64,000 bases of DNA from positions 3,371,001-3,435,000 of the forward strand of contig NZ_CP050699.1 of NCBI RefSeq assembly GCF_005116675.2, in the 5' to 3' direction. Made by a program: the position numbers and the translations under genes. The first letter of the stretch is position 1, and each line of letters starts with the position of its first letter. The notes under the pieces are model-generated. The model searched no databases. It had not been told where the DNA came from and saw nothing but the letters and a program-made list of their open reading frames with translations. This document shows, piece by piece, positions 1 to 64,000 of the stretch. This DNA comes from Desulfosediminicola ganghwensis (GTDB lineage Bacteria > Desulfobacterota > Desulfobulbia > Desulfobulbales > Desulfocapsaceae).

Positions 1-627
1 ATCGAGTGCAAAGGTAACCGTTCGTGGGGTCATTGTGTAACGGACCATCCTGTATTTCAGTTGCAGGATATTGGCGATTACCTTTTCCTCATCCTCTTCG
101 ATTTCTCCTGATTCCCGAGACAGGGTCGCTATAGTTCGCAACTCTTCAGCGGAGATATGTTCCTCGCCTGAACGGCCAGGGATGAGCCTGGTGATGGAGC
201 GGCATAGCCAAACAATTGGTTTCAGCACTATCACCATCCAACGGAGAGGATAAGCGATTACAGGAGCAAGTCGGTAGGCAAAGGTGACACCGATGGTCTT
301 AGGTAAAATCTCTGAAAAAATGAGAATAGAAAGGGTGAATACACCGGAAAACCAGATAACATTGTGATCACCGAATAATTTCGCGGCGGCAGCGCCGGCA
401 ACTGCAGCGCCTACCGTATTGGCGATAGTGTTCAGGGTGAGTATGGCGGTGATGGGTTCATCAATATCGGCTCGCAGGTTTTGCAGGTGTTTAGCTGAAT
501 TGTGCCCTGATTTTTTGAGCATCTCCACTTGGCTGGCAGACAGTGAATAGAGAACTGCTTCGCAAATGGAACAAAGTGCCGAGATTACGATGGCAAGAGA
601 TACTGCAGTTATAAGAGTGTTGAGCAC
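1..627 (-). CDS. CNNM/DUF21 (CorC/HlyC-type) membrane protein, 3' end cut by window
   Basis: Reading the minus strand from a GTG at 627 gives an open frame of 209 codons to the window edge. It begins VLNTLITAVSLAIVIS and continues with hydrophobic segments and phrases such as ILTLNTIANTVGAA and ILIFSEILPKTIG, typical of the DUF21 (CNNM) transmembrane domain of CorC/HlyC-like proteins, which are linked to Mg/Co transport or export. The segment RSGEEHISAEELRTI resembles the linker before the CBS-pair domain, which would lie outside the window. The GTG start is supported by AGGAG eight bases upstream. The gene is divergent from pepA. Family assignment is fairly safe; the transported ion is not determinable. 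Confidence 0.75.
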   Translation of the reverse strand, partial: MLNTLITAVSLAIVISALCSICEAVLYSLSASQVEMLKKSGHNSAKHLQNLRADIDEPITAILTLNTIANTVGAAVAGAAAAKLFGDHNVIWFSGVFTLSILIFSEILPKTIGVTFAYRLAPVIAYPLRWMVIVLKPIVWLCRSITRLIPGRSGEEHISAEELRTIATLSRESGEIEEDEEKVIANILQLKYRMVRYTMTPRTVTFALD

Positions 628-738
628 TGCTGGGACTCCTTAATGTATCCGTACAGGGAATATAGGAATAATTGTGATGGCAAATAGTTGCATGTGATTA
701 GCTTCGTATTACTTTACAATATACTTTGCACTAAAACG

Positions 739-765
739 ATTCGTTTCACGAATTATCTCGTGAAA
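739..765. promoter_or_regulatory. Overlapping inverted repeats upstream of pepA
   Basis: Two inverted repeats share sequence here: ATTCGT-TTC-ACGAAT (739-753) and TTTCACGA-N6-TCGTGAAA (744-765). They lie about 50 bases before pepA in the divergent intergenic region, a position suited to an operator. No regulator can be named. Confidence 0.4.
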
Positions 766-811
766 TACCAGAAAGAAAATCGAAACTCAACTATTCATAA
801 CAGGAATTACC

Positions 812-2335
812 ATGCATAAGACGAAGGTCGCTGTTTCTGAGAAAAACATTAACCTGATTAAAGGTGGCTTGCTGATATTTTTTGCAATTCAAGGTGAAGA
901 TGATGCAGTAGTGTGCTCTGATCTTGTTTTGCCATATCTCGATTCTTTACTTGAGTTGAAGGATTTCAAGGCTGGGGCAAATGAACGTGTCATTCTTTAT
1001 CCCAGTCAGATCCAGGTGAAAGATAAAAAGAGATCTTTGTTGGCAGACAGGCTGATGGTAGTCGGTCTCGGCAAGTTGAGTGACCAGGAGGAGCATCTCA
1101 GAATAGAAGCAGTGCGAAGCGCCGGCGGCACCATCAGTAAAGCCTGTGAGACTCTCAAGGTAAAGGATGTGAAGCTTGTTTGCGATGATATTGTTGGCAT
1201 GGAGCGGGCGGCAATGGCACATCATTTGGTTGAGGGAGTCGTGCTTGGCGACTATCGTTTCAAAAAATATAAAAAGGAAGACCCGGATACTCCAACCTTT
1301 GAGGGTATTTCTGAGATTACAGTATGCGTAGACACCCAGGCAGGCAAGGTTCGTAAAAGTGTGGCCAAGGCAATATCCATTGCGCATGCGGTGCATAGTG
1401 CCAGGAATATGGCCAATGAGCCGGGAAATAGCTGGACAGCCACAGATTTCGCTGATTACGCTTTGAAACTCGCGGAAGAAAAAGAACTGACTTGCAGGAT
1501 TATTGACAAGCCAAAAATGAAAAAGCTCGGTTTGCGCGGAATTCTGGCTGTGAATCAGGGCTCGGCTGAACCGCCGAAGCTTGTCATACTTGAGTATTCC
1601 CCGGCAAAAAAGAAAAAGTCAGTGATGTTGGTCGGCAAGGGGCTTACCTTTGATTCAGGTGGCGTGAGTTTAAAACCTGCAGCAGGTATGCAGAACATGA
1701 AGATGGATATGTGTGGCGGTGCTGCAGTTCTTGCCACCATGCAGGCCATAGCAGATCTCAAACCGGATGTGCATGTGATAGCGCTTATCCCGGCAACAGA
1801 CAATATGAGTGGCAGCTCGGCACTCAAGCCGGGTGATGTGATTCGCCATTACAACGATGTAACCGCTGAGATTGTCAACACAGATGCCGAGGGAAGGATA
1901 ATTCTGGGCGACGCGCTTGCATACGGCATAGAGAAGTATGAGCCCGATTGCGTAATTGATGTGGCCACTCTCACCGGTGCGGTGATTATAGGTCTCGGCC
2001 ATCATCATAGCGGTGTTCTGGGAAATGATGATCAACTGGTTGATGGGTTGATCGATGCTGGCCAGACCTGTTCCGAGCCACTGTGGCGTCTGCCGCTGAC
2101 CAAGGAGTATGAAAAGCAGATAGAGTCTGACGTGGCCGATATTAAAAATACCGGAGGGCGTGATGCCGGAACTATTACCGCCGCTGCATATCTGAAAAAC
2201 TTCGTAGGGGACACTCCCTGGGCTCACCTGGATATAGCCGGAACCGCATGGGACTTTACAGAAAAGAGTTATATTCCCAAAGGGCCATCTGGTATCGCAG
2301 TTCGGACTCTGACTGAGTTTATCTGTAAGAAGTAA
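812..2335 (+). CDS. pepA: Leucyl aminopeptidase (M17 cytosol aminopeptidase)
   Basis: This 507-residue protein is a two-metal cytosolic aminopeptidase that removes N-terminal residues from peptides. The C-terminal catalytic half carries GKGLTFDSGGVSLKP near residue 275 (metal-ligand lysine and aspartate) and the family signature NTDAEGRIILGDAL near residue 355 (metal-binding Asp and Glu, catalytic Arg). The less conserved N-terminal domain fills residues 1-170. Length matches the family (about 500). The gene stands alone: upstream is the divergent CNNM gene, downstream are hairpins and the convergent dus gene. Confidence 0.95.
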   Translation: MHKTKVAVSEKNINLIKGGLLIFFAIQGEDDAVVCSDLVLPYLDSLLELKDFKAGANERVILYPSQIQVKDKKRSLLADRLMVVGLGKLSDQEEHLRIEAVRSAGGTISKACETLKVKDVKLVCDDIVGMERAAMAHHLVEGVVLGDYRFKKYKKEDPDTPTFEGISEITVCVDTQAGKVRKSVAKAISIAHAVHSARNMANEPGNSWTATDFADYALKLAEEKELTCRIIDKPKMKKLGLRGILAVNQGSAEPPKLVILEYSPAKKKKSVMLVGKGLTFDSGGVSLKPAAGMQNMKMDMCGGAAVLATMQAIADLKPDVHVIALIPATDNMSGSSALKPGDVIRHYNDVTAEIVNTDAEGRIILGDALAYGIEKYEPDCVIDVATLTGAVIIGLGHHHSGVLGNDDQLVDGLIDAGQTCSEPLWRLPLTKEYEKQIESDVADIKNTGGRDAGTITAAAYLKNFVGDTPWAHLDIAGTAWDFTEKSYIPKGPSGIAVRTLTEFICKK

Positions 2336-2425
2336 TAGAGGATTACGTGCCCCGCCTGAAAAAGAGTTGGGGCATCTTCTATCTGGTGATACTACGTCTC
2401 ATTTTGAGAGCTGAGAAGTGTTTTT

Positions 2426-2462
2426 AACCTCTTACTTCTTACCCTTTTTGAAGTAAGAGGTT
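2426..2462. terminator. 13-bp stem-loop between convergent pepA and dus
   Basis: AACCTCTTACTTC at 2426-2438 pairs perfectly with GAAGTAAGAGGTT at 2450-2462. It abuts the dus stop codon. Neither strand has a proper T-tract after the stem, so it is a strong hairpin but an atypical terminator. A weaker TGCCCC/GGGGCA stem lies between it and the pepA stop. Confidence 0.5.
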
Positions 2463-2465
2463 CAA

Positions 2466-3401
2466 CTATCTCGATAAAGACGTGTCCATTAAAACCTTCA
2501 GATTTTCGAAGCTTGGGCAGTCGTATATTGCTTTTCTCATTTTAGAACTGCCAGGCAGACCTTTAAAATATCTGCCAAGATGGTTTTTAATGCAGCCGAT
2601 CATTCGTTCAACCGGCAGGAACTGTTCCATAAGCTCCATGTGTCTTTGGGCTCCCTCTAGAATCGCACGTTCGTTGACTGGTCGGCCCTTCTCAGAAAAC
2701 ACCCAGGGGTTGCCGAGTGCTCCCCGACCGACCATAACACCATCGCAGCCGGTCTCGGCCATCATATCAATGCCGTCCTGATACGTTTCGATATCACCGT
2801 TACCAATGACCGGGATAGAGACAGCTGCCTTCACCCTGGTGATCATGGTCCTGTCAGCAAGGCCTGTAAAACCCTGGGCCCAGGTTCTGCCATGGATGAT
2901 CAGTGCAGAAGCTCCGGACCCTTCAGCCATTCTGGCAAATTCGACAGCATTCTGGTTGCTGGCGGTGGGGCCGGATCGAAATTTAACAGTGACTGGCACC
3001 TTGCAGTTGGCCCTGACCTTCAGAATAATCTGTTCGGCAGTATCAACCGTGGTCATAAGGGCTGCACCGGCGCCGCGCTTGGTTACCTTCTTGACTGGGC
3101 ATCCCATATTGATATCTATCATGTCGGGATTATACTCACTCATGATGCCGGCAGCCTCTCCCATAACATCGGGTTCAGCGCCAAAAAGCTGAAAGGCTAC
3201 AGGCTGTTCGGCTTGAACGGATTGCATCATGGAGATCGTTTTTTCCTGCCTGAAGGCGAGTCCATGGCAACTGATCATTTCAGAAACGCAATAACCTGCG
3301 CCAAATTCTTTGCAGAGCAGGCGGAAAGGAAGATCGGTGTATCCGGCTAGTGGGGCCAGCACAAATGGGGTGGAAAAATGCAGATGGTCGATACTGAGCA
3401 T
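2466..3401 (-). CDS. dus: tRNA-dihydrouridine synthase (DusB-like)
   Basis: This FMN-dependent enzyme reduces uridines in the tRNA D-loop. It has the N-terminal TIM-barrel signature VLAPLAGYTDLPFRLL, the NMGCPVKKV motif holding the catalytic cysteine, and a phosphate-binding region GVMVGRGALGNPW. I chose ATG at 3401 (MLSIDHLHF), giving 311 residues, because family members begin just before the APLAG strand. A longer TTG-initiated frame from 3437 is possible; neither has a clear ribosome site. The gene follows the dnaB-leuS-lptE terminator and so probably has its own promoter. The paralogue class (A, B or C) is inferred only loosely. Confidence 0.9.
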   Translation of the reverse strand: MLSIDHLHFSTPFVLAPLAGYTDLPFRLLCKEFGAGYCVSEMISCHGLAFRQEKTISMMQSVQAEQPVAFQLFGAEPDVMGEAAGIMSEYNPDMIDINMGCPVKKVTKRGAGAALMTTVDTAEQIILKVRANCKVPVTVKFRSGPTASNQNAVEFARMAEGSGASALIIHGRTWAQGFTGLADRTMITRVKAAVSIPVIGNGDIETYQDGIDMMAETGCDGVMVGRGALGNPWVFSEKGRPVNERAILEGAQRHMELMEQFLPVERMIGCIKNHLGRYFKGLPGSSKMRKAIYDCPSFENLKVLMDTSLSR

Positions 3402-3470
3402 TGTAAAAGCGGTATAAAATTCAGGTATCCTGCTCAAGGCAGGAAGTGAACTAACATAGAGTTAGTATAA

Positions 3471-3523
3471 GAAACAAAAAACCTGATGTCGCCATGCTGT
3501 TTAAAAAAATGGCTGGCATCAGG
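3471..3523 (-). terminator. Intrinsic terminator of the dnaB-leuS-lptE unit
   Basis: On the minus strand CCTGATGCCAGCCAT pairs imperfectly with a segment ending GACATCAGG, and the stem is followed by TTTTTTGTTTC. It lies 31 bases after the lptE stop. Confidence 0.85.
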
Positions 3524-3553
3524 CCTCTGTTAAAACAAAAGAAGAGCAATGAA

Positions 3554-4087
3554 CTACTGTTGCTGTGCGATCTCCAGTTTAGGTAATTGCACCAACGCTC
3601 TTTGATAAATCTTCTGAGCCAGGTCATCGACGATGATATCCAGAGCTTTCTCTCGGTTGGAACGATTGCTTTCAGCTGAGTCACCAATCAGGTAATCCTG
3701 AGTCCAGACCTCTCCGGGCTGCTCAAGGACAATAGTTTCCGAGCCGATATCTTTCATCACATATCTGGTCTTTAAACGAACCTTGACCTCCGTTGCGTCG
3801 TTGCCTGAACCGTAGGAAAGGGTGGGCAGATCAATGGAGACGATCTCACCGGCAAGAATGAGGTCTGCACCTTCCTGATTCTTAGAGATTTTTATTGAAC
3901 CGGATTTTTGAAACCAGCGAACAAGCGCCTGGTAAATATCGTTGTCAAGGCCGAGCTCACTGGTACGATTTTCCCAGGTCTTGAGATAGATTACTTTTTG
4001 GGGACCATTGTAAACATATGGGTTACGATAACCGCATGCGACAATAAACAACGCGACAAACGCCAGAAGAGGAACGTATCGGCTCAT
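3554..4087 (-). CDS. lptE: LPS-assembly lipoprotein LptE
   Basis: The 177-residue protein starts MSRYVPLLAFVALFIVACGYRN: a short signal peptide ending in a lipobox with the modifiable cysteine at residue 17, followed by the GYR start typical of mature LptE. LptE plugs the LptD beta-barrel and helps place lipopolysaccharide in the outer membrane. Later segments (YGSGNDATEVKVRLKTRYV, then a helix NREKALDIIVDDLAQ) fit the LptE fold. I rejected the longer upstream frame from 4183 because only the ATG at 4087 exposes a signal peptide; GGGAGAA lies upstream. The leuS-lptE order is common in Gram-negative bacteria. Confidence 0.88.
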   Translation of the reverse strand: MSRYVPLLAFVALFIVACGYRNPYVYNGPQKVIYLKTWENRTSELGLDNDIYQALVRWFQKSGSIKISKNQEGADLILAGEIVSIDLPTLSYGSGNDATEVKVRLKTRYVMKDIGSETIVLEQPGEVWTQDYLIGDSAESNRSNREKALDIIVDDLAQKIYQRALVQLPKLEIAQQQ

Positions 4088-4152
4088 TGTTTTCAACGAA
4101 GTTCTCCCTGTATTGGATTTAAATGTTCGAGTAAAAGAAGGATGATTAATCA

Positions 4153-4188
4153 GTGGATTGCAGTGCTTATTTTGTACCTGCAATCCAC
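4153..4188. other. Perfect 11-bp stem-loop between leuS and lptE
   Basis: GTGGATTGCAG (4153-4163) pairs with CTGCAATCCAC (4178-4188) over a 14-base loop. There is no T-tract after it on the minus strand, so it may act as a processing or attenuation element within the leuS-lptE transcript rather than as a full terminator. Confidence 0.5.
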
Positions 4189-4200
4189 AAAATCTTAGTC

Positions 4201-6693
4201 TTAAACGACAATATTCACAAGCTTCTTCTTGACCACAATAGTCTTTTTCACCTGCTGACCATCGATGAATCGCTGAACATTGGCATCAGACAGGGCGAGT
4301 TCTTTGATTGCCTCATCATCAATATCCGCAGGTACCTGAAGGCGGGATCTCACTTTTCCTTTCACCTGGACGACGATGGTCAGCATATCCTCTTTGGCTG
4401 CTTCTGCATCATATGATGGCCAGGGTTGGTCATCAACCAGTGAGGTGTGGCCAATTTCCTGCCACATCTCGGCGCAAAAATGAGGAACCATTGGTGAGAG
4501 TAGAATCAACAATGATTCAACTGCCTGAAAAACAGTACCGGCTTCAGCCTGGGCATCTTTTTCGGGATCGGTGACACTCGTCATGGTGTTGAACAATTCC
4601 ATACCACCACTAATCGCGGTGTTGAAGTGGAAGTTGTTCTCAATATTCTCACTCACCCTTTTAATGGTCTGATGGGTTTTGCGATGCAGGGTACGCCCGG
4701 TGTCACTTAACTCCGCGGGAAGTGCAGGCTGTTCCTTGAGTTCAGGGCGGGAAGTGATGAACCTGTAGACCCTGTTCAAAAAACGTGAGCAGCCTTCAAC
4801 GCCCTGGGAGTTCCATTCCAGATCTTTCTCTGGCGGAGCGGCGAAGAGGCTGAAGAGACGAACTGTGTCGGCACCATACTCCTGAATGAGGTCATGTGGG
4901 TCGACCACATTACCTTTTGATTTAGACATTTTGGCGCCGTCTTTAATTACCATGCCCTGGGTAAGCAGGTTGGTAAACGGCTCGTCTACGTTCAGGTAAC
5001 CGAGGTCTCTAAGCACTTTGGTGAAAAAACGGGAGTAGAGCAGGTGCAGGATGGCGTGTTCAACTCCGCCAATATACTGATCTACCGGCAGCCAGTGTGA
5101 CGCTTTCTCCTTGTCGAGCGGGGCATCGGTAAAAGCCGGGCAGGTGTAGCGAGCGAAGTACCAGGAAGATTCCACGAAGGTATCCATGGTATCTGTCTCG
5201 CGCCGTGCCTTGGCCCCGCAAGTGGGGCAGCTGGTCTCGATGAAGGATGGACGCTGGTGCAGGGGTCTGCAGCTTGCACCGGTTTCATCTTTATCTTCAG
5301 GCAGCATTACCGGCAGTTCCTCGTCGGGGACCGGCACGATGCCGCAACTGTCACAGTGGATCATTGGGATCGGAGCACCCCAGTAACGTTGACGGGAGAC
5401 ACCCCAGTCACGCAGACGGTAGGTGATGTGCGGCGAACCGAAACCGTTTTGCACAGCATAATCTATAACTTTTTTCTTGGCCTCTTCAGACTCGACGCCA
5501 TCGAACTGACCGGAATTCACCAGAGTACCGCCAACGGTGGAAGCGTTCTCCATGGTTGCGGGATCGAGGGTCTCACCTTCAGGAATAACGACCGGTTTGA
5601 TGGGCAGATCATATTTACGGGCAAACTCAAAGTCACGCTCGTCATGGGCAGGAACAGCCATCACCGCACCCGTGCCGTACTCGATCAGGACGAAGTTGGC
5701 TATAAATACAGGGACTTTCTCTCCGTTGTACGGGTTGATGCAGTACTTGCCGGTGAAAATACCTTTTTTGACCTGCTCGTCTTCTGGAGTTTGCTGCTGT
5801 TTTTCTTCCAGGATTTCAACGATAAAATCACGGATTTCCTGTTCATTGTCAGCGCCTGAAATAAGTGTATCTACCAGCGGGTGTTCTGCCGCCACCGACA
5901 TAAAGGTAACGCCGAAGATGGTGTCTGGTCTGGTGGTGAAGATTGATATCTTCTCATCCATACCATCAACCTGGAAGTCGCAGGCGAGACCGGTGGATTT
6001 GCCGATCCAGTTTCGTTGCATGGTCAGAACTTTTTCGGGCCAACCGGTCAGTTGGTCAAGGTCAGCCAGGAGTTCTTCTGCGTAGTCAGTGATCTTGAAG
6101 AACCAGCCATTCATCTTGCGAGGCTTAATCGCCTGGTCGCAGCGCCAGCAGAGACCGTCAATTACCTGCTCGTTGGCGAGGACGGTCTGGCAGTTGTCAC
6201 ACCAGTTGACGGTGGTGGTCTTCTGGTAGATAATCCCTCTCTTGTACATCTCAATGAAAAGGATCTGCTCCCATTTGTAGTATTTGGCGTTGCAGGTTGC
6301 GATTTCGCGACCCCAATCGTACGAGAGGCCGAGCTGCTGCAGCTGATTACGCATGTAATCGATGTTCGAATAGGTCCAGGCGGCAGGATGGCTGTTGTTT
6401 TTCTGGGCAGCGTTTTCTGCAGGTAAACCGAAGGCATCCCAACCCATCGGATGGAGCACATTGTAACCTTTCATGCGCTTGTATCTGGCGACAACATCAC
6501 CTATCGAGTAATTGCGAACATGGCCCATGTGAATTCGGCCGGAAGGGTAGGGGAACATCTCAAGTACGTAATATTTTTCCTTGCTGTCGTCCTCTTCAGC
6601 CTTGTACTTCTCTGATTCCGCCCAACTCTGCTGCCATTTCTCCTCAATGGCTTTGAAGTCATATCTATTGCTTTTAGTCTGACTACTGATCAT
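4201..6693 (-). CDS. leuS: Leucyl-tRNA synthetase
   Basis: This 830-residue class Ia synthetase charges tRNA-Leu. It has the HIGH-type motif HMGH near residue 55, a CP1 editing domain in the middle, zinc-type cysteine pairs (CDNC, CWRC), and KMSKSKGN near residue 587, followed by the anticodon-binding and C-terminal domains. I chose ATG at 6693 (MISSQTKSN) because GAGGAAG sits just upstream; the frame stays open 18 codons further. It lies 79 bp after dnaB and is followed by lptE, so the three probably share a transcript. Confidence 0.96.
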
Positions 6694-6772
6694 AATTCTT
6701 CCTCGATAGGGATATGGAATGTAAGGTGCTACCGTATTGCGTGTCATTATCAGTGACAGCCATCAGATTATA

Positions 6773-8161
6773 TTAGCTCTGATAATCAGATTCCTCGTCA
6801 TTTATCAAGTTTTCAAATCTGGTAATAGTATTATTGAAATGCAACTTGACTGTTCCTGTCGGACCGTTACGCTGCTTACCGATAATGATCTCGGCAATAC
6901 CGCGATTTGGGTTGTCTTCCGCCTTGTTATACACTTCATCACGATAAATAAAGGTGATGATATCGGCGTCCTGTTCGATTGCACCGGACTCACGCAGATC
7001 ACTCATCATCGGCCGTTTATCGGTACGACTCTCAAGAGATCTGTTCAGCTGGGAAAGGGCAATGACAGGAATGTTATGTTCTTTGGCGAGCGCTTTCAAA
7101 GATCGAGAAATCTCACTGATTTCCTGGGTTCGGTTTTCTGTGGAATCCCTGCCTCGCATCAGCTGAAGATAATCTACGACTATGAGGCCAATGTCATATT
7201 GCGCAGCAAGTCGGCGAACTTTAGCACGCATTTCAAGAACCGAAATAGCTGGTTGATCATCAATATACAGTGGTGCTTCCGAGAGCATACCCACTGCACG
7301 TGTGAGCTTTGGCCAATCTTCATCATGAAGTTTACCGGTTCGCATTCTCTGGGAATCAACTCGGCCTACGGAACTCAGCAAACGCATTACCAACTGTTCC
7401 TTGGACATCTCGAGACTGAATACAGCAACACCAATTTTTTCTTCAATCGCAGCGCTCTGAGCAATATTCATTGCAAAAGAAGTCTTACCCATAGAAGGGC
7501 GGGCCGCCAGGATAATGAGGTCGGAGGGTTGAAGGCCGGCGGTCATTTTGTCGAGCGTGGGGTAGCCAGTTGGAACACCGGTAATAAGCTCCTTGCGCTT
7601 GAAAAGTTGTTCGATTGCGGCAAAGGCATCGGGAACAATCTGCTTAACAGGAGTAAATTTCTGGCCGCTCTTGGAACCGGCAATTTCAAAAATCGCCTGC
7701 TCCGCCTGGTCAACAAGAAGATCTATCTCTCCCTGCTCCTCATAGCAGCGGGAGGCAATATCGGTGTTGACTTCAATCAAACGCCTGAGGATGGATTTCT
7801 GGCGAACGATTTTGGCGTAGGTGGCAATGTTGGCTGTGACGGGAACGATAGAGGTAAGCGTTGCCAGGTAGGCGGCACCTCCAACCTGTTCTAACTGATT
7901 GCGGTCATTGAGCAGGTTGCTGATGGTCAACAGATCCTGTGGCTCATTGGCCTCAAAAAGGTCAATCATCGCCTCGTAAATGATCCTGTGTGCTTCCCGA
8001 TAAAAGTCATCGGATTTGAGAATTTCGAGGACGGTACCAAAGGATTTGTCCTTGAGCAGGATCGATCCAAGAACGGATTGCTCAGCCTCAAGATTCTGAG
8101 GCGGCACTCTCTTCGAAATAGAGGATTGTTGCGGTGGAGGCGCGAATTCATTCATAGTCAT
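6773..8161 (-). CDS. dnaB: Replicative DNA helicase DnaB
   Basis: The 462-residue protein has the N-terminal helical domain (from PPQNLEAEQSVLGSIL) and a RecA-like C-terminal motor: Walker A ARPSMGKTSFAMNIA near residue 224, Walker B IVVDYLQLM, and the DnaB signature SQLNRSLESR followed by LRESGAIEQDAD. It unwinds DNA at the fork as a hexamer loaded by DnaC/DciA-type partners. Its start codon lies just past the terminator of the ribosomal-protein unit, so dnaB begins a separate transcription unit that continues into leuS. Confidence 0.96.
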   Translation of the reverse strand: MTMNEFAPPPQQSSISKRVPPQNLEAEQSVLGSILLKDKSFGTVLEILKSDDFYREAHRIIYEAMIDLFEANEPQDLLTISNLLNDRNQLEQVGGAAYLATLTSIVPVTANIATYAKIVRQKSILRRLIEVNTDIASRCYEEQGEIDLLVDQAEQAIFEIAGSKSGQKFTPVKQIVPDAFAAIEQLFKRKELITGVPTGYPTLDKMTAGLQPSDLIILAARPSMGKTSFAMNIAQSAAIEEKIGVAVFSLEMSKEQLVMRLLSSVGRVDSQRMRTGKLHDEDWPKLTRAVGMLSEAPLYIDDQPAISVLEMRAKVRRLAAQYDIGLIVVDYLQLMRGRDSTENRTQEISEISRSLKALAKEHNIPVIALSQLNRSLESRTDKRPMMSDLRESGAIEQDADIITFIYRDEVYNKAEDNPNRGIAEIIIGKQRNGPTGTVKLHFNNTITRFENLINDEESDYQS

Positions 8162-8192
8162 GTGGCCATTAAAAGATGTTAAATTTTAACAG

Positions 8193-8239
8193 CTTAAAAG
8201 AAAAACACACCATGCAGGCCAAGCCTGTATGGTGTGTTT
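8193..8239 (-). terminator. Intrinsic terminator after rplI
   Basis: On the minus strand a 17-bp stem (one G-T wobble) with loop TTG is followed by TTTTTCTTTT. Arms occupy 8203-8219 and 8223-8239. It separates the rpsF-rplI unit from dnaB. Confidence 0.92.
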
Positions 8240-8342
8240 CGTCATAGCTGTACACAGCCGGACACTCTATTGCATTGCGGCCGGCGGTACACGGTATGTT
8301 CTGCTGAAACTGTTCGAGCAGTCACCCGGCGTATCGGCAGGA

Positions 8343-8798
8343 TTATGCTTCGCTGGATGCGCGCACAACCTTAACGGTAACCTCGGTTACCAGCTGAAAG
8401 CCAACCTTGACCGTGACAGAGTTTTCGCCAAGAGTTTTGATCGGATCGGGAAGTACGATCTGTTTCTTGTCGATGACAACACCCATTTCTGCAAGTTTAG
8501 CGCAGATATCGGCATTGGTTACTGAACCGAAGAGACGCTCGTCTTCACCGGCAAGCTGCTCGATTACGATCTCGCGACCAGCAATCTTCTTGGCGAGAGC
8601 CTCTGCTACCTTACGCTCCTCAGCCAGACGTGCTGCTATTTCCGCCTTGTTCTGCTCGAGAACTTCGAGGTTCTCTTTGGTGGCGAGAACCGCTTTGCCC
8701 TGGGGCAGGAGGTAGTTGCGGCCGTAACCGGGCTTGACGGTAACGACATCACCCTCTTGACCAATCGAGCTGATGGTTTCCTTTAAGATGAGTTCCAT
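8343..8798 (-). CDS. rplI: 50S ribosomal protein L9
   Basis: The 151-residue protein starts MELILKETISSIGQEGDVV and contains the L9 signature GYGRNYLLPQGKAVLAT, then the long connecting helix and a C-terminal rRNA-binding domain. AAGGAG lies six bases before the ATG. Last gene of the rpsF-rpsR-DUF2232-rplI unit. Confidence 0.97.
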   Translation of the reverse strand: MELILKETISSIGQEGDVVTVKPGYGRNYLLPQGKAVLATKENLEVLEQNKAEIAARLAEERKVAEALAKKIAGREIVIEQLAGEDERLFGSVTNADICAKLAEMGVVIDKKQIVLPDPIKTLGENSVTVKVGFQLVTEVTVKVVRASSEA

Positions 8799-8855
8799 TT
8801 TTAACTCCTTGTAGTGTGTATGTAAAATCAGTTCTGATTATGCTGTGAACAGATT

Positions 8856-9839
8856 TTATTCGTCTTGTGAATCCTCTTTGGACTCTGTATCAGGGACGTT
8901 CAGTTTACGGAGATTCAGCCAGGTATCGGCAACGCCAACCATGAGCAGCACTATCGTCCCAAGGGACTGTAATACTATCATCACGTAGATAAATGATCGT
9001 AACAGGATCGGTACATTCCACTTGTTCATGTAAAAAACACATACTGCAAAGCCTTGCATGCAGTACAGCACGCTGAGCAATATCAAGATATTGACAGCGA
9101 CCCCTTTAATGATACCCAGGGGTAAGAACGCCATGAACGCGCTGAGTATACCGAGCCAGATCAATTTATCCGGCAATTGCCAAAATCTATAACGGGGCCA
9201 AACCTGCCGACCGGTATATTTATGTACCAGTCTGTTGCCGAGCACCATGGTAAACCAGGTGGAAAACATAGCAAAGCTGAGGAAGATAGCAGGTAAAATG
9301 ATCGGTATGATCACCTTCATCTGCTCCAATGTCGCCTCAAGCATTATAGCTGTGTCTGCGCCAACTTGCTCGTTTTGGCTATATTCTTTTACAACGCTGT
9401 CTATCCCCGAACTCAGGGTAGTCTGAATTGCGATGTAAGGAGAATTGCCCGTTACCGCTCCTACCCCTGCGATTAAAAGTCCCCAGCATGCCCCTAGAGT
9501 AGCAGCGCACTTGAGACCTGACATCGCGGGAGAATCTCCTCGTAGCGCAGATTTCGCCAGAACATAGCCGGCAGGAATCAGCGCAAGAGAAAACAGCAGA
9601 ACGTCAAAGGGTTGCGTAAACAGTCCTACCAGGACTCCAAGTCCCGCTCCTGCCAAGATATATCGACCACCAATGAAGGTGCCGTATTTGATCAGGAAAA
9701 CGAAAACCAGAATCGGCAGGAAAAGTTGCACCCAACCAAACAGAGACCACTCTAGCCCGGGCAAGATAACAGCAACAAAAATAAGTGCTATGTTGCCGAA
9801 AATACGCTTAATATCCGGCTGATGGTTTGTCTGGTCCAC
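8856..9839 (-). CDS. DUF2232 (YybS-like) integral membrane protein
   Basis: This 327-residue protein has about eight hydrophobic segments, with a soluble stretch near residues 150-180 and a charged tail (DTESKEDSQDE). The fold and its place between rpsR and rplI match the DUF2232/YybS family, which keeps this position in many deltaproteobacteria and Firmicutes. Its biochemical role is unknown. It is 25 bp after rpsR and 57 bp before rplI, so it is co-transcribed with them. Confidence 0.82.
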   Translation of the reverse strand: MDQTNHQPDIKRIFGNIALIFVAVILPGLEWSLFGWVQLFLPILVFVFLIKYGTFIGGRYILAGAGLGVLVGLFTQPFDVLLFSLALIPAGYVLAKSALRGDSPAMSGLKCAATLGACWGLLIAGVGAVTGNSPYIAIQTTLSSGIDSVVKEYSQNEQVGADTAIMLEATLEQMKVIIPIILPAIFLSFAMFSTWFTMVLGNRLVHKYTGRQVWPRYRFWQLPDKLIWLGILSAFMAFLPLGIIKGVAVNILILLSVLYCMQGFAVCVFYMNKWNVPILLRSFIYVMIVLQSLGTIVLLMVGVADTWLNLRKLNVPDTESKEDSQDE

Positions 9840-9864
9840 CGTACTGAATCCCTTAATCTACTAA

Positions 9865-10107
9865 TTACCCCTGAGAAGAACCAGAGTATGGCAGAAGTGC
9901 GATGTGACGTGCCTGCTTAATTGCTTCGCAGAGCTGACGCTGATGGGTCGCACAGGTACCGAGGATACGGCGAGGTATAATTTTACCACGCTCGGTCACA
10001 AAGCTCCGCAGAGTTTTAACGTCTTTATAGTTGATTTCCAACTCTTTGTCTGCGCAGAATCTGCAGACTTTTTTACGAGAGAAAAATTTCTTTTGTGGTC
10101 GTGCCAT
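9865..10107 (-). CDS. rpsR: 30S ribosomal protein S18
   Basis: The 80-residue protein has the S18 core [20 protein letters not shown] followed by [18 protein letters not shown]. The cysteines in CRFC and GTC suggest a zinc-binding (C+) form. Its partner S6 is encoded just upstream. There is no ssb between the two genes, unlike in many bacteria; ssb is at 28.4 kb. Confidence 0.97.
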
Positions 10108-10147
10108 CGTAGAATCTCCTGTTTTGTAACGAATTTAGAGCGGCTGC

Positions 10148-10591
10148 TTATTCTTGGGCAGCTGGTTCTTCAGTCTCGGATGCTTCAGCTGTCTCAGCTT
10201 CAGTTCCAGCTTCAGCCTCTGCGGCTTCCTCAGCTTCTTTAGCAGCGGCGGCCTTACGAGCTTCAGTCTCGCCGATGGCGGCCTGGATCTCTTCGTCAGT
10301 CATGCTTTCTGCAGTTTTGATAGTAAGGTACTTGAGCACAGCATCGTCAATGCGGTACTTACGTTCGATCTCTGCTACAGCTGCAGGAGTTCCGGCGTAC
10401 TCACAGAAGACATAATATCCCTGGAGCTCTTTCTTGATTGGATACGCCAGCTTTTTCATTCCCCATTTGTTGAGATCGATAATGGTACCGTTCTCGTCAG
10501 AAATGATTTTGGTGGTGTAGTCAATTACGGTTGTGATCTCAGCTTCACCCAGGCTAGGGCGAAGGATAAGGATCAGTTCATACCTTCGCAT
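10148..10591 (-). CDS. rpsF: 30S ribosomal protein S6 with acidic/alanine-rich tail
   Basis: The first 100 residues are a standard S6 (MRRYELILILRPSLGEAEI, then WGMKKLAYPIKKELQGYYV). Residues from about 105 form a low-complexity Ala/Glu tail (AAAKEAEEAAEAEAGTEAE), making the protein 147 residues against about 100-130 usually. GAGGAGG lies upstream of the ATG. First gene of the ribosomal unit. Confidence 0.96.
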   Translation of the reverse strand: MRRYELILILRPSLGEAEITTVIDYTTKIISDENGTIIDLNKWGMKKLAYPIKKELQGYYVFCEYAGTPAAVAEIERKYRIDDAVLKYLTIKTAESMTDEEIQAAIGETEARKAAAAKEAEEAAEAEAGTEAETAEASETEEPAAQE

Positions 10592-10680
10592 GTGTTCCTC
10601 CTCGTGGACTCATGGATTTGGGCATTATGCCCGGATTGCGGCCCTCGCCTACTGTACTTCAGTGCAGAGAGCGAAGAGGT
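10592..10680 (-). promoter_or_regulatory. Structured 5' leader of rpsF (possible S6:S18-binding leader)
   Basis: On the minus strand the leader holds GGGCCGCAATCCGGGC followed by ATAATGCCC, including a GGGC-ATAAT-GCCC stem and two CCG trinucleotides. In many bacteria the S6:S18 complex represses rpsF by binding a leader hairpin with an exposed CCG. The resemblance is by eye; the exact fold was not computed. Confidence 0.35.
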
Positions 10681-10737
10681 GTATGGCCCTAAAAATATGT
10701 ATAAGGTCATACGGTTTTCAGTATACAACAAATAGGC

Positions 10738-10766
10738 ATGTTAAGTACATCTTGCCCGTCTGTCAA
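10738..10766 (-). promoter_or_regulatory. Sigma-70-type promoter for rpsF
   Basis: On the minus strand TTGACA (10766-10761) and TAACAT (10743-10738) are separated by 17 bases. It is about 150 bases upstream of the rpsF start. Confidence 0.7.
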
Positions 10767-10805
10767 AACTGCCTATATTACTTTTATAGGCTAGAAGTGT
10801 CAAAT

Positions 10806-11195
10806 TTATTTTTTAGACTTTTCTTCAGCCTTTATCTTGCGCCATTGTTCTTTTAATTCATCTTCATCCGTAATCTCCACCCCTGCAAAAACATGCGGAT
10901 GACGGCGGACGAGTTTTTCCGTGATGCCATTTATCACTTGGTCGAGAGTGAATTTGCCACTCTCTGAATTGATCTCAGAAATCATGACAAGGATAAAGAG
11001 CAGGTCGCCGATTTCCTCGCAAATATTTTCGGTGTCCTTTTTGTCGATTGCCTCGACAAGTTCATCAAACTCACTGTGCAGGTATTTTACCATGGAGGAG
11101 GTTGTTTGACGTTTGTCCCATGGGCAGCCGTTTTCAGAGCGAAGTTCCCTTATTGTATCCACCAGTCGTAAAAAATTAGATTGATTGTCTGACAT
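10806..11195 (-). CDS. mazG: MazG-family nucleotide pyrophosphohydrolase (single domain)
   Basis: The protein hydrolyses nucleoside triphosphates to monophosphates, clearing aberrant nucleotides. It has the start NGCPWDKRQTTSSMVKYLHSE... region typical of MazG, with metal-binding acidic motifs EFDELVEA and EEIGDLLF, and RRHPHVFAG. At 129 residues it is a single MazG domain, half the length of the E. coli tandem form. ATG at 11195 (MSDNQSNF) is chosen over an upstream TTG. No clear ribosome site is seen. Confidence 0.9.
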   Translation of the reverse strand: MSDNQSNFLRLVDTIRELRSENGCPWDKRQTTSSMVKYLHSEFDELVEAIDKKDTENICEEIGDLLFILVMISEINSESGKFTLDQVINGITEKLVRRHPHVFAGVEITDEDELKEQWRKIKAEEKSKK

Positions 11196-11303
11196 TGTAG
11201 TATATTGTTGAAGTTGCAATATTTGTCCGGGTTTGGCGAGAATATATCAAGAAACCCCTAAATAACATTGAAGTTTTATTAATAACACATTGTTAAAAAA
11301 AAG

Positions 11304-11332
11304 TTGACATTAAGTCCCTGACCAACTAAGTA
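11304..11332 (+). promoter_or_regulatory. Promoter for the AP2-domain gene
   Basis: TTGACA (11304-11309) is followed after 17 bases by TAAGTA (11327-11332). Confidence 0.65.
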
Positions 11333-11478
11333 GCTTTCCTTGAAAGGCGTTCGAGTTTACCGCAAGGTTTCAAGGCAGCCAGGTTGCGATCGAGGCAATA
11401 GCGTAACCGACACTGGGGTGGACTGTCATTACTTTTGCGGGGAGATCTCTTGAAGGTTTAATGAAGAAGAGGAATTAG
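11333..11478 (+). ncRNA. Structured leader of the AP2-domain gene, class unknown
   Basis: Between promoter and start codon lie about 145 bases with several stems visible by eye: GCTTTC/GAAAGGC near 11333, ACC-GCAA-GGT with a GNRA loop near 11359, and GGTTGCG/CGTAACC near 11382-11408. This density of hairpins in a leader suggests cis-regulation. I could not match it to a known riboswitch. A GAGGAA ribosome site precedes the ATG. Confidence 0.4.
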
Positions 11479-11925
11479 ATGGAAGAAGACAAAAAACAGA
11501 AGTTTCTATTGGAAAAGCATAAGGACATAGCACGCATTGATCAGGAGTCCAAGCGTACCCATGGCTGGTATGTAAGGGTTCGTTTTCTGGGGAAAACACA
11601 TTCGAAATTCTTTTCTGATAAGAAATGTGGCGGTCGCTATTCAAGTTTGTTGTCTGCAATTTCATGGCGGGACAAAATTGAAAAAAAGTTGGGCAAGATT
11701 CGTACCAACAAACATATGGTTACTGTCTCAAATTCCAGTACGGGTGTGGTTGGTGTGCGTCTGAATGAAAAACTGAATAGATATGAGGTGAGCTGGGTTA
11801 CCCATCAGGGTAAGCAGGGCAAGACTTCGGTTTCTATCAGAAAACATGGCAAGAAGGCCGCCTTTGCAAAGGCTTGTGCCATTCGCCAGGAAAAAGAACG
11901 AGCTCGGCTCGAATACACGATGTGA
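11479..11925 (+). CDS. AP2-like DNA-binding domain protein
   Basis: The 148-residue basic protein appears to hold two AP2-type beta-sheet/helix repeats: residues about 30-75 (HGWYVRVRFLGKTHSKFF, then a helix) and about 90-140 (GVVGVRLNEKLNRYEVSW, KGKTSVSIRKHGKKAAFAKA). Bacterial AP2 modules occur in phage and mobile-element nucleases and in small stand-alone proteins; this one has no nuclease motif. It stands alone with its own promoter, leader and downstream hairpin. A role as a small DNA- or RNA-binding regulator is inferred. Recognition by pattern only. Confidence 0.6.
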   Translation: MEEDKKQKFLLEKHKDIARIDQESKRTHGWYVRVRFLGKTHSKFFSDKKCGGRYSSLLSAISWRDKIEKKLGKIRTNKHMVTVSNSSTGVVGVRLNEKLNRYEVSWVTHQGKQGKTSVSIRKHGKKAAFAKACAIRQEKERARLEYTM

Positions 11926-11946
11926 CTCAAATCAGTCGTTGCAAAC

Positions 11947-11981
11947 CTCCGGCCAGTTCATTCTCAATGAGGTGGCCGGAG
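11947..11981 (+). terminator. Stem-loop after the AP2-domain gene
   Basis: CTCCGGCCA (11947-11955) pairs perfectly with TGGCCGGAG (11973-11981). No T-tract follows, so termination strength is uncertain. Confidence 0.5.
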
Positions 11982-12109
11982 CGACATTTGAAAAAAATGC
12001 CTGTCATGCTGTATCATCGTACTTATCATAATTGTGTTCCAGTTAGGCCAATAAAAGATATAATTGAAGTTGATACTATCCGATTTTTGCTCTAGCAGGC
12101 AAAAAGAGG

Positions 12110-12216
12110 TTGACAATTTATTGGAAAAATATTTTTATTTGTCGTTTTCGGATTTATACATTGCAGCGTTTGAGAATAGTGAGTCAACGAAGTTTCCATG
12201 TAAAGAGGTTTATATA
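12110..12216 (+). promoter_or_regulatory. rplU upstream region with TTGACA box
   Basis: TTGACA at 12110-12115 precedes an AT-rich stretch (TATTTTTATTT) that could hold the -10, but spacing is not ideal. The remaining bases to the rplU ATG would be a leader; AGAGG at 12204-12208 is the ribosome site. Confidence 0.35.
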
Positions 12217-12528
12217 ATGTATGCAATAGTTCGCACCGGCGGTAAACAGTATCAGGTAGCTTGCGGCGATAACATTCGTGTTGAAAAACTCGAAGGCGCA
12301 ATTGGTGATACCGTAGCCCTTGAAGACGTACTGATGGTTGTTGAAGGCGAGGAAGTCAAAATTGGCAAGCCTCAGCTCGACAACGCTCAGGTAGTTGCCA
12401 AGATCGCCGAGCAGGGTAAGGCTAAAAAAGTAATTGTTTTCAAGAAAAAGCGTCGTAAAGGCTATCGCCTCAAGAAAGGACACAGACAGTCCTACACTGC
12501 ACTGCAGATTGAGGAAATCAAAGCCTGA
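12217..12528 (+). CDS. rplU: 50S ribosomal protein L21
   Basis: The 103-residue protein starts MYAIVRTGGKQYQV and has the C-terminal signature KKKRRKGYRLKKGHRQSYT. A longer upstream reading frame from 12064 is an artefact: family members begin at this methionine and AGAGG lies before it. Pairs with rpmA, 86 bp downstream. Confidence 0.97.
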   Translation: MYAIVRTGGKQYQVACGDNIRVEKLEGAIGDTVALEDVLMVVEGEEVKIGKPQLDNAQVVAKIAEQGKAKKVIVFKKKRRKGYRLKKGHRQSYTALQIEEIKA

Positions 12529-12614
12529 TTGTAATTTTCTAAGAACAGGCTGAACTGAATGAGATGAATATCCGGCGCGGTGAGATCTGAACAGCCGGAG
12601 GAAGGAGTAAGACG

Positions 12615-12872
12615 ATGGCACATAAGAAAGCTGGTGGTAGTTCGAGAAACGGACGTGACAGTGCAGGTCAGAGACGTGGAGTAAAAAGATTCGGTGGTGA
12701 AGCAGTGAAGGCTGGTAGCATTATTGTTCGTCAGCTTGGCACCAAGATTCACCCGGGAACCAACGTAGGCTGTGGTCGTGACTACACTCTTTTTGCCAAG
12801 GTTGACGGTGTTGTAACATTTGAGGAATTCGGTAAAGATAAGAAGCGTGTAAGCGTTTATCCTGCCGTATAA
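12615..12872 (+). CDS. rpmA: 50S ribosomal protein L27
   Basis: The 85-residue protein starts [16 protein letters not shown], the flexible tail that reaches the peptidyl-transferase centre, and continues with the family core [31 protein letters not shown] precedes the start. Confidence 0.97.
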
Positions 12873-12901
12873 CGTCACCTGACAAGACAGTCGCGTAGCT
12901 G

Positions 12902-12977
12902 GCATCTCACTACGAGATGCGAGATACAGATTGAAAGACTCGACCTCCATTGATAGATGAAGGTCGAGTTTTTTTTT
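12902..12977 (+). terminator. Terminator of rplU-rpmA
   Basis: A first stem GCATCTC/GAGATGC (12902-12920) is followed by ACTCGACCT (12938-12946) pairing with AGGTCGAGT (12961-12969) and a run of eight T. Confidence 0.93.
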
Positions 12978-13008
12978 GCCTCCTGATGCATCGTTAAGTT
13001 GCGTATAG

Positions 13009-14076
<1,068 letters not shown>

Positions 14077-14173
14077 TCTGATAGATTTTTTCTCAAGAGA
14101 GTTTTTTGTGGGCCAATGTTTATGTGTGGAGTGTGGGCAGTAATTACGAGCGACCAGGAGGGCTGCAGGGGTC

Positions 14174-15331
14174 ATGACTATCCAGATGAGCCGCGAAGAC
14201 GGGTTGTATTATCGTCAGACGCTGTTTGATAAAGCGCGCAGAGTTGTAATCAAGGTTGGAAGTGCCATTCTCACCAATGAGAATGGCATGAATTATGATG
14301 TGATAGATAATATAGCCAGGGAGATAGCTTTTCTGCGCAATAGCGGCAGAGAAGTGATCCTTGTTTCTTCTGGTGCTGTTGCAGCCGGAAGAAAAAAAAT
14401 CTCGTTTGTTCCCGGTGGTGAACTTTCCATTCCCGAGAAGCAGGCTCTGGCCTCAATCGGACAATCTGTGCTGATGCACGTCTATGATGAAGCTTTTGCC
14501 AAGCATGGTCAGAAAATAGCTCAGCTCCTCCTCACCCACTCAGATCTTTCCCACAGAAACCGATATCTTAACGTTCGAAACACCCTGAAGACTCTCTTCA
14601 AGTTCGGCGTAATACCAATTATCAACGAAAACGATACGGTATCAGTCGAGGAGCTTCGTTTTGGTGATAATGATACCCTGGGCGCGTTGGTCTCGAATCT
14701 CATCGAGGCTGATATGTTTATCTGTCTCACCGATGTAGTCGGGCTCTATAATGGTAACCCCCATAATGACCCCAAAGCCAAACCTATCTATACGGTCGCT
14801 GAGGTGACCCCTGAAATCGAAGCGATGGCCGGCAACGTGAAGAGTGCTCTCGGAACAGGTGGAATGCAGAGTAAAATCAGGGCTGCAAAGATGGTATCCG
14901 CTGCAGGGGGAAGTTCGTTTATCGGCCCCGGCCGGGAACCGGATATACTCAAGCAACTTTTCTCCGGTGAGTTGATAGGCACCTTCTTTTTCCCAAGTGC
15001 ATCGAAGTTGCCGAGTAGAAAACACTGGATTGCCTATGTTTTGAAACCGAAAGGAAAATTGATTCTCGACCAGGGTGCATGTTATGCATTGAGTAAAAAT
15101 GGAAAGAGTTTGCTTCCTTCAGGAATAAATCAGGTTATCGGTGATTTCGGCGTTGGAGATTCTGTAGAATGTTGTGATCAAAATGGTGACGTTTTCGCGG
15201 TTGGCCTCATTAACTATTCATCTGCAGATATTGCCAAAATACAGGGTGTTCAAAGTCACATGATTGCAGAATTACTCGGCTTCAAAGACAGTGAAGAAGT
15301 GATGCATCGCGATAATCTTGTGCTGCTGTAG
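14174..15331 (+). CDS. proB: Glutamate 5-kinase
   Basis: First enzyme of proline synthesis, phosphorylating glutamate. The amino-acid-kinase domain has VVIKVGSAILT, VSSGAVAAGR, INENDTVS and GTGGMQSKIRAA. A C-terminal PUA domain (from about residue 290, ILDQGACYALSKNGKSLLPSG) completes the 385 residues. AGGAGG and AGGGG precede the start. Followed 48 bp later by proA. Confidence 0.96.
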   Translation: MTIQMSREDGLYYRQTLFDKARRVVIKVGSAILTNENGMNYDVIDNIAREIAFLRNSGREVILVSSGAVAAGRKKISFVPGGELSIPEKQALASIGQSVLMHVYDEAFAKHGQKIAQLLLTHSDLSHRNRYLNVRNTLKTLFKFGVIPIINENDTVSVEELRFGDNDTLGALVSNLIEADMFICLTDVVGLYNGNPHNDPKAKPIYTVAEVTPEIEAMAGNVKSALGTGGMQSKIRAAKMVSAAGGSSFIGPGREPDILKQLFSGELIGTFFFPSASKLPSRKHWIAYVLKPKGKLILDQGACYALSKNGKSLLPSGINQVIGDFGVGDSVECCDQNGDVFAVGLINYSSADIAKIQGVQSHMIAELLGFKDSEEVMHRDNLVLL

Positions 15332-15379
15332 TGTGTTGGTTCATCAACTGAAAAAATTATCAGGTGGATTTAAAACGGG

Positions 15380-16657
15380 ATGAAAGATATGACTGATACG
15401 AAGAGTCTGAATGAGACGATTATTACTATGGCCAAAGCTGCACAGCAGGCGTCCGTTGCTATGATGCCGGTCTCCAGCAAGCAAAAAGATGGCGCACTTC
15501 GTCGGGTTGCACAGTTACTTGATCAGAATCGACCGATTATCCAGTCTGAAAATGAAAAAGATCTGCTGGCCGGCAGAGAAAAGGGTCTCTCAAAAGCAAT
15601 GCTGGATCGTCTCGCTTTGACCGATAAAGTGATTGACTCGATGATTCAGGGGCTGCAGGAGGTAATCGCTCTGCAGGACCCCGTCGGTAGTGTTGATTCT
15701 TTAAAGCTCCGGCCAAACGGTCTGCAGGTGGGCAGGATGCGCGTGCCCCTCGGCGTGATTGCGATGATTTACGAGTCGCGTCCAAATGTTACCATCGACG
15801 CTGCCGCGCTCTGTCTGAAGACAGGAAACGCTGTACTTCTTCGGGGCGGGTCTGAAGCTATTCACTCAAATTTGGTCCTGGCCGGTATATTGCAGCAGGC
15901 ATTGCAGGAGACGGGTTTGCCGACGGATGCTGTACAGGTTATTCCTGTAACCGATAGGCAGGCTGTTAACTTTTTGTTGCAGCAGGAAGAAACCATAGAT
16001 CTGGTTATTCCAAGGGGAGGAGAGGGGCTTATCCGATTTGTGAGTGAAACATCGAGGATTCCGGTGTTGAAACACTACAAAGGAGTCTGCCATATCTTCG
16101 TTGATGAGTATGCTGATCTTGATAAGGCCACACCTGTAATTGTTAATGGTAAGACGAGCCGTCCCGGCGTATGCAATGCCCTGGAAGGTGTGCTGATTCA
16201 TGAGGCTGTAGCAGACAAATATGTACCTGAAATTGTTAAAACACTTACCGATAAGGGTGTTACAGTCAAGGGGTGCCAAAAGACAGTCGAGCTTTGCAAC
16301 TTGGCCGAGCAGGCCTTAGAGACCGACTGGGGTACGGAATTCCTGGAACTCACCCTGGTTTGCCGCGTTGTCAAAGATATGGAGGAGGCGTGCCGTTATA
16401 TCCATAAGCACGGTTCTAAACATACAGAGGTGATTCTGACCGAAAATTACAGTAACGCCAATGCCTTTATTTCTCATGTAGATGCTTCTGCAGTCATGGT
16501 TAATGCCTCAACCAGGTTCAATGATGGAGGCCAGCTTGGGCTGGGCGCAGAGATCGGTATCAGCACTACCAAGTTACATGCCTACGGGCCAATGGGTCTT
16601 GAGGAGCTTACTGCCAGGAAGTTTGTGGTTTATGGCAACGGTCAGGTACGGAACTGA
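15380..16657 (+). CDS. proA: Gamma-glutamyl phosphate reductase
   Basis: Second proline enzyme, NADPH-dependent reduction of glutamyl-5-phosphate. The 425-residue ALDH-fold protein has VPLGVIAMIYESRPNVT, the catalytic-cysteine segment SRPGVCNALEG near residue 260, and NASTRFNDGGQLGLGAEIGI. Its TGA overlaps the nadD ATG by one base, so translation is coupled. A second ATG three codons in is also possible. Confidence 0.96.
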   Translation: MKDMTDTKSLNETIITMAKAAQQASVAMMPVSSKQKDGALRRVAQLLDQNRPIIQSENEKDLLAGREKGLSKAMLDRLALTDKVIDSMIQGLQEVIALQDPVGSVDSLKLRPNGLQVGRMRVPLGVIAMIYESRPNVTIDAAALCLKTGNAVLLRGGSEAIHSNLVLAGILQQALQETGLPTDAVQVIPVTDRQAVNFLLQQEETIDLVIPRGGEGLIRFVSETSRIPVLKHYKGVCHIFVDEYADLDKATPVIVNGKTSRPGVCNALEGVLIHEAVADKYVPEIVKTLTDKGVTVKGCQKTVELCNLAEQALETDWGTEFLELTLVCRVVKDMEEACRYIHKHGSKHTEVILTENYSNANAFISHVDASAVMVNASTRFNDGGQLGLGAEIGISTTKLHAYGPMGLEELTARKFVVYGNGQVRN

Positions 16658-17304
16658 TGCAAAATGTCGGTTTGCTGGGTGGGACATTCGATCCCATCCA
16701 CGATGGACATCTTCAGTTAGCCAATGCGGCGAGAACTGAATTGGGTCTTGATAAGGTATTACTGATACTTGCCGCAGGGCCACCCCACAAATGTCATAAC
16801 AGTGTCACTGCATTTCACCATCGTAAAAAGATGTTGCTACTTGCTCTGCAAGATCGGGAATTCATTCAGCCCTGCTTTGTGGAGGGTGATCTTCCCGTGC
16901 CATCGTACACCATTGACACTGTCAGGTTTTTGAAAAAACGAGACGGCGATACTGTCAATTATTCCTTTATTATCGGAGTGGACGCATTTGCAGATCTTTT
17001 GAGCTGGAAAGAGTATAGGCAACTGCTGTCACTCGTTCACCTGATTGTTGCCAAACGCAAGGGGTTCAGTAGGCAGGGGGCACTTGACGCTATTGCGCTT
17101 CAACTCGGCTATCGCGTTGAAGCCTCAAACTCTAGATGGGTGGCAGAGGGTGAATTGAAAGACATTTATTTTCTTGATGCCCAGCCTGATGCCATCTCCT
17201 CTTCCACAATACGATCAGAATTGAGACGTGGAACAGTGAAGGTGGCAGGGGTACATCCGCAAGTGTTGGATTATATACGAAAAAACGACCTGTACCTTAC
17301 GTAA
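16657..17304 (+). CDS. nadD: Nicotinate-nucleotide adenylyltransferase
   Basis: Makes deamido-NAD from nicotinate mononucleotide and ATP. The 215 residues contain GGTFDPIHDGHL (nucleotidyltransferase HxGH motif), PPHK, and ISSSTIRSELRRG. The proBA-nadD linkage is common in proteobacteria. Confidence 0.94.
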   Translation: MQNVGLLGGTFDPIHDGHLQLANAARTELGLDKVLLILAAGPPHKCHNSVTAFHHRKKMLLLALQDREFIQPCFVEGDLPVPSYTIDTVRFLKKRDGDTVNYSFIIGVDAFADLLSWKEYRQLLSLVHLIVAKRKGFSRQGALDAIALQLGYRVEASNSRWVAEGELKDIYFLDAQPDAISSSTIRSELRRGTVKVAGVHPQVLDYIRKNDLYLT

Positions 17305-17469
17305 TCCTACCTCCAGTCATTATTTTCCACTCGGTTACCAGATTCATTGCATGCAGGGTATTCCCTTTATTGTGATGATTTCATTTGATTTTTCAGGAAA
17401 ATATTTTAGAGTTCATGTCCATGTCAGGAACTCTGAATTGGAATATTATTTCTGCCAGGTAGACTGCTT

Positions 17470-18108
17470 ATGTCTGACTCCAAACTTGGGAATACAGTGG
17501 AAACAAAAATTAAAATTCTCATTGTCGACGATTCCATAATTTTCCGGAAATTTCTTCAGGAAACTATGAAGGGGTTGGCTGGCATATCTATTTGCACTGT
17601 TGCCAAAAATGGCATAGAGGCACTGGATCTGGTGCTGAAAATTCAACCTGATGTCATTTTGATGGATCTGGAAATGCCGTTGATGGACGGTGTTACAACT
17701 CTGCAGCATCTGATGATACACAGACCCACGCCAACTATTATATTTTCAAGTAACGCGGATGAGGGCTCAAAAGAAGAGGTCGAGGTCCTGAAGAATGGTG
17801 CGGTAGGTTTTTTCAGCAAAGCAGATTTTTTTGTCAATGGCAGGCAAGATGCGTTTTCGGCCAGAATTCGCCTGGCAATAATAGCAGCGTCGAAAACTCA
17901 TGTTGAGCATCAGCCATTAAGCAGCCAATCATCTGTGGGCAGCACAGTGAAGAAAGAGACTAGCATGAGGTTGGTTTTCTGTGAAGAGTGCGGTGCCAGA
18001 AACAGTGTTGAATTAGAGGCAGATTTAAACAGCGATACCGTCTCGTTATGCAAGGAATGTGGTGATCCGTTAATAATAATTGAAGACATGAAAGCAGGAG
18101 CAGCCTGA
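17470..18108 (+). CDS. CheB-type receiver domain fused to a zinc ribbon
   Basis: Residues 15-135 are a response-regulator receiver: acidic pair VDDS, phosphoacceptor in ILMDLEMPLMDG, and the K of SKAD. The helix pattern and LMIHRPTPTIIFSS resemble CheB receivers, but no methylesterase follows. After a serine-rich linker the C-terminus (residues 170-205) is a zinc ribbon, CEECG-N20-CKECGD. An adaptor or transcription-related output is possible; none is demonstrated. No kinase is adjacent. It lies 47 bp before ung. Confidence 0.75.
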   Translation: MSDSKLGNTVETKIKILIVDDSIIFRKFLQETMKGLAGISICTVAKNGIEALDLVLKIQPDVILMDLEMPLMDGVTTLQHLMIHRPTPTIIFSSNADEGSKEEVEVLKNGAVGFFSKADFFVNGRQDAFSARIRLAIIAASKTHVEHQPLSSQSSVGSTVKKETSMRLVFCEECGARNSVELEADLNSDTVSLCKECGDPLIIIEDMKAGAA

Positions 18109-18155
18109 TGGAAGGCTCTTTATATAGAAGTACTGTGTTGGAGGAATAGCTTACA

Positions 18156-18821
18156 ATGTTATGGGAAGAAGAAGTCCCAATGCTTAACCGGGGAGTCCAT
18201 AAAGAACTTGTTGCCAAAGCGTATGGCCCGGCTTCACTTGGGCAGAGAGTTTACCCACCCAAAGAATGTGTTTTTCAATCGATGCGAGTCACCACTCTCG
18301 ACTCGGTCAAAGTTGTGGTAATCGGCCAGGATCCATACTTTAACGAGCATAATGGTGTCGGGCCTGAAGCGCATGGCTTATGTTTTTCTGTAAAAGATGG
18401 GGTACCAACGCCTCCGTCGCTGAGAAACATATTCCTGGAAATAAACAACACAGTTTATAAGGGAAAGGCGGGCAGGAGCAAAACAGACCTGACAGACTGG
18501 GCAGAGCAGGGGGTGTTGTTGCTCAACGCCAGCCTGACAGTAATAGCCAAGCAACCTAATTCACATGCAAAGCTTGGCTGGCATGAACTCACTGACGATA
18601 TCATTCAGACAATCTCCCGGAAGAAAGAGAATGTAGTTTTTATGTTATGGGGAGCATTTGCTCAGAAAAAAGCAGCACTTATTGACAGCAGCAAACACCA
18701 TATTCTTAAAACCAGTCATCCTTCACCACTTTCCGCTCATAGGGGATTTATCGGCTCTGGTGTTTTTGTGAATTGTAATAGATATTTGGAAAGCAACGGT
18801 ATGGCTCCAATTATCTGGTAA
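18156..18821 (+). CDS. ung: Uracil-DNA glycosylase, family 1, with enlarged motif A
   Basis: Removes uracil from DNA. Family-1 features are clear: VVVIGQDPY near residue 57, AHGLCFSV, PPSLRNI, WAEQGVLLLN and HPSPLSAHRGF. Unusually, GQDPY and AHGL are separated by ten residues (FNEHNGVGPE) instead of the usual five (HGPGQ), so the loop after the catalytic aspartate is enlarged and its usual histidine moves. GGAGG lies upstream of the ATG. Length 221 is normal. Confidence 0.93.
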   Translation: MLWEEEVPMLNRGVHKELVAKAYGPASLGQRVYPPKECVFQSMRVTTLDSVKVVVIGQDPYFNEHNGVGPEAHGLCFSVKDGVPTPPSLRNIFLEINNTVYKGKAGRSKTDLTDWAEQGVLLLNASLTVIAKQPNSHAKLGWHELTDDIIQTISRKKENVVFMLWGAFAQKKAALIDSSKHHILKTSHPSPLSAHRGFIGSGVFVNCNRYLESNGMAPIIW

Positions 18822-18840
18822 TAAAAAAATCCGATTAGCG

Positions 18841-18961
18841 CTCACCTTCAGCTTGAGAAGGTGAGAGGACAGAGGTGATGAGAGAGGTGTAACTGATTAG
18901 CAATTGCACAATCGCCTGAATCATTATGCAATCGGCTCGTAGAGAAGAGCTTTTTAGCTCT
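18841..18961. terminator. Hairpins between convergent ung and CBS gene
   Basis: CTCACCTTC/GAAGGTGAG (18841-18865) lies near a T-run on the minus strand; a second stem AGAGCT-TTTT-AGCTCT is at 18946-18961. The 228-bp gap holds no gene I can support. Confidence 0.5.
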
Positions 18962-19049
18962 AAGCTGTTACTCCTATCAACTTTCCCCTCACGCCTTGAA
19001 GCCGAGCTTTAGTGGTAATTCAATAAAAAAGCGAGAATCCTACACGATC

Positions 19050-19499
19050 TTAAGAGATGATGGTTCTTATGATGTCTCTTTTACCGATTATGCCTGTCAT
19101 TTTTCCGTCTTTGAGTACCGGCAGGGTGTGCAGTTTTTTCTCGGCCATGATGGTGGCAATCTCATCAAGCCCGGTCTCCTCTTCCACCGTGACAGGATCA
19201 GGCGTGTAGATTTCTGCAACCGTTGCACCTGCTATTTTCTTCATCTCCTGATCCATTTTGGCTGGTCTTTCCAGAAAGATAAAGGCATCGAGGATAGTGG
19301 CGACAGCCGGTATATGCACTTTTTTATTCTGATAGATCAGATCGCTTTGGGTAACAATGCCTATGAGTTGTTCATCCGCATCGACAACGGGTACACCGCT
19401 GATGTCTTTACTTGTAAACAAGAGTGCCAACTCTTTTACTGACACGTCTTTAGTGACAGTGATCAATTCTCTGGTCATGATGTCTGCAGCGATTTTCAT
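19050..19499 (-). CDS. Two-CBS-domain protein
   Basis: The 149-residue protein is a pair of CBS domains (MTRELITVTKDVSVKELALLF; ISGVPVVDADEQLIGIVTQSDL; TPDPVTVEEETGLDEIA; HTLPVLKDGKMTGIIGKRDI), a module that binds adenine nucleotides. It has no other domain. Its start is 9 bp after the nnr stop, so it is co-transcribed with the NAD(P)HX repair enzyme; a nucleotide-sensing role is inferred. Confidence 0.88.
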   Translation of the reverse strand: MKIAADIMTRELITVTKDVSVKELALLFTSKDISGVPVVDADEQLIGIVTQSDLIYQNKKVHIPAVATILDAFIFLERPAKMDQEMKKIAGATVAEIYTPDPVTVEEETGLDEIATIMAEKKLHTLPVLKDGKMTGIIGKRDIIRTIIS

Positions 19500-19508
19500 A
19501 GTGATGAC

Positions 19509-21107
19509 CTATTCTGTTTGTAATGCCTTCAAAGTTTCGGGAATCATGTGGGCAACTTCACTGGCGGTATAGCCCGGTCCAAACTCATCGTACAATCTGT
19601 CAGCTGCAGCACCGTGCAGGTAAACACCTGCTGCTGCTGCAGTTAGCGGGTCAAGCCCCTGACAGAGCATTGCACCGATTATGCCGCAAAGGACATCCCC
19701 CATGCCACCGGTCGCCATTCCAGGATTACCGGAAGTGTTGATGAGCGTGGTACGTCCTGGTGAGGCGATAATAGTACCCGCTCCCTTTAGGATAACTATA
19801 TTCTGGCTGCTGTCATTATTGAAGGCGGCACACGCCGTGCGGGCGGCTTCGAGTCTGTTTTCCTGTATTTCGCTAATGGTCCAGCCTATCAATCTGCTTA
19901 ATTCTCCGGGATGTGGAGTGAAAATTCTCAATCCACCAGCCTCACGGATATATTCCTTACTTTCAGCGAGAATGTTTAGAGCATCCGCATCTACAACTGT
20001 CGGGGCAGTTACCTGTTGATATAAAGAGAGTATCAGTCGGGCTGTGTTTGTTGAGGTGCCGATACCAGGGCCGATAACCAGTGCATCTTTGCCTTCAAGC
20101 TGAGAAAGGATGAGGTCAGTATCGTTGTAGGTTAAGGTATTGGTACCCGAAAGCGGAATGGTCATTGCCTCGAGCAGGTTCGTTTCGATGACCGGATTAA
20201 GATCACCGGGTACGGCGAGGCTAACCAGGCCACATCCCCCCCGCAATCCACCAAGTCCGCTTAATATGGCAGCGCCGGTTTTGCCCGCTGAACCGGCGAG
20301 TATCAGAAGATGGCCGTAATTGCCCTTGTGCGAAGAACGCTTCCTGGCGAGTTCCGGAGCGATTTTTTTAATGATATTTTCATCTAGCAGTTCGTTGGAA
20401 ACTGGTACCTTTTCGAGAGCTTCCGGAGGAATGCCAATATCGATTACCTCCAGTTCACCTGTCAGTTCACGGCTGTCGTGAATAAAATGACCTGGCTTTG
20501 CAAAACCATAGGTCGCTGTGTAGTCTGCCTTAACACAGGTACCAAGCACTTTGCCGTTATCGGCATTCATGCCGGAGGGACAATCGACAGAGATGATGGG
20601 TTTCTGGTGGGCAAATCCATGACTATTGATCAACTCAATGGCGGAGGCATAATGTTCTGCCACATCACGGGTAAGGCCAGTACCGAAGATAGCGTCTATG
20701 ATAGCGTAGCAGGGCATACCACGTGACTCTATCTGTTTGTAGAGAACTGAAATGGTCTGCACCCTTGATTCTGTATCAATGACATGAAAGGGCAGCCGAA
20801 GCTTTTTAATAATGGCAAGGTTGGTCGCGGCGTCGCCTTTGAGTTTGTCCGGGTTTATCAGAAAGAAAAATATAGGTTTGCAACCCAATTGGTGCAAATG
20901 GCGACCAATAACGAGACCATCACCGCCATTGTTGCCAGGGCCTATGAAAATAGAGGCAAAGGTATTTTTGCAGTCACCGAGATGTTTCTGCATCATACGC
21001 ACTGTACCAAGGCCGGCATTTTCCATGAGGACGATTCCTGGAATTCCGAACTCTTCGATGGCGCATTTATCGAGGGCCTGCATTTCCTGGGCGGTGGGCA
21101 ATTTCAT
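19509..21107 (-). CDS. nnr: Bifunctional NAD(P)HX epimerase/dehydratase
   Basis: Repairs hydrated NAD(P)H. The N-terminal YjeF_N epimerase domain (residues 1-220) has GPGNNGGDGLVIGRHL and VDCPSGMNAD; the C-terminal ribokinase-like ADP-dependent dehydratase (230-532) has GPGIGTS, TPHPGELSRL, LKGAGTII and GNPGMATGGMGDVL. AAGGAG lies before the ATG. Length 532 fits the fused form. Confidence 0.95.
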   Translation of the reverse strand: MKLPTAQEMQALDKCAIEEFGIPGIVLMENAGLGTVRMMQKHLGDCKNTFASIFIGPGNNGGDGLVIGRHLHQLGCKPIFFFLINPDKLKGDAATNLAIIKKLRLPFHVIDTESRVQTISVLYKQIESRGMPCYAIIDAIFGTGLTRDVAEHYASAIELINSHGFAHQKPIISVDCPSGMNADNGKVLGTCVKADYTATYGFAKPGHFIHDSRELTGELEVIDIGIPPEALEKVPVSNELLDENIIKKIAPELARKRSSHKGNYGHLLILAGSAGKTGAAILSGLGGLRGGCGLVSLAVPGDLNPVIETNLLEAMTIPLSGTNTLTYNDTDLILSQLEGKDALVIGPGIGTSTNTARLILSLYQQVTAPTVVDADALNILAESKEYIREAGGLRIFTPHPGELSRLIGWTISEIQENRLEAARTACAAFNNDSSQNIVILKGAGTIIASPGRTTLINTSGNPGMATGGMGDVLCGIIGAMLCQGLDPLTAAAAGVYLHGAAADRLYDEFGPGYTASEVAHMIPETLKALQTE

Positions 21108-21247
21108 ACGGACTCCTTACGAACGGAACAGCTATCCCGGGCTGTGAATTTCTGGTCGTTATTTCTATCTTATACAGTCATTACCTCAGATACTATTGAA
21201 CGGGCTGAAATATTCAAGTAAAAATATATAGATGTAATCAAAAAAAA

Positions 21248-22726
21248 CTATTTGACACCCTTCGACCCTGAGGGCGGGGCGGCCGGGCTTATGTTCGTTT
21301 TGGGTGCACAAAGTTTACATGGCTTGAAACCGGCTTCCTCGGCCCAGGCGGCACTGAGAAATGTGGTTGAGCAACTGTCCTGGTTATACAAACGACATTG
21401 AGAGTAGTGGTAGATTTTTGCATGCTCATCCCCACGCAGCACCTTGAGTTCGTCATCGGCAATTTCTTCACCGGGCTTATCGCCGCTCGGGCTTTGCGAA
21501 ACCTCGGTTCGGGACCCAAACAGCAGGTTGTAGATCTTTTTCCACAGATAAACAAAAGGCTTCAGTGCTATGGCATAGAGATTGTTCAGCATGAACTGCA
21601 GCCGTTCAGGTAAAATGGGTTTTTCGTGGGTGACCCTGTTAATCGCGTAAAAAGCTATGAGCAGGAATATAGCATTGGGTAGCCACATAATAAACGCCAC
21701 AGGTGCCTTGCCATCATCAGCCAGAGTCCTCCCGAGAGTGAAGAGTACGTAATACAGAACGAATACTGCCAAGCCATATGGTATGCCGGTGGCCCGTTTA
21801 CCGGGGCCTGACTGGAGTCCGAGGGGGAGCCCGAGAATAGTCAGGATAAGGCAACCGAACGGCAGCACAAGGCGTTTATGAAATTCGGTCAGCAGTTCAC
21901 GCCCATCCTCTGTATTGAGTCCTTTCTCGTGTGCTCTTTCATAGAGTTGCATCATTCCCAGCGATTTTCTTTCGCTGGGTTTGGGCTGAGAACCAGGCTG
22001 TAATGGAATGTTGATTATATACCGCTCAAAATTGACGATTTGAGCATCCTTTTCATCCGGGCGATGGAGGCTACCGTTTTCAAGGAGAATAGTAATATTC
22101 ATTTCGTCGAGATTACTGAACATTCTGCCCTTGGAAGCCATGGTGATGGAAGGGTTCTTTTGTCCGCGCATGTCTGAGACCCAGACGTTTGTCCACTGCC
22201 CTGTGTCATTGTCAATTTCGCCGACATGCACCACCAGATCTCCAAGTGCCTCGGTAAACTGATACTCCTTGATTCCCTTATCGATTTTTTCTTTCAACAG
22301 CTGATAGGTCAGCTGCTTCATGGAAATTTCACTTGCAGGGATGAGTTTGGTCGAAATGTACGTGGTAGCAAGTGTTATCGACAGGGCGACGATGAAAAGT
22401 GGTGGCAGAATTCTGTAGACGCTTATGCCGCTGGCTTTGAGTGCAAGTATTTCCATGTCACTTGAAAGCCTGGAAAATGCAATGATTACTCCCATCATTG
22501 CCGCCATGGGAAGGGTGTAGAGCAGCATGTTCGGCATCATATATGAGAACATCCTGACAAAATCGGTGAAGCTGATATCAAGATCCAGGGCAAAATTCAA
22601 AAAGGGGATCAGCTTCACAAGAAAAAACACACCGTTCATAATGAGAAAACTGGCAAAAAATGGTGCCAGCATCTCGGTGCTGAGATAGCTATAAAGAAGG
22701 AATGGATTCCGGGTAAGTGCTTTCAT
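21248..22726 (-). CDS. lptF: LPS-export permease LptF with C-terminal Ada-like zinc module
   Basis: Residues 1-375 are an LptF/LptG permease: membrane segments near 12-35, 55-80, 100-122, then the periplasmic jellyroll domain, then three more segments (about 285-365), with the LPFGCLILTILGLPLG motif. It works with LptG and the LptB ATPase to move LPS from the inner membrane. Residues from about 436 add a segment KIYHYSQCRLYNQDSC ... AGFKPCKLC that resembles the four-cysteine Ada/MADA zinc-binding module. At 492 residues it is about 100 longer than typical LptF. LptG is not nearby. Confidence 0.82.
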   Translation of the reverse strand: MKALTRNPFLLYSYLSTEMLAPFFASFLIMNGVFFLVKLIPFLNFALDLDISFTDFVRMFSYMMPNMLLYTLPMAAMMGVIIAFSRLSSDMEILALKASGISVYRILPPLFIVALSITLATTYISTKLIPASEISMKQLTYQLLKEKIDKGIKEYQFTEALGDLVVHVGEIDNDTGQWTNVWVSDMRGQKNPSITMASKGRMFSNLDEMNITILLENGSLHRPDEKDAQIVNFERYIINIPLQPGSQPKPSERKSLGMMQLYERAHEKGLNTEDGRELLTEFHKRLVLPFGCLILTILGLPLGLQSGPGKRATGIPYGLAVFVLYYVLFTLGRTLADDGKAPVAFIMWLPNAIFLLIAFYAINRVTHEKPILPERLQFMLNNLYAIALKPFVYLWKKIYNLLFGSRTEVSQSPSGDKPGEEIADDELKVLRGDEHAKIYHYSQCRLYNQDSCSTTFLSAAWAEEAGFKPCKLCAPKTNISPAAPPSGSKGVK

Positions 22727-23136
22727 AACTTTGCAGGGAGCCAGGAGCAGGTAAGCAATCGTGTAAAAGTAATAATTTTAGCCAATTTGCGGAGAGATTA
22801 CTTAAAAACCGATCTGAGAACAAGCTGAAATACTTGAAGATAGTACTCTCTGCCAGGTTCATCGAATATTCCGGCAGATAGTGAGACTGAATGTTTCACG
22901 AAAATTCAGAAAATTTCAGATTGTACAAAAAAATAACAGCTGATTCCGGCAAAAGGTGTCGCTCCTTAACGGGTGACAACCAGAATCACCAAACTGCATG
23001 GCTGATTTTCAGTCTCTGGAGTGTATGTATGATCCCATGTTCTTCGTACCAGGTGTTGCCAATAGTTTACTACGCTTTTGTACTTGATGCCTCGATTTCA
23101 GAATCGGCAACCCCATGAATGAGTCAGCTGAGTTTC
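22727..23136. other. Intergenic region upstream of lptF, no gene found
   Basis: About 410 bases between the divergently placed start of lptF and the terminator of the M23 gene (both leftward genes). I see no convincing reading frame, tRNA or known RNA motif. It must hold the lptF promoter, which I cannot place. Confidence 0.4.
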
Positions 23137-23172
23137 AAAAAAAATCCCCGGTGCAGGTAATGCGCCGGGGAT
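23137..23172 (-). terminator. Intrinsic terminator after the M23 peptidase gene
   Basis: On the minus strand ATCCCCGG (23172-23165) pairs with CCGGGGAT (23151-23144), followed by a run of eight T. Confidence 0.92.
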
Positions 23173-23177
23173 CTGTA

Positions 23178-24557
23178 TTAGAACCTGGATTCAACAATCG
23201 GTTCATCGATCGTAATTTTAATCCAGTTTGGATCCCACCATTCAATCGGTGTGACAAAGACACCGTTAATCAGCATCGAAAAATGCAGATGGTCGCCGCC
23301 GGCCATTCCGGAGGTGCCACTGTTGCCAATGTTGTCACCTGTGGCGACCATGTCTCCGGCATTGACATTGAGCTGACTCAGATGTGAGTAAAGACTGAAT
23401 ACTCCCTGGCCATGGTCGATCAGCACCATTTTGCCGTAGATCCCCAAATAATCGGAAAAAACAACTTTGCCTGCATTGGCAGCTTTTATAACAACTCTGC
23501 GGGTTGAGGCGATGTCCATGCCGAGGTGAACCTGTTTGTCGATTGCTTTATCATTGTAATAATAGGTTCTATGGTCGGCAAAACCAGCACGCCCGGCACC
23601 GGCCATGCGGTGAAAACGTCCTTGCCACAAACGATCTTCAACGGGCTCACTGCAGAGTTCGGCAATTTGTTTATTGTTTTCCTGGCGTATATTACGGTTG
23701 ATGTGCAGGTACTTTTCTACCATATCACCTGGTATGTCAGGGTAATACTGCTCGAACTCCGGAACTTTTGTATTCAGGAAACCGTCGCTGATGTTAATGC
23801 GATCATGCTTTTGTCTCGGATCCTTAAAAATAGGTGAAAACGGCAGTGCAGAAGTGTTTCCAGCTATATCTGTGGCTATAACCCGGGCTTCGGAAATCTC
23901 GGTGGCATCATATGGCAGGCCGAAATAGGCAATAAACGTATTTTCCCTTCCGTCACCGATTGGATAGCCTTTGTTAAAGGTACTATTAATCATGACACCG
24001 TGGTGTTCGGTGTCATCATCCGACATAGTATAAATTGCAATACCTGCACCACCAGGTGCGATATAGCGCTCGCTGTGGAGTATACCCAGGCGGGGCGGTT
24101 TGGTATCGAGTGTGAATGTTTTGCTGGCAGTCACGGTGTTGCCGGAAAGAAAGCCACGAAATGAGTAATCACTGGCGGTAACGCTGATAGTTATCTCACC
24201 ATCCTCGAAACCGAGCTTCTTGGCGTCGAAAGGCAGCTCCTGCGTATCATTCATCGGGCCAATCGGGCCGGTATATCCGCTTCTTGGATAACTGTGAGAG
24301 TAAAGTTCCTTCGTTGTATTTTTTTGGCTCGCGGAAATGTTTACCTTGCGTAATCCGCTGCCTACGTCAGAAGTTGTTATATTCAGGGTACTTGCAGCAC
24401 CCAGGTATTCGGGGATAGAATCAAGGTTAACGGTAGGGGCCTTGCCTTCAAAGAAGAGGAAATAGGAGGCACCACCACCCCCTAATACTACTATTAATAA
24501 GAAAATGAAGAAAAAACGGCCTGATTTTCTGGAGTTGGTCGGTTTGTTGAGTCCCAT
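23178..24557 (-). CDS. M23-family (LytM-type) metallopeptidase, membrane anchored
   Basis: The 459-residue protein has one N-terminal membrane segment (residues 15-35, FFFIFLLIVVLGGGG), a long beta-rich periplasmic region, and a C-terminal peptidase M23 domain. Zinc ligands are visible in HLGMDIAS (near 345) and HLHFS (near 422), with GNSGTSGMAGGDHLHF the usual context. It likely cleaves peptidoglycan cross-bridges or activates an amidase. It is 45 bp downstream of rng in the same orientation. Confidence 0.9.
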   Translation of the reverse strand: MGLNKPTNSRKSGRFFFIFLLIVVLGGGGASYFLFFEGKAPTVNLDSIPEYLGAASTLNITTSDVGSGLRKVNISASQKNTTKELYSHSYPRSGYTGPIGPMNDTQELPFDAKKLGFEDGEITISVTASDYSFRGFLSGNTVTASKTFTLDTKPPRLGILHSERYIAPGGAGIAIYTMSDDDTEHHGVMINSTFNKGYPIGDGRENTFIAYFGLPYDATEISEARVIATDIAGNTSALPFSPIFKDPRQKHDRINISDGFLNTKVPEFEQYYPDIPGDMVEKYLHINRNIRQENNKQIAELCSEPVEDRLWQGRFHRMAGAGRAGFADHRTYYYNDKAIDKQVHLGMDIASTRRVVIKAANAGKVVFSDYLGIYGKMVLIDHGQGVFSLYSHLSQLNVNAGDMVATGDNIGNSGTSGMAGGDHLHFSMLINGVFVTPIEWWDPNWIKITIDEPIVESRF

Positions 24558-24602
24558 GAGTGCAGCTTGTAAAGGGTTAGGGTATGAATCATCTGATCAC
24601 CA

Positions 24603-26135
24603 CTATCTTTGCCAGATTATTTCATACTTTTCGATATGTAGATCCTTGGCAGGAGCTACTATTAAACGCTTTCCTGTATCGTGTTCAAGCTGAAGCCTGG
24701 TCAGCTCTTCTTCGTGGGAAAGCATGTCAGCGATGCGGGGATGTACCCTCACCGTGACGGTGCTACCACCTGCGAACCTTGCATTCCTGTTGATCTTACG
24801 GAATATATCGTAGCAGATGGTACGTCGAGATTTCAACATACCCTCACCGGTACAGTAATGGCAAGGCTCACACATCAATTGATAAAGGCTCTCGCTGTTT
24901 CTCTTCCTGGTCATTTGGACCAGGCCAAACTCTGAGAGTTTTAAGATATTAATACGGCTCTTATCTTTTTTGACAGCGTTTTTGAAGGTAGTAAAAAGTT
25001 CCTCCCGGTGAGCCTCATCCTCCATGTCGATAAAGTCAATAATTATAATGCCGCCAATATTTCGCAAGCGGAGCTGATAGGCAATCTCAACAGCCGCTTC
25101 CATATTGGTTTTGAAAATCGTTTCATTGAGATTGTTTTTGCCAACGAATCTTCCTGTATTTACATCTATTACAGAAAGGGCTTCCGTGCTTTCAATAATG
25201 ATGTATCCACCTGAGCGAAGCCAGACCTTTTTTTCAATAGCCCTGTTGATCTCCGCCTCTATTCCGTGAGCCTCGAAAAGGGGTGTTTCTCCGGTGTATA
25301 GATTGAGCTTTGAATGCAGCTCAGGGGCGAAGGTGTTGACGAATTTTTCAATCTTTTTGAAAGCTTCTTCATCATCAATCGTCAGGCGATCAACGTCTAT
25401 GGTAAAAAGGTCACGAACAGCCCTGAGTGTTATGTCAAGGTCTTCGTAAACGACAGCAGGTGCATAAGGTGACTTGGTACGATCCTGAATTTCCTCCCAG
25501 AGATGCAGAAGAAATTCCATATCCGCTTCAAGTTCCTCAAGCCGTGCGTTTTCCGCTACAGTACGAACTATAAAGCCAGCTCCCTTGGGGCGGATCTGTT
25601 CAATCTTTCCCTTAAGGCGGTTTCGTATCTCCTCTTCCTCGATTTTGCGGGAAACCCCGATATGATCGGTAAGAGGGATATACACGAGGTTTCTACAAGG
25701 AAGCGTGATATGGCAGGTAAGGCGCGCACCTTTGGTACCAATTGGATCTTTGCTCACTTGCACCAGGATTTGCTGGCCTTCGGTAAGCAGATTTTCAATC
25801 TGGTAATTTTCTGGACGCCTGGACATACGTTCATTGAGTTCCTTCTCGGCTTCACACGGGTGCACAGGAGGGGACTCTTCTGAACCGTCTACATCAGGAA
25901 TTGATTCCTCAACATGGATATCGTCAACATACAGAAAACCTGTTCGTTCAAGACCTATGTCGACAAATGCAGCCTGCATACCAGGTAACACACGAACTAC
26001 TTTACCCTTGTAAATGTTGCCCATCAGGCCTTTCTCGGTTGGTCTCTGAAGGTGATACTCACTGAGTACACCATCTTCGACCAGCGCAAGACGCACCTCA
26101 TAGCTTCTGGAGTTGATAAGTATTTCCGTAGTCAT
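24603..26135 (-). CDS. rng: Ribonuclease G
   Basis: Endoribonuclease for rRNA and mRNA processing. The 510 residues include an S1-like RNA-binding domain early (KGKVVRVLPGMQAAFVDIG), catalytic aspartates in SVIDVNTGRFVG (near 325) and IIIDFIDM (near 365), and the Zn-link CEPCHYC (near 423). It lacks the RNase E C-terminal scaffold region, hence G rather than E. Confidence 0.93.
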   Translation of the reverse strand: MTTEILINSRSYEVRLALVEDGVLSEYHLQRPTEKGLMGNIYKGKVVRVLPGMQAAFVDIGLERTGFLYVDDIHVEESIPDVDGSEESPPVHPCEAEKELNERMSRRPENYQIENLLTEGQQILVQVSKDPIGTKGARLTCHITLPCRNLVYIPLTDHIGVSRKIEEEEIRNRLKGKIEQIRPKGAGFIVRTVAENARLEELEADMEFLLHLWEEIQDRTKSPYAPAVVYEDLDITLRAVRDLFTIDVDRLTIDDEEAFKKIEKFVNTFAPELHSKLNLYTGETPLFEAHGIEAEINRAIEKKVWLRSGGYIIIESTEALSVIDVNTGRFVGKNNLNETIFKTNMEAAVEIAYQLRLRNIGGIIIIDFIDMEDEAHREELFTTFKNAVKKDKSRINILKLSEFGLVQMTRKRNSESLYQLMCEPCHYCTGEGMLKSRRTICYDIFRKINRNARFAGGSTVTVRVHPRIADMLSHEEELTRLQLEHDTGKRLIVAPAKDLHIEKYEIIWQR

Positions 26136-26271
26136 GATCGATTTTCTAGCAAAGTATAAGACTTTCCGTGTATGGAAAGGAGATTATTGATGAAACGTGG
26201 AGTATACAGTACTTATAGAGCAAAAAGCCACACTTTATAACAATATGATTTAATATGTCCATCAAGTAAAT

Positions 26272-27144
26272 ATGCTTTCACATCCGGTTTCCGTAATTAT
26301 TCCCACATATAATCGTAATGACTTCTTAAGAGAAGCATTAAATTCAGTTTTTCGGCAATCAGCCAGATGTGCTGAAATTATTGTTGTTGACGATGGTTCA
26401 ACGGATGGAACTGAAGAGTTTATTTCCGGCTTAAAGGCAGAATCACCGACTCCCATTCATTATCTGAAACAAAAAAATAAAGGCCCGGCTGCTGCCAGAA
26501 ATTTCGGAATTTCCCTTTCCTCTCAAGAGTATATCACCTTTCTCGATTCAGATGACCACTGGAGAAAAAGAAAAATCCAATATCAGCTAGGGGCTATGCA
26601 AAAGCAGCCTGATTATTTAATCAGCCATACCAGGGAAAAGTGGTACAGAAAGGGAGAGCATCTTAATCAGAAGAAAAAGCATATACCGCGTCATGGTGAT
26701 ATCTTTTCCCATTGCCTTGAGCTTTGTGCCGTTGGCATGTCTACAGTAATGGTGAGAAGAGACCTGTTTGATGAAATAGGTCTGTTTGATGAATCACTTC
26801 CTTGTTGCGAAGATTATGATTTCTGGCTCAGGGCCAGTTGTAGGTATCCCTTTCTCCTTGTTGATGAGCCTCTCACGATAAAAGAGGGAGGGAGAGATGA
26901 CCAGGTGTCACATCAATATCGCGTAGGCATGGACAAATTGCGTATTGAATCCCTTGAGAAACTCCTGAAGGCAAATGTACTTACACCTGAGCAGGCGACA
27001 ATGACCAGAAAAGAGCTGGTGAAAAAGGCCACAATATATGGTAACGGCTGCATGCGGCATGACAGAGTGCAGGAAGGCCAAGAGTATCTGGCTCTTGCCC
27101 GATCAATGGAACCAAATATCGAACAGCCTGAAACAAGGCCATAA
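26272..27144 (+). CDS. Family 2 glycosyltransferase
   Basis: The 290-residue GT-A enzyme begins VSVIIPTYNRNDFLREAL, with EIIVVDDGSTDGT (nucleotide-sugar binding), FLDSDDHW (DXD metal site) and CCEDYDFWLRAS (catalytic-base region). It transfers a sugar from an activated donor; the acceptor is unknown. Its stop is directly followed by the start of the broken SPL gene, so they probably share a transcript. Confidence 0.88.
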   Translation: MLSHPVSVIIPTYNRNDFLREALNSVFRQSARCAEIIVVDDGSTDGTEEFISGLKAESPTPIHYLKQKNKGPAAARNFGISLSSQEYITFLDSDDHWRKRKIQYQLGAMQKQPDYLISHTREKWYRKGEHLNQKKKHIPRHGDIFSHCLELCAVGMSTVMVRRDLFDEIGLFDESLPCCEDYDFWLRASCRYPFLLVDEPLTIKEGGRDDQVSHQYRVGMDKLRIESLEKLLKANVLTPEQATMTRKELVKKATIYGNGCMRHDRVQEGQEYLALARSMEPNIEQPETRP

Positions 27145-27145
27145 A

Positions 27146-28273
27146 ATGAAAAAACAGTCCTGGTGGGATCCGTCCCGATATATACAACATATCCATGTTG
27201 ACGAAAGTTGCGTCGATGACCCGTATGCGAGAGAAATTCTGGAAAGGGCTCAGTTGCCGTGGGATGTTATTGCCAAAGGAGACGATCCCGCGTAGTTTGA
27301 GCGTGCCTACCCGGATAATATGTCTGAAGGCAAGAAACATCTGTACCTTACCAGGCATAAAGGACAATTTTTCAAACCTTGTCCCGCCACCCGTGAGTAT
27401 CGCTGCTGTGATTATCATGTGCTCAACACAGGCATGAACTGCCCCATAGACTGTGTGTATTGCATTCTGCAGGCATATCTTAACAATCCGTGGTTGTCGT
27501 TCTATGTAAATGTAGACGGCCTTCTGGCAGAGATAGACACGGTACTGCAAGACAATCCTGAAAAGGTGTACCGAATAGGAACAGGCGAATTCACCGACTC
27601 TCTGGCCATAGACAGGCTAACGGTTCTCAGCAGGCGACTGGTAACCCATATCGCAACGTATGAAAATGCCATGCTCGAACTCAAGACCAAATCTGCGGTT
27701 ATTGAGAACCTTAAGGATCTGGATCACCAGGGCAGAACCGTTATTGCCTGGTCACTCAATAGTCGACCGGTCCTGCAGAAAGAGGAAATTCGCGCGGCGA
27801 CTCTCGAAGAGCGTTTAGAAGCTGCACGGCAATGTGCCGAGTGGGGATATAAGCTCGCGTTCCATTTCGACCCAATCATTGAGCATGAGGGGTGGGAAGA
27901 GGGCTACGAAGAGACTATCAGGAAATTGTATGACTCCGTTCCGGCCGACAAAATCGTCTGGATTTCCATGGGAGCCCTGCGATATCTCCCCAAATTAAAG
28001 GAGATAGGTGTTGGCAGGTTCCCGGGGCCGCGGATGTAATTCCAGGAATTTGTTGAAGGGCTTGACGGAAAAGTTCGATATTTCAGAGATAACAGAGTCC
28101 GTCTTTATAAATCCATTTATGGAATGCTCAAAAAACGTGCAGCAGAGCGTACCTGTATTTACTTTTGCATGGAGAGCGATGAGATCTGGCGGGAGGTAAT
28201 GGGTTTTGCGCCTGAAGAACAAGGTGGCGTGCCAGCCATGCTCGACCGGGCATTTTTTGATTCGCCACGATAA
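27146..28273 (+). pseudogene. Spore-photoproduct-lyase-family radical SAM gene with two in-frame stops
   Basis: A single reading frame runs 376 codons from ATG at 27146 to TAA at 28271, interrupted by TAG at 27293 and TAA at 28037 without any frame change. The protein has the SPL radical-SAM cluster motif CPIDCVYC (C-x3-C-x2-C), FHFDPIIEHEGWEEGY, and, after the second stop, EFVEGLDGKVRYF, the usual SPL-family C-terminal region. Similarity on both sides of each stop means the gene was once full length. The piece between the stops could start at ATG 27320 and retain the cluster but would lack both ends. Most likely a recent pseudogene; sequencing error or stop readthrough are alternatives. Confidence 0.8.
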
Positions 28274-28319
28274 TATTTCTACAGGAAAGCAACCGGCTAG
28301 CACGGTGTTTGAGTAGTGC

Positions 28320-28370
28320 ATGTGAATGTTTTCACATTATACTTGGCGTTTTGCATTTCTATCGTATACT
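28320..28370 (+). promoter_or_regulatory. ssb promoter with adjacent inverted repeat
   Basis: TTGGCG (28343-28348) and TATACT (28365-28370) are 16 bases apart. Just upstream ATGTGAA-TGTT-TTCACAT (28320-28337) is a perfect 7-bp inverted repeat that could be an operator. Confidence 0.55.
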
Positions 28371-28433
28371 TTACGCTTTGCTATTATCACGCGGTTTGAT
28401 ATATTCCAGCGTAATTAAAAGGAGATAAGAATA

Positions 28434-28874
28434 ATGATTAATAAGGCAATACTTGTAGGTAACTTAGGGGCCGATCCTGAGATTAGATATACCCAGAGCG
28501 GCACTTCGGTTGCGACGTTCAACGTTGCGACTACCGAGCGCTGGAAAGGACAGGACGGTCAGATGCAGGAGAGTACAGAATGGCATCGCATCGTCGCTTG
28601 GGCCCGTTTGGCTGAAATTTGTGGTGAATATCTCCACAAAGGTTCAAGAGTCTATGTCGAAGGTAAGATCCAGACCCGCAAATGGCAGGATCAAAACGGC
28701 AACGACAGATACACAACCGAGATCGTGGCCAGAGAGATGAAAATGTTGTCTCCACGTGGCGGTGAAGGTGGCGGGAACATGGGAGGCGGCGGCGGTGGTG
28801 GTTTCAGTGAGCCGATGCCAGAGCCACCTAGCTGGGGTTCTGTAGGCGGCACCGGAGAGGATGTGCCGTTTTAG
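28434..28874 (+). CDS. ssb: Single-stranded DNA-binding protein
   Basis: The 146-residue protein has the OB-fold start [20 protein letters not shown], a glycine-rich linker and the acidic partner-binding tip EDVPF. AAGGAGAT precedes the ATG. It stands alone with its own promoter and terminator, at the left edge of the accessory island. Confidence 0.96.
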
Positions 28875-28907
28875 TATCGAGCTTCTGCTTTATAATTACC
28901 AAATAAG

Positions 28908-28955
28908 AAACCCCAAATCCCGCATAAGCAATGCGGGATTTGGGGTTTTTTATTT
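28908..28955 (+). terminator. ssb terminator
   Basis: AAACCCCAAATCCCGCAT (28908-28925) pairs perfectly with the segment at 28931-28948, followed by a T-rich run. Confidence 0.95.
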
Positions 28956-29565
28956 GGAGCAAACGGGGTCGTCAATCTTTCATCGGAAGTAAAAAATTCT
29001 TCAGGGGGCATAGCCCTATTTGAAAAGCTACTGTTGTGAGCATAATCTTAGGAGAGAGTTGAATATATTTAACACTCTAATCAAAAGTAGCCAAATAAGA
29101 AGAAAACCGATTGCTCGGCGTTGTGAAATCTTTCAACCAGTCATGTGGTGTATTTCTATCATGTGATACCACTGGTCACGTGGGGTCAGTTCAATATGCT
29201 TTTACGCTTCTCATGGTTTTGAGTGCCAAAATTGTAAAACCGCAACACTAGCGTTCAGTTCCACCTCAAATTTCTCTAATACAGCCGATCACCTGCCGAA
29301 GTCGTCAGCCTGCCACCAGGTTGACTGAAGGCTGTGCGCCTAAGTCGTAGCTTGGCGGCAGGTTGAATTCTCCTACGCTTTACTGGTTCAAACAACCCGA
29401 TAGATGGATAAGATGGATTGTTTGAACAACCAAAGTATGCCGTTACCCTACCAATAACTCGAAGAACCGAATGTGATCTATAGGCTGGGCCCAAGGGTTG
29501 TTGTGGGCAATAGTCTGGTATTGTTCTGTGGGAAGAATATCAGGTTTGCGTATTATACCCATATG
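28956..29565. other. Gene-poor left border of the accessory island
   Basis: About 600 bases without a reading frame I would defend. Visible structure: an interrupted inverted repeat ACCAGT.../...ACTGGT near 29137-29183, ACCTGCCG/CGGCAGGT about 60 bases apart near 29290-29363, and GTTCAAACAA (29386-29395) facing TTGTTTGAAC (29418-29427). These may be decayed cassette or insertion-sequence ends. Confidence 0.35.
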
Positions 29566-30829
29566 CACTGCTGTCTCACAAATAATAACGTGATTACGGA
29601 TAAATAAAGGCTCGGAGAGCTTCTTGTGTTATAGTGAATTTGCGAAAAACAATATAATAACAAGGAGATCCGAGCCATGGGTCATTCTAGCACAATCCTA
29701 AATCAGATTGCTTCATTTTTCCCAAGACATGATTTTGAGAAACTGGCAAGAAAGCATCATCATGGACAAAAGTTTCGCTCCTTCAACAGATGGAGCCAGT
29801 TTCTCGCCATGACTATAGCCCAACTCACTTCCAGAAAGAGCCTTCGTGACTTAGTCAGCAACCTGGCCGTTCAAAAGTCTCGTTTGTATCATTTGGGTAT
29901 GAGGCCAACTAGTCGGGCCACCTTGGCTCGTGTCAATGAGCAACAGCCTTATGAGACTTTCAAAGCCATGTTCTTTCAGCTTTTGCATAAGTGCCAGGCG
30001 AATGCTCCGAAGCATAGGTTCAAGTTCAAGGGTAAAATTTATTTACTCGATGCAACGATGGTCAATCTCTGTCTCTCAGTGTTTCCGTGGGCTAACTACC
30101 GCAAAACCAAGGGTGCCATGAAATTGCATTTTGGCCTTGATGCAAGTGGCTATCTTCCAGTCTTCATGGATATGACGGAGGGCAAAAAACATGAAATCGA
30201 ATGGGCACGATCTCTTAACCTGCCTGCCGGTTCTTGTGTAGTTTTTGACCGAGGGTTCACCGATTACACTTGGTACGAGACCCTCGACAAACGCAAAATA
30301 ACGTTCGTAACACGGCTTAAAAGTAATGCAAAAGTCTATCGCTACGGCAACCGACGTAAACCCGATTCTCCTGATGTTCTTGAAGACCAAAAGATAAAAA
30401 TTCCAGGATATCAGTTCACTTTTCGACGGATTATCTATGTTGATCCAGAAACGGGCATTGAGTATCAGTTTGTGACAAATTCGAGGAAACTCAAAGCATC
30501 AGAGGTTGCTGCAATTTATAAAGAACGCTGGCAAATCGAACTGTTCTTTAAGTGGATCAAGCAACAACTAAAAGTGAAGACGTTTCTTGGAACATCTGAA
30601 AACGCAGTACTTACACAGCTATGGATTGCCCTCTGTGTCTATCTAATGCTGTCGTATTTTAAATTCATGGCCAAATTCAAAGGATCGCTCACGCAACTGC
30701 TCAGGCTATTGCAATTGAACATTTTTGAAAGAAGACCGTTGGCTGACTTGTTAAAGCCGCCTGACAAACCAGGAAAAACACAATTTTCGCCACAACTTGC
30801 ATTGTGGAATTAACTATGAGACAGCAGTG
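29566..30829 (+). mobile_element. IS4-family insertion sequence, copy A (1,264 bp, complete)
   Basis: The element is bounded by 13-bp perfect terminal inverted repeats: CACTGCTGTCTCA at 29566-29578 and TGAGACAGCAGTG at 30817-30829. A 9-bp target duplication ACCCATATG flanks it (29557-29565 and 30830-30838). Inside, GGCTCGGA (29609-29616) faces TCCGAGCC (29669-29676), the latter directly before the transposase ATG. Complete and likely once mobile; closely related to copy B at 38410 but clearly diverged in sequence. Confidence 0.93.
29677..30813 (+). CDS. IS4-family DDE transposase, copy A
   Basis: The 378-residue transposase has an N-terminal DUF4372-like DNA-binding region (NQIASFFPRHDFEKLARKHH) and a DDE domain: D in LLDATMVNL, D in VFDRGFTDY, and the IS4 YREK-type signature in YKERWQIELFFKWIKQ. 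AAGGAGA serves as ribosome site but lies at the base of a hairpin that read-through transcripts could form, a known way to limit transposase expression. Confidence 0.93.
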   Translation: MGHSSTILNQIASFFPRHDFEKLARKHHHGQKFRSFNRWSQFLAMTIAQLTSRKSLRDLVSNLAVQKSRLYHLGMRPTSRATLARVNEQQPYETFKAMFFQLLHKCQANAPKHRFKFKGKIYLLDATMVNLCLSVFPWANYRKTKGAMKLHFGLDASGYLPVFMDMTEGKKHEIEWARSLNLPAGSCVVFDRGFTDYTWYETLDKRKITFVTRLKSNAKVYRYGNRRKPDSPDVLEDQKIKIPGYQFTFRRIIYVDPETGIEYQFVTNSRKLKASEVAAIYKERWQIELFFKWIKQQLKVKTFLGTSENAVLTQLWIALCVYLMLSYFKFMAKFKGSLTQLLRLLQLNIFERRPLADLLKPPDKPGKTQFSPQLALWN

Positions 30830-30983
30830 ACCCATATGGGTATATCACAGTTATTTGCGTATTTGGGGAGTTATAAGAACTTTCTTTTATATCTCTTGCA
30901 TCTTGGACCTGTTTTGCCTAGTATTAGAGAAAATATAGCTATTTCAGATATATAAGTGTGTGAGTCATCACGCACCAAGTAGG

Positions 30984-31019
30984 GACTACCACAACGGGTA
31001 GCTACCCGTTGTGGTAGTC
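30984..31019. repeat. Perfect 36-bp palindrome
   Basis: GACTACCACAACGGGTAG (30984-31001) is followed with no spacer by its exact reverse complement (31002-31019). It sits between IS copy A and the first cassette. No T-tract follows, so a simple terminator is not the best reading. Confidence 0.9.
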
Positions 31020-31075
31020 GTATTTATCGAAAATGGAGCAGAAATCCCCAAAAAGGGAGTACTCCTATATTACAC

Positions 31076-31082
31076 GTTAACT
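31076..31082 (+). other. First attC R' box (GTTAACT) of the cassette cluster
   Basis: GTTAACT fits GTTRRRY. Upstream a GGAG...CCC-N6-GGG...CTCC stem (about 31035-31065) could be the rest of an attC or attI-like site. The R'' box of the following cassette (GGTTAAC, rebuilt by removing the intron) is complementary except for one G-T pair. Confidence 0.5.
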
Positions 31083-31130
31083 TTAATTAATAACAAACCC
31101 TATAACTAAAATAAATAGAGTGTACTAATT

Positions 31131-32120
31131 ATGGCAATTTTTAGATGCAATAAATGCGGTCATATTCGAGAAGTTGGATCTGATTATGTCGGAAAATCTG
31201 TAAAATGCCCAAAGTGTGCCCAGGCATCAACCATTCATGACACTGTTGCTTTTCTTAACGCGTTGATAAAAAAGCATATATCCCAAAATAAAGAATTGAA
31301 TCTACTGCGTAAAGAATTGACTATTGAAAATTCGCTTCAACCTACCATTGAAAATATTTCTTTGGAAGACATTGATATTCATAATACCAATATCCTCACT
31401 CAAAAGCATAATCTTGCCCCTATAGAAGAATGGTTTGTAAAACGAAAGATTGAGGTGTCATTGGATCCAGATGCAGTTGATACTACAGGTTTTTTTGATG
31501 AGATAGCACTGCTATTAGGGAAGGAATTTGCCGTATTAAGTTATGTAAGTAACCAAATTAAATATATCCAAAACAAAGGATACACCAATGTTAAGCTTGA
31601 ACTGTCCAATAAAAATCAAAAAGAAATACAGCAAATCACATCATTTTGCAAAACTCTATATGACTATTCGTTTGTAGCAAAATACCATTACCAGAAAAAA
31701 GAAGAAGTTATACGATTAACACTACAGACCGCTCCGAAAATACGTAATTTTTTCAATGGAATTTGGATGGAGTGGTTCGCACTAATGGAAGTATTAGAGT
31801 TTTTCAGCAATCAAAATTTAAATTTAGCTTGTTCAAGAAATTTAGATGTTTCATTCCCTGGCAATAGTTCATATGAGCTTGATTTGTTCTTGTTGACAGA
31901 CAAGGGAACTCCAATCTGTGTCGAGTGTAAAACTGGCGAATTTCGTCATGATATTGACAAATATTTAACTCTAAGAAAGAAAATTAATATTGATAAAAGA
32001 CTATTTATCATTTGTGTCTTCGGCCTTAGTCAAGAACAAGCACAAGGTATGAGCAGTATGTATGATTTGACATTTGTAAATGAAGATAATTTATTAAATC
32101 ACATTCAGACTGTTATCTAA
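31131..32120 (+). CDS. Cassette gene: zinc ribbon plus PD-(D/E)XK nuclease-like protein
   Basis: The 329-residue protein has an N-terminal zinc ribbon (FRCNKCGHIREVGSD ... VKCPKC, residues 4-30), a charged central region, and a C-terminal restriction-like nuclease core: GIWMEWFALMEVLEFF, then YELDLFLLTDKGTPICVECKTG, giving the E/D ... D ... ExK pattern with ECK as the catalytic strand. The layout resembles the DUF1887 (Card1/Can2-type) nuclease domain. No partner methylase or CRISPR system is nearby, so a stand-alone defence function is only an inference. The gene is AT-rich relative to the chromosome and forms cassette 1. Confidence 0.65.
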   Translation: MAIFRCNKCGHIREVGSDYVGKSVKCPKCAQASTIHDTVAFLNALIKKHISQNKELNLLRKELTIENSLQPTIENISLEDIDIHNTNILTQKHNLAPIEEWFVKRKIEVSLDPDAVDTTGFFDEIALLLGKEFAVLSYVSNQIKYIQNKGYTNVKLELSNKNQKEIQQITSFCKTLYDYSFVAKYHYQKKEEVIRLTLQTAPKIRNFFNGIWMEWFALMEVLEFFSNQNLNLACSRNLDVSFPGNSSYELDLFLLTDKGTPICVECKTGEFRHDIDKYLTLRKKINIDKRLFIICVFGLSQEQAQGMSSMYDLTFVNEDNLLNHIQTVI

Positions 32121-32150
32121 ACCATGGCTCAAAGAAAATTATTAAAGAAT

Positions 32151-32920
32151 GGTTAATCGGGTAGCCGGGGGTGTTTAGCCCCCAGCCCCCACACCACCTA
32201 GCATGCGGGTCCGCACTAGGCGGTTCCCAAAGAACACCGGACCGTAGTCGGATGAAGTATATCCGCAGCTCTTTGACAGCAAGAAGGCGACAACTGCTGA
32301 TTACACTTGAGAGAGAGATGGTTCTTACATCGCGCCTACCAATGTGCTCACCCGGTCGGGTTCAAAGCATGGTAGAGCATATAAGATCTCTCTATCCTCT
32401 ATGGGTTTAGCCCTTCAGCGGGGTGAACCATCCCGGCTTTTCTATTTACCGAGCTCGTATCCAGTTACCATTGTCCCTTAGTGGTAACGTCCTTCGCCTA
32501 CTATGGCCTCTGCTGACTCCTGCCCAATCACCCTGCATGTTGCCATACAGGGCGCTGCCTAAACAGCGACCGCTCGTTGAACAGGCCTCCCCGGATAAGA
32601 ACGTGATCCTTCCCTACACGACCGCAGCATTTACCGTATCTCCTGAATCCTGGGCTTTGCCATGTGGTGCTGACTTACCCGGAGACTCGGCCTTGTATGC
32701 TGTTTCTGTCCGTCGGCCCATAGTTATGCACTCCGGCTTCCTCCAGACCACCCCTCACGAGGTCGCCCTTGCCTTCGGCTAGTATTTATGTTTCTGTAAT
32801 TAAACGGAAACAGGATTCCCATACAGGGGACTTGCACCCCATAAGATCACGCCCATGCCGGGCGTACACCAAACAATCCACCGGACTCGCTGAAGCTCGC
32901 CGGTGAATTTCACGCTAACT
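32151..32920 (+). other. attC of cassette 1, split by a group II intron
   Basis: Removing the intron rebuilds an attC: R'' GGTTAAC, then AATCCACCGG-ACTCGCTGAAGCTCG-CCGGTG, then a degenerate R' GCTAACT at 32914-32920. The CACCGG/CCGGTG stem is intact. R'' is complementary to the cassette's own first bases at 31076-31082. Confidence 0.6.
32156..32869 (-). mobile_element. ORF-less group II intron (IIC-attC type) inserted in attC
   Basis: On the minus strand the element begins GTGTACGCCCGGCATGGGCG (GUGYG-like 5' end) and continues with group II domain I phrases such as GGGGTGCAAGTCC and CTAGCCGAAGGCAAGG. Near the 3' end a domain V hairpin can be drawn: ACCGCCTAG-TGCG-GACC-CGCA-TG-CTAGGTGGT with the diagnostic two-base bulge. 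Domain VI follows (GCTGGGGG/CCCCCGGC) and the end is TACCCGAT. At about 714 bases it has no room for a reverse transcriptase, so it is an ORF-less form needing a maturase in trans. It points opposite to the cassette genes and follows exon bases GGATTGT, as attC-targeting class C introns do. Exact ends are uncertain by 1-3 bases. Confidence 0.78.
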
Positions 32921-32966
32921 AGAATAACAATCAATAAAACAATTTAGTTAAATTAAAGGAGTAATA

Positions 32967-33341
32967 ATGGGTATATTTTCTAGCCTTATAGGAAATGCAG
33001 GAGTTGTCGAACCAGATGATCTCACACATGAGTATGAAAAACTACTTGCAGAAGATGAATCAATAGAAGTTGGCTTTAAAGTTATTAGAGATACATTTAT
33101 TTTTACAAATAGACGTCTAATTATTATAGACGTGCAAGGTATGACTGGAAAAAAGATTGAATACCTTTCTATTCCATACGGAAAAATAACTAAATTCAGT
33201 ATCGAAACATCTGGACATTTTGACCTTGATGCAGAGCTAAAAATATGGGTAGGAAGTGCGCCTGATCCAATAGAAAAAACATTTAATAAAAAGGTAAATA
33301 TATACGATCTACAAAAGGTCTTAGCTAAGCACATATCGTAA
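32967..33341 (+). CDS. Cassette gene: bacterial PH-domain protein
   Basis: The 124-residue protein matches the bPH_1 family: EVGFKVIRDTFIFTNRRL, then IDVQGMTGKKIEYLSIPYG and the very conserved SGHFDLDAELKIWVGS. Members are small cytosolic proteins of unknown ligand. AAAGGAG precedes the ATG. Makes up cassette 2. Confidence 0.85.
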   Translation: MGIFSSLIGNAGVVEPDDLTHEYEKLLAEDESIEVGFKVIRDTFIFTNRRLIIIDVQGMTGKKIEYLSIPYGKITKFSIETSGHFDLDAELKIWVGSAPDPIEKTFNKKVNIYDLQKVLAKHIS

Positions 33342-33361
33342 TATAGGCGAAAAACAATATA

Positions 33362-33419
33362 AGCTAACCAGCTGTTCCACCGGACTCGCTGAATCTCGCC
33401 GGTCAAATCAACGTTCGAT
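33362..33419 (+). other. attC of cassette 2
   Basis: 58 bp: R'' AGCTAAC (33362-33368), inner stem CCGG-ACTCGCTGAATCTCG-CCGG, and R' GTTCGAT (33413-33419). The central loop is nearly identical to that of the preceding attC. Confidence 0.6.
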
Positions 33420-33427
33420 TCAGATAC

Positions 33428-33757
33428 ATGCAAAAAGTTAACTGGAAAGTTAGACTCATATATTTCCTAAGTTGTGTGGGAGTATATTTGGCTCTTACTT
33501 ACTCTATTGGATTGATAAATGCACTATTGCCTCCAAGGATTTGGACTTACCTTTCCATTCTGCCAGCTATACCTTTTATTTCAGCATTTCACGTGTTTTT
33601 TGGTATATTCGCTTACATAGTGTTTGTCTGGATCATGGCCTTTAGTTTATGGATGGTTTTAGGCCGATCTAAGATAGGCGGGTTCATTATCGCAATAGTC
33701 GTAGGCATCCTGAATGGATATTTATCAAGTCTTCTATCGTGGCAGTTTGGCCCATGA
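33428..33757 (+). CDS. Cassette gene: small integral membrane protein
   Basis: The 109-residue protein has three or four hydrophobic helices (residues 8-32, 42-62, 64-80, 86-104) and no motif I recognise. It is the only reading frame in cassette 3, starting nine bases after the R' box. Typical of cassette-encoded proteins of unknown function. Confidence 0.6.
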   Translation: MQKVNWKVRLIYFLSCVGVYLALTYSIGLINALLPPRIWTYLSILPAIPFISAFHVFFGIFAYIVFVWIMAFSLWMVLGRSKIGGFIIAIVVGILNGYLSSLLSWQFGP

Positions 33758-33839
33758 AGTCACACGTCACCGTTTCGATGGAAAAAATTGGTGAGTGGAC
33801 ATTTCACAAATGTATCGGTCAATGACTCTGGTGTATTGG

Positions 33840-33881
33840 ATCGAACAAGCCGCTGGAGGTGACGCGGCTCATACGTTATGC
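33840..33881 (+). other. attC of cassette 3 (short)
   Basis: 42 bp: R'' ATCGAAC (33840-33846), stem AGCCGC-N10-GCGGCT, R' GTTATGC (33875-33881). R'' is the exact reverse complement of GTTCGAT, the R' box at the start of this cassette. Shorter than most attC sites. Confidence 0.62.
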
Positions 33882-33900
33882 ATGATGTATTGAAGACAAT

Positions 33901-34758
33901 ATGAAAAAAATTTTATTGGCAGGATCAACGGGTTACTTGGGAATCTATATTGCAAAGGAACTTCAACAACGATCCTGTTTTTTCAGGGCTATTGCTCGAA
34001 GCCCAGAAAAACTTGAGCAAAATGATATTAAAGCCAACGAACTGCTTAAAGCAGAACTGACTGACCCAGAGTCCATCAGAGAGTGCTGTAAAGGTATCGA
34101 TATCGTTATATCAACTGTTGGTATCACAAAACAAAAAGATGGTCTTACATATATGGATGTAGATTATCAAGCCAATATGAATTTGCTGAAAGAAGCTAAA
34201 AAAAATGGAGTTACAAAATTTATTTATGTTTCAGTCCTAAATGGTGAAAAGCTAAGAAACCTAAAAATATGCGACGCAAAAGAGTTGTTTGTTGAGCAGT
34301 TGAAACAGTCAGGGATAGATTATTGTATTGTTCGCCCAAATGGATTTTTCTCAGATATGTCAGAATTTTTTAACATGGCAAAAATTGGGAGAATATATCT
34401 TTTTGGAAACGGAGAATTGAGAGCGAATCCAATCCATGGTGAAGATTTGGCAGTTGTTTGCGTAGACGCTATCGACAGGCCTGATAAAGAAGTTGAAATT
34501 GGAGGCCCCGAAACACTCACCCAAAATGAGATTGCATCGATAGCCTTTGATATTTTGGGTATTAAGCCGAAAATAACACATATCCCAGATTGGGTAAGGA
34601 TTACAATTCTCAATTTGGTAAAATTACTTACCGGAAGTAAGTTTTATGGACCAGTTGAATTTTTCATGACAGTCATGGCAATTGATATGCTTGCCCCTGA
34701 ATATGGCAAACGCACGTTAAAAGAATACTTCTTGGAATTGAATAATAAAAAGGTATAA
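33901..34758 (+). CDS. Cassette gene: NmrA-like NAD(P)-binding oxidoreductase
   Basis: The 285-residue protein is an atypical short-chain dehydrogenase: Rossmann motif LLAGSTGYLGIYIAKEL, then DIVISTVGIT, FIYVSVLNG and DYCIVRPNGFFSD. The active-site YxxxK is not obvious, which fits NmrA-like sensors or reductases. Its TAA lies inside the R'' box of the following attC. A redox or quinone-related role is only a guess. Confidence 0.8.
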   Translation: MKKILLAGSTGYLGIYIAKELQQRSCFFRAIARSPEKLEQNDIKANELLKAELTDPESIRECCKGIDIVISTVGITKQKDGLTYMDVDYQANMNLLKEAKKNGVTKFIYVSVLNGEKLRNLKICDAKELFVEQLKQSGIDYCIVRPNGFFSDMSEFFNMAKIGRIYLFGNGELRANPIHGEDLAVVCVDAIDRPDKEVEIGGPETLTQNEIASIAFDILGIKPKITHIPDWVRITILNLVKLLTGSKFYGPVEFFMTVMAIDMLAPEYGKRTLKEYFLELNNKKV

Positions 34759-34814
34759 CGAATAAGGATAGATTGTGATCGCAAAGCGATCCACAATCTT
34801 ATCCGTGGTTGAAC
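34753..34814 (+). other. attC of cassette 4 (best preserved)
   Basis: 62 bp: R'' GTATAAC (34753-34759, pairing with the cassette's own start GTTATGC with one G-T), a long stem GGATAGATTGTGATCGC against GCGATCCACAATCTTATCC with two single unpaired bases on one side only, and R' GTTGAAC (34808-34814). One-sided unpaired bases are the strand-selection mark of attC hairpins. Confidence 0.78.
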
Positions 34815-35002
34815 AAGCCCGGCTTTTCTCCTAAGGAAATATCTTTTGAAAGTAATTACCCTGGAAGGGGGCCTTGAATTCTAGCTGTAATTATAGAGCA
34901 TAGTTATCCCTTCACCTGACAAGGTGTGAAAGAAACAGATTGTTTTCATAGACTGCATTACCTCCTGCTGAATTTATGTGAGAGCAGCGTCCAGGCTAAT
35001 CA

Positions 35003-36055
35003 TTATCCTGATCTGCCGTAGTCGAATCGAAAGCGTATCACCAGCATAGCCGCCTTGCATTTTGGGCAGGAATACTTTGGCCTTTGCCGCTGTTTTGGCA
35101 CTATTGGGGTAAAGACATGCAGTATAAGCTGAATGAGGGTTCTGATTTTTCTGGCATTGGCGTGCAGAAAACCGTAATCCCGCACGCGTCTGAAGCCTCT
35201 CGGCAGGACATGCTTGACCAGGATGTTCAGGAAATCCTCTGCTTTTACTGTGGAATATCTTAGCTCATCAGTCCTACTGTCACGGTACTTGAAAGTGACA
35301 TTTCCGTTGTGACTTGCCACAATATTTTTCTCGCTGATGACGCCTCGATAGAGATATCTGGCCAGATATTTCAGGGCCGGGAAGCCATTGCCCACGCATT
35401 CACAATGGGCAACCCACTTTTCAGGCAGATTTTGAGGCAGGGACAGGCCTGTTGATTTCAGCATGTCGAGGAATTTGCCGCGGAAGGTTTTGGCCAGGGC
35501 AAATCCATTGAAGAGATAGTCATTTTTCACCTTTCTCCACTTGCCGAATCGTTTATCTATACCGCCGCCAGGGATGAGTACATGAATGTGGGGGTGAAAC
35601 GAGAGGTCTCGCGCGTGGGTGTGCAGGATCATGGTCATGCCGATCTCCGCTCCAAGATGTTTTGGGTTCGCAGCAAAGGATCTAAGGACTTCAGCGACGC
35701 ATTTGAACATCAGGGAATAGACAGTTTTCTGGTGCCCGTATGCCAGGTATCGCAGTTCATATGGTAAGGTAAAGGTGGCCAGGAAGTAGGGGACCGGCAT
35801 GAGCTTCGCCTGCTGTTTATCAAGCCAGGAACTGGTCTGGTGATTGAGGCAGGTTGGGCAGTGGCGGTTGCCGCACGAGAGGGGGCGCCATTCTCCATGC
35901 TGGCAATCAGGGCATCGTGCATAGAGTTCGCCAGATTGAGGGGTTCGACACTGCTGTATGTCCCTCAAAGCCCTCAGTTGCTCTGGGATGGCATTGCCGC
36001 CATGACGAATCATGTACAGGTCGAAGTATTTGTTGATGAGTGATTTAATGTCCAT
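35003..36055 (-). CDS. IS91-family HUH transposase
   Basis: The 350-residue protein has the N-terminal zinc-binding domain ([20 protein letters not shown]), the HUH motif [12 protein letters not shown] near residue 157, and downstream tyrosines in [15 protein letters not shown], all IS91/ISCR features of rolling-circle transposases. Its ATG lies 11 bases inside the end of the recombinase when the latter is read through its frameshift, which would couple their translation. Confidence 0.92.
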
Positions 36056-36961
36056 GTTGCTTCCTCGTTGGGTTCAGCTCCATGGAATTGATCAGCTCGT
36101 TTATGGTGGCAATGCTATCCTTTTCCGCGGTGTAGGTGAGCTGGGCGTAACGGGCAGTGGTTGTGGGGCTTGAATGCCCGAGAAGTTCCTGGATGTGGCG
36201 AAGGCTTAAACCCGCTTCGAGGAGGTGGGTGGCAAAGCTGTGTCTGAGGGAGTGGATGGAGACTTTTTTTTAATGTTACAGGCTGCAACCACCGCTTTCA
36301 TGGCCTGCTGGGTGGAACCGATGTTCATGTGAGAGGTTGCCCTGATGATGGTTTCAGCAGAGCCTCTATAGTTTGGGAAAAGCAGCTTGGGATGGCGATG
36401 ATCCTGCCAGAGAATGCGTAATGCCTTCAGGGTTCGATCAGGCAGTGGAACCAGACGATCTTTATGTCCTTTGCCTCTGCGGATATGTACCCGTCTGCGA
36501 TTGGCATCGATATCTCCGATCTGTAAAGAAAGTGCTTCCTGTAAACGCAACCCCATGGAGTAAGTAGTAAAGAGAAAGACCCGGTAACGGAGTTTGCGCG
36601 TGTTGTGAACAAGTAAGGCAACTTCTTCTCTAGTAAGGATATCCGGGATTGTTTTCACAGTTGGTGGCTTGACGATATTGAGCCATTGCCAGTCCTGCTC
36701 CAGGACGTGCTTCCAGAAGAACATCAGGCCGAGCCTGTCGAGCTTTACCGTACTCCAGGAATAGTTTTCTACCAGACGGGTAAAATAATCTTCGAGCTGC
36801 TCCACCGACAGTTGATCTGGGCAACAATCAAAATGTTCGGTAAGACGACGAACAGCCCGGGCATAGGCGCTGATAGTTGCCTGACTCTTGCCTTGAAGCG
36901 TAAGCTTTTTCAGGTGCCGATCGTAAAGGATTTCAAAACGTTTGGAATCTTTTGCCTTCAT
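36045..36961 (-). CDS. Tyrosine recombinase, two frames joined at A_AAA_AAG
   Basis: Frame 0 from ATG 36961 (AGGAG upstream) encodes a SAM-like N-terminal domain and the catalytic Arg in [11 protein letters not shown], but stops at 36206 after unrelated residues. In the -1 frame from 36263 comes [27 protein letters not shown], which carries the remaining catalytic H-R, H and Tyr, ending at 36045. The junction is A_AAA_AAG at 36269-36263 with frame-0 codons AAA AAG, the dnaX-type slippery heptamer. A -1 shift would give 305 residues, normal for the family. Without it the protein is dead. Either programmed frameshifting or a homopolymer mutation. Confidence 0.75.
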
Positions 36962-37042
36962 GGTATACTCCTTTTTCTGTAAGTGTCCGGAATTGGACTC
37001 TTTACTGAAGTATACTCAAGACCTCTGCCGCGTAGCGGCTTC

Positions 37043-37129
37043 GTTCAACAACAACTTACACACGGATCGCATAAAGCTGCGCTCGTTCCTCGCTCCGCAT
37101 TTCGCGCCCAGTGAAGCGGGGCGTTATGC
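37043..37129 (+). other. attC closing the IS91-containing cassette
   Basis: 87 bp: R'' GTTCAAC (37043-37049) is the exact reverse complement of GTTGAAC at the cassette start 2.2 kb upstream; R' GTTATGC is at 37123-37129. This pairing argues that the IS91-like unit lies inside one cassette. Confidence 0.65.
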
Positions 37130-37142
37130 CCATCGAGAAGCT

Positions 37143-37373
37143 TTGATATTAAATGAAATTATTTCAATAAAGTTGCTTTTTCATAGTGTTGTATTTGCTA
37201 TATTATTAATACGTTACCTACTCTTTGGCTCTTGCGCTTCTATATGGCTTGCAGTTGGATCTTATGATAGAGATGATGCTATTTTCAGTTTGTCTCCAGC
37301 TAATATGATTCATCCATTAAGTAGCGGTATAGCTATTAGTGCACTATGCCTAGTCATATTTTTGGTAAACTAA
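37143..37373 (+). CDS. Cassette gene: small membrane protein
   Basis: Starting at TTG 37143 (no good ATG in frame) the frame gives 76 residues with two hydrophobic segments (LLFHSVVFAILLIRYLLFG and ISALCLVIFLV). No family recognised. The frame is open further upstream through the attC, but that part is not expected to be coding. Confidence 0.4.
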   Translation: MILNEIISIKLLFHSVVFAILLIRYLLFGSCASIWLAVGSYDRDDAIFSLSPANMIHPLSSGIAISALCLVIFLVN

Positions 37374-37489
37374 TTTGTATGGCCCCGTAAATCCATTAGA
37401 TTTATTTATGTCTTAGCTTTTAGCTTGGTGACAATTATGTGCATTGGGCAGATTGTCTGGTGGTCAGCAACAGCAAGTGTTTAAAATAG

Positions 37490-37709
37490 TTATAACAAAC
37501 GAATTGGGCTGACACGGAAGGGCCCCCGATTTAGTAGATACCAGTAATTAACTCCACTTAACGGTGTCCGATGGCGAAAAACATAAATCCTAAAAAGATC
37601 TGGAAGTGCCCTGAGAAGTTCAAACTCAAAGCAGTTAAGTTCAGCCTCCAGAAAGGAACCATGGTCAAGGATGTAGCAGCAAATCTGCGCCGAGTTTGTG
37701 GCGTTAACT
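37490..37709 (+). other. attC interrupted by an IS3-type remnant
   Basis: R'' TTATAAC (37490-37496, five of seven bases complementary to the cassette start) and ACAAAC are on the left; GTTTGT and R' GTTAACT (37703-37709) on the right. Between them lies about 165 bp of insertion-sequence DNA. Confidence 0.5.
37526..37690 (+). mobile_element. IS3-family remnant (left end and start of orfA)
   Basis: From CCGATTTAGTAGATACC the remnant leads to an ATG at 37571 encoding MAKNINPKKIWKCPEKFKLK and VKFSLQKG, the helix-turn-helix start of an IS3 OrfA. The frame runs out of the element into the attC and stops at 37726. A second, more decayed copy is at 40513. Confidence 0.6.
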
Positions 37710-37732
37710 TCCAAAAAACTACATAACAAAAT

Positions 37733-37951
37733 ATGTCGGATATTAAGCCTGGTATTTACAAACATTATAAAAACAAGAAATACAAAGTTATTTGTCAAGC
37801 GACACACTCAGAAACAGGAGAAGAGGTTGTTGTGTACCAATGTTTATATGGTGATCACAGCATGTGGGTACGACCAAAACAAATGTTCACTGAGTTGATT
37901 GAAGTCGATGGGAGAAAGGTTCCTAGATTTGAATTTATGTCTGAAATTTAA
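37733..37951 (+). CDS. Cassette gene: DUF1653 protein
   Basis: The 72-residue protein has the DUF1653 core [37 protein letters not shown]. This small beta-rich family of unknown function is often found in integron cassettes and phage. Its stop overlaps the R'' box of the next attC. Confidence 0.85.
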
Positions 37952-38064
37952 CATCGTTCTAATTATAGTAGCATAAGTCAAGGTATGGTTCATGTCGTGT
38001 GGATAATTGCCAATAATGATTACAGTGCCGGGGGCAATCTTATCGCCCTTACCTAACATTACAC
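37946..38064 (+). other. attC of the DUF1653 cassette
   Basis: R'' ATTTAAC (37946-37952; six of seven complementary to the cassette start GTTAACT), an inner stem GATAATTGCC/GGCAATCTTATC with two unpaired bases on one side, and a degenerate R' ATTACAC (38058-38064). Confidence 0.5.
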
Positions 38065-38409
38065 ATATAAAATGGAATTAGCGATATTCATAGGACTAAT
38101 AATTTTAATTCAAAAATGCCTGGAGAAATTCAATATTAAGATCAGGCATAAGAAAATCATCTTAGGCCTTCTTTGTATTCTGATTGTTATTTCTGCAATG
38201 TTAGGTCTTGCTTTGTTTTCACTGCGTAGTGGTAAGTACAGCAGTGGACTTAACATGTTCTTTGTCCCAATTGCAATCTCTATGCTATCGGTTATTGGTT
38301 TCATTAAAGCCTTGGGATCAAATGTGAAAATTTCAAACGAAAATAAAGCATTCCAAGCATCGAAAAAAAACATCATAGCCATGAGCGTTCCACTTGTCAT
38401 AATTGTGTT

Positions 38410-39673
38410 CACTGCTGTCTCATAAATAACATCGCAATCTCAGATAAATAAAGGCTCGGAGAGCTACTTGTGTTAAAGTGAAATCGCCAAAAGTCATTTA
38501 AATACAAGGAGATCCGAGCCATGGCGCATTGTAACACAATTATCAATCAGATTGCTTCATTTCTTCCGAGACATGATTTTGAAAAATTGGCCAGAATGTA
38601 CCATGGTGGCCAAAAGTTTCGCTCCTTCAACCGCTGGACCCAATTTATGTCGATGACTATTGCCCAGATAACCGGAAGGAAAAGCCTTCGTGATTTGATT
38701 AGCAATCTTGCCGTAAAGGGTAAACGCATCTATCACCTGGGCATGAGACCAACCAGCCGAGCGACTCTTTCGCGAGTCAACGAGCAGCAGCCTAACGATT
38801 TATACAGAGAACTCTTTTTCAAACTGCTCAAGCGGTGCGAGGAAAAGGCTCCACAACACCGCTTTAAATTTAAGGGAAAAATTTACCTCCTTGATGCTAC
38901 AACCATCAAACTTTGTCTTTCTGTTTTTCCTTGGGCGACCTACCGCAAAACCAAAGGTGCGATCAAACCCCACTTCGGGCTTGATGCCGATGGCTATCTG
39001 CCAGTTTTTATGGACATGACAGATGGTAAAACACATGATCTTGAATGGGCAAGACCGCTTGACATCCCGCCAGGTTCGTGTGTCGTATTTGACCGTGGCT
39101 ACACTGATTACAAATGGTATGGCGAACTCGACAAGCGGAAGATAACGTTCGTTACTCGACTCAAAAGCAACTCGGGAGCCTATCAATTCGGCAATCGACG
39201 AAAGCCAGATGCAGAAGATGTTTTGTCGGATTACAAAGTAAAGCTTCCAGGCCATCAATTTACTTTTCGCCTAATCAAGTATCGTGATTCTGAAACCGGA
39301 AAAGTGTACCAGTTTCTTACTAACTCTAAGAAGATCAAGGCTTCAGAGGTTGCCGGGATATACAAGGAGCGATGGCAAATTGAACTGTTTTTCAAGTGGA
39401 TCAAGCAGAACCTGAAGGTCAAAACTTTTTTGGGAACCTCGGAAAATGCTGTACTGACCCAACTCTGGATCGCACTTTGCGTTTACCTCCTGCTCAGCTT
39501 TTTCAAGTTCATGGCAAAGTTTCGAGGTTCGATTTCTGAACTCCTAAGGTTATTGCAATTGAATCTTTTTGAAAAACGACCGTTGTCAGACCTACTGAAG
39601 CCGCCTGACAGAATTCGTAGGCCCCCTACTTCTCCACAACTTTACTTGTGGAATCAACTATGAGACAGCAGTG
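38410..39673 (+). mobile_element. IS4-family insertion sequence, copy B (1,264 bp, complete)
   Basis: Terminal repeats CACTGCTGTCTCA (38410-38422) and TGAGACAGCAGTG (39661-39673) are identical to those of copy A, as is the total length. The target duplication AATTGTGTT occurs at 38401-38409 and 39674-39682. The internal GGCTCGGA/TCCGAGCC pair is conserved at 38453 and 38513. Confidence 0.93.
38521..39663 (+). CDS. IS4-family DDE transposase, copy B
   Basis: The 380-residue protein is homologous along its length to copy A, with LLDATTIKL, VFDRGYTDY and YKERWQIELFFKWIKQ. Many silent and conservative changes separate the copies, so they are sister elements rather than a recent duplication. Frame is intact. 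Confidence 0.93.
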   Translation: MAHCNTIINQIASFLPRHDFEKLARMYHGGQKFRSFNRWTQFMSMTIAQITGRKSLRDLISNLAVKGKRIYHLGMRPTSRATLSRVNEQQPNDLYRELFFKLLKRCEEKAPQHRFKFKGKIYLLDATTIKLCLSVFPWATYRKTKGAIKPHFGLDADGYLPVFMDMTDGKTHDLEWARPLDIPPGSCVVFDRGYTDYKWYGELDKRKITFVTRLKSNSGAYQFGNRRKPDAEDVLSDYKVKLPGHQFTFRLIKYRDSETGKVYQFLTNSKKIKASEVAGIYKERWQIELFFKWIKQNLKVKTFLGTSENAVLTQLWIALCVYLLLSFFKFMAKFRGSISELLRLLQLNLFEKRPLSDLLKPPDRIRRPPTSPQLYLWNQL

Positions 39674-39833
39674 AATTGTGTTTGCAGATTATTCCTTCAA
39701 GTTACCAATATACAAACCGAATATTTTTAAACTTAGTGAACCTTCACCAGGCATGGCAGTCACTGCCTATGTCATATTTGCAATTATCTTGGCAATTTCA
39801 ATGTATTAAGTTTTTAGAGTCAACAAAGAGTCT

Positions 39834-40037
39834 TTGTGTAAAACTATCGCCTTGGCACTAACCGGCTATTTTGTTTTTCAAACAACAATTTATAGCTTGG
39901 CTCTTATTTATGGCCTTATAAAAAGATATGAAGTTAGTTATACATGTTGGGGTGGTCTTCTATCACTATCATTTATTCCTGTGATTGGGTTCCTGGTAAG
40001 TATTTTACAGGAAAAAGACCATAATATTAAAGTGTAA
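39834..40037 (+). CDS. Cassette small membrane protein
   Basis: A TTG-initiated frame of 67 residues has two hydrophobic segments (TGYFVFQTTIYSLALIYGL and GGLLSLSFIPVIGFLVSIL). Only 24 bases separate it from the end of the split gene, so no attC lies between them and both belong to one cassette; a frameshifted continuation is possible. Its stop overlaps the next R'' box. Confidence 0.4.
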   Translation: MCKTIALALTGYFVFQTTIYSLALIYGLIKRYEVSYTCWGGLLSLSFIPVIGFLVSILQEKDHNIKV

Positions 40038-40091
40038 CAAAAACATCAGCATGGCCTCGCTAAAGCTCGATCGGTTGTGTCCACTTTATGC
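40032..40091 (+). other. attC closing the two-gene cassette
   Basis: 60 bp: R'' GTGTAAC (40032-40038) pairs with the cassette start ATTACAC; central CTCGCTAAAGCTCG resembles other attC loops here; degenerate R' TTTATGC (40085-40091). Confidence 0.5.
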
Positions 40092-40133
40092 CAGGGAGAA
40101 TAGAATATCGCTTAAATAGGGAGGTGAACTATC

Positions 40134-40463
40134 GTGAAAAATATCATTTTATGTCTCCTCAGAAGTATTCCTCTTTCCGCCTTAATTATTGGCTTTGGCT
40201 ACCTTTACGTTTTTTTAATTATTCAAAATCCAGAAAAACTAGACTTTACTTTATTTGTATTAGGTTCAATCCCCATAGTAATATTTCTGCCAAGTGTTTT
40301 TAGCCAATCTAAAAGTGGGTGCTTGCACACACCAAAGGTTATCTTCCGAAAGGTTGATACGCTTGAGAAAAGAGGAGAGGGAAGAACGGAAAGCCTTTTC
40401 CCTGCACTAAGTTATGTTCTTGCAGGAATTATAACCTGGTTATTTAGTTCACTAATTTATTAA
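40134..40463 (+). CDS. Cassette gene: small membrane protein
   Basis: A GTG start at 40134 with an excellent ribosome site (GGGAGGTG, seven bases upstream) gives 109 residues with three hydrophobic segments (15-33, 40-58, 90-107) and a basic loop. No family recognised with confidence. Confidence 0.6.
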   Translation: MKNIILCLLRSIPLSALIIGFGYLYVFLIIQNPEKLDFTLFVLGSIPIVIFLPSVFSQSKSGCLHTPKVIFRKVDTLEKRGEGRTESLFPALSYVLAGIITWLFSSLIY

Positions 40464-40470
40464 AAATAAA

Positions 40471-40512
40471 GCATAGCACAATGTGTAAGGAACGCGGAAG
40501 TTCTCCCTCCAT
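40471..40512 (+). other. Left half of an attC cut by an IS3-type remnant
   Basis: R'' GCATAGC (40471-40477) is complementary to the cassette start TTATGC at six of seven positions. The site then breaks off at CCGATTTAGTAGACACC. Confidence 0.45.
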
Positions 40513-40660
40513 CCGATTTAGTAGACACCAAAAATTAACTCGAATTTGATGGTGTTCGATGGCAGGAGACAACAGCCCAGGAATGATCTGGAATTATTGT
40601 GAATATTTAAAACTTGCGGCAATGAAATTTAGTCCATAGAGAGGAGTGAAGGTAAGAGAG
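40513..40660 (+). mobile_element. Second, decayed IS3-family remnant
   Basis: It starts CCGATTTAGTAGACACC, like the remnant at 37526, has a similar GGTGTTCG before ATG at 40560, and encodes a degraded OrfA start (MAGDNSPGMIWNYCEYLKL) ending in TAG at 40638. Confidence 0.5.
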
Positions 40661-41363
40661 AAAGTAACCAGAACATCTCCTTTTATTTGCTGTGTTTTTC
40701 GCTCATAATACTCCCCGGTAGCGGTATTGAGGTGAGTATCAAAAGGCTTCCATTCTCTTTACTGTATTGTCCCAGTATGCACCATTTTCCTGAACATTTT
40801 CTGGAATCATAGGCTTACTTTCCCGCAACATATTCAGTGCTATTCCGTTAGAGCCTGAATTTCCATTGATTTTCTCCAATAGCGTTGACGTCAGCCAATG
40901 CCGCCGCCTGGAATTAACCTCCTGATGGAACGGCGAAAATTAAAGATTCTGTTCTTGGTGTGAAGCACCGTGGTTATTTCTCTTTCAGCTCCGAGGTGGT
41001 TTGGGTCTAGCCGAACTCCTTCAATGTGCTGGCAACGTACCTGGTTATTCAAGTATAGGCTATTTTCTGGTAACGGCAGGTTGAAGATCTAATCCCCGAA
41101 AAGCTATATTGCTACTTTGCTACATCTGGATTCCATCCCCCAGAGAGAGTTGCACTATTACTCCGATTCAACCTGTAGCCATCTTGATCGAGTGAGAAAA
41201 AAATTTACAAAGAGAAGCATGTTTGTTAGTGTTTCCAGCTCGTATATACACTGTAAATGGTTCCTGATAACAAACGGTTGGGTTCGCTTTAGCGTTGTTC
41301 TTATAACGATAAGCAACACTTAACCATCTGATGATAAACAGCACTTTCACTCAATTATAATTG
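40661..41363. other. Right border of the island, no gene supported
   Basis: About 700 bases with only short, unconvincing frames. A stem GTTG..CTTAT-AACG-ATAAG-CAAC lies near 41294-41320. This is probably decayed mobile or cassette DNA. Confidence 0.35.
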
Positions 41364-41399
41364 GGTTGCCTTATGGAATTGAACAGGCAGCCTTTTTTT
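41364..41399 (+). terminator. Intrinsic terminator at the island's right edge
   Basis: GGTTGCC (41364-41370) pairs with GGCAGCC (41386-41392, one G-T) before seven T. The transcript it ends is unidentified. Confidence 0.65.
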
Positions 41400-41436
41400 G
41401 TGTCTCAGCCATTTGTTTTGACAAAGAAAAATCACC

Positions 41437-41465
41437 TTGACTGAGAGATGGGGCATCCATATTGT
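41437..41465 (+). promoter_or_regulatory. Promoter for the dnaJ-like gene
   Basis: TTGACT (41437-41442) and TATTGT (41460-41465) lie 17 bases apart. Confidence 0.6.
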
Positions 41466-41531
41466 GATGGTAGTGGAATGAGGCAGGTTTGGAACCGTCA
41501 ATGAGACGAATTCAAATGGTGTAAAGCATAA

Positions 41532-42464
41532 ATGGGATATTACGAAAAGTTAGGTGTTGCCAAGAGCGCAACTACCAGTGAAATCAAGAAAGCTTACAGA
41601 AAACTTGCGCTGAAATATCACCCTGATAAAACCAAGGGCGACAAGGCATCTGAAGAAAAGTTCAAGGAAATCAGTGAAGCATATGCCGTCCTTTCTGATG
41701 CTGAGAAAAAAAGGCAGTATGATACGTATGGTTCTGCAGGTTTTCACCAGCGGTATTCACAGGAAGACATCTTCAGAAATTTTGATTTGAACGACATTTT
41801 GCGCCAATTTGGTTTTGGCGGTGGAATGGGTGGGCAGCATCAATCCGGTTTTAGCAACGGCATGGGAGGAGGAAACTATAATTTCTTCAACCAGGGCAAC
41901 ATGCACGGAGGAGGCTGTGGTGGCGGTTGTCACCAACCTGAAAAAGGCCAGGATATGACCTATCAGATCACCGTGACACTGGAGGAAATATTGAGTGGCG
42001 CGGAACGATCCATCTCCCTCAGAAAGAATGGTCAACCTGAGCAGGTAAGCGTAAAAATCCCTAAGGGTATCGAGGCAGGAAAGCGATTGCGCCTGCGCGG
42101 AAAAGGTGGCCCTTCGAGAAATGGTGGTCCATCTGGAGACCTTTACCTCAAAGTTGATGTTGCAGATCATGCAGTCTTCTCCCGTGACGGTGAAGATCTT
42201 ATCGTAACCCAGCATCTCAATTTCAGTGATATCTGCATGGGAGGAAAGGTTGAAGTTCAAACTCTTGAGGGTAAGAAATTCAATGTGAGTGTGCCTAAGG
42301 GAACCATTGATGGTGCCAAGCTGAGAATTCGAGGCTATGGGTTACCGAGTGGGCCTTTGGGTGAACGGGGCAACCTCTACGTGAAGTTGGCAGTCAGGGT
42401 GCCTGAAGAGCTGAGCGAAGACCAGCTTAAGATTGTTGAACAGCTCAAGGAAGTAGGGCTTTAG
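41532..42464 (+). CDS. DnaJ-family co-chaperone without zinc finger (CbpA-like)
   Basis: The 310-residue protein has an N-terminal J domain with YHPDK, a Gly/Phe-rich stretch (residues 95-135) that includes GGGCGGGCH, and two C-terminal substrate-binding beta domains ([30 protein letters not shown]). The four CxxCxGxG repeats of DnaJ are absent, so it is a class B J protein. It stimulates DnaK ATPase on selected substrates. Confidence 0.92.
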
Positions 42465-42496
42465 ACGTATACCTGCTATTCTGGCAGCTGCCATAT

Positions 42497-42540
42497 AAAA
42501 AAAGGGGCTTGTGATTTCGATCACAAGCCCCTTTTTTATT
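42497..42540. terminator. Bidirectional terminator between dnaJ-like gene and leuD
   Basis: GGGGCTTGTGAT-TTCG-ATCACAAGCCCC (42504-42531) with A-run before and T-run after serves both convergent genes. Confidence 0.95.
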
Positions 42541-42554
42541 TATAAATCTACAAA

Positions 42555-43088
42555 CTAGAACTTCTGGTCTGCATATGCGAGCCAGCCACCAGCGCTGACA
42601 AGATCTTTATCGAACGAATTCATATCGAATGAGCATACCACAGGTTCTCCGCCTTTGGTGGAGGTTGCTGTCATTTCGCATTTGCTCATGTCTACATCAA
42701 TGGCAACATCACCCTCTATGGCGAAGAGTTTGTTGATATCTTCCTTGGGGAGTTGGATTGCCAGAATGCCGCAGTTGAACATGTTCTGACGGAAAATGCG
42801 CGCAAAGCTCTCGGCGATGATAACGTTAATATCGTTGACTTCAAAAGCCCACACTGCATGCTCACGGGAAGAACCACAGCCGAAGTTCTCTCTGGCAACA
42901 ACGACATTGGCGTTCTGCAGTGCCGGGGCAGTGGGATCGAAAGCCTTGCCGTCAAGAAGAAGATCTTCGAGGAGATGTGGTTTTAGTGCTGTCTTGGTGA
43001 TCTCGGTCAGATATTTTGCCGGGATGATTTCGTCAGTATTAATGTCGTTTCTGTCAAAAAATATAGCAGGACCGCCAAACTTTTTCAT
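42555..43088 (-). CDS. leuD: 3-Isopropylmalate dehydratase small subunit
   Basis: The 177-residue swivel-domain subunit has DRNDINTDEIIPAKYL and the substrate-recognition motif NFGCGSSREHAVWAF. With LeuC it isomerises 2- to 3-isopropylmalate in leucine synthesis. It begins 14 bp after leuC. The short type is of the archaeal/deltaproteobacterial LeuD class; related homoaconitase roles cannot be excluded by sequence alone. Confidence 0.9.
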   Translation of the reverse strand: MKKFGGPAIFFDRNDINTDEIIPAKYLTEITKTALKPHLLEDLLLDGKAFDPTAPALQNANVVVARENFGCGSSREHAVWAFEVNDINVIIAESFARIFRQNMFNCGILAIQLPKEDINKLFAIEGDVAIDVDMSKCEMTATSTKGGEPVVCSFDMNSFDKDLVSAGGWLAYADQKF

Positions 43089-43102
43089 GTGTATGCCTCG
43101 TA

Positions 43103-44389
43103 TTAGTTAAGATATTCGCGGGGATCGACAATGGTGCCGGCAACAGCGGCGGCAGCTGCACTGTATGGGCTCATGAGATGAACCATACCGCCTTTACCCA
43201 TTCGTCCGTTGAAGTTTCTGTTGGTGGTAGAAGCGCACACTTCGCCTTCAGCCAGAACACCGGAACTCATTCCAAGACAGGCGCCGCAGGTCGGGTTCAG
43301 AACGCAGAAGCCTGCATCCATGAAGATACGGATGATACCTTCTTCGAGAGCCTGGCTGTAAACAGCCGGGGTTGCAGGGGTAACGATTCCGCGCACGCCA
43401 TCGGCAAGTTTCTTCCCTTTAAGGACCTGGGCGGCATCACGAAGGTCTTCAATTCTGCCGTTGGTACATGAACCGATATAAATCTGATCGACAGGGGAGC
43501 CGGCCAGTTCCTGAATGTCTTTGACCTGATCAGGTTTGAAGCCGTGAGTAACCTGTGGCGAGAGTTCAGTCACATCGATGGTCAACACCTGTTCATAGTC
43601 AGCGTCTGGATCTGAGTGCCATTTCTGGTAATCTGCAACGGCGTCATCAATTGTGGTGTACTCATCTTTGATAAACGGCCAGAGGTACTCAGCGGTAACC
43701 TTGTCCGGCATGCAGATGCCACAGGTGCCGCCAGCCTCGATTGCCATATTGCAAAGGGTCATACGAGCAGCCATTGACATGTTGTCTACAACCGGTCCGA
43801 CAAATTCAATAATCCTGTCAGTTGCCCCGTTTACTGTGATTTTCTTAATGATTGCCAGAATGACGTCTTTGGCGGTTACACCGCGGCTCAATTCGCCCTC
43901 TAGGACCACTTTCATGGTTTTAGGGGTTCTAAAAGAGCAGACACCCTTGTAAATGCCAACTTCGAGGTCAGTGGTGCCGACACCTGCTGCAAAAGCACCG
44001 AAAGCGCCATGGGTGCAGGTATGAGAGTCTCCCATAATAATAGTGTAGCCTGGGCGGACGAAGCCTTTCTCCGGGAAGAGAGCGTGGCATACACCGTTTT
44101 GGCCTACGTCAAAAAAGTCCTTGATCTGGTGACGCTTGGCCCAGTCGCGCATGATTTTGCCCTGGGTTGCAGTCTTGGAATCTTTGGCAGGGGTTACATG
44201 ATCGATAACTGCCTTGATTTTGGTGTTGTCAAAAACCTTGTCCATACCTTTTTCGACCAGATCCATAATGGCGATAGGAGTGGTGATTTCATGGCACATG
44301 ACGACATCTAGATCGAGAACCATATTTTCCGGGGTCGGTTGGTCTCGCAAGTGAGCTTCAAATATTTTCTCAGCTATGGTTTTTCCCAT
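43103..44389 (-). CDS. leuC: 3-Isopropylmalate dehydratase large subunit
   Basis: The 428-residue aconitase-superfamily subunit has MGDSHTCTHGAFGAFAAGVG and the [4Fe-4S] ligands in GSCTNGRIEDL and NPTCGACLGM. ATG 44389 (MGKTIAEKIFEAHL) with GGAG upstream is chosen; 90 further open codons upstream do not resemble the family. No leuA or leuB is adjacent. Confidence 0.92.
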   Translation of the reverse strand: MGKTIAEKIFEAHLRDQPTPENMVLDLDVVMCHEITTPIAIMDLVEKGMDKVFDNTKIKAVIDHVTPAKDSKTATQGKIMRDWAKRHQIKDFFDVGQNGVCHALFPEKGFVRPGYTIIMGDSHTCTHGAFGAFAAGVGTTDLEVGIYKGVCSFRTPKTMKVVLEGELSRGVTAKDVILAIIKKITVNGATDRIIEFVGPVVDNMSMAARMTLCNMAIEAGGTCGICMPDKVTAEYLWPFIKDEYTTIDDAVADYQKWHSDPDADYEQVLTIDVTELSPQVTHGFKPDQVKDIQELAGSPVDQIYIGSCTNGRIEDLRDAAQVLKGKKLADGVRGIVTPATPAVYSQALEEGIIRIFMDAGFCVLNPTCGACLGMSSGVLAEGEVCASTTNRNFNGRMGKGGMVHLMSPYSAAAAAVAGTIVDPREYLN

Positions 44390-44600
44390 GAGTAAGCTCC
44401 AGAAGTGTTGGGGTGTTGAATGTTGCAGTACTGTAAACATGCAGGATGCACTGTAGCTGCGTAATGACGAAATGCACCTAAGACAGCGCACGAAAGATAA
44501 GTAGGTTCGACATAGTACCCCAAAAATGCTATTCTTTCCAGAGTATAATTCTCTTAGTATTTCTGAATCGTTACATTTTTCTTCAAGGTTAAAAAAGCGA

Positions 44601-46400
44601 ATGCGCCATTTTCTTTCTGTAATTCTGTTGTTTATTCTTACTCTCGCAAATGGGAGCACAGGTTATGGTGCTCATGGTATCACCCTGAACGGTGAACTGC
44701 GCTATCCCGCTGATTTCGAACAGTTCGAATATACTTCATCCGATGCTGCGGTCAAAGGCGGTGAGCTGGTGCTCCATGGCACAGGAGGGTTCGACAAAAT
44801 GAATCCTTTTACCCTGAAGGGCACGGCTCCCGACCTTATTGAGATGCTCCTTTTTGATAGCCTTGGAGTCGCAAGCCTTGATGAGACTTCTGCAGAATAT
44901 GGTCTTATAGCTCAGGATATTGAAGTTGCTGAAGACGGTCTCTCCATGGTGTATACCATTAACCCGAAAGCACGGTTCAGCGATGGAAGCCCGGTAACTG
45001 CTGAAGATGTAAAATTTTCCTTCGACACCTTGAAAGGCCCTGAAGTACATCCTTTTTATCCATATTACTATCGTGATATTAAAGAAATACTGGTTTTAGA
45101 CGAGATGAGGGTACAGTTGTCGTTCAGCCAGCCGAACAGGGAATTGCCAATGATCGCGACCCAGGTCCCGGTAATGTCTCGGGCGGGCTATGAGGATGGC
45201 GAGAGTAGGGACGGATTTCCCAAAGCGCCCATTGGCTCCGGACCGTATGTGGTGGGAAAGGTGAAACCGAACAAATCTATTACCTATACACGAAATCCTG
45301 ATTATTGGGCCAAAGATCATCCGACCCGGAAAGGGATGTTCAATTTCGATAAAATTACCATCGAATATTACAAAGACTCGGTGGTAGCTGTTGAGGCCTT
45401 TAAAGCCGGCGAGTTTGATATCCTTTCCGTTTATATTGCCAAACAGTGGGCCAGGGATATGGATGGCCCTGCATTTTCTTCAGGTCGGTTGAAGAAGGAC
45501 TTGTTCCCGCATGGGAATAACGCCGGTATGCAGGGTTTTTTGATGAATAGCCGCAGGGAGCTTTTCAGTGATCGCAAGGTTCGTCGGGCAATAGGGTTGG
45601 CCTTTGATTTTGAATGGACCAACGAAGCACTCTTTTATGGTCAATACACCAGGGCCGATTCTTTTTTCAGCAATTCCTATCTGGCAGCTAGACAACTGCC
45701 GGAGGGACTGGAGCTCGAGTACTTAAACGAATATCGGGATACTCTGCCTGCAGAGGTCTTTAGCACTCCGCCGGCGCCACCAGCGGCCAGAGACTGGCGG
45801 GAACTGCGGGATAATCTACAGCAAGCCCAGGAGTTGCTCAAGGAAGCGGGATATGTGGTGAAAGACCAGAAACTGGTTGATAGCCAGGGGAAGCAATTTG
45901 AGTTTGAAATTCTTCTGGTTCAACCAACCTTTCAGCGGGTGATGGCCCCTTTCGTACGTAATCTTGAGAAGCTTGGCATGAAGGTGCAGTACAGAGCAAT
46001 TGATATGACTCTTTACAGCTCGAGATTGAAAAAATTTGATTTTGATATGATCGTTATGAGCTATGGTCAATCTATGTCACCGGGCAATGAGCAGAGGAAT
46101 TTCTGGCACTCGGAGGCAGCTGACAAAGAAGGGTCCAGAAATTATGCGGGAATACGTTCTCCGGCAATTGATGGTCTGGTAGATAAGGTTATTTATGCGC
46201 GTAATCAGGAACAATTAACAGCGGCTTGCAAAGCCCTGGATCGGGCACTCTGGTACGGCTATTATCTGGTGCCCAACTGGTATATGAGCGGTTACAGGAT
46301 TGCCTATCGCGATAAATTTTTTATGCCTGAAGTGTTGCCAAAGTATTATTCTCCCAGCGCTTTATTTATGACCTGGTGGAGCCGTGAAAAGGCTGAATAG
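44601..46400 (+). CDS. Periplasmic solute-binding protein, family 5 (peptide/YejA-like)
   Basis: ATG 44601 starts a signal peptide (MRHFLSVILLFILTLANGS) preceded by AAGG; 25 more codons are open upstream but spoil the signal. The 599-residue protein has the family-5 features EDVKFSFDTLK, APIGSGPYVV, DPDYWAK-like NPDYWAKDHP and VRRAIGLAFDFEWTN. Its closest functional relatives by pattern are YejA-type oligopeptide binders. No ABC permease or ATPase genes follow, so it is an orphan here. Confidence 0.88.
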   Translation: MRHFLSVILLFILTLANGSTGYGAHGITLNGELRYPADFEQFEYTSSDAAVKGGELVLHGTGGFDKMNPFTLKGTAPDLIEMLLFDSLGVASLDETSAEYGLIAQDIEVAEDGLSMVYTINPKARFSDGSPVTAEDVKFSFDTLKGPEVHPFYPYYYRDIKEILVLDEMRVQLSFSQPNRELPMIATQVPVMSRAGYEDGESRDGFPKAPIGSGPYVVGKVKPNKSITYTRNPDYWAKDHPTRKGMFNFDKITIEYYKDSVVAVEAFKAGEFDILSVYIAKQWARDMDGPAFSSGRLKKDLFPHGNNAGMQGFLMNSRRELFSDRKVRRAIGLAFDFEWTNEALFYGQYTRADSFFSNSYLAARQLPEGLELEYLNEYRDTLPAEVFSTPPAPPAARDWRELRDNLQQAQELLKEAGYVVKDQKLVDSQGKQFEFEILLVQPTFQRVMAPFVRNLEKLGMKVQYRAIDMTLYSSRLKKFDFDMIVMSYGQSMSPGNEQRNFWHSEAADKEGSRNYAGIRSPAIDGLVDKVIYARNQEQLTAACKALDRALWYGYYLVPNWYMSGYRIAYRDKFFMPEVLPKYYSPSALFMTWWSREKAE

Positions 46401-46526
46401 TTGAAAAATACAATTGTCTAAGCGTTTGAACACTATCTGGCCTCTGTCTCCCACTTTCGCTAAGCCTTCAAAATAGTGTGCTAAATGTTCGTTGCACCCT
46501 TGACTCCCTAACCTATTATTTGATAT

Positions 46527-46636
46527 GAAGGAAAGTGTCCCCTAACGTGTTATGGGGCACGGTAAATCGGGCGCGGCCCGTTCTTTTCCGGCGCGACGGA
46601 GGACTTCCGTCGTATTAATAATGGGAGGATTTTCGG
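46527..46636 (+). promoter_or_regulatory. Structured leader of the cold-shock gene
   Basis: The leader has stems GTG-CCCC/GGGG-CAC (about 46535-46560) and GACGGAGGACTTCCGTC (46598-46614), and GGGAGGA before the ATG. Long structured leaders are usual for cold-shock mRNAs. Confidence 0.5.
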
Positions 46637-46852
46637 ATGTCAGATCGTGTGAAAGGCAAGGTCAAATGGTTTAATGCAAGTAAAGGGTACGGTTTTCTGG
46701 AAAGGCCAGACGGGCAGGGTGATGTTTTCGTGCACTACAGCGCCATTAAGGGAGACGGTTTTCGCAGTCTCGAAGAAGGGGAACCGGTAGAATTTTCAGT
46801 GGCTAAAACTGAAAAAGGTCTACAGGCTGAAGATGTCTCAAAAGTGGATTGA
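46637..46852 (+). CDS. csp: Cold-shock domain protein
   Basis: The 71-residue RNA chaperone has the RNP motifs KGYGFL and DVFVHY within [13 protein letters not shown]. It binds single-stranded RNA or DNA. Monocistronic with its own leader and terminator. Confidence 0.96.
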
Positions 46853-46874
46853 GCGTTTTCAGTACAATGATTGC

Positions 46875-46917
46875 ATGCCCTGACAATCGTAATGCACCAT
46901 TGTCAGGGCATTTATTT
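46875..46917 (+). terminator. Terminator of the cold-shock gene
   Basis: ATGCCCTGACAAT (46875-46887) pairs with ATTGTCAGGGCAT (46899-46911) before TTATTTAT. Confidence 0.9.
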
Positions 46918-47353
46918 ATCTGATTCCCTATGAAGCCTCCAGAAATTGCGCTGGAGTCAGGCGCAAGGCGGCAGGGCATATGGGATACACTTCGAGGTTA
47001 AATGTTGAGTAAATTAAATAGAATATCTTACAACCTTGAACAACCGTTTAATAGCGAACCGGTATGATGAAATGTTGCTCCTGAACTCTTTCTCCAAACC
47101 CATCACAACTCTTAATTGAGGCCTGGCGCTAAACATACATGTTTTATATGTCATTCAATTTAGGTATGTGTTCCTTTTAAACAGCCTCAGCTTTCTGCTC
47201 CTCTGGTGGTTCCCAAGAGATCCCTGATTTGTCCGAAAGAATATTTTCATCGCGATAATGATACATATCTTGTATGTTCACAGGCCGAAATTACGTGCTA
47301 AATGGATCGAATTTCCGCATATGTAAATATACCCGCCCATAGAAAAAACTGTT
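46918..47353. other. Intergenic region before tsaE
   Basis: 436 bases; apart from one possible 29-residue frame on the minus strand I see no gene. A short IR GCCTCCAGaaattgcgCTGGAGtc is near 46932-46955. Confidence 0.35.
47177..47266 (-). CDS. Possible 29-residue small protein
   Basis: ATG at 47266 opens MYHYRDENILSDKSGISWEP followed by PEEQKAEAV and TAA. The composition looks protein-like, but no ribosome site is obvious and nothing else supports it. Confidence 0.2.
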   Translation of the reverse strand: MYHYRDENILSDKSGISWEPPEEQKAEAV

Positions 47354-47839
47354 ATGCAATCAATACGTTTCTCATTAACTAGCCGTGAGGAGACCGAGAA
47401 ATTCGGTTTCTCCCTTGGGGCGTCTGCAAAGCCTGGTGATGTCATTTGCCTCGATGGTGATCTCGGTGCAGGTAAGACCACACTTTCCCAGAGTATAGCC
47501 AGAGGTGTAGAGGTACCTGGAGACTGTTATGTCACCAGTCCATCATTTACTATCTTTCATGAGTATCCTGGCAGAATTCCGATGTACCACATGGATTTTT
47601 ATCGCCTGGGAGACGCTGCGGAGGTGGAGGATCTCGGCTTTGATGAGTATTTTTATTTATCGGGTCTCACCGTCATTGAGTGGGCTATTCGGGCTGAAGA
47701 AATACTGCCTGAAGAACGCCTGCACATCATGATTGAAGTATCCGGAGACGAGTCGCGCGCAGTACAGTGCCTGTTTGCCGATAAGAGATGGCGTGAGCTT
47801 ATCGAGAAAGCGTTGGATGATGCAGGTGTTTCGCAATAA
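47354..47839 (+). CDS. tsaE: tRNA threonylcarbamoyladenosine biosynthesis ATPase TsaE
   Basis: The 161-residue P-loop protein has Walker A GDLGAGKTTLSQSI near residue 38, TSPSFTIFHEY and HMDFYRLGD, all TsaE hallmarks. With TsaB and TsaD it makes the t6A base at position 37 of ANN-decoding tRNAs. The partners are not in the window. Confidence 0.95.
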   Translation: MQSIRFSLTSREETEKFGFSLGASAKPGDVICLDGDLGAGKTTLSQSIARGVEVPGDCYVTSPSFTIFHEYPGRIPMYHMDFYRLGDAAEVEDLGFDEYFYLSGLTVIEWAIRAEEILPEERLHIMIEVSGDESRAVQCLFADKRWRELIEKALDDAGVSQ

Positions 47840-48063
47840 TCTGCGGGGTTGTTGTACTTTCAATTATATGAATGAAAATGAAAGGCTAGGAGAAAAGATC
47901 AATTGCAGGCATGTTTTCCTGGTACTGATAGGCACATTTTTGTACATGAAAATGCATGAAAGAAATGAAAAAAAGACCACACTGTGGTACTTTGTGAGCG
48001 TTTGTTTATAGCTGGTTATAATAACAGGAACAATTCAAAACTCGAAAAAGGTTTTAATACATA

Positions 48064-49812
48064 ATGAAAAAGAAGACCCTGCAGTTTAATGACTGTCTCA
48101 AAACATTCACCAGGGATCAGGATAAGGCGATCAGCCCGGAAGATACCCTGAAGAGATTTTACCAACAGGTTGAAAAGCTTGACGTTAATATCATGAACGA
48201 GATTAACAGGATCGACAACGGAAGGCTCGATATCCCTGTTTACTTCAGTGTTTGTGGTGAAGATGCAAGTAAATTGACTGGTACCAAGAAGCAGATGGGT
48301 AAAGGTGCTTCTCCGGTTCAGGCAGAGGCGTCCGCCTGTATGGAGCTTGCCGAGCGCTTTTCCTTCTTTTCATTCAAAAACGATGCAGGCAACTTTATCA
48401 CCGGTGATTATCCGCAAATGATAAAAGCGGGTTACCCGGTTATGTCCATGGAGTTGCTGCTTGAGTCGGTTCATGATACGACCACACCGGTTGCAACTCT
48501 TGAGAAGTTACTTGAAGGCATTCCAATGCAGTGGACCTGGTCCACCAATATCACCACTGGAGAGAATGTCCTGGTGCCTTTCTCCTGGTTTTTTGCAATC
48601 AATGAGTTTAACGGCCCATCCTCCGGTAATACCTATGAAGAGGCTGCCTTGCAGGGGCTCTGTGAGATCATTGAGCGTCATGTCTGCTCCCTGATTGATC
48701 ATCAGGAAATAGAGACACCGCTCATAGACCCCGCTTCCGTAAAAGATCCGGTTGCCAAAGAGTTGCTTGAGAAATTTGAGAAGAACGGCATTGAGATGTA
48801 TCTCAACGACTTCACACTCGATACCGGCATATGTACCGTAGGTGCCCTGGCTATCGATCGCTCCACTTTTCCTGGGTTGAGTGAGATAGTCTACACTGCC
48901 GGAACTTCTACCTGCCCTGAAAAAGCAGTAATCAGGGCAGTGACTGAGGTTGCCCAGCTTGCTGGTGACTTCAACAGTGGTGCAAACTATGTTGCCTCCG
49001 GTCTGCGTAAGCCGCTTTCCATGGATGAGGTAAAATATCTTACCGAGTCTTCAAAGTGTACGACCATTTCGAAGATGGCAAATCTCACCGATAACAACAT
49101 GAGAGTTGAGCTTGAGAAAAGCATCAATGCGCTCAAAGAGCGGGGAATGCAGATTTTCATGATGGATGTAACCCATGAAAAACTGGATATCCCGGCATTG
49201 TACACCATTATTCCCGGCGCGCATTTCCGTGAGAGATCAATGGTTCAGGATGTTGGTCTTTTTGCAGCCAAGTTGCTGTTTGACCTGGTAGATGACCCGG
49301 AACTGCTTGAGAACAAGATGCAGCAGATGGAAGGCCTCATGCCGGAAGCGTACTTCCTGGAGTTTTATCGTGGTAAGAACTTCGTGACCATGGGCTTCCC
49401 TGAATCTGCCATTGCTCATTTCGACAAGGCACTGACCTTGAACCCCGAGCAGGAAGATCTGCCATACATATACTCCTATAAGGGCCACTGCCTGAAAGAG
49501 ATGGAGAAATACGACGAGGCGATCAAGGTGCTGAAGCAGGGCACTGATGAAGATGATGAGCGTCCTGATCTACACAATATGCTTGGCGTATGCTTTTTTA
49601 AGAGAGAAGAGCATGAGACCGCAATCTATCATTTCAAGCGGGCTGTTGAGCTGAACCCGGCTTCTGGTATCGACTACGCAAACCTGGGCGTGAACTACAG
49701 CAGATTGGGAAAAAGGGATGAGGCTATCGAATATTTCACCGTCGCCCTGACCATAGACCCGTCGCTTGACTTTGCCAAGCAGGAGCTCTCCGGCCTGATG
49801 AAGGCAGAGTAG
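48064..49812 (+). CDS. YcaO-domain protein with C-terminal TPR repeats
   Basis: Residues 40-400 are a YcaO fold, the ATP-dependent backbone-activating enzyme class: KGASPVQAEASACMELAERF, LQGLCEIIERHVCSL (ATP-binding Glu/Arg residues), and AVTEVAQLAGDF. Residues from about 440 hold three TPR repeats (FPESAIAHFDKALTLNPEQ; PDLHNMLGVCFFKREEHETA; DYANLGVNYSRLGKRDEA). E. coli YcaO also has a TPR tail and aids RimO methylthiolation of S12. No precursor peptide or cyclodehydratase partner is adjacent, so a RiPP role is unlikely. The gene is alone, with its own terminator. Confidence 0.88.
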   Translation: MKKKTLQFNDCLKTFTRDQDKAISPEDTLKRFYQQVEKLDVNIMNEINRIDNGRLDIPVYFSVCGEDASKLTGTKKQMGKGASPVQAEASACMELAERFSFFSFKNDAGNFITGDYPQMIKAGYPVMSMELLLESVHDTTTPVATLEKLLEGIPMQWTWSTNITTGENVLVPFSWFFAINEFNGPSSGNTYEEAALQGLCEIIERHVCSLIDHQEIETPLIDPASVKDPVAKELLEKFEKNGIEMYLNDFTLDTGICTVGALAIDRSTFPGLSEIVYTAGTSTCPEKAVIRAVTEVAQLAGDFNSGANYVASGLRKPLSMDEVKYLTESSKCTTISKMANLTDNNMRVELEKSINALKERGMQIFMMDVTHEKLDIPALYTIIPGAHFRERSMVQDVGLFAAKLLFDLVDDPELLENKMQQMEGLMPEAYFLEFYRGKNFVTMGFPESAIAHFDKALTLNPEQEDLPYIYSYKGHCLKEMEKYDEAIKVLKQGTDEDDERPDLHNMLGVCFFKREEHETAIYHFKRAVELNPASGIDYANLGVNYSRLGKRDEAIEYFTVALTIDPSLDFAKQELSGLMKAE

Positions 49813-49844
49813 GGAGAACAGCGTCTCTCACCTTTATGAAACAT

Positions 49845-49886
49845 AAAAAATCCGGGTCGCGACACATCGCAACCCGGATTTTTTTT
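49845..49886. terminator. Bidirectional terminator after the YcaO gene
   Basis: ATCCGGGT..GCG/CGC..ACCCGGAT (49850-49879) flanked by six A and eight T serves the convergent YcaO and STAS genes. Confidence 0.93.
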
Positions 49887-49905
49887 GGTTCGAAAAAGAA
49901 AAAAG

Positions 49906-50331
49906 CTATTTTGGTATCAGGCTGGAGAGGCCTTCTTCGACCGACTGAAACGTTACAATTCTTCCCAGATCATCTCGAAACCGGGTGCCTGTGCTGGTGT
50001 CTGTGATGGGTTCACCAGAAAAATTCGAAGTAATAATCCCATAACGCCTTAAAACATCCTTCACTGTCGGCTGCAAGCCGCATAATGCGAGGACAGAAAT
50101 CTTCTTATCGACAATCAGCGAGCAGAACAATCCGATAAGTTTAGAACCTATGATATTGAATCCAGAGAGGTCAAGAAAAAGAAATCTATCAATTTCCAGC
50201 AGGGGCTGACTCTCGTTGGCCGAGAGGAACTGTAATGCATTTTCCATATCTTCCAGGCCGTCTTTTATCGATTCGAACTCTGAAGCGCGAATAATTGTGA
50301 CTCGACTGTCACTCATGGTGATATCAGTCAT
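49906..50331 (-). CDS. STAS-domain anti-sigma-factor-antagonist-like protein
   Basis: The 141-residue protein has the STAS pattern with FLFLDLSGFNIIGSKLIGLF, where a serine near the phosphorylation position is present. It would be the antagonist (RsbV-like) in a partner-switching module. Its ATG overlaps the kinase stop (TAATG), coupling translation. Confidence 0.75.
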   Translation of the reverse strand: MTDITMSDSRVTIIRASEFESIKDGLEDMENALQFLSANESQPLLEIDRFLFLDLSGFNIIGSKLIGLFCSLIVDKKISVLALCGLQPTVKDVLRRYGIITSNFSGEPITDTSTGTRFRDDLGRIVTFQSVEEGLSSLIPK

Positions 50332-50732
50332 TAAAACCTCTTTGCACGAAACATAAATGTTATGGCGTTCCCTTTATCATTGAAATGTAAAGAGTCTGCG
50401 TAGCATTTCATGCCATATAGCCCACGCCCCTGTTTTTGGGATAATGGTGGTGGTTCTTCCGGTATGTCGGGTCTGAATCCTTCCCCCTCATCTGTTACAC
50501 TGTATGTGTATGTATCTTTATCATGCCAGCACCGGATGGTTATTATCTTATGTTCCTGTTGTTTGTTGCCGTGTTCATAGGCATTTTCTATTGCCTCCAT
50601 CAGGCAAAATTCTATTCGGTCTTTGATCTTCTGGTCCAGTTTTTGCCATTTGAGGTAACCGATCCGGAACTCATGCAAAAAGGAGGAGATGGCGTGGCGT
50701 TCGGTACGGATAGATTTTGTGAATACAATCAT
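50331..50732 (-). CDS. RsbW-like anti-sigma/serine kinase (GHKL ATPase)
   Basis: The 133-residue HATPase_c_2 protein has the N-box EAIENAYEHGN, G1 DEGEGF and G2 GRGLYGMK. In partner switching it phosphorylates the STAS protein and binds the target. ATG at 50732, four bases after the phosphatase stop, is chosen; a TTG at 50750 would overlap. The bound target (sigma factor or other) is not in the window. Confidence 0.85.
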   Translation of the reverse strand: MIVFTKSIRTERHAISSFLHEFRIGYLKWQKLDQKIKDRIEFCLMEAIENAYEHGNKQQEHKIITIRCWHDKDTYTYSVTDEGEGFRPDIPEEPPPLSQKQGRGLYGMKCYADSLHFNDKGNAITFMFRAKRF

Positions 50733-50736
50733 TTCT

Positions 50737-51879
50737 CTATTTTCTCTCAAGTACCAGCAAAGTCAGATCGTCACTGGCGGTGGCCCCGGCCAGGAAACTG
50801 TTTAGCTCCTTTGCCAAGTTAGTCAATACCTCCTGACAATCTATGAATCTGTTAGCAGACGTCAAGGACGAGATAAGCCGATCACGACCGAAAATCTCAC
50901 CATCACTTCGAGATGACTCAACAATACCATCAGTATAAAGAATGAGTCTGTCGCCCTGTTGGAAGGTAAACGAAATCTCCTTGTATGGTGATGAACTCAC
51001 CATGGCAAGTGGCAGACCGTTGAGTACCAATTCATGTATTCCTGAATTGTTGACCAGGAGCGGGTAGGGTTGTGCCGCATTACTCATGGTGCAGATGTCA
51101 GAAGTAAAGGCAAATGCTGAGGCTGCAATGAATTTTTCCGTGGTTAACAGACCGCAAAGGTCAGTATTCATGGTATCAAGGATTGCAGCAGGGGAATTAC
51201 CATTATTTTTAATCTGATGCAGAAGGCCGATAATTCGCATGGAGATAAGGGCAGCAGATAGACCGTGACCACAGCTGTCGCCCAAAAATAACGAAACGGT
51301 ACTATCGCTTTTACGAGTCAGAAAAAAATCACCTGATACAGGGCCATGGGCCTTATTGTAGACGCACGCCTCGATACCGATTTCATTGAACAGTGAAATT
51401 GTAGAGTGTGCATCCGTCAGGAATCTGGCCTGAATACGTGCCCCATCAGAGATATCTTCCTTAACCCTGCGTTCAAGGTATCTGTTACGAAGCAGGGTCT
51501 TAACCCGGGCAACTAGTTCTTCTTCGGCGAAAGGTTTTTGGAGGTAGTCGTTGGCACCTGCATCCAGGGCTTTGACGATGTTTTTAGTTTCAGTCCTGGC
51601 GGTCAGCATCAGGACAGGTATGTCCTTCAGGTTGGCATCCGCTTTCAGGCAGGCCAGCATCTCAAATCCATCTATAATCGGCATCATGATGTCGAGCAAA
51701 ATGATGTCGGGGATGATGTCTTTGGCGATAGTGAGTCCCATCTCGCCATTTTCGGCATTGTAGATAGGGAGATTCAGGTGTTCGAGACTGATGGCACAGA
51801 TATCACGGTTTATTTCATTGTCATCGACAACGAGAATACCGCCGTTTTGCCTTGAGGGAATGGTTTTGAATACCGCCAT
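50737..51879 (-). CDS. Response regulator with PP2C (SpoIIE/RsbU-type) phosphatase output
   Basis: The 380-residue protein has a receiver (VVDDNEINRD, phosphoacceptor in ILLDIMMPIIDGF near residue 62, K in LQKPFAEEEL) and a PPM phosphatase from about 170: GPVSGDFFL, LGDSCGHGLSAALISM, LYTDGIVESS, SDDLTLLVL. It would dephosphorylate the STAS protein when activated by the adjacent kinase. Confidence 0.92.
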   Translation of the reverse strand: MAVFKTIPSRQNGGILVVDDNEINRDICAISLEHLNLPIYNAENGEMGLTIAKDIIPDIILLDIMMPIIDGFEMLACLKADANLKDIPVLMLTARTETKNIVKALDAGANDYLQKPFAEEELVARVKTLLRNRYLERRVKEDISDGARIQARFLTDAHSTISLFNEIGIEACVYNKAHGPVSGDFFLTRKSDSTVSLFLGDSCGHGLSAALISMRIIGLLHQIKNNGNSPAAILDTMNTDLCGLLTTEKFIAASAFAFTSDICTMSNAAQPYPLLVNNSGIHELVLNGLPLAMVSSSPYKEISFTFQQGDRLILYTDGIVESSRSDGEIFGRDRLISSLTSANRFIDCQEVLTNLAKELNSFLAGATASDDLTLLVLERK

Positions 51880-51900
51880 ATCAATAACAGCCTGTTCCGG

Positions 51901-53706
51901 TTATTTCTTTTTTTTCTGCAGCCACAGGGCTTTAGTGAGGTTTTCCTCTGAAACCAATCCTTCTTTTAAAAGGATCTGGCCAATTTTTTCAGGTTGTTCA
52001 GATGTAGGAAGCGTAAAGTGAAATGAGGTAAGGCCGTTCTCGCTCTCTGCCCAGATGATTCCGTGCATATCGTTGAGAATCCGCCTGCAGATGGAGAGAC
52101 CGAGGCCTGTTCCACCTGCCCCCGTTCTGGTGATGCTGCTCTGATAAAATTTATCGAAAATCGCTTCCGATTCATTCTTTGGAATGCCTATTCCTGTGTT
52201 GATTATAGTCGTGCGCAGGCAGTCTGAGTTGTTTAAAGACTTGTCTTTATGGAAGAATATTTCAACAGTACTGCCAGGTGTACTGAACTTGAGAGCATTG
52301 GAGAGAATGTTTCTGATTACCTGACCAAGGCGCTGCCTGTCAAAGCTGGCAACAGGTTTAAAGGGTGGATCATTAAGTTTAAAGTTGATCTTCCTTTCTT
52401 CAGCAAGGGGTGTGAATTCTGCCAGCGCCTGAGAAAACTCTTCACGTATATCATCAAAGCAAAAGGTGTACTCCATTTTGCCCGCCTCAAGCTTGGAGAG
52501 ATCAAGCAGACCGTCTATGAATGGAAACAGTCGATGGGCAGATTTACTTATCTGGTTGAAGTAATGGCCGAGGTCGCTTCTGGGTGAATCCTGGTACTTT
52601 TTCTCGCCATATCTTGAGTAGCTCAGTATGGCGTGTAAAGGAGTACGCAATTCATGGGACATGTTGGCGAGGAAATCACTTTTGGCATCGTTGGCTCTTT
52701 CCGCTGCCTCTTTGGCCAGTCGAAGGCGTTTTTCATAGATCGCACCTTGGGTGATATCGCGATCTATCCCTCTAAAACCTGCAAACAAGGTCCGGTTTCT
52801 CAGGGTCTTGAAGACCGGTTCCCCGCTGGACTGCATGGTGATTTCCTGACCATCTTTGTGTTTGAAAGTGTAATTCCAGTCTTTAAATTTTTTTATCTGT
52901 AAATCTCTGGTTTGTATTTCAGAGAAAAATTTATCGGCGGTAGCCGGATTGCGTAATAAAAGGTATTGGTGGCCCAGTAATTCTTCAGGACTGTAACCAA
53001 GGATTTCATAGCATTTGGGGCTGGCATAAGTGTACAGTCCATTGGCGTCTATTTCCCAGATAAAATCACTCGTGGTTTCAGTGAGATTGCGAAACCGCAG
53101 TTCGCTTTCCTGCAAAGCCTTGAGGGCCGATTGGTGTCTTCGAATTTCTCTTCTCAATCTTTCATTGGTTTCTATCAGATAACTACTGTTTGCTTCAGTG
53201 CGACTTGACGAAGTTGAGAGTTGATTTTGGTCAGCAGGAGTGCTGTCTTTTTCTGATCTTTCAACAACTGCTATCGGCTTGGTAATTGTGAAGGTAAATA
53301 TTCTCTTGGTGACAGTGCTGTCATCCGTAAAAGAAGCGTGAGAAATGATAGTCTTGGGAAAATTCCTTTGAATTTCAAAACTCCAGAGAGGCCAACCAAT
53401 TTTGAGAGTGGTAAACGAATTTGTATGGGCCAGTATATCTTTGCGGAAGGAGTCATCTTTGAAAACATCAGAGAAATCAGACAGAAGATCGAAAATATTT
53501 CTCTCAACAATTTCAATTTGTTCTTTGCCGCAGAGTTTACTGAATAAAGGGGTGCAGTAATGAATAGACAAGGATTGATTTGTTATCACAACTGCTGTCT
53601 GCTCGGGTAAATATGCCTCCAATTTTCCAGATAGATTGCTGAATGAGAAGGTTATAGGATGAACACGCAATGTGACCATGGAATACTGTGGAATATGTCT
53701 GCTCAT
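51901..53706 (-). CDS. PAS-domain sensor histidine kinase
   Basis: The 601-residue cytoplasmic kinase has a PAS domain (TSDFIWEIDANGLYTYASPK, then PAC), HisKA DFLANMSHELRTPLHAILSY with His near residue 351, and HATPase_c (NILSNALKFS; TGLGLSICRRIL). No membrane segment is visible. The last 30 residues (IGQILLKEGLVSEENLTKAL) resemble one half of an MshEN/T2SSE-N module, a c-di-GMP-binding repeat, truncated. It heads the leftward partner-switching operon and likely phosphorylates the next gene's receiver. Confidence 0.9.
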   Translation of the reverse strand: MSRHIPQYSMVTLRVHPITFSFSNLSGKLEAYLPEQTAVVITNQSLSIHYCTPLFSKLCGKEQIEIVERNIFDLLSDFSDVFKDDSFRKDILAHTNSFTTLKIGWPLWSFEIQRNFPKTIISHASFTDDSTVTKRIFTFTITKPIAVVERSEKDSTPADQNQLSTSSSRTEANSSYLIETNERLRREIRRHQSALKALQESELRFRNLTETTSDFIWEIDANGLYTYASPKCYEILGYSPEELLGHQYLLLRNPATADKFFSEIQTRDLQIKKFKDWNYTFKHKDGQEITMQSSGEPVFKTLRNRTLFAGFRGIDRDITQGAIYEKRLRLAKEAAERANDAKSDFLANMSHELRTPLHAILSYSRYGEKKYQDSPRSDLGHYFNQISKSAHRLFPFIDGLLDLSKLEAGKMEYTFCFDDIREEFSQALAEFTPLAEERKINFKLNDPPFKPVASFDRQRLGQVIRNILSNALKFSTPGSTVEIFFHKDKSLNNSDCLRTTIINTGIGIPKNESEAIFDKFYQSSITRTGAGGTGLGLSICRRILNDMHGIIWAESENGLTSFHFTLPTSEQPEKIGQILLKEGLVSEENLTKALWLQKKKK

Positions 53707-54021
53707 GGTACGTATGTGGCCAAAGACTGGTACTATTTTCGTTGCTAAATCAAAGAAAAGTCAAGGAGAAAAACATTTATCAAGATGTGGAGCAAGCAGG
53801 GCAAAGTTGATGCCAGATACACAGGCTATATCTGATAGGTAATTGATGAAATAATAATTTTTTCATCAAGAACATGATCAGGCTATTGCAGGCTCATTTC
53901 ACTTGCACCAGACGGGATGTATGCTATCTATTCATTCATAAAAGCTTAATTGAAAGCACTGAACAGGAGCAGGTGTAACAATCTATGCTCCTTGGGGCAG
54001 GCCAAACTATTTGTAAAAAAA
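53707..54021 (+). promoter_or_regulatory. Region upstream of the cobalamin operon
   Basis: About 315 bases between divergent operons. TTGATGAAA (53843-53851) faces TTTCATCAA (53861-53869), a perfect 9-bp inverted repeat that may be an operator. I find no cobalamin-riboswitch B12 box. A 28-residue frame (from about 53984) overlaps the start of cbiG in another frame; it is probably not real. Confidence 0.4.
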
Positions 54022-55041
54022 ATGTCGAAATTATCGAGAGATCAGATTTTGAAAACATGCATTATTTATAAAACCGAAGGCGGCAGGGCAATTGCGGAAA
54101 GGATTGCTGCTTCGCTTGAGGGTACCACTATTCTGCCCCTTGAAGAAAAAGTCGCTCTTCAATTATCCCACGCCTGGCATGAATTTGACGGCATTATTTG
54201 TGTAATGGCTGCGGGTATCGTTGTTCGTTCAATTGCTCAACTTATAAAAGACAAACTGACCGATCCCTGCCTGATAGTACTCGATCAGGAAGGCAGGCAT
54301 GTGATCAGTTTACTTTCGGGTCATCTCGGTGGGGGAAATGCACTTGCTTTAAAAGTAGCAGAGATCACAGGAGGGACTGCTGTGATTACTACAGCAAGTG
54401 ATGTGCTGGGTAAAACCGCGCTGGATCTGTGGGCAAAGAGAAACTCTCTGTCGGTGGACAGCAAGGATAAATTGACCAGGGCATCTGCCAAGATGGTAAA
54501 TGAAGGCTCCGTAACAATTTTCAGCACCCTGGCACTTGATTTCTTGCCCGCAGATATAGTGAGATACGATGAAAGGGATACGGCTGATATTGTCGTAACC
54601 ATTAATAAATACATGACATCAAATGCGCTCTGTTGTATACCAAGAATCCTCTACATCGGCGTCGGCTGTAACCGTGGAACCGGGGTAAATGATATTGCAG
54701 AGTCGTTTGGCGAATTGTGCGATGCACATGATATCAACCCGAACGCTGTCGCCGGATTGGCAAGTGTCGATGTGAAGCATGATGAGGAAGGAATTTTGGC
54801 TTTTGCCGAATCGATAGGTTTGAAGCCGGACTTTTTTTCCCGAGATCAGTTGAATGGTGTTAAAGACGTTTCTTTTTCAGCGGCGGCAATGAAAGCAGTT
54901 GGTGTTCAGGGTGTTGCTGAGCCGGCAGCTCTTCTTGCTGCACAGGCTGATGGTTCTGAGGCAGAACTTATTGTACGGAAGATGAAGTGGAAAGACGTAA
55001 CCCTTGCAGTAGCGGAAAGGAAAAAGAATAGATGGGAATGA
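54022..55041 (+). CDS. cbiG: Cobalt-precorrin-5A hydrolase CbiG
   Basis: Opens the lactone ring and releases acetaldehyde in anaerobic corrin synthesis. The N-terminal and central parts have GIICVMAAGIVVRSIA and VISLLSGHLGGGNALA; the C-terminal domain has YIGVGCNRGT and DVKHDEEGILAFAE. ATG 54022 is chosen because the fold begins soon after; the frame is open from TTG 53950. CbiG marks the cobalt-early pathway. Its end overlaps cbiH by ten bases. Confidence 0.92.
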   Translation: MSKLSRDQILKTCIIYKTEGGRAIAERIAASLEGTTILPLEEKVALQLSHAWHEFDGIICVMAAGIVVRSIAQLIKDKLTDPCLIVLDQEGRHVISLLSGHLGGGNALALKVAEITGGTAVITTASDVLGKTALDLWAKRNSLSVDSKDKLTRASAKMVNEGSVTIFSTLALDFLPADIVRYDERDTADIVVTINKYMTSNALCCIPRILYIGVGCNRGTGVNDIAESFGELCDAHDINPNAVAGLASVDVKHDEEGILAFAESIGLKPDFFSRDQLNGVKDVSFSAAAMKAVGVQGVAEPAALLAAQADGSEAELIVRKMKWKDVTLAVAERKKNRWE

Positions 55042-55775
55042 TACACGTAGTTGGTACGGGTCCCGGGGCAGTAGCAAGCATTACTCCGGAGGCAGTCGGA
55101 TGCATTCAGGATTCAGATATTGTTATTGGCTATTCCACCTATCTGGATCTCATCGAGCCATATCTTGATGGCAAGAAAGTTATTTCTTCCAAAATGATGC
55201 AGGAGGTGCAGCGTTGCAACACAGCATTCGATGAAGCTGAGAAGGGCGCAGTCGTCACCATGATCTCAGGAGGCGATCCGGGCATTTATGCCATGGCGGG
55301 ACTGATCTACGAGATAGCCGCCGAGCGGGACACCGATGTGTCCATCAACGTGGTTCCAGGGCTTGCGGCGCTTAATAGCTGCGCAGCCCGGCTTGGTGCA
55401 CCGTTGATGCATGATTTTGTAGCGATAAGCCTCTCTGATCTGCTGACGCCAATGGAGCTTATCGAAAAAAGAATTGAGGCTGCGGCTTCTGCTGACTTTG
55501 TGATCGTTCTCTATAACCCGAAGTCAAAGCGCCGTACCGCCCACATTGAAAAAGCTCAGGAAATTATCAGCAAGTATCGTGATTCTGATACTCCTGTAGG
55601 TATCGTCACAGCGGCCACCAGGGAACATGAGACTGTTGTGGTAACAACCTTGAAGGATATGCTTGCTGAAGAAATTAACATGCAGTCCTGCGTGCTCATC
55701 GGTAATAGCTCCACTTTCACCTGGCGCGACAAAATGGTGACACCCAGAGGGTACAAAGACAAATACTCACTCTGA
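55032..55775 (+). CDS. cbiH: Cobalt-factor III (precorrin-3B) C17-methyltransferase
   Basis: The 247-residue SAM-dependent tetrapyrrole methylase begins IHVVGTGPGAVASITPEA and has MISGGDPGIYAMAGL, the family SAM site. It contracts the ring while methylating C17. Also called CobJ; with CbiG beside it the anaerobic name is used. Confidence 0.93.
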   Translation: MGMIHVVGTGPGAVASITPEAVGCIQDSDIVIGYSTYLDLIEPYLDGKKVISSKMMQEVQRCNTAFDEAEKGAVVTMISGGDPGIYAMAGLIYEIAAERDTDVSINVVPGLAALNSCAARLGAPLMHDFVAISLSDLLTPMELIEKRIEAAASADFVIVLYNPKSKRRTAHIEKAQEIISKYRDSDTPVGIVTAATREHETVVVTTLKDMLAEEINMQSCVLIGNSSTFTWRDKMVTPRGYKDKYSL

Positions 55776-55787
55776 TACGGAGTCGAT

Positions 55788-56378
55788 ATGCCGAAGACGC
55801 TATACCTGATGCGTCATGGAGATACTGGGGCAGGGGGTAGATTTATAGGCAGTACAGACCTGCCGGTGAGCCAAAGCGGATTTGCCAGGATCGACACCAC
55901 TGCCGAGATGCTGCGGGAGACCGGCATCTCAAAGGTTCTCTGTAGCCCAATGCTTCGATGTCGCCAGACTTTCGAGAGAATTGGGCTCGCTTGTGCTGTT
56001 GATTTTCAGGAAAACCTGCGTGAAGTTCATTTCGGACTCTGGGAAAACAAAACGTTTTCCGAAATAAACAAGGAGTGGCCGTCTGAGGTGGACTCGTGGG
56101 CTTCCTGGTCAGAAGAGTTCCGTTTTCCAGGGGGAGAGAAGACAGCCGATTTCCTCAGTCGTATTCAATCCATCAAAAGATATATAGACGACCTTGATCA
56201 GGAAAAAGTCCTGATTGTCAGTCATGGTGGTGTTATCAGGCAGTTGATTTGTCTCTATCTCGGTCTTTCTCCGGTCAATTATCTCTTATTCGATATAAAA
56301 GCGGGCTGCTATTCAACCCTCACACTTTTTAGTGAGGGCGGGATACTCACTACGCTTAATTCAGGGTATTCAGCATGA
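55788..56378 (+). CDS. cobC: Alpha-ribazole phosphatase (histidine phosphatase family)
   Basis: The 196-residue protein has the LMRHGDT catalytic motif near residue 8 and VSHGGVIRQ with the second histidine. Its place next to cobU and cobT supports the role of removing phosphate from alpha-ribazole 5'-phosphate or adenosylcobalamin 5'-phosphate. Overlaps cobU by four bases (ATGA). Confidence 0.88.
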   Translation: MPKTLYLMRHGDTGAGGRFIGSTDLPVSQSGFARIDTTAEMLRETGISKVLCSPMLRCRQTFERIGLACAVDFQENLREVHFGLWENKTFSEINKEWPSEVDSWASWSEEFRFPGGEKTADFLSRIQSIKRYIDDLDQEKVLIVSHGGVIRQLICLYLGLSPVNYLLFDIKAGCYSTLTLFSEGGILTTLNSGYSA

Positions 56379-56923
56379 GCACATTTACACTGGTTACGGG
56401 TGGAGCGCGTTCAGGAAAAAGCTCCTACGCTCTGGAACAATGTGAAGAGCAGGGCGGGAATCGTTGCTTCATTGCCACCTGCCCCGTGATTGATCCGGAA
56501 ATGGATGATCGCATCAGGGCTCATAAGCTTGAGCGCCAGGGCAGAAACTGGCATTCCATTGAAGAAGAGGTCAATCTGGCCGCAAAACTGGACGAACTTC
56601 ACCAATCGCAAGTTGTACTTATTGATTGCCTTACGCTATGGGTGAACAACCTGATGTACCGCTCTTCACAAGTTCAAAAGACTTTTGGCGAGCAGGAAAT
56701 AAAAGCTGAGGCAGAAAAGCTGCTGGAGGCCATAGAAAGATTTCCCGGCCATGTTTGCTGTGTAACCAACGAGGTTGGATTGGGCATAGTGCCTGACAAT
56801 GCTCTTGCACGTAAATACAGGGATCTGGTCGGCAGTTGCAACCGCTATCTTGCTAAAAATGCAGACGAAGTTATACTTGTTTCCTGCGGGATACCATTGG
56901 CTTTGAAATCCCGCAGTAACTGA
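56375..56923 (+). CDS. cobU: Adenosylcobinamide kinase/guanylyltransferase
   Basis: The 182-residue enzyme has P-loop VTGGARSGKSSYAL, the guanylylated-histidine region IRAHKLERQGRNW, and VTNEVGLGIVPDNALAR. It phosphorylates adenosylcobinamide and attaches GMP. Confidence 0.95.
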   Translation: MSTFTLVTGGARSGKSSYALEQCEEQGGNRCFIATCPVIDPEMDDRIRAHKLERQGRNWHSIEEEVNLAAKLDELHQSQVVLIDCLTLWVNNLMYRSSQVQKTFGEQEIKAEAEKLLEAIERFPGHVCCVTNEVGLGIVPDNALARKYRDLVGSCNRYLAKNADEVILVSCGIPLALKSRSN

Positions 56924-56958
56924 TTTAAACCGAGAATCACCAACAACGGATATTAGGT

Positions 56959-58026
56959 ATGGGTTTACTGGAAACAACCAAACAAGCAATTTTCCCACAA
57001 GATTCAGAAGCGCGCGACTTGGCAAAGGCGCGGCTCGATAACCTGGCTCTTCCCCATTGGGCACTTGGAGATATAATGGATCTCGGTCTTGATTTGGCTG
57101 GGATTACTAAGACAATCACGCCCGAGATTAAAAAGAAGGCTATTGTCACCATGGCTGGTGATCATGGCGTGGTGGCGGAAGGGGTCAGCAAGTTTCCAAG
57201 CGAAGTAACTCCCCAGATGGTTTACAACTTCGTACGTGGCGGTGCCGGTATCAATGCCCTGGCACGACAGGCGGGTGCGGATGTATTCGTGGCCGATATG
57301 GGCGTTGCCGCCGATCTCAGTGAGCTTGCCAGGGATGGCAAAATATTCGATAAAAAAGTTGGCTTTGGCACCAATAATATTGCTGCAGGTCCGGCGATGA
57401 GTGACGCCATGGCGCGCAAGGCTTTAGAAGCCGGTATCGAGATCGCCAATGAGCTTTCGAAGGAGTACGACATATTCGGGACCGGCGATATGGGGATCGG
57501 CAATACCACACCATCAACCGCAATCGCCGCAGTATGTACCGGAAAAGATGTTGCTGAGCTGACTGGCAGAGGTACCGGGCTTGATGACGATCAGCTCCTG
57601 CACAAGATCGAGGTGGTGAAAAAGGCCATCGAGATCAATAAGCCGGATCCCAAAAACGGAATTGATATCCTTGCCAAAGTAGGTGGTTTTGAAATTGGCG
57701 GAATAGCAGGTCTGATTCTGGGCGCAGCGGCACACAGAAAACCAGTGGTTATCGATGGTTTTATTTCTACCGCAGGTGCTCTTATTGCCTATAAAATTGA
57801 ACCGTTTGTACGGGACTACCTCATCTTTGCCCATCGTTCTGTGGAGCCGGGGCACAAGCACATGCAGGAAGCGCTGGGCTGCACCAGACCGCTGCTCGAT
57901 TTGAACTTTCGCCTCGGGGAGGGAACTGGAGCAGCCCTTGCCATGAATGTGGTTGAAGCGGCTGTCGCTGTCATGACAGAGGTGTTGACCTTTGAAGAAG
58001 CTGCAGTTGCCGGCGCAGACAAGTAG
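56959..58026 (+). CDS. cobT: Nicotinate-nucleotide:DMB phosphoribosyltransferase
   Basis: Makes alpha-ribazole phosphate for the lower ligand. The 355 residues include TMAGDHGVVAEGVS, FGTGDMGIGNTTPSTAI and the catalytic glutamate in LGEGTGAALA near residue 318. Followed by a 150-bp gap with a CTTCCCTG/CAGGGAAG stem (58070-58118). Confidence 0.95.
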   Translation: MGLLETTKQAIFPQDSEARDLAKARLDNLALPHWALGDIMDLGLDLAGITKTITPEIKKKAIVTMAGDHGVVAEGVSKFPSEVTPQMVYNFVRGGAGINALARQAGADVFVADMGVAADLSELARDGKIFDKKVGFGTNNIAAGPAMSDAMARKALEAGIEIANELSKEYDIFGTGDMGIGNTTPSTAIAAVCTGKDVAELTGRGTGLDDDQLLHKIEVVKKAIEINKPDPKNGIDILAKVGGFEIGGIAGLILGAAAHRKPVVIDGFISTAGALIAYKIEPFVRDYLIFAHRSVEPGHKHMQEALGCTRPLLDLNFRLGEGTGAALAMNVVEAAVAVMTEVLTFEEAAVAGADK

Positions 58027-58178
58027 GCTGCGCTGAACTCATTTCATTTCTAGCAATGTAAAAAATGTTCTTCCCTGTCTGTCCTTATAAAAAGAGGATG
58101 TTTCTGGAGGCAGGGAAGCGTTGCTTCATATAACAGCCCCAATGCAGGCTTTAAGGGGCGTAAAAGGAAAGGGCCATT

Positions 58179-58931
58179 ATGATTCCGTTCTTTACTGCCT
58201 TACGATTTCTTACAGTGATTCCAATATCGTGGCGTGCTGAGCGTGATGGCGAACTTTTCAAGCAGAGCATTTACTATTTTTCCCTTATTGGTTTATTGAT
58301 AGGCAGTTGTGGCTGGTTAATGGTATCAGCGCTCGGCTTTATTCTACCCAACTCCTGTGTTGCCTTTTTTGCTTTATTCTATCTATCTGCAATATCCGGT
58401 TTTTTGCATCTGGACGGGCTTGCCGACAGCGGTGATGGGCTTCTCAGCTATCGACCAAAAGATGCTTCGCTGAACATTATGAAAGATAGCAGAACCGGTG
58501 CCATGGGGGTCGTGGTATTGATGATGGTGCTGCTGGGCAAATACTCTTCACTTTCAAGCCTTCCTGTTTCAACTATTGCTCTAGCCGTATTCTTTATGCC
58601 CCTCGCTGGTCGTACTGCAATTCTGGTAACCATGGCGGCGAACAATTATGCCCGACCTGAGGGAGGACTTGGTGGACTGTTCTATTCCTCACGTTCGTTA
58701 AAGGCAGCTCTTGCCGGATGTTTGCTGTTATTTGTTGTCGCAACTTTCGTCGCTGGCCTGAAATATGCCGCAGTTGTGGTTTGTTGCATGTTGTTCACCG
58801 TGTTGATTTTTTCCCTGTTCTGCAGAAAGCGGATAGGAGGAGTAACGGGTGACACCCTTGGGGCGATGTGTGAGCTGACAGAATTGGCCATTGCTCTTGC
58901 AGTAGTTGTGATGTTTACCATCAATGGCTGA
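58179..58931 (+). CDS. cobS: Cobalamin synthase
   Basis: The 250-residue membrane enzyme joins GDP-cobinamide and alpha-ribazole. It has the family motif HLDGLADSGDGL and KDSRTGAMGV, and about six hydrophobic helices; near the C-terminus GGVTGDTLGAMCELTE. Confidence 0.95.
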   Translation: MIPFFTALRFLTVIPISWRAERDGELFKQSIYYFSLIGLLIGSCGWLMVSALGFILPNSCVAFFALFYLSAISGFLHLDGLADSGDGLLSYRPKDASLNIMKDSRTGAMGVVVLMMVLLGKYSSLSSLPVSTIALAVFFMPLAGRTAILVTMAANNYARPEGGLGGLFYSSRSLKAALAGCLLLFVVATFVAGLKYAAVVVCCMLFTVLIFSLFCRKRIGGVTGDTLGAMCELTELAIALAVVVMFTING

Positions 58932-59003
58932 AAGAAAATTGCATACGTGGTGGCAGAAGCAGAATTGCTGAGCAAATAGTTAACAGAACTTACTAGGAAT
59001 TAT

Positions 59004-61589
59004 TTGATGACAGAAATACCTGGCAGGAATCGAACTGGACATGGCGGAAATATTCACGCAGTTCTTCAACAGGCTGGATGTGAATATGGTGAAATTTTAG
59101 ATTTCAGCGCCAACATAAACCCGCTTGGACCACCTGAGTGGTTGCGCTCCATGGTTTCCCGGGAGTTGGACAAAGTCCTGCACTACCCGGACCCGGATTA
59201 TAGTGATCTGGTCGAAGAGATTGCCAGGTTCTACAAGGTTGATTCGGATCAGGTTATTCCGGCAAACGGATCGACAGAACTGTTATACATCCTGCCACGG
59301 CTGCTTGGCTGTAAACGCGCTGTTATTCCGGTACCTTCATATATCGATTATGTTCGTGCTGTTGAATTGGCCGGGCTTGAAGTATTGCCGTTGGTATTGA
59401 AGGAAGATGATGATTTTCAGCTGGATCTAAAAGAGTTGAGCAGGGTCATTGGAGATGATGATCTGGTGATTTTCGCTTCTCCGAACAACCCTACAGGCAG
59501 CATGGTGGAGGCTGATGCAGTCCTGGCTCTGGCGACTGATTTTCCCGGGACGAAATTCATTATAGATGAAGCATTCCTCGATTTTGTCGAAGGTGGAGTG
59601 AGTGTTGGCGGCAAATTGCCAAACCTCATAACACTGAACTCCATGACCAAATTTTTCGGTGTCCCCGGGTTGCGACTCGGGTTTGGACTGATGCCTGCGG
59701 ATATTGCCGCCGCAGTAAAGCAGGTTATGCCCCCCTGGACCTTGAACAGCCTTGCCCAGTCCTTTGGTGTCGAGTGCCTGCGCGATGAAGAGTACCATAC
59801 TGAAAGTAGAAAATATGTGGTGGCCCTCAAAGATACGTTGTCGAACGATCTGGCAGCATTAGAACCGTTGACGGTATATCCGTCCCATGCGAATTATCTG
59901 CTGCTCCGTTTAAATAATGGGGTGACTGCCCCCGAGCTTGCACAAAGAGTGCTGAAAAGTGGAATCCTGATTCGGTGCTGCGACAATTACAACGGCCTTG
60001 ATGAACGGTTTTTCAGGGTTGCGGTACGTACCGAGCAGGAAAATGAACGTCTGGTATCGGCGCTGAAATCCGGGCTTATGATCGAAAGAGAAGCGAAGAT
60101 CACAAGCAGGAAGCGTACCCCGGCAATCATGTTTCAGGGTACTTCCTCTAATGCCGGTAAATCTGTTTTGACCGCTGCTCTCTGTCGCATTCTGCTGCAG
60201 GATGGCGTGCGGGTTGCTCCTTTTAAGGCCCAGAACATGTCCCTTAACTCCTTTGTTACCAGAAATGGTGAAGAGATGGGAAGGGCACAGGTCGTTCAGG
60301 CGCAGGCAGCAAAGTTAGATCCCGATGTGCGGATGAACCCCATCCTGCTGAAACCAAACTCCGATACGGGGAGCCAGATCATTGTTTGCGGCAAACCTGT
60401 CGGCAACATGTCCGTTCTTGATTATGGCAGGTATAAACCTGAGGCTTGGCAGGCAGTGCGCCAGTGCTACGATAGTCTGGCAGACGAGTATGAAGCGATT
60501 GTGCTTGAAGGCGCAGGTTCACCCGGTGAAGTAAACCTGAAGGCCGAAGATATCGTAAACATGCGTATGGCCCGTTACGCTGATTCCCCGGTTCTGCTCG
60601 TCGGAGATATCGACAGGGGAGGGGTCTACGCCTCTTTTGTGGGTACCATGGAGGTGCTTGCCCAGTGGGAGCGCGACCTCATAGGCGGTTTTGTGGTTAA
60701 CCGGTTCAGGGGGGATGCATCACTTCTTACCAGCGCGCATGATTATTTGCTGCAACATACCGGTAAAAGCTCCCTGGGGGTCGTGCCGTACCTGATGGAT
60801 CTGGGGTTGCCGGAAGAGGATTCAGTTTCCTTTAAAGAAGGAATTTTTCACAGGGAATCCAAGGAGAATGAAGCGGTCGATATTGTATTGATTAACTTCC
60901 CGCATATCTCCAATTTTACAGATGTGGAACCCTTTCTCGATGAGCCGGATGTGAGCCTGCGGGTCGTCGACACGGTATCGGAACTTGGCAACCCTGATGC
61001 TATTCTTCTGCCTGGCTCAAAAAACGTTATAGGCGACCTGAGCTTCCTCCTTGATCGTGGTTTTGGCGATGTCCTCAGGCAGAAAGCGGAGACAGGTTGC
61101 GAGATAGTCGGGATCTGCGGAGGGTATCAGATTCTCGGCAGGGAAATTGATGATCCGATTGGTCTGGAATCAAACCTGAAAAGTCTCGCAGCGCTTGGGC
61201 TCATGGATATGACCACCGAACTCAAGCCGGAAAAGCAGCTGACGCGCCAGAAAGGGGTGCATTTACCTTCGGGCCTCGAAATTTTCGGTTATGAGATCCA
61301 TCATGGTGTTTCAAACTCAGCCTTAAAGCCTGTGGTGGAATTTGATTCAGGTGGCTATTGCGGTTCGTTGTCCACTGCCGCTAATGTCTGGGGATCATAT
61401 TTGCACGGAATCTTTGACAGTGACAACTTTCGTCGCTGGTTTATTGATAACCTGCGCGAGAGAAAAGGGTATAGGCGACTTGAAGAGGTCCAGGCTCCTT
61501 ATGATCTCGAGAGTGCTTTTGATCGCCTGGCAGATACGGTTCGTAACAATATCGATATGGATCAGGTGTATAAACTACTCAAAATTTGA
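59004..61589 (+). CDS. Fused threonine-phosphate decarboxylase (CobD) and cobyric acid synthase (CobQ)
   Basis: Residues 1-365 are a PLP enzyme of the HisC/CobD type: DFSANINPLGPP, FASPNNPTGS, and the PLP lysine in NSMTKFFGVPGLRLG near 214. Residues 372-861 are CobQ/CbiP: IMFQGTSSNAGKSVL (P-loop), GDIDRGGVYASFVG, and the glutaminase cysteine in GICGGYQILG near 704. The first half makes aminopropanol phosphate from threonine phosphate; the second amidates cobyrinic diamide to cobyric acid, to which CbiB then attaches that aminopropanol phosphate. Both halves look complete. Confidence 0.93.
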   Translation: MMTEIPGRNRTGHGGNIHAVLQQAGCEYGEILDFSANINPLGPPEWLRSMVSRELDKVLHYPDPDYSDLVEEIARFYKVDSDQVIPANGSTELLYILPRLLGCKRAVIPVPSYIDYVRAVELAGLEVLPLVLKEDDDFQLDLKELSRVIGDDDLVIFASPNNPTGSMVEADAVLALATDFPGTKFIIDEAFLDFVEGGVSVGGKLPNLITLNSMTKFFGVPGLRLGFGLMPADIAAAVKQVMPPWTLNSLAQSFGVECLRDEEYHTESRKYVVALKDTLSNDLAALEPLTVYPSHANYLLLRLNNGVTAPELAQRVLKSGILIRCCDNYNGLDERFFRVAVRTEQENERLVSALKSGLMIEREAKITSRKRTPAIMFQGTSSNAGKSVLTAALCRILLQDGVRVAPFKAQNMSLNSFVTRNGEEMGRAQVVQAQAAKLDPDVRMNPILLKPNSDTGSQIIVCGKPVGNMSVLDYGRYKPEAWQAVRQCYDSLADEYEAIVLEGAGSPGEVNLKAEDIVNMRMARYADSPVLLVGDIDRGGVYASFVGTMEVLAQWERDLIGGFVVNRFRGDASLLTSAHDYLLQHTGKSSLGVVPYLMDLGLPEEDSVSFKEGIFHRESKENEAVDIVLINFPHISNFTDVEPFLDEPDVSLRVVDTVSELGNPDAILLPGSKNVIGDLSFLLDRGFGDVLRQKAETGCEIVGICGGYQILGREIDDPIGLESNLKSLAALGLMDMTTELKPEKQLTRQKGVHLPSGLEIFGYEIHHGVSNSALKPVVEFDSGGYCGSLSTAANVWGSYLHGIFDSDNFRRWFIDNLRERKGYRRLEEVQAPYDLESAFDRLADTVRNNIDMDQVYKLLKI

Positions 61590-61625
61590 TTACGGGTTCT
61601 TCGGGATCTTCTGGACCGTTTCTAT

Positions 61626-62621
61626 ATGCTTTTTTCTTTGCAATTCATGGGCAGTATGCTGCTCGACTTTATTTTTGGTGACCCAAGGTCAATCCCGCAC
61701 CCGGTACGCGGGATTGGCTGGTTGTGCACCAGTTATGAGACTGTCACCAGGGCGATATTTGGCAATGCCCGTTCTGCGGGAACTGTAGCATTTCTGCTCG
61801 TGCTGTTAAGCACCGTAGCGATTGTTACAGCCTTGCTGATGTTTATCCATTCATTCTCCATCTGGGCAGAGGCCGTCGCTTCGGTATTGGTATTGTACAG
61901 CAGTGTTGCCTGTCGGGACCTGCAAAGACACAGCATGGAAGTCTATAATGCTCTGACTGGAGGTGCATCAATTGAAATTTCCAGGCAGAAAGTAGCCTGT
62001 ATAGTCGGCAGGGATACCGCATCACTCGATGAAGCCGGAGTCAGCCGGGCCACAGTCGAGACTGTGGCGGAGAATCTGGTGGATGGCGTGACGGCACCGG
62101 TATTTTTCGCAATACTGTTCAGCGCGTTGCCCCTGGACGGGATACTCTCTCCAATCGCACTTGCCGCCATAGGGGCCTATTTTTATAAGGCAATCAATAC
62201 TATGGACTCCATGTATGGCTATAAAAATGAGCGGTATATCAAGTTTGGCACGGTGGCTGCCAGAGTCGATGATTGCGTAAATTTTATACCAGCCAGAATT
62301 ACCGGTGTAATTCTGGTCGTTACCGCCTGGTTGCTGAGGCTCGATGCAAAAGCGAGCTGGCGGGTGTTGTTGCGGGACAGACTCCAGCATTCAAGCCCGA
62401 ATGCCGGCCATCCTGAAGCCGCCGTGGCAGGTGCCCTGGGGATTCAGCTTGGCGGCACCTCCGACTATTTCGGTAAGGCGGTGCACAAGCCGACTATCGG
62501 CGATGCAGTACGAGCTGTCTCGCCACGGGATATACAATTGACAAACAGGATTATGTTCGTGTCATCATTTCTGTTTGTCGTACTCTTTTTAGCTCTTCGA
62601 TATTGGATTGTACAATGGTGA
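61626..62621 (+). CDS. cbiB: Adenosylcobinamide-phosphate synthase CbiB
   Basis: The 331-residue membrane protein has DFIFGDPRSIPHPVRGIG, ENLVDGVTAPVFFA, KAINTMDSMYGYKNERY and SPNAGHPEAAVAGAL. It joins cobyric acid with aminopropanol (phosphate) made by the upstream fusion protein. Its TGA overlaps the cbiA ATG region by seven bases. Confidence 0.94.
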   Translation: MLFSLQFMGSMLLDFIFGDPRSIPHPVRGIGWLCTSYETVTRAIFGNARSAGTVAFLLVLLSTVAIVTALLMFIHSFSIWAEAVASVLVLYSSVACRDLQRHSMEVYNALTGGASIEISRQKVACIVGRDTASLDEAGVSRATVETVAENLVDGVTAPVFFAILFSALPLDGILSPIALAAIGAYFYKAINTMDSMYGYKNERYIKFGTVAARVDDCVNFIPARITGVILVVTAWLLRLDAKASWRVLLRDRLQHSSPNAGHPEAAVAGALGIQLGGTSDYFGKAVHKPTIGDAVRAVSPRDIQLTNRIMFVSSFLFVVLFLALRYWIVQW

Positions 62622-63985
62622 ATTCCGGCAGATCCGAATTTCTGATAGGTGCGACCAAAAGTGGATCAGGCAAGACCTTAATAACCCTGGGCATATTGGC
62701 AGCACTGGCAAAGCGGGGGATAGATGTACAGCCGTTCAAGTGCGGGCCGGACTTTATCGATCCGACTCTGCATCAACTCGTTGTGCCGAGGCCATCAATC
62801 AATCTCGATTTGCAGATGATGGGGGAGGAGGGGTGTCGTAACTCCCACCACTTTTATGCTGCTGATGCCGAGGCCGTGGTTGTTGAAGGGGTAATGGGGT
62901 TATTCGATGGGGGACTGGCCAGCTCTGCGGCTTTGGCAAAATCACTGGATATCCAGGTGTTGCTAATCGTCGATGTGCGCTCAGCAGCCGAGAGTGTGGC
63001 CGCTGTGGTTAAAGGTTTCGAAACGTATAGTCCTGACACCAGGTTACTCGGGGTGATATGCAACAGGGTTGGGTCGAGCAGGCATCGTCAGTTAATAGAA
63101 GACGCGATTTCGGCCTCGTGCCAGACTCCGATTCTTGGTTTTTTCCCAAGAGATGTCGATTTTGAAATGCCATCACGGCATCTTGGTCTGCATATGGGGC
63201 ATGAAATAGACCAGGATCAGCGACGAATGGAAAAGTTGATCCAGACAGTAGAGGATTCAATTGATTTAGACAAATTACTTGAACTTTCTCTGAAAAAAAA
63301 TCCTATCACCCCTGATCTTCGCGCGGATGATTCGCAGGTTCAACAAAATACCAAACCTCGCCTCGCTGTAGCCAGGGACGAGGCGTTTTGTTTCTACTAC
63401 CCTGAGAATATAAGAATATTTGAAGAGTGCGGCTTCGAGATAGTAAATTTCAGTCCGTTACATGATAACGCACTGCCTGATGATATTGCGGGTATCTATC
63501 TTGGCGGCGGATATCCCGAGCTGTACGCCCAGCAGTTGTCTGCAAATATTTCTATGAGAAATATTATCAGAAACTGGGCAGATGATGGTAAGTTCATATA
63601 CGGTGAATGTGGTGGATTTATGTATATGACCGATGATATTGTCGATCACGATGGCCGGTTACATGAAATGGCTGGGATTTTCCCAGTATCAGTCGTGATG
63701 AAGAAGCGTCTGTCCAGACTTGGCTATCGTAGCCCGGAGCTGGTAACAGATTGTTTGCTTGGCGATGGTGGCGAGCAATTTTTCGGTCATGAATTTCACT
63801 ACTCAGACATTGTCGATCGGGCAGATGAACTCGAGTTTTTGTACACATTAGCTGATGGCAGGAAAGAAGGGTGCAAGAGGGCTCAAGCCTATGGCAGTTA
63901 TATTCACCTCCATTTTGCCCGTAATGTTAAGAGTATAAAAAAACTTCTGGAAGAGCTGGAAGTTAATCGAGCAAAGCGTGGATAA
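62615..63985 (+). CDS. cbiA: Cobyrinate a,c-diamide synthase
   Basis: The 456-residue enzyme has the ATP site IGATKSGSGKTLITLGIL, VEGVMGLFDGG, and the glutaminase cysteine in IYGECGGFMYM near residue 330. It amidates the a and c side chains. ATG 62615 is preferred over a TTG four codons upstream. The operon probably continues beyond the window. Confidence 0.94.
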   Translation: MVNSGRSEFLIGATKSGSGKTLITLGILAALAKRGIDVQPFKCGPDFIDPTLHQLVVPRPSINLDLQMMGEEGCRNSHHFYAADAEAVVVEGVMGLFDGGLASSAALAKSLDIQVLLIVDVRSAAESVAAVVKGFETYSPDTRLLGVICNRVGSSRHRQLIEDAISASCQTPILGFFPRDVDFEMPSRHLGLHMGHEIDQDQRRMEKLIQTVEDSIDLDKLLELSLKKNPITPDLRADDSQVQQNTKPRLAVARDEAFCFYYPENIRIFEECGFEIVNFSPLHDNALPDDIAGIYLGGGYPELYAQQLSANISMRNIIRNWADDGKFIYGECGGFMYMTDDIVDHDGRLHEMAGIFPVSVVMKKRLSRLGYRSPELVTDCLLGDGGEQFFGHEFHYSDIVDRADELEFLYTLADGRKEGCKRAQAYGSYIHLHFARNVKSIKKLLEELEVNRAKRG

Positions 63986-64000
63986 CGTATTAAGAGGATA

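What the first reader, a model, noticed from the sequence alone, without database searches (positions are those of the whole stretch)
32156..32869. ORF-less group II intron of IIC-attC type lodged in an attC
The minus strand shows a GUGYG-like 5' end, domain I phrases, a domain V hairpin with two-base bulge and a domain VI, but only about 714 bases and no reverse transcriptase. It points against the cassette gene and follows GGATTGT, the attC bottom-strand target. ORF-less class C introns are little documented; it would depend on a maturase supplied in trans.
Basis: partly seen in the sequence, partly recalled or inferred. Interest (0 to 1): 0.85.

Follow-up and report, generated by a model that had tools for sequence, protein, structure and literature searches.

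The report
Protein-less mobile intron in an integron
A 712-base RNA intron that has lost its reverse-transcriptase gene sits in an integron recombination site of a bacterium in whose genome no reverse transcriptase could be detected, and related genomes show that such stripped-down copies have moved and exchanged parts with complete ones.

Summary
EBS1 (ACCA) pairs with a TGGT target instead of the usual ACAA/TTGT. The shared module sits in different D1 backgrounds, a mosaic. The host's single-contig genome holds a second full-length ORF-less IIC intron (c17), a third diverged one (c38, D5 not recognised by Rfam), two copies of another group II type, and no reverse transcriptase by two profiles. 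A helper in trans is inferred for the past; none is found in the genome today. Closest precedent: the ORF-less TeI3 introns of Thermosynechococcus. New variant of a known kind.

The parts
32156..32867 (-). ORF-less group IIC-attC intron, 712 nt (GTACGCCC...CTACCCGAT)
   Evidence: Three Rfam models; boundaries from the restored attC
32600..32764 (-). Domain I core
   Evidence: RF02001, 132.7 bits, model 1-170 of 170; the seven relatives with a 463-508 aa frame score 107.6-135.7
32665..32668 (-). EBS1 loop ACCA (most relatives ACAA); assignment by pairing with the exon
   Evidence: pairs with IBS1 TGGT just upstream of the intron
32868..32871 (-). IBS1 TGGT, last four bases of the 5' exon
32489..32554 (-). 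RF01998 match (3' part of the D1-D4 core)
   Evidence: 56.7 bits
32345..32362 (-). Remnant of the start of the intron ORF (GAACCCGACCGGGTGAGC)
   Evidence: Aligns with the ORF start of ORF-bearing relatives
32324..32385 (-). Domain 4 hairpin H1 of the ORF-less module
   Evidence: Helix 1: 95% of cells paired, 2 of 15 pairs with two-sided changes
32263..32279 (-). Remnant of the C-terminal end of the intron ORF (CTGTCAAAGAGCTGCGG)
   Evidence: Aligns with the ORF end of ORF-bearing relatives
32256..32307 (-). Domain 4 hairpin H2, spanning the ORF deletion junction
   Evidence: Helices 4-6: 93-96% of cells paired, but only 1 of 16 pairs with a two-sided change; the window copy has a non-standard pair in it
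32193..32224 (-). Domain V hairpin, CGC triad, 2-nt bulge (UG), shortened upper stem
32159..32190 (-). Domain VI hairpin with bulged A at 32162, 7 nt from the 3' end
32146..32155 (+). Left part of the split attC (AGAATGGTTA); 32155 is the IBS3 position
32868..32921 (+). Main part of the split attC (ACCAAACAATCCACCGG...GCTAACT)
   Evidence: Joined flanks align with the attC at about 33361-33416

Best explanation
This is a non-autonomous group IIC-attC retro-intron. An ancestral ORF-bearing IIC-attC intron lost its reverse transcriptase/maturase gene by an internal deletion in domain 4, leaving remnants of both ORF ends that now fold as hairpins. The shortened RNA keeps its ribozyme core. Excised intron RNA bound to a reverse transcriptase made by another IIC intron was reverse-spliced into the folded attC bottom strand at the T(T/G)GT/T site and copied; that is how this copy arrived. 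Its EBS1 fits the less usual TGGT target. The protein-less form has kept moving, and exchanging parts with ORF-bearing introns, in several genera of the order. In the present host no reverse transcriptase is detectable, so the copy is now stranded: it may still self-splice but should not move. Shown: anatomy, target, shared deletion, different D1 backgrounds, recent duplication of the ORF-less form elsewhere, no RT match in this genome. Inferred: the helper protein, the reverse-splicing step, present splicing competence.
For: Rfam hits; core score 132.7 bits, inside the 107.6-135.7 range of the seven relatives with a 463-508 aa frame. attC restored on removal, also for c17, G140a and G140b, judged by eye. 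Same deletion junction in win, c17, G140a/b, G147, G163, G099:C77, G141 and G143:C44, with shorter or more diverged pieces in G148 (two), G135, G136, G063. D4-D6 alignment of 13 sequences: 92.6% of 814 cells paired (shuffled mean 90.8), 18 cells with two-sided changes (shuffled mean 7.2; slid controls 2-5), 7 of them in D4. G140 has two copies identical at 712 of 715 positions in different attC sites. D1 of the module carriers as one clade is rejected: six rows, lnL 161 lower; the four with a seen junction, lnL 160 lower; module identity among carriers 76-95%. No RT in own genome by PF00078 or TIGR04416, while 142 of 257 genomes of the order match TIGR04416, 72 over its cut-off.
Against: No splicing or mobility was measured. 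The helper is not in the host genome, so nothing links this copy to a particular RT. In G140, the best case for recent movement, only RT fragments are seen in a draft of about 70 contigs; an intact helper may sit in an assembly gap or be absent. In D4 the covariation is modest: 4 of the 9 pairs with two-sided changes, one of them in H2; helix 3 of the model is paired in 78% of cells. Without c17 the clade test is much weaker (three rows, lnL 40 lower, p-AU 0.0145), so the mosaic rests mainly on c17. Most relatives are unnamed or metagenome-assembled drafts, which can create or hide chimeras.
Confidence: 0.75

Rival explanations
1. A dead relic: an ORF-bearing intron inserted here and later lost its ORF by local deletion; the short form never moved.
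For: No RT in the genome; other short IIC copies in the order have different deletions, for example G160a, which lacks query 119-618; the D1 tree forces at least 4 changes of the short state.
Against: The same D4 junction is found at unrelated attC sites in other genomes, two near-identical ORF-less copies sit in different attC sites in G140, and D4-D6 shows two-sided changes.
Confidence: 0.15
2. A maturase-independent ribozyme that still splices by itself or with a host factor, as described for C.te.I1. Compatible with the best explanation as to origin.
For: Core score as high as in ORF-bearing relatives; no RT in the genome; C.te.I1 is described as self-splicing without a related IEP gene in its genome (passage of PMC4424553).
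Against: It sits between cassettes, not in a gene, so nothing requires it to splice; no splicing data.
Confidence: 0.3
3. Kept as a regulatory or promoter element of the cassette array rather than as an intron.
For: An outward promoter is described for group IIC-attC introns (passage of PMC8876359).
Against: 0 sigma-70-like sites at 32000-33100, against a shuffled mean of 1.3; the ribozyme parts are conserved.
Confidence: 0.05
4. The shared D4 arose by independent deletions at the same place, not by one deletion followed by exchange.
For: D1 of the module carriers is not one clade.
Against: Over query 373-640 the carriers are 76-95% identical to each other; over 471-640 they are only 38-71% identical to the ORF-bearing introns compared. 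Two other ORF-less lineages in the order have visibly different junctions.
Confidence: 0.1

Closest known systems
Group IIC-attC introns (S.ma.I2 type) of class 1 integrons
   Same: Ribozyme core, attC target, orientation against the cassettes. 366 plasmid records match some part of the intron; the 30 listed match its first 281-301 nt at 65.5-75.3% identity. One was checked: a LtrA-annotated gene beside the match, against the cassettes of a plasmid with sul1, qacEdelta1 and dfrA14.
   Different: That intron carries a maturase gene; no plasmid place covers 80% of this intron, and its D4 module has no plasmid match. The name S.ma.I2 rests on papers (passages), not on a sequence comparison.
ORF-less TeI3 introns of Thermosynechococcus elongatus
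   Same: One ORF deletion with shared break-points and ORF-end remnants, followed by spread of the short form; helper in trans (PMC2882425, passages).
   Different: Other intron class and target; there the driver RT is in the same genome and mobility was tested; here no RT is found in the host, the module is spread over several genera, and D1 backgrounds differ.
C.te.I1 of Clostridium tetani
   Same: ORF-less intron in a genome without an IEP-related gene; called the sole known exception in the 2015 review (PMC4424553, passages).
   Different: A C. tetani intron in a surface-layer gene is reported as alternatively spliced (PMC3919590, title and start of abstract; that this is C.te.I1 is recalled). 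The window intron lies in an attC and shares its genome with other RT-less group II introns.

Membership tests
Group II intron | D1-D4 core, D5 and D6 in order on one strand | tested here: met
   RF02001, RF01998, RF00029 over gathering scores
Group II intron | D5 with catalytic triad and 2-nt bulge, D6 with bulged A | tested here: met
   CGC aligned to the AGC of the RF00029 consensus; fold
Group II intron | 5' GUGYG and 3' AY ends (recalled) | tested here: inconclusive
   3' end GAU fits; 5' end is GUACG, as in 32 of 41 introns; the own-genome copy c17 has GUGCG
Group II intron | Splices | not testable with these tools
   No expression data
Group IIC-attC intron | Inserted in the attC bottom strand at TTGT/T, against the cassette genes | tested here: met
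   Junction TGGT/T, one base off the consensus; empty site aligns with the neighbouring attC
Group IIC-attC intron | Sequence kin of ORF-bearing introns lodged in attC sites | tested here: met
   80-82% identity over query 1-372 to the ORF-bearing introns of G225, G129, G237, G185 and G198; flanks
Group IIC-attC intron | Encodes a class C reverse transcriptase | tested here: not met
   Longest sense frame 68 aa. The claim is therefore an ORF-less derivative, not an autonomous member. The RT class of the relatives was not tested
ORF-less intron driven in trans (TeI3 kind) | Single deletion with shared break-points and ORF remnants | tested here: met
ORF-less intron driven in trans (TeI3 kind) | Related RT gene in the same genome | tested here: not met
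   0 matches by two profiles
ORF-less intron driven in trans (TeI3 kind) | Mobilised by that RT | not testable with these tools
   Only indirect: two near-identical copies in G140

The most novel reading that the evidence does not exclude
This order of bacteria carries a SINE-like, non-autonomous group IIC-attC lineage that persists by exchanging its D1 and D5-D6 ends with whatever ORF-bearing intron is at hand while keeping its own D2-D4 module, so that it stays compatible with new helper enzymes; in hosts such as this one it outlives every reverse transcriptase and splices unaided.
Probability: 0.2. Interest if true: 0.8.

Novelty: new variant of a known kind. Interest (0 to 1): 0.62.

Why it matters
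The 2015 review calls ORF-less bacterial group II introns rare, nearly always accompanied by a related IEP gene, with one exception (PMC4424553, passages). Here one genome holds at least five group II introns or shortened copies (three IIC, two of another type) and no detectable RT, and the window's ORF-less form recurs across genera. It gives a further natural case of protein-less group II introns that spread, a step often invoked on the way to spliceosomal introns (recalled), and suggests exchange between protein-less and protein-bearing introns as something testable. Surveys that start from the RT gene would miss these elements.

Tried and rejected
A hidden RT in the host: looked for with PF00078 and TIGR04416, none. 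TIGR04416 showed that G140 and G147, without a match to PF00078, do hold RT fragments, so I do not claim them as RT-free. G141 (89% complete) has no match with either profile and G163 (76% complete) none with TIGR04416; both are incomplete drafts.

A single clade for all ORF-less introns: rejected; in the D1 tree the short state needs 8 changes, at least 4 by well-supported branches. Two other ORF-less lineages have their own junctions: G062, G019, G099:C96, G029 (87-91% identity in the four pairs compared) and G015, G241, G253.

A clade test without c17: three carriers, lnL 40 lower, p-AU 0.0145, so most of the signal for mosaicism comes from c17. G172a is counted as a carrier although its junction is not seen (contig end); one search leaves it out.

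A gene on the + strand across the intron: two antisense frames of 119 and 79 aa, no Pfam match.

Spread outside the order: the module signature gave 8 contigs in genome contigs, whose titles are Desulfobulbaceae, Desulforhopalus, Desulfobacterales or unspecified Proteobacteria, 0 in viral contigs, and the module 0 in plasmids. Exact-pattern scans miss diverged copies.

EBS1/IBS1 covariation: 3 of 3 introns with EBS1 CCAC sit at TGGT, against 7 of 28 with CAAC; Fisher one-sided p 0.027. One search examined 41 introns; 10 were dropped because my EBS1 pattern failed or caught another string. Weak support.

The length survey (27 introns: 16 short, 479-902 nt, three of them cut or of unsure end; 2 intermediate; 9 of 1563-1972 nt, 7 of these with one 463-508 aa open frame) used loci that I chose, not a random sample. 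Papers PMC2525955 and PMC3001079 are not held; what the former says is taken from the review.

Full report
WHAT IS THERE. On the minus strand, window 32867-32156 is a group II intron of the IIC-attC type. Rfam matches its domain I core (RF02001, 132.7 bits) and a further core piece (RF01998, 56.7 bits), and D5-D6 (RF00029, 42.8 bits). D5 has the CGC triad, a 2-nt bulge and a shortened upper stem relative to the RF00029 consensus; D6 has a bulged A 7 nt from the 3' end; the pair folds at z -4.16. That a CGC triad and a short D5 mark class IIC is recalled; that the triad is usually AGC or CGC is stated in a passage of PMC12350094. There is no ORF: longest sense frame 68 aa. Domain borders between D1 and D4 are my own assignment from the alignments.

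TARGET. With the intron as GTACGCCC...CTACCCGAT the flanks join into GGTTAACCAAACAATCCACCGG on the + strand, which aligns with AGCTAACCAGCTGTTCCACCGG of the next attC at about 33361. The same treatment gives attC-like sites for the own-genome copy c17 and for two copies in genome G140. A passage of PMC7923331 gives TTGT/T as IBS1/IBS3 for this group. Here the target is TGGT/T and the EBS1 loop reads ACCA, where most relatives have ACAA; 3 of 3 introns with this loop sit at TGGT, against 7 of 28 of the others (p 0.027; 10 of 41 introns dropped). Around it lie two attC sites with this core, cassette-size genes of which one is a PH-domain protein, and transposases on both sides. No integron integrase over the curated cut-off lies in the window; a weak match at window 36135-36907 is the recombinase beside the IS91-type transposase. 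The genome has two integrase genes over cut-off, at C1:4119058 and C1:2972038. So the window array is a small cluster of attC sites away from an integrase.

HOW THE ORF WENT. Seven of the nine longer relatives compared (1842-1972 nt) have one frame of 463-508 aa; two (1563 and 1904 nt) have shorter frames. Aligned with them, the window intron keeps a piece of the ORF start and a piece of the C-terminal end and lacks what lies between. The same junction occurs in c17 (own genome, C1:1705063-1705767, 705 nt), G140 (two), G147, G163, G099:C77, G141 and G143:C44, with shorter or more diverged pieces in G148 (two contigs), G135, G136 and G063; by the kinship labels these are six genera. On 13 sequences the D4-D6 structure is paired in 92.6% of 814 cells (shuffled mean 90.8, 0 of 500 as high), with 18 two-sided cells in 9 pairs (shuffled means 7.2 and 5.6; 0 and 9 of 500 as high); sliding the partners gives 38-44% and 2-5 cells. 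Of the 18 cells 7 are in D4 (helices 1, 4 and 7), 11 in D5-D6. The structure came from eight of these sequences, which favours it in the slid controls.

MOVEMENT AND MOSAIC. In the window's genus, G126 has two copies identical over the 327 nt seen, with different flanks, cut by contig ends so that their ORF status is unknown. The D1 of the module carriers does not form one clade: six rows, lnL 161 lower, p-AU 9e-60; four rows with a seen junction, lnL 160 lower; without c17, lnL 40 lower, p-AU 0.0145. c17 is 87, 99 and 78% identical to ORF-bearing G143 over query 1-120, 121-240 and 241-330, but over 373-640 it is 88-95% identical to ORF-less G147; G140a is 96-97% identical to ORF-bearing G225 and G237 over 1-120, 92-93% over 121-240, and identical to G225 over 641-714. 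Exchange between ORF-less and ORF-bearing introns is the simplest reading, strongest for c17; whether by recombination or template switching is open.

NO HELPER IN THE HOST. PF00078 gave 0 matches and 0 first-look candidates in the 5,653,142-base single contig; TIGR04416 gave 0 matches and 0 of 1 candidate. The searches work in the three sister genomes of the genus, G126, G127 and G128, and 142 of 257 genomes of the order match TIGR04416, 72 over its cut-off. The genome is rated 97.9% complete with 4.4% contamination, so a missing stretch, a masked stretch or an unassembled plasmid could still hold an RT; the own-genome stretches that I checked hold no N. The host also carries c38 (C1:3856964-3856313, 652 nt by reading), a diverged IIC copy with a strong D1 match (130.1 bits) but no D5 match, at the other end of an attC, top strand; two copies of another group II type, one shortened; a 3' fragment; and a D1 fragment.

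OTHER ORF-LESS LINEAGES. Two further sets with their own shared junctions exist in the order: G062, G019, G099:C96, G029, and G015, G241, G253 (the last two run into a contig end or lack the 3' end). So loss of the ORF followed by spread seems to have happened more than once here.

MECHANISM. Shown: anatomy, target, common deletion, different D1 backgrounds, recent duplication elsewhere, no RT match in this host. Inferred: arrival by reverse splicing of an RNP with an RT made by another IIC intron, by analogy with the trans mobility tested for T. elongatus introns (PMC2882425, passages); present splicing competence; stranding.

WHAT IS KNOWN. The 2015 review (passages) says that ORF-less introns are rare in bacteria, nearly always with a related IEP in the genome, with C.te.I1 the sole exception, and that few are likely to have been overlooked. 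My searches for ORF-less group IIC or integron-associated introns (listings, and passages of PMC8919778, PMC4424553, PMC7923331, PMC8876359, PMC2882425 and PMC12350094) showed no description of a protein-less IIC-attC lineage; the library holds open-licence papers only, so this is not proof of absence. A 2022 survey counts ORF-less introns as a group in complete genomes and plots Desulfobacter postgatei and Desulfohalobium retbaense among its examples (PMC8919778, passages), so such elements may already be in its tables. The order name Desulfobulbales is inferred from the record titles and from recall.

VERDICT. New variant of a known kind, interest 0.62.

Noticed in passing
L010 (G000:C1:1695000-1712000), about 8775-8128 minus; L118 (G000:C1:4108500-4114500), 2786-2394 minus and upstream: A second group II intron type (RF01999 plus RF00029) without an RT, two copies alike over about 360 nt, both in an attC just after GCTGAAGCTCGC. 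It looks like another attC-associated group II intron; the L118 copy, which is shortened, lies about 8 kb from an integron integrase.
   Followed up: partly
L011 4465-3814 minus (G000:C1:3856964-3856313): A diverged IIC intron of 652 nt without an RT at the right-hand end of an attC (GCGT/TATGC), on the top strand, the opposite of the usual orientation; no D5 match in Rfam.
   Followed up: partly
G160, loci L059 and L060: One genome with 19 RVT_1 matches and IIC-like introns as short as 479 nt that lack much of the core, possibly decayed or further reduced forms.
   Followed up: no
G147, L048 2101-1268: ORF-less copy with extra segments in D1 and a 26-nt insert in the D5 tip; one D1 segment holds a GCGAGGAACGAGACTCC string that also occurs in the G029 copy.
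   Followed up: no
window 36961-35003 minus: IS91-type transposase (Y2_Tnp) beside a tyrosine recombinase whose profile match falls in two pieces; the same pair of pieces recurs at seven places in the genome, this one included.
   Followed up: no
L011 8359-8433 plus: A c-di-GMP-I riboswitch (RF01051, 47.9 bits) about 4 kb from the c38 intron.
   Followed up: no
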